Shown: positions 1-11,954 of the stretch, one piece after another | Layout: every line of letters starts with the position of its first letter | Numbering within the stretch: the first letter of the stretch is position 1 | Source of the DNA: an uncultured Ruminococcus sp. | GTDB lineage: Bacteria > Bacillota > Clostridia > Oscillospirales > Ruminococcaceae | NCBI GenBank assembly: GCA_945876155.1 | Contig: CAMCMW010000016.1 | Coordinates: forward strand, 1-11,954 | Length of the DNA: 11,954 bases | Reading direction: 5' to 3' | Program-made: the position numbers and the translations under genes | The notes under the pieces: generated by a model | What the model was told of the DNA's origin: nothing | Seen by the model: only the letters and a program-made list of their open reading frames with translations | The model's database searches: none

Positions 1-999
1 ATAGTAGGCAGTTCAAACGAGTTTGCATACGCTGCCTGCAAAGCTGTTGCGGACGGCGGCGGCGGAATCGTGTATAACCCTCTCTTTATATACGGTCCGT
101 CCGGACTGGGAAAGACCCACCTTATCACTGCTACAGCCAACGAAATGAAAAAGAAAAATGCAAATCTCAACATTATATATGTAACCGGCGAGACATTTTC
201 CAGTGAGATTATCAATGCAATCCAGACAAACAGTACCACACAGTTCCACGACAAATACAGAAACGCAGACGTTCTTCTCGTGGACGATATCCAGTTTATT
301 GCCGGAAAAAACAGTACACAGGAGGAGTTCTTCCACACCTTCAATGCCCTCTACCAGGACGGCAAACAGATAGTTCTTACCTCAGACCGTCCGCCGAAAG
401 CTATCAAAACTCTCGAAGACAGAATCCGTTCACGTTTTGAATCGGGACTCATTGCTGATATCAACACCCCGGATTTTGAAACCAGAATGGCAATTATAAA
501 CAGAAAAGCTGAACTGCTCGACCTGAAAATACCGGACGATGTGGCACAGTTTATCGCAAACAAGCTGAAATCCAATATCCGTCAGCTGGAGGGTGCGGTG
601 AAAAAGCTCAAGGCGCTCAACCACTATGCCGGAAGTCAGCCGTCAATCTCAATGGCGCAGAGCGTTACCAGGGATATTCTCAACGATGACAAGCCTCTGC
701 CTATCACAGTTGAAAAGATTATAGCAGAAGTTGCCAATCTCTATGGCGTAACACCGGAGGATATCCGTTCCACAAAAAGGGCGGCGGCAGTTTCAAACGC
801 AAGAAAAATCGCAATATACGTTGTAAGAGAGATAACCAATATGCCGCTGGCGTCAATCGGCGTTGAATTCGGCGGAAGAGATCACTCCACAATAGTATAC
901 GCCGTAAGTAATGTATCAGAAAATATAAAGAAAGACCCCCATCTGAAAGAACTTGTTGATGACATGATAAAAAATATCAAAGACAGGAGCAACGCATAA
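1..999 (+). CDS. dnaA: Chromosomal replication initiator DnaA (5'-truncated by window edge)
   Basis: DnaA is the AAA+ ATPase that binds oriC and melts it to start chromosome replication. The open frame runs from base 1 to the TAA at 997-999 (332 residues visible). The N-terminal DnaB-interaction domain, the linker and the start of the AAA+ domain lie upstream of the window. Visible in order: the entry to the AAA+ domain (VGSSNEFAYAA), Walker A GPSGLGKT at fragment residues 32-39, Walker B LLVDDIQF, the arginine-finger region DRIRSRFESGL, and the C-terminal helix-turn-helix domain with GGRDHSTIVYA. The usual versions of two motifs are RFEWGL and DHTT; here they read RFESGL and DHST. An internal GTG at base 70 opens a shorter frame, but homology begins upstream of it, so it is not the start. 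The gene is followed directly by oriC, the standard arrangement. Confidence 0.98.
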   Translation: MVGSSNEFAYAACKAVADGGGGIVYNPLFIYGPSGLGKTHLITATANEMKKKNANLNIIYVTGETFSSEIINAIQTNSTTQFHDKYRNADVLLVDDIQFIAGKNSTQEEFFHTFNALYQDGKQIVLTSDRPPKAIKTLEDRIRSRFESGLIADINTPDFETRMAIINRKAELLDLKIPDDVAQFIANKLKSNIRQLEGAVKKLKALNHYAGSQPSISMAQSVTRDILNDDKPLPITVEKIIAEVANLYGVTPEDIRSTKRAAAVSNARKIAIYVVREITNMPLASIGVEFGGRDHSTIVYAVSNVSENIKKDPHLKELVDDMIKNIKDRSNA

Positions 1000-1006
1000 A
1001 AAAGAA

Positions 1007-1036
1007 CCGCAAAGTCAGAGGCAGACGGCTTTGCGG
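1007..1036 (+). terminator. Stem-loop just after dnaA, possible weak terminator
   Basis: CCGCAAAG (1007-1014) and CTTTGCGG (1029-1036) form a perfect 8-bp stem with a 14-nt loop, starting 7 bp after the dnaA stop. No U-tract follows immediately; a T-run appears only at 1072-1080. It may stabilise or end the dnaA mRNA before transcription enters the origin. Calling it a terminator is inference. Confidence 0.45.
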
Positions 1037-1079
1037 CACATCTGCAAAACAAAATTTATGCGGTTTCACCTTTATTTTT

Positions 1080-1175
1080 TTATCAACACCGATTCAACAG
1101 TGAGTTTTAAACATTTCAACAATCAACCTGGTTTTAACATAGTTTTCAACAGGCTGTTGAAAGTGGTGTTGAATT
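1080..1175. promoter_or_regulatory. Left DnaA-box cluster, TCAACA type
   Basis: The cluster has TTATCAACA at 1080-1088 (8 of 9 matches), GATTCAACA at 1091-1099, TTTCAACA and ATCAACC near 1114-1127, and TTTTCAACA at 1143-1151 (7 of 9). On the minus strand lie TGTTGAAA (1155-1162) and TGTTGAATT (1167-1175). The central pair forms a near-perfect palindrome: TTTCAACAG at 1144-1152, one base, then CTGTTGAAA at 1154-1162. The boxes share a C-to-A change at position six of the consensus. Box assignment is by eye. Confidence 0.7.
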
Positions 1176-1218
1176 AACAAATACAGATAGCAGGCTGTCC
1201 GGATAAATGCGGAAAAAC

Positions 1219-1328
1219 CGTTTCCACATTTTTATATTTTTCCACAATTAACAGCTTGTTAAGAGAATTTTCGATTTCCACAGATTTCTCCCCGATTTTT
1301 CCACTTTCCACACACATTTTCTCCACAC
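1219..1328 (+). promoter_or_regulatory. Right DnaA-box cluster, TTTCCACA type
   Basis: The cluster has GTTTCCACA at 1220-1228, TTTTCCACA at 1238-1246, ATTTCCACA at 1274-1282, TTTTCCACT at 1297-1305, CTTTCCACA at 1304-1312 and TTCTCCACA at 1319-1327. All are on the same strand and match TTATCCACA at 7 or 8 of 9 positions. Same-strand clustering of this density is expected only for an initiator-binding region. A further TTGTCAACA lies at 1367-1375. Confidence 0.8.
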
Positions 1329-1453
1329 CCTCAACAGTGATTTTTGCTTTAAACATCTTCAAAATTTTGTCAACACCGCAATGAGGAAAAAATTTCTGCC
1401 GTAAAGTACTGAAAACACGGGGCTTGTCCGGAAATTCAACAAATCAACAGAGA

Positions 1454-1468
1454 CTACTACTACTACTA
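1454..1468 (+). promoter_or_regulatory. DnaA-trio element (five CTA repeats)
   Basis: Five uninterrupted CTA triplets occupy 1454-1468. They sit 4 bp after a box-like AAATCAACA (1441-1449) and abut an A/T-only tract. In Bacillus subtilis the equivalent run of TA-type trinucleotides beside a DnaA box loads DnaA onto single-stranded DNA and directs origin melting. The match in sequence, order and distance is close, and the array is unusually regular. The function is inferred from that match. Confidence 0.85.
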
Positions 1469-1498
1469 AAAAATAATTATATATTATTGATTAATAAA
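1467..1498. other. A/T-rich DNA unwinding element
   Basis: From 1467 to 1488 every base is A or T. After a single G at 1489 the A/T run continues to 1498. It lies directly beside the DnaA-trio array, the expected place for the first melted segment of oriC. Confidence 0.8.
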
Positions 1499-1542
1499 GC
1501 TCACGCTTTTAAAAATAAAAATTCATCTGTGTTAAAACTCTA

Positions 1543-1571
1543 CAGACTGTAAAATTTACAGAGAGTATAAT
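1543..1571 (+). promoter_or_regulatory. Probable dnaN operon promoter overlapped by a palindrome
   Basis: A perfect -10 hexamer TATAAT lies at 1566-1571, about 128 bp upstream of dnaN. The best -35 at 17-bp spacing is the poor CAGACT (1543-1548). The interval contains the perfect palindrome CTGTAAA-A-TTTACAG (1547-1561), which would cover the space between the hexamers and could be an operator. A weak -35 with an overlapping palindrome suggests regulated transcription; the regulator is unknown. Confidence 0.45.
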
Positions 1572-1621
1572 AGAAAATTAAACGGTACACAGTGAATGTA
1601 CAAAGTAATTTAAATCGTTTG

Positions 1622-1659
1622 TTATAGTAAACATCAGATTGTTTTTACGTTTACTATAA
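1622..1659 (+). promoter_or_regulatory. 11-bp perfect inverted repeat in the dnaN leader
   Basis: TTATAGTAAAC (1622-1632) and GTTTACTATAA (1649-1659) are exact reverse complements separated by 16 bp. The repeat ends about 40 bp upstream of the dnaN start, downstream of the probable promoter. It would form a hairpin in the leader RNA, or serve as a two-site operator. There is no U-tract, so it is not an intrinsic terminator. Its role is unknown. Confidence 0.6.
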
Positions 1660-1698
1660 AACACAAAAGTTACCCTTATCTGAAAGGAATAGAAAATA

Positions 1699-2811
1699 AT
1701 GAACCCTATAAAATTTATCTGTGCAAAGGACGATATATGTGCAGCTATCGGAAACGTATCAAAGGCAGTTTCACCTAAATCAACCATACCTGCCCTTGAA
1801 GGAATAAGACTGCTCCTTGAAGGTTCACGTCTTGAACTGACAGGCTATGACCTTGAAATAGGAATCACAACAGTTATTGACGCAAAATCTGAGGACAGCG
1901 GAGAGATAGTACTGAACTCACGTCTTTTCAGTGAAATAACAAGAAGAATGCCTTCTGAAAACGTTATATTTGAAATAGATGAAAATCTCAATATGAAAAT
2001 AAGCGGAGGAAATGCACAGTACCAGATATCGGCAATAAGCGCTGAGGAATATCCGGCACTCCCCGACATTGCCTCTGAAAAGAAGATATCTTTAAATCAG
2101 GAAACACTCAAAAGCATGATAAACCAGACAAACTATGCCGTTTCACTGCTTGATACAAAGCCAATACTTACAGGAGAGCTTTTTGATATAGAAAACGGCG
2201 GATTCAATATGGTTGCAATTGACGGTTTCAGACTTGCCATACGCCATGAGCAGACCGCTACAGCTGAAAACTACCACTTTGTAGTACCATCAAAGGCACT
2301 GCTTGAAACTGCACGTCTTTTGAAAGAAGATGCAGAAAATACCTGTGATATATATGTTGACACAAAATATGTGGCTATCGATGTAAACGGCTACAGAATA
2401 TTCACACGTCTGCTGGAGGGCGAGTTCCACGCATACAAAAACAGCGTACCGCAGGATTTCAAGACTGAGGCGGTTGTAAATACCAGCGATATAGTACACT
2501 GCCTTGAAAGATGCTCACTGCTTTTAAGTGAAAAGAACAAGGCGCCGGTAAAATGCACCTTTGAGGACGGTCAGATAAAAGTCAGCTGCCGTACGGCTGT
2601 GGGAAGACTTGAAGACAGTATACCGGCTGATATAACCGGCGAGAATGTTATTATAGGCTTTAACAACAAGTATCTGCTGGATTCTCTCAGAGCGGCTGAA
2701 ACTGACAAGGTGAGAATACAGATGACCGGTTCTAACAGGGCGGTCAAGATAGTACCGCTGGAGGGCGACAGTTTTACGTTTATTGTTATGCCTGTCCAGA
2801 TAAAGAGTTAA
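1699..2811 (+). CDS. dnaN: DNA polymerase III sliding clamp (beta subunit)
   Basis: The beta clamp is a ring-shaped dimer that tethers DNA polymerase III to the template and serves as a docking site for repair and recycling proteins. The 370-residue product has the usual family length. It begins MNPIKFICAKDDICAAIGNV, with the SKAVSPKSTIPALEGI segment typical of clamp domain I, and ends with the characteristic IVMPVQI strand. The SAEEYPALPDI motif marks the domain I-II boundary. The ATG at 1699 follows an AAAGGAA ribosome site (1683-1689) at good spacing. It is the first gene of a tight run with yaaA, recF and remB. Its TAA overlaps the ribosome site of the next gene. Leader palindromes upstream suggest transcriptional or RNA-level control. 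Nothing in the coding sequence is unusual. Confidence 0.98.
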   Translation: MNPIKFICAKDDICAAIGNVSKAVSPKSTIPALEGIRLLLEGSRLELTGYDLEIGITTVIDAKSEDSGEIVLNSRLFSEITRRMPSENVIFEIDENLNMKISGGNAQYQISAISAEEYPALPDIASEKKISLNQETLKSMINQTNYAVSLLDTKPILTGELFDIENGGFNMVAIDGFRLAIRHEQTATAENYHFVVPSKALLETARLLKEDAENTCDIYVDTKYVAIDVNGYRIFTRLLEGEFHAYKNSVPQDFKTEAVVNTSDIVHCLERCSLLLSEKNKAPVKCTFEDGQIKVSCRTAVGRLEDSIPADITGENVIIGFNNKYLLDSLRAAETDKVRIQMTGSNRAVKIVPLEGDSFTFIVMPVQIKS

Positions 2812-2820
2812 GGAGAAAAA

Positions 2821-3039
2821 ATGGCAAAGGAAATTATAGAAACCACGATTAAAACTGAATTTATCAAGCTTGATTCACTGCTTAAATTTGCAGGTCTTAC
2901 CGACACCGGCGGCTTTGCAAAGGAGCTTATCCAGAACGGTGCTGTTATGGTAAACGGCGAAGTCTGTACAATGAGAGGGAAGAAGATAAGAAGCGGCGAC
3001 GAAGTCGAGGTTGATAAATTTGTCATAAAAGTATTATGA
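2821..3039 (+). CDS. yaaA: S4-domain RNA-binding protein (YaaA/RlbA family)
   Basis: This 72-residue protein is almost entirely an S4 RNA-binding fold. The recognisable core is [17 protein letters not shown] near residues 16-32, then NGAVMVNGE near residues 40-48 and [12 protein letters not shown] near residues 54-65. The position between dnaN and recF is that of B. subtilis yaaA (also called rlbA), a small S4 protein linked to ribosome maturation. Its exact function is less certain than its family. The ATG at 2821 follows an AAGGAGA site overlapping the dnaN stop. The last four bases, ATGA, also contain the recF start, so the two genes are translationally coupled. A nucleotide-metabolism protein in enterobacteria is also called YaaA and is unrelated. 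Confidence 0.93.
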
Positions 3040-4157
3040 CCGTAACATCTCTTGCCGCAGAAGGCTTTAAAAATCTTGAAGAGGTGCTTATAAAACCCCA
3101 CCCCGAATACAACCTTATAACCGGAATGAACGCACAGGGCAAGACAAATCTTATTGAGGCTATATGGCTTATGACAGGCTGCCGCAGTTTCAGAGGTTCA
3201 AAGGACAGGGAGTATATCGGCATAGACAAAAAGGTTATGAGCATCGGTCTGGGCTTTGACGACGGCAGAAGAAAACAGATTATAAGCTACGCCATGAGCC
3301 GTGAAAACATCAGGGAAAAGAGAATAAGCTTAAACGGCGTCCAGATAAAGGGGACAGGCAAGCTGTTTGAAAGCTTCAAGTGCGTTGTGTTCACTCCGGA
3401 CGATATCGACCTTATCAGAGGCGGTCCGGAGAAAAGGCGCAGTTTTACCGACCTTTGCAGCTGTCAGCTCAGACACAACAACCTTGACACCGTAAAGCGG
3501 TATGATGCGCTTATACTGCAAAGAAATGCACTGCTTAAATCCGTTGCGGCTGGAAAGGCTAAGGCGGATACAATCGGCGTGTGGGATCAGCAGGTGGCGG
3601 CTATCGGTACTGCCGTGTCACAGAGAAGATACCAGTATATAACACAGCTTAATCAGGCTTGCCAGGAGCTTTACAGCCGTATCACCGGTGGCAGGGAAAA
3701 GCTTGAAATAGGCTACAGTTCAAATATATTCGGCAGTGAAGTCGAGGACGAGGAACACGGAGTTTACGCAGTGGGCAGATACTACCAAAAACTTGCTGAT
3801 TCAAGGGAGGACGATATCCGTCTGGGGTACTCCCTCTGGGGCGCTCACAGGGACGACCTCACCATAAAAATCAACGGCATGAATATCCGTGACTACGGTT
3901 CACAGGGACAGAAAAAAACTGCCGCACTTGTACTTAAACTTGCTCAGGCGGAGATATACGGAAAAAACAGGGACGAAAAACCGGTGATACTCCTTGACGA
4001 CGTAATGGGAGAGCTTGACGAAAGCAGACAGCGGCTGGTTTTTGAGATAATCAACGGAATGCAGGTGTTCATTACTGCCTGCAATGAAAACGCCGTAAAC
4101 GGTCTGACCGGGGGAAAGCATTTCTTGGTTGCAAACGGCAAGGTCAGGGAGGATTGA
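3036..4157 (+). CDS. recF: DNA replication and repair protein RecF
   Basis: RecF is an SMC/ABC-like ATPase that, with RecO and RecR, loads RecA at single-stranded gaps and stalled forks. The 373-residue product is full length. Walker A is GMNAQGKT at residues 30-37, followed by [11 protein letters not shown]. The ABC signature is YGSQGQKKT at residues 287-295, and Walker B is [11 protein letters not shown] at residues 318-328. [19 protein letters not shown] in the middle is a RecF hallmark. The ATG at 3036 overlaps the yaaA stop as ATGA. No clear ribosome site precedes it, so initiation probably depends on translation of yaaA. The next gene starts at the base after the recF stop. Confidence 0.98.
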
Positions 4158-4400
4158 ATGTATCTTCATCTGGGAAACGATGTTATAGTGAAAATAAGCG
4201 ATATTGTTGGTATTTTCGATATAGAAAACACTACCACTGGCAAAAATACCGGACATCTTCTCGACAGGGCGCAGAAAGAGGGCAGAGTAATCAACGTCAC
4301 CTACGAAATGCCCAAAAGCTTTGTTATCTGTATGCAGGACGGCGAAGAAAAAGTCTACGTCTGCCAGATGTCAGCGGCTACACTCAGAAAGAGGATATAA
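4158..4400 (+). CDS. remB: RemB-like regulatory protein (DUF370, YaaB)
   Basis: This 80-residue protein starts MYLHLGNDVIVKISDIVGIF and continues with FDIENTT, then a basic region ending in LRKRI. This is the DUF370/YaaB family, whose B. subtilis members RemA and RemB affect extracellular-matrix genes; RemA binds DNA. Position between recF and gyrB is the remB position in B. subtilis. The ATG follows the recF TGA with no gap and has a strong AGGGAGGA site at 4146-4153 inside the end of recF. The biological target in this organism cannot be read from the sequence. A longer frame from 4154 on another register is a shadow. Confidence 0.92.
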   Translation: MYLHLGNDVIVKISDIVGIFDIENTTTGKNTGHLLDRAQKEGRVINVTYEMPKSFVICMQDGEEKVYVCQMSAATLRKRI

Positions 4401-4417
4401 GGTTTATGTTCATTTTT

Positions 4418-4489
4418 TGTAGGGGCGACCATTGGTCGCCAGTGAAATGACGTGTTTTTTTAATCGGGCGACCAATGGTCGCCCCTACA
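4418..4489. repeat. Palindromic intergenic repeat with 23-bp inverted arms (MITE- or REP-like)
   Basis: The left arm (4418-4440) starts TGTAGGGGCGACC. The right arm (4467-4489) is its exact reverse complement over 23 bp, ending GGTCGCCCCTACA. Each arm is itself a palindrome: GGCGACCA-T-TGGTCGCC on the left and its complement on the right. The spacer is 26 bp and includes a T-run. It begins 17 bp after the remB stop and could also terminate transcription. A near-identical arm recurs at 6681-6703, so this is a dispersed repeat and not only a terminator. Confidence 0.85.
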
Positions 4490-4513
4490 GATTACAAATA
4501 ACCCTATATTTAA

Positions 4514-6535
<2,022 letters not shown>

Positions 6536-6543
6536 GTGCGTGA

Positions 6544-6557
6544 GTCCGTGACCGGAC
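6544..6557 (+). terminator. Short stem-loop after gyrB, weak terminator candidate
   Basis: GTCCG-TGAC-CGGAC forms a 5-bp stem with a 4-nt loop 8 bp after the gyrB stop. No clean U-tract follows, so termination would be weak at best. Confidence 0.25.
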
Positions 6558-6634
6558 AGGACGATTCGTTGTTGATTTTATGATTTATGTTTATTTGAGG
6601 CACGACCGGCAGTCATTTAGAAAATCAAAAGGAT

Positions 6635-6707
6635 GTCGTGGGCGTCAGCCCCTACCAAAAATTTTTAGTGAAACGTGGTAGTAGGGGCGACCATTGGTCG
6701 CCCGTGA
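6635..6707. repeat. Second copy of the palindromic TAGGGGCGACC repeat, arms facing inward
   Basis: GTAGGGGCGACC then ATTGGTCGCC at 6681-6702 repeats 22 bp of the arm at 4419-4440 exactly. To its left, GTGGGCGTCAGCCCCTACC (6638-6656) is a shorter relative of the complementary arm with a different inner loop. The two arms face each other, opposite to the copy before gyrB. The 230-bp gap 6536-6765 otherwise holds only a weak stem-loop and the ribosome site of the next gene. Confidence 0.75.
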
Positions 6708-6765
6708 TTCAGATACAAATGAACATACACAAAATCATTCGTTAAAATATTTTGAAAGGAAAAGT

Positions 6766-7371
6766 ATGGAAGAAGAAAAGATTTTAGAGAAAAAGTATTC
6801 TATCCCTTATGATATGTTCGGAAGAGCCTTTGACGCTTTTCAGAAAAGGTTTGTCTATCCGAGGAACAATGTAATGGCTGTGGTACTCCTTATTGCGGCG
6901 GCGCTGAACATTGTGAACATAGTAAAGGGGAACGGTTCAGCGATAGGGTATGTGCTGGTTATGGCGTGTATTGCCCTGGCGTTTGTGAACTGGTTCAACC
7001 CGAAAAAGCTCAAAAGAAACCTTATGGAGTCGGTAAAGGGCATAGAGGGGGACGTTTACAGAGTGAAACTGCTGCCGGACAAGCTTGTTATCGGTACAGT
7101 TTTAGAACCCCTTGACGCTGAGGACAAGCCGAAGGAGGAGTACGAGGAAGTGTTTGCGGACACTCCTGTGCCGGAGGAAATAGCAGATACTGAGATATTT
7201 CTGACAAAAGATGTTTATGTACTGGATAAACCGGAATTTTTCATGGTTTATCTGAAAAGAGCCATGTTTTACGTTATCCCGAAAAAGGATTTTTCAGAAG
7301 AGGAGATAACGGTTATGCAGCTTCATTTTCAGAAACAGCTTGATAAGAACTACAAAAAATACGACAAGTAA
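6766..7371 (+). CDS. YcxB-like two-helix membrane protein
   Basis: This 201-residue protein starts at the ATG at 6766, which follows a GAAAGGAA ribosome site. An in-frame TTG at 6694 would give 24 more residues, but it lies inside the intergenic repeat and is rejected. A charged N-terminus precedes two hydrophobic helices (about residues 36-53 and 59-76). A cytoplasmic part with a low-complexity acidic stretch (EDKPKEEYEEVF) follows, then the segment FFMVYLKRAMFYVIPKKDFS at residues 158-177. That last block matches the YcxB-like C-terminal domain, whose function is unknown. The gene sits between gyrB and gyrA, which adjoin in many relatives. The family call is moderately secure; no role can be assigned. 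Confidence 0.8.
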   Translation: MEEEKILEKKYSIPYDMFGRAFDAFQKRFVYPRNNVMAVVLLIAAALNIVNIVKGNGSAIGYVLVMACIALAFVNWFNPKKLKRNLMESVKGIEGDVYRVKLLPDKLVIGTVLEPLDAEDKPKEEYEEVFADTPVPEEIADTEIFLTKDVYVLDKPEFFMVYLKRAMFYVIPKKDFSEEEITVMQLHFQKQLDKNYKKYDK

Positions 7372-7419
7372 CAAGAGAATTTTCAATAACAGAAAGTTCT
7401 GAGAAAAGGAAGTAAGAAA

Positions 7420-9969
7420 ATGTATAATGACAACTCAAAGGTGCGCAATGTGGATATTGACAAGGAAATGAGAAAATCGTTCCTTGAATATTCAATGTCG
7501 GTTATAGTTGCAAGAGCGCTGCCGGACGTAAGAGACGGTATGAAACCGGTTCACAGGCGTATTATCTACACCATGAACGAATCAAACAATACCTACGACA
7601 AGCCATACAGAAAATGCGCCTATACAGTCGGCGAGGTTCTGGGTAAATACCACCCTCATGGTGACGCTTCGGTTTATGATGCACTTGTACGTCTTGCGCA
7701 GAAATTCTCCCTGAGATATCCGCTTATAGACGGTCACGGAAACTTCGGTTCAGTTGACGGCGACCCTCCGGCTGCTTACCGTTACACAGAGGCAAGAATG
7801 TCCAAAATTGCCGGAGAAATGCTGACAGATATCGGCAAGGACACTATTCCCTACACCACAAACTACGACGACAAGCTAAAAGAACCAGTGGTACTGCCAA
7901 GCCGTTTCCCGAATCTGCTTGTAAACGGTTCAACTGGTATTGCCGTTGGTATGGCTACTAATATACCACCGCATAACTTAGGCGAAGTAATCGACGCTAT
8001 CGACCTTGTTATGGAAAATCCGGACTGCACTCTTGACGAGATAATGGAGTGTATCAAAGGCCCTGACTTCCCGACAGGCGGTATCATCATGGGACGTTCC
8101 GGCATAAGGGCGGCTTACGGTACCGGTCGAGGCAAAATAACACTCAGAGCAAAGACTTCAATTGAGGAAATAAAGGGCAGACAGTGTATTGTCATAACCG
8201 AGATTCCGTACATGGTCAACAAGGCAAGACTGGTTGAGAGCATGGCAAACCTTGTCAAGGACAAGAGAATTGACGGTATCCACTTTATCCGTGACGAGTC
8301 CGGCAGAGACGGTATGAGAATCGTGGTTGAGCTGAAAAAGGACGCAGTTGCACAAATAGTCCTGAATAAGCTTTTCACCTATACTCAGTTACAGGACACA
8401 GTGGGCGTTATTATGCTTGCACTGGTTGACGGTGAACCGAAGGTACTGACCTTAAAGCAGACACTGGAGCAGTATATAAAATTCCAGGTTGAGGTAATCC
8501 GCCGCAGAACGGAATACGACCTGAAAAAAGCAAAGGCAAGAGCGCATATTTTAGAGGGCTTGGTTATCGCTACTGACAATATCGACGAAGTAGTTGAGAT
8601 ATGCAAGACTTCCGAGAGTATTCCTCATTCAAAACAGAGATTACAGGAGAGATTCGGTTTATCAGAGGCACAGTCCGAGGCTATCGTTCAGATGACTCTT
8701 GGCAAGCTGACAGGTCTGGAAAGACAGAAAATACTGGACGAATTAGATGAACTCCAGAAGAAAATTGCTGAACTGGAGGCTATTCTTGCTGACGAAAACA
8801 AGATTCACCAGATAATCAGAGATGAACTTGCTGAAATCAGAAGAAAGTACAACGACGACAGAAGAACAATGATTGAATCTGTCAGCGGAGAGGTTGATAT
8901 TGAGGACCTTATCCCGGACGAAGACTGCGTTGTGACATACACAAATATCGGCTACATCAAGAGAATGCCTGTTGATGTATACAAGACCCAGCGCCGTGGC
9001 GGAAGAGGAGTTTCCGGCATGAAACAGCGTGAGGAGGACTTTGTAAGCGAGATGTTCATAGCATCTGCTCACGACAATATCCTGTTTATTTCAAACAAGG
9101 GTATCATGTACAAGCTGAAATGCTATGAAGTACCGGAGGGGTCAAAGGCGTCAAGGGGTGTTAATGCAGTAAATCTGCTGCCGCTGGGCGAAAACGAGAA
9201 GATTGCCGCAATGATAAAGACTTCCGATTTTGACGAGGGCAAGTATATCAATATTGTAACCAAAAACGGCAAGATAAAGAGAACCGCCCTTTCAGCGTAC
9301 AAGAACGTAAGAAAGAACGGACTTATTGCTATTGGTCTTGACGAGGGCGACGAGATTGCCGGAGTAAGAATGACCGACGGCAGTGCACAGCTTTTCGTTG
9401 CAACTCATGACGGTATGGTTATCCGCCTTGAGGAGCAGAATGTAAGAGCAATGTCAAGATCTGCCCACGGCGTAAAGGCTATCAAGCTGAGAGAGGGCGA
9501 CTACGTTGTTTCCATGGCGAGAGTGAGAGAGGGAGCGTCACTTCTGACAGTTTCTGACAAGGGCTACGGCAAGAGGACTGACCTTTCAGCGTACAAGGTT
9601 CAGAACAGAGGCGGATACGGTCTGAAAAACTACAAGGTCGGCGAGGACAAGGGATATATCTGCGGAATCAAGGTGGTTGACGAAACAGATGATATCATTC
9701 TCATTTCAACCGACGGCGTTATTATCAGAATCCGCTGTGCCGATGTAAGAATCATGGGAAGATACGCAACCGGTGTAAGAGTTATGAAGGTCACTGATGA
9801 AAACAAGGTGGTTTCGTTTACCAGAGCCGAGCATGATGATGAGGCTGAGGTTGAGGCGGTAGAACAGCCGACAGAAGAGGAAATCGCTGAGGACTTAAAG
9901 AACTCCGAGGCTGAAGAGGCAGAAAGTCAGGCTGCGGAAAATGAAGAACCCGTTGAGGACGATGAATAA
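7420..9969 (+). CDS. gyrA: DNA gyrase subunit A
   Basis: GyrA cuts and rejoins DNA for the gyrase A2B2 complex. The 849-residue product is full length. The winged-helix breakage-reunion domain includes MKPVHRRIIYTM, the quinolone-pocket segment YHPHGDASVYDALVRLAQ and the catalytic Tyr122 in AAYRYTEARM. Numbering coincides with E. coli through this region. The coiled-coil segment lies near residues 450-480. The C-terminal beta-pinwheel carries the GyrA box QRRGGRG at 524-530, which distinguishes gyrase from topoisomerase IV. The last roughly 45 residues form a very acidic tail (DDEAEVEAVEQPTEEEI and onward), a region that tunes supercoiling in other species. Residue 83 is Ala instead of the common Ser or Thr. 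The ATG follows AAAAGGAAG. The TAA shares its last base with the ATG of the next gene. Confidence 0.98.
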   Translation: MYNDNSKVRNVDIDKEMRKSFLEYSMSVIVARALPDVRDGMKPVHRRIIYTMNESNNTYDKPYRKCAYTVGEVLGKYHPHGDASVYDALVRLAQKFSLRYPLIDGHGNFGSVDGDPPAAYRYTEARMSKIAGEMLTDIGKDTIPYTTNYDDKLKEPVVLPSRFPNLLVNGSTGIAVGMATNIPPHNLGEVIDAIDLVMENPDCTLDEIMECIKGPDFPTGGIIMGRSGIRAAYGTGRGKITLRAKTSIEEIKGRQCIVITEIPYMVNKARLVESMANLVKDKRIDGIHFIRDESGRDGMRIVVELKKDAVAQIVLNKLFTYTQLQDTVGVIMLALVDGEPKVLTLKQTLEQYIKFQVEVIRRRTEYDLKKAKARAHILEGLVIATDNIDEVVEICKTSESIPHSKQRLQERFGLSEAQSEAIVQMTLGKLTGLERQKILDELDELQKKIAELEAILADENKIHQIIRDELAEIRRKYNDDRRTMIESVSGEVDIEDLIPDEDCVVTYTNIGYIKRMPVDVYKTQRRGGRGVSGMKQREEDFVSEMFIASAHDNILFISNKGIMYKLKCYEVPEGSKASRGVNAVNLLPLGENEKIAAMIKTSDFDEGKYINIVTKNGKIKRTALSAYKNVRKNGLIAIGLDEGDEIAGVRMTDGSAQLFVATHDGMVIRLEEQNVRAMSRSAHGVKAIKLREGDYVVSMARVREGASLLTVSDKGYGKRTDLSAYKVQNRGGYGLKNYKVGEDKGYICGIKVVDETDDIILISTDGVIIRIRCADVRIMGRYATGVRVMKVTDENKVVSFTRAEHDDEAEVEAVEQPTEEEIAEDLKNSEAEEAESQAAENEEPVEDDE

Positions 9970-10427
9970 TGGCGTCACTTAGTATAAAAAGCAGGACAGG
10001 TGCTGCTGCGGCAATGACTGCGGCAAGCCTGTTTGCACAGTGGGCGCACTGGTTTGTGTACGAAAAACTCGGATTTTCCAGTGTGTACCTGTGCATTACC
10101 CCGCTTGTGCTGTGCCTTATGTACCGTCTGCTTATGGCGGACTGCGAAAGCGGAGGAAAGTTTTCAAAACCGTTTATTTTCGTTTTTACAGTGCTTGTAC
10201 CATTTGCGGTTTCGGTAATTATCAGTGTTTATATGCTGATTGCTTTTCCGGATATAAGCACATTTTCAGCGTCAGCGCCGGAAAAAGGTATTCCCTCAGA
10301 AATTATTTCGCTGTATTCCGGCAGACTGGTCCTGACTTCCTCATACCTGCTTGTGTACTCACTTCTGGATTTGCTTTTAGTTTCAAAAATCTGGGACAGG
10401 TTAAGCAGTAAAAAAATAAAAAAATAA
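9969..10427 (+). CDS. Unrecognised four-helix membrane protein
   Basis: I do not recognise this 152-residue protein. Hydrophobic segments lie near residues 11-30, 38-55, 68-93 and 119-138, with a positively charged C-terminus (SSKKIKK). Between the third and fourth helices is a roughly 25-residue polar loop. The start ATG overlaps the gyrA stop by one base (TAATG), a strong sign of translational coupling and co-transcription with gyrA. No signature motif, cysteine cluster or catalytic residue pattern stands out. There is no terminator between its stop and the small-RNA promoter beginning 3 bp later, so transcription of the gyrA operon probably runs into the downstream region. Reading frame and coupling make it a real gene, but function is unknown. 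Confidence 0.8.
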   Translation: MASLSIKSRTGAAAAMTAASLFAQWAHWFVYEKLGFSSVYLCITPLVLCLMYRLLMADCESGGKFSKPFIFVFTVLVPFAVSVIISVYMLIAFPDISTFSASAPEKGIPSEIISLYSGRLVLTSSYLLVYSLLDLLLVSKIWDRLSSKKIKK

Positions 10428-10430
10428 CCA

Positions 10431-10459
10431 TTGACATATTTTCAGTCATGGTGTATAAT
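10431..10459 (+). promoter_or_regulatory. Promoter of antisense RNA 1
   Basis: TTGACA (10431-10436) and TATAAT (10454-10459) are both perfect sigma-A hexamers with the optimal 17-bp spacer. The expected start is near 10466. The -10 region and everything downstream to 10496 is repeated exactly at 10788-10835. Confidence 0.93.
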
Positions 10460-10496
10460 AATAAAAAAGTGGACACACCGATAGACGGTTGCTCCC
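10449..10496 (+). repeat. 48-bp direct repeat, copy 1 (antisense RNA promoter and 5' end)
   Basis: Bases 10449-10496 are identical to 10788-10835, covering the -10 hexamer, the start site and the first 30 or so bases of the small RNA up to GCTCCC. The copies are 339 bp apart. Confidence 0.95.
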
Positions 10497-10551
10497 TCAT
10501 AATTGGTTAATAAACCGCTTAGGTTGGAAGCTGTGGGCGGTTTATTTTTTT
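10466..10551 (+). ncRNA. Candidate antitoxin RNA 1 (about 85 nt, antisense to peptide 1 mRNA)
   Basis: A consensus promoter and an intrinsic terminator delimit an RNA of about 85 nt. It has a small 5' hairpin (ACCG-ATAGA-CGGT, 10477-10489), then a conserved TGCTCCC (10490-10496), then the terminator stem. It has no ribosome site or credible reading frame. Its 3' part converges with the minus-strand mRNA of the 25-residue peptide, whose stop codon lies in the terminator stem, so the two transcripts share antisense overlap. This matches RatA and other type I antitoxins in layout. The antitoxin role is inference. Confidence 0.75.
10509..10551 (+). terminator. Intrinsic terminator of antisense RNA 1
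   Basis: AATAAACCGC (10509-10518) pairs perfectly with GCGGTTTATT (10537-10546), an 18-base loop lies between, and a T-run continues to 10551. It may also end read-through from the gyrA operon. The stem also forms in the opposite transcript, but without a good U-tract on that side. Confidence 0.92.
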
Positions 10552-10619
10552 ATATTCTTGATAACATTATCCAATGCAACAAGAATAAGGACAGCAAGAA
10601 TCAGATAAATCAGATCCAT
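10542..10619 (-). CDS. Candidate type I toxin peptide 1 (25 residues, hydrophobic)
   Basis: The minus strand encodes a 25-residue peptide beginning MDLIYLILAVLILVALD and ending in a basic KNIKK tail. A single hydrophobic helix followed by lysines is typical of type I toxins of Gram-positive bacteria, which insert into the membrane. The ATG at 10619 follows a strong GGGAGGTGA ribosome site six bases away. A perfect sigma-A promoter lies about 115 bp upstream. The 5' leader is long for such a small gene and can pair with the ribosome site. The TAA lies in the terminator stem of the convergent plus-strand RNA. I do not recognise the family. The reading-frame call is well supported; toxicity is inference from architecture. 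A non-toxic small membrane peptide is possible. Confidence 0.75.
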   Translation of the reverse strand: MDLIYLILAVLILVALDNVIKNIKK

Positions 10620-10627
10620 GACTATCA

Positions 10628-10693
10628 CCTCCCTTGCCTTCTTATTTCGCCTGCCCGTAAGGGGACGAGTAAGTAGGTTATGGCAAATGGAGG
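10628..10693 (-). promoter_or_regulatory. Predicted Shine-Dalgarno sequestration in peptide 1 mRNA
   Basis: In the minus-strand RNA, CCTCC-AT-TTGCC (complement of 10682-10693) can pair with GGCAA-G-GGAGG (complement of 10628-10638). That gives two 5-bp helices with a small internal loop and buries the ribosome site. Another small hairpin (CCC-TTAC-GGG) lies between. Hiding of the ribosome site in the full-length mRNA is known for several type I toxins; here it is a prediction by eye. Confidence 0.5.
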
Positions 10694-10697
10694 AAAC

Positions 10698-10763
10698 AAC
10701 CGCCTACCGTTTTAGGTATGCCCATAGAGTAAATTATACATTATTCTGCAAAATATGTCAATA
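10698..10763 (-). repeat. 66-bp direct repeat, copy 1 (peptide mRNA promoter and leader start)
   Basis: Bases 10698-10763 match 10999-11064 with one difference (A at 10728, T at 11029). The block holds the minus-strand promoter and the first 30 or so bases of the leader, including CATACCTAAAACGGTAGGCG, which can fold into a small hairpin (TACC with GGTA). Confidence 0.95.
10733..10761 (-). promoter_or_regulatory. Promoter of peptide 1 mRNA
   Basis: On the minus strand TTGACA (10756-10761) and TATAAT (10733-10738) are perfect hexamers 17 bp apart. The start is expected near 10726. Its -35 lies 8 bp from the -35 of the divergent plus-strand promoter at 10770. Confidence 0.93.
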
Positions 10764-10769
10764 AAAAGC

Positions 10770-10798
10770 TTGACATAAAAAATGAAGTGGTGTATAAT
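10770..10798 (+). promoter_or_regulatory. Promoter of antisense RNA 2
   Basis: TTGACA (10770-10775) and TATAAT (10793-10798) have a 17-bp spacer. The promoter is back-to-back with the peptide 1 promoter. The -10 and downstream bases repeat those of antisense RNA 1 exactly, whereas most of the spacer differs. Confidence 0.93.
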
Positions 10799-10835
10799 AA
10801 TAAAAAAGTGGACACACCGATAGACGGTTGCTCCC
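10788..10835 (+). repeat. 48-bp direct repeat, copy 2
   Basis: Identical to 10449-10496. The two RNAs diverge immediately after the GCTCCC that ends the repeat. Confidence 0.95.
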
Positions 10836-10894
10836 ATAAAAGTAGGTTAATGAATAACCGCCTTAGTTTGGTCGCTGAGGGCGGTTATTTTCTT
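10805..10894 (+). ncRNA. Candidate antitoxin RNA 2 (about 90 nt, antisense to peptide 2 mRNA)
   Basis: It has the same architecture as RNA 1: identical first 30 or so bases with the ACCG/CGGT hairpin and TGCTCCC, then a unique middle, then a terminator. The terminator stem spans the stop codon of the convergent 27-residue peptide gene. An open frame from a GTG at 10808 has no ribosome site and is not conserved in copy 1, so this is treated as non-coding. Confidence 0.75.
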
Positions 10895-10896
10895 TT
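10853..10896 (+). terminator. Intrinsic terminator of antisense RNA 2
   Basis: AATAACCGCC (10853-10862) pairs perfectly with GGCGGTTATT (10880-10889), followed by TTTCTTTT. Position and function match the copy 1 terminator, but the loop sequence differs. Confidence 0.92.
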
Positions 10897-10968
10897 ATTG
10901 CCGTTTTGACATATCTGAATGATATTGCAGACAACAAGTGCCAGAGTAAGGAAATCGTTCCATGTCAT
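10885..10968 (-). CDS. Candidate type I toxin peptide 2 (27 residues, hydrophobic)
   Basis: The minus strand encodes 27 residues beginning MTWNDFLTLALVVCNIIQIC and ending in a polar, basic QNGNKRK tail. It has one hydrophobic helix and two cysteines. The ATG at 10968 lies nine bases after an AGGGAG ribosome site. A second ATG five bases downstream is out of frame and gives a non-hydrophobic product, so it is rejected. The promoter and early leader are nearly identical to those of peptide 1, yet the peptide sequence is clearly different. As with peptide 1, the stop lies in the terminator stem of the convergent RNA. The architecture supports a type I toxin; toxicity itself is inference, and I recognise no family. 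Confidence 0.72.
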   Translation of the reverse strand: MTWNDFLTLALVVCNIIQICQNGNKRK

Positions 10969-10976
10969 GGCAAATC

Positions 10977-10992
10977 ACTCCCTTCCGGGAGC
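10977..10992 (-). promoter_or_regulatory. Hairpin over the ribosome site of peptide 2 mRNA
   Basis: In the minus-strand RNA GCTCCC-GGAA-GGGAGT forms a 5-bp stem (six with a G-U pair) closed by a GGAA loop, a GNRA tetraloop. The 3' arm GGGAG is the Shine-Dalgarno sequence itself, so the hairpin would hide it. Confidence 0.65.
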
Positions 10993-10998
10993 AGGATT

Positions 10999-11064
10999 AA
11001 CCGCCTACCGTTTTAGGTATGCCCATAGTGTAAATTATACATTATTCTGCAAAATATGTCAATA
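10999..11064 (-). repeat. 66-bp direct repeat, copy 2
   Basis: One mismatch to 10698-10763. It carries the promoter and leader start of the peptide 2 mRNA. The similarity stops abruptly after TGTCAATA. Confidence 0.95.
11034..11062 (-). promoter_or_regulatory. Promoter of peptide 2 mRNA
   Basis: On the minus strand TTGACA (11057-11062) and TATAAT (11034-11039) are perfect hexamers with a 17-bp spacer, identical to the peptide 1 promoter. The start is expected near 11027. Confidence 0.93.
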
Positions 11065-11068
11065 TATG

Positions 11069-11098
11069 CACTCTGTTAAAAAACAGGGTGATTTTTTT
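11069..11098 (+). terminator. Strong intrinsic terminator with no obvious gene upstream
   Basis: CACTCTGTT (11069-11077) pairs with AACAGGGTG (11082-11090) with one G-U pair around an AAAA loop, followed by a T-run from 11092. It points along the plus strand, yet the nearest plus-strand transcript already has its own terminator 170 bp upstream. It may insulate the sigma-factor gene or be left over from a lost unit. Confidence 0.8.
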
Positions 11099-11137
11099 AT
11101 TTTTGCATCACTTCCGGTATTTGAATCGTATTAATAT

Positions 11138-11149
11138 TGAAGTACTTCA
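11138..11149. promoter_or_regulatory. 12-bp perfect palindrome upstream of the sigma-factor gene
   Basis: TGAAGTACTTCA lies 26 bp before the TTG start, just ahead of the ribosome site. It could be a regulator site near the promoter or a small leader hairpin. I see no convincing sigma-A or ECF-type promoter in 11099-11160, so its placement relative to the promoter is unknown. Confidence 0.3.
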
Positions 11150-11174
11150 GAAAAACAGGAAAGGAGGAAGCGTT

Positions 11175-11648
11175 TTGGAGAGAAACGATATGGAGGACGT
11201 ATACAGAAAATACAAAAACACCGTTTACAGGACTGCTTTTTCATGCTGTAAAAATCATAGTCAGGCAGAGGACGTGACATCCGATGTGTTTTACAGATAC
11301 TTCACCTGTAAAAACCCGCCTGAAAGCGATGAGCATACCAAAGCATGGCTTATAAGGACTGCTGTTAACCGCTGCAAGGACATTTTCAAATCATTCAGCT
11401 TTAAAAATATCGTTTCTCTCGATGAAACTCAGCTTGTTTATGAAACGCCGCAGGAAAGCGAGGTTTATCATGCGGTTATGTCACTGCCGGCGAAATACAG
11501 AATTGTGATACATCTTTACTACTATGAGGGGTACACAACAGAGGAAATTGCCGGAATGATACGCAAAGCACCGCCTACTGTCCGTTCAAGACTTTCAAGA
11601 GCAAGGCAACTGCTTAAAAAATCCCTCGGAAAGGAGTTTCATATATGA
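11175..11648 (+). CDS. ECF-type RNA polymerase sigma factor
   Basis: The 157-residue protein has the two conserved regions of an ECF sigma factor. Region 2 spans about residues 9-73, including VYRTAFSCCKNHSQAEDVTS, DVFYRYF and AWLIRTAVNRCKD. Region 4 spans about residues 97-150, including LPAKYRIVIHLYYYEGYTTE, then EEIAGMI and VRSRLSRARQLLKK. It directs RNA polymerase to a small regulon, usually in response to envelope stress. The start is the TTG at 11175, eight bases after a strong AAGGAGG site. The next ATG, at 11190, is too far from that site, and an upstream frame from 11088 begins inside a terminator. The stop overlaps the next gene as ATGA, the usual sigma/anti-sigma coupling. The regulon and signal cannot be read here. 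Confidence 0.93.
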   Translation: MERNDMEDVYRKYKNTVYRTAFSCCKNHSQAEDVTSDVFYRYFTCKNPPESDEHTKAWLIRTAVNRCKDIFKSFSFKNIVSLDETQLVYETPQESEVYHAVMSLPAKYRIVIHLYYYEGYTTEEIAGMIRKAPPTVRSRLSRARQLLKKSLGKEFHI

Positions 11649-11954
11649 AAAATATCGACGATTACAAAAAAGTTACCGACAGGCTCGAACTTAAAAGAGA
11701 CTGTCTTACGGAGGCTGTTAATATGATTGAACAAAAGTCAGAGAAAAAGCATAGATTTTCCAAAAGAAGAATTATTCCGGTGCTGGCAGCGGCTGTTGTG
11801 AGCTGCGGTGCAGTGACTGCGGTTTTTGCGGACGATATCGCAAACGTATTCCGCAAGGCTGAAAATAAGCAGCAGATGACTGCTGAAGGTGCAGATGGTG
11901 AGCAGTACAAGGTTGACAAGAGTGACCAGCTGAACTACAAGGAAATTGAAAATC
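11645..11954 (+). CDS. Probable anti-sigma factor, single-pass membrane protein (3'-truncated by window edge)
   Basis: The ATG at 11645 overlaps the sigma-factor stop by four bases, and the frame stays open to the window end (103 residues seen). A charged cytoplasmic N-terminal region (about residues 1-42) ends in KKHRFSKRR. A single hydrophobic helix follows at about residues 43-62, then an extracytoplasmic part beginning DDIANVFRKAENKQQ. This topology and the coupled position fit a membrane anti-sigma factor that holds the sigma factor until a signal arrives. No zinc-binding HxxxCxxC motif is seen in the N-terminal region, so it is not a ZAS-type anti-sigma factor. The family cannot be fixed from this fragment. 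Confidence 0.75.
   Translation, partial: MKNIDDYKKVTDRLELKRDCLTEAVNMIEQKSEKKHRFSKRRIIPVLAAAVVSCGAVTAVFADDIANVFRKAENKQQMTAEGADGEQYKVDKSDQLNYKEIEN

Follow-up and report, generated by a model that had tools for sequence, protein, structure and literature searches.

Tandem convergent RNA and peptide genes downstream of gyrA-type genes in a Ruminococcus genome: candidate type I toxin-antitoxin cassettes

In the window, by which we mean the whole 11,954-nucleotide stretch of DNA analysed here, two adjacent units each direct a short plus-strand RNA gene against a minus-strand gene for a small hydrophobic peptide, raising the question of whether the RNA controls the peptide and by what means. Read from translations, the gene order is dnaA-dnaN-recF-gyrB-gyrA-type genes, a 152-amino acid open reading frame, the two units (10431-11064, hereafter cassettes) and a sigma-factor-like gene. 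A small hydrophobic peptide gene overlapped by an antisense RNA gene is the anatomy of a type I toxin-antitoxin system, and for brevity we refer to the peptides as toxins and to the RNAs as antitoxins, both roles being putative.

Layout of the two cassettes

In both cassettes a promoter and RNA on the plus strand face, on the minus strand, a promoter with its leader and a short frame (Table 1). A first-pass annotation of this DNA had described four perfect TTGACA-17-TATAAT promoters of alternating direction, and each does match at 12/12 positions, with starts at 10431 and 10770 on the plus strand and at 10761 and 11062 on the minus strand; a promoter scan of a 2355-base stretch returned 10 sites of at least 9/12, compared with 4.6 (sd 2.3) in shuffles. 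The 48-bp and 66-bp repeats that it listed are also real: the longer (66 nt, 98% identical with one base different, 301 apart) is a stretch of the two toxin promoters and leaders, and the shorter (48 nt, 100% identical, 339 apart) lies within both plus-strand RNA genes. Folding recovers the two terminators that had been placed over the opposing stop codons, since both plus-strand RNAs form a 5' hairpin and a 3' terminator (z -1.98 and -2.33) and the 3' arm of each terminator covers the stop codon of the facing frame; a simple terminator scan listed only the second of the two. The T tract of the RNA 2 terminator lies opposite the codons for the basic tail and the stop of peptide 2, and the ribosome site of the toxin mRNA 2 leader is predicted to pair with GCTCCC (10987-10992). 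Toxin peptide 1, which can alternatively be read as 28 amino acids from a GTG, has a homologue in the corresponding array of another genome, G001.

Table 1. Predicted features of the two cassettes (window coordinates; duplex energies in kcal/mol)
Feature	Position	Strand	Basis or remark
Promoter, antitoxin RNA 1	10431..10459	+	TTGACA-17-TATAAT, 12/12
Putative antitoxin RNA 1	10466..10553	+	Start inferred from -10 box; 5' hairpin; fold
Parts of antitoxin RNA 1	Anti-ribosome-site arm about 10485-10508; terminator 10509-10546 with T tract	+	Arm duplex -11.0
Putative toxin peptide 1, MDLIYLILAVLILVALDNVIKNIKK	10542..10619	-	25 aa; stop codon within RNA 1 terminator
Leader, toxin mRNA 1	10620..10726	-	Ribosome site AGGGAGGTGA (about 10624-10634); sequence, fold
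Promoter, toxin mRNA 1	10733..10761	-	12/12
Promoter, antitoxin RNA 2	10770..10798	+	12/12
Putative antitoxin RNA 2	10805..10897	+	5' hairpin; fold
Parts of antitoxin RNA 2	Anti-ribosome-site arm about 10824-10847; terminator 10852-10890	+	Arm duplex -14.0
Putative toxin peptide 2, MTWNDFLTLALVVCNIIQICQNGNKRK	10885..10968	-	27 aa; pN/pS 0.19 in group of 18
Leader, toxin mRNA 2	10969..11027	-	Ribosome site AGGGAGTGA (about 10975-10984); sequence, fold
Promoter, toxin mRNA 2	11034..11062	-	12/12

An array 3' of gyrA is present in three genomes (G000, G001 and G008) and absent in five for which 1.5 kb downstream could be inspected; two further stretches were cut and one genome gave no gyrA match. 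The array of G001 holds three cassettes, among them relatives of both window peptides in a changed order, and that of G008 holds one cassette and one RNA without a toxin. Around the sigma-factor homologues of 10 other genomes, no gyrA match was found within the stretch fetched. On these counts, we rejected a conserved neighbourhood for the cassettes.

Recurrence, peptide frames and one-way co-occurrence

Neither window peptide has a match in Pfam, NCBIfam or PADLOC, and Rfam has no match in the window; a further Rfam comparison gave 11 matches at E ≤ 10, all under the gathering score (best E 0.13). No model in these four collections names the window's copies. BLAST of the region found further cassette copies in its own genome, and those copies gave more. 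From 11 own-genome copies of the plus-strand RNA we built a covariance model, R1, which finds 13 places in that genome at E ≤ 2e-11 (11 of the 13 being in the model) and 22 at E ≤ 1; RNAs 1 and 2, themselves model members, score 72.5 and 87.7 bits, respectively. The first-pass annotation had proposed a search of relatives, and in a set of 120 genomes, the own one included, 64 match R1 at E ≤ 0.01 and 32, counted from the listing, have a best E ≤ 1e-6, with up to 31 matches per genome and several of these in tandem arrays. Of 11 genomes in the window's genus, 10 have between 1 and 19 R1 matches, each of them a potential site of a membrane-toxin gene. Across a phylum-wide sample, 14 of 299 genomes (own included) match at E ≤ 1e-5, and a convergent frame was called by script, without a control, in 11 of 18 places, of which one looks spurious; one place is of the same order. 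A 25-base toxin-leader pattern occurs in 29 stretches of named genome contigs, whose titles are without exception Ruminococcus, Oscillospiraceae, Clostridia, Clostridiales or Ruminiclostridium, and in two virus contigs. Phage and plasmid records, searched for distant DNA similarity, yielded no cassette match.

Several of these copies have settings worth recording. In both virus contigs (L071:5119-6360 and L070:317-4384) the cassette adjoins frames whose translations look like tail or tape-measure genes. On L017 (G000:C9), cassette clusters occupy both contig ends (900-1870 and 13516-14000) with housekeeping-type genes between them, and G008:C125 carries cassette clusters in a neighbourhood that looks like that of L017. 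On L120 (G006:C92:6600-11000), eight R1 matches at E ≤ 1e-4 fall within 4.4 kb; they point either way and are accompanied by several types of toxin. A near copy of cassette 2 (L002:694-974) lies directly behind a frame that by eye resembles a P-type ATPase, and a 36-nt stretch with an 89% match to the toxin promoter region (L004:1471-1506) lies just 5' of an unrelated secreted-protein-like frame.

We next consider whether the facing frame recurs with the RNA. Removal of duplicates from 176 R1 matches (148 + 28) left 165 distinct places, 161 of which were followed by 200 nt or more. When a strict ribosome site is required, a convergent hydrophobic frame is found at 110/161 RNA places, compared with 0/161 on the plus strand, 3/154 upstream on the plus strand, 33/154 upstream on the minus strand and 2/161 in shuffles; the high upstream minus-strand count reflects, we think, tandem neighbours. 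With a looser ribosome site and a tighter position the count, window included, is 125/161 (shuffles 2.0; plus strand 3). The 25- and 27-codon frames that the first-pass annotation had seen converging on the RNAs exist in the window, and their convergent layout recurs at these places. In these 125 cassettes, a toxin promoter of at least 10/12 is present in 104 (5/125 when shuffled), the stop codon falls at the identical offset of -13 from the RNA end in 77, and the peptides are 20-36 amino acids long (median 29), with at least two K/R among the last five residues in 117.

That relatives should conserve the frames had likewise been put forward, and we calculated pooled pN/pS values with the last five codons excluded, bearing in mind that the pairs are not independent. 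For the group that includes window peptide 2 (18 sequences, 61 pairs) the value is 0.19, and on these comparisons the group is under purifying selection, making a firm case for peptide 2 as coding sequence. Three other groups give 0.28 (16 sequences, 49 pairs), 0.16 (6 sequences, 6 pairs) and 0.27 (6 sequences, 4 pairs), and a divergent group 0.60 (14 sequences, 15 pairs). For window peptide 1 the value is 0.21, from a group of four sequences and two pairs, one of which includes the window itself; that pair has 5/17.8 synonymous and 5/54.2 nonsynonymous changes, and it is peptide 1's presence in a single pair that counts against the toxin reading. Peptide 1 is thus a likely coding sequence for which the evidence of selection is thin.

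If the two genes are toxin and antitoxin, the RNA may outlive the toxin while the reverse should not occur. Toxin leaders found by pattern alone have an RNA opposite (R1 E ≤ 0.01) in 30/30 cases, with three more cut by the locus end, and distinct matches to a leader model do so in 62/62, with three cut (150 of 154 matches used); the pattern-only count is the fairer test because many of the leader-model loci had been fetched via the RNA. By contrast, 36/161 RNAs have no recognised toxin frame, which by itself also weighs against the pairing that we favour. On reading these sequences, we found that in at least eight the tail of the toxin gene alone is left (L104:1854, L108, L112, L113:731, L116, L013:1900, L114:760 and L130); among the remainder, some show a frame-shift in the tail and some match R1 weakly. 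RNA kept and toxin lost, never the opposite, is the pattern expected of a toxin and its antitoxin. At three of these loci (L013:1900-2150, L113:731 and L104:1854), another dispersed palindrome-like repeat (GGGCTGTCGAGGGCGCC, GACGTCCCG) replaces the toxin half and leaves the RNA intact.

Together, recurrence, selection on the peptides and one-way co-occurrence make type I pairs the best reading of the cassettes, as the first-pass annotation had suggested, with the selection firm for peptide 2 and thin for peptide 1. The arrays, the RNAs with decayed toxins and the phage-tail neighbours would allow roles in addiction, phage exclusion and cross-protection to be tested.

Two predicted pairing sites and shared 5' ends

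The energies whose calculation the first-pass annotation had proposed distinguish two regions of complementarity between the RNAs. At the terminators, each window antitoxin is predicted to pair with its own mRNA at -86.5 or -88.8 kcal/mol, compared with -43 and -48 across cassettes, and the terminators alone discriminate between the two cassettes. Changes in the terminator stem are compensatory at 7/14 predicted pairs in a model-free alignment of 11 sequences and at 11/11 pairs in a model-fitted alignment of 148, which leans towards the model. The loop of this hairpin could be parsed in 151 of 160 cases: on the antitoxin strand it carries YUNR in 137/151 (shuffled 97.5, maximum 111) and TTGG in 84/151 (shuffled 20.0, maximum 30), and on the toxin strand YUNR shows no excess (88/151 compared with 91.2 in shuffles). 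Because the sequences counted are related, the shuffles overstate the significance of both the loop counts and the arm energies given below. As a terminator the shared hairpin appears asymmetric, with at least five T of eight on the antitoxin strand in 88/104 and at least four T of eight on the toxin strand in 31/104, counts without a usable background control; with a toxin-strand terminator that appears weak, transcription of the toxin mRNA may continue across the antitoxin gene, which weighs against the two-site scheme set out below.

The second region lies at the toxin ribosome site. Toxin leaders (n=104) fold at -21.5 kcal/mol compared with -16.2 in shuffles, and their ribosome site is paired at 0.83 of positions, or 0.66 with the upstream leader shuffled. 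Across 104 cassettes, antitoxin nucleotides 19-42 are predicted to pair with toxin positions -22..-1 at -14.3 kcal/mol, compared with -9.7 for a shuffled arm, while the neighbouring parts of the RNA give -6.4 (nucleotides 1-18) and -7.0 (nucleotides 43-60) against the ribosome site. Mismatched cassettes reach -13.45, and 0/5000 permutations attained the matched mean. After collapsing to 56 representatives, the arm gives -13.39 compared with -12.84 permuted, with 3.3% of permutations as good. The arm thus appears to fit ribosome sites across the family and its own site slightly better, a weak locus specificity that counts against the scheme, as does the stronger predicted pairing of window RNA 1 with the ribosome site of toxin 2 (-15.0) than with its own (-11.0).

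Where this arm comes from is suggested by the 5' ends. The two predicted RNAs of a cassette begin with one sequence in the same sense, a feature that is new here. Over 56 representatives, local alignment of the first 38 nt of the RNA with its own leader scores 21.98 compared with 15.48 permuted, and that of the first 20 nt alone 17.46 compared with 10.61, and 0/20000 permutations reached either score; a toxin-leader model built without any antitoxin nevertheless matches 15 antitoxin 5' ends. Inverted repeats in the DNA give sister RNAs, and hence the antitoxin would hold the very arm that hides the toxin ribosome site in cis. Selection, gene conversion and recent duplication are candidate reasons for the likeness. 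The shared 5' ends suggest that an antitoxin can arise simply, when the promoter and leader of its toxin are copied in inverted orientation. Complementary 5' ends of the Fst type were also considered and rejected, there being no antisense signal (11.8 for own, 11.4 for other cassettes). Individual antitoxin 5' ends fold well (-10.4 compared with -5.7 in shuffles, 150 sequences), and consensus folding of the first 11 RNAs found no common one-register 5' hairpin.

Mechanism, known systems and competing explanations

We therefore consider how the parts would work together. The minus-strand mRNA would encode a membrane peptide of 25-27 amino acids with a single helix and a basic tail, presumably the toxin, behind a leader in whose fold the ribosome site is masked by a CTCCC-type arm. 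The RNA from the plus strand, about 90 nt long and presumably the antitoxin, would meet this mRNA at two sites. At one, the terminator hairpin of the RNA is perfectly complementary to the stop-codon region of the mRNA, and the U-turn-type loop of this hairpin may start the pairing; at the other, the 5' part of the RNA, which carries a copy of the leader's anti-ribosome-site arm, would pair with the toxin ribosome site and prevent it from opening. A shared terminator, a second region and a leader stem are used by par_pAD1 as well, and it is for this reason that we propose a par/fst-like mechanism. On this evidence each unit is probably a convergent type I toxin-antitoxin cassette that follows the two-site logic of par/fst with a different toxin, and the facing RNA very probably silences the peptide gene. 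Promoters, recurrence, purifying selection, complementarity and one-way co-occurrence are what the DNA itself supplies to this proposal, and we infer transcription, pairing in the cell and toxicity of the peptide.

As excerpted from PMC7472228, par_pAD1/Fst (Fst/Ldr family) shares with the cassettes convergent promoters, a short antitoxin RNA, a shared terminator hairpin, complementarity in a second region, at the ribosome site of the toxin, concealment of this site by a leader stem and a membrane peptide of about 30 amino acids with a charged tail; pairing there starts at the shared terminator, the second region closes the initiation site, and not every par homologue has a U-turn motif. The cassettes differ in that their repeats are inverted in the DNA and give sister RNAs, whereas the repeats of par are direct and give complementary RNAs (same excerpt). 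They also differ in the U-turn motif, enriched in the antitoxin loop and not in the toxin loop, and in the weak toxin-strand terminator, and the PXXXG(C) motif of Fst occurs in 0/125 cassette peptides, so the cassette toxins are not Fst. Overlap of toxin mRNA and antitoxin at their 3' ends is common to the cassettes and to txpA/RatA and bsrG/SR4 of B. subtilis, but the latter have complementary stretches of 100-140 bp and decay of the toxin mRNA, and the txpA/RatA loops lack a YUNR motif (excerpt of PMC6562991). In yonT-yoyJ/SR6 of B. subtilis the antitoxin 5' part also pairs with a toxin ribosome site, but the target is a second toxin gene and not, as in the cassettes, the same mRNA (same excerpt of PMC6562991). 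Convergent C. difficile pairs (CD2517.1-RCd8 and others) likewise overlap and have small hydrophobic toxins, although these are 50-53 amino acids long and the complementary region is long, according to the part of PMC6563280 available. Cassette anatomy is closer to par/fst, with a closed ribosome site and a shared hairpin, than to txpA/RatA, with its long 3' overlap and decay, and in this respect we modify the txpA/RatA likeness drawn by the first-pass annotation. The cassettes are best described as a candidate type I variant whose anatomy is par/fst-like, whose toxins fall outside the known models, which forms arrays in the Ruminococcus group and whose two RNAs have sister 5' ends; in open-access literature, with subscription papers mostly outside its scope, no title or abstract start among the matches listed deals with type I systems in Ruminococcus or Oscillospiraceae.

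A cassette might instead work in the manner of txpA/RatA, the 3' overlap alone mattering, RNase III cutting the duplex and the 5' arm being left over from an event that duplicated the toxin promoter and leader in inverted orientation. The perfect 3' complementarity, the weak locus specificity of the arm and the same-sense homology of both 5' ends, which fits a duplication, all agree with this, and RatA and SR5 are said in the excerpted part of PMC6562991 to cause decay only; nonetheless, over 104 cassettes it is the arm that is strongly complementary to the ribosome site and not the neighbouring parts of the RNA, and we regard this manner of action as unlikely.

The other alternatives concern the peptide. 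Chromosomal arrays beside housekeeping genes and many copies per genome would suit small regulatory or signalling membrane proteins held under antisense control and multiplied for a physiological role. Such proteins would not lead one to expect leaders that never occur without the RNA (30/30; 62/62) alongside RNAs with decayed peptide genes, nor copies that adjoin phage-tail-like genes, nor the weak similarity of some cassette peptides to Hol_Tox, and we consider this explanation improbable. That the cassettes are a mobile or self-copying, MITE-like repeat, selected for its promoters and inverted repeats with the peptide incidental, draws on the inverted repeats around promoters, the many copies and the tandem arrays. 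This idea is disfavoured by the purifying selection on the frames (pN/pS), and with ribosome sites that recur we give it very little credence.

Returning to the type I reading, the first-pass annotation had supposed that the toxin family may be new. The want of Pfam, NCBIfam and PADLOC matches for the window peptides agrees with this, but because peptides of other cassettes resemble Hol_Tox weakly and below the cut-off, the family may be a distant Hol_Tox branch rather than wholly new. PF16935 (Hol_Tox) matches 16 of 59 diverse cassette peptides (chosen from 112 distinct) at E ≤ 0.1, best 0.001, though all bit scores shown, 12.3-17.8, are under the 23.3 cut-off; five of the 59 match the holin family PHROG 3488, best 5.5e-5. 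TxpA itself probably resembles Hol_Tox.

It is conceivable, although we hold this with less than even confidence, that there is a type I superfamily, present in the phylum beyond the class, in which the antitoxin is a same-sense sister of the toxin leader and supplies in trans the inhibitor that the leader supplies in cis; the locus-specific hairpin and the ribosome-site-blocking arm with which both transcripts begin would owe their continued likeness to selection or gene conversion. If true, this could also provide the missing antitoxin for part of the Hol_Tox genes. Searching by protein model alone, we obtained 40 Hol_Tox loci from 43 matches in 26 genomes (20 of 199 from the phylum set and 6 of 147 from the order set), three of the loci being under the cut-off. 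Two results weigh against the preferred reading here: when the own genome was searched for Hol_Tox at E ≤ 1, the single match lay elsewhere and none of the cassettes was hit, and 11/40 loci have no convergent R1 match at E ≤ 1. The cassette design is present in at least part of the Hol_Tox loci. A convergent R1 match lies at the toxin 3' end in 29 of the 40 loci at E ≤ 1, in 16 at E ≤ 0.01 and in 10 at E ≤ 1e-3, and similarity between the leader and the downstream region exceeds 50 shuffles in 6/39 loci when compared directly and in 12/39 in the same-sense comparison, one locus being too short.
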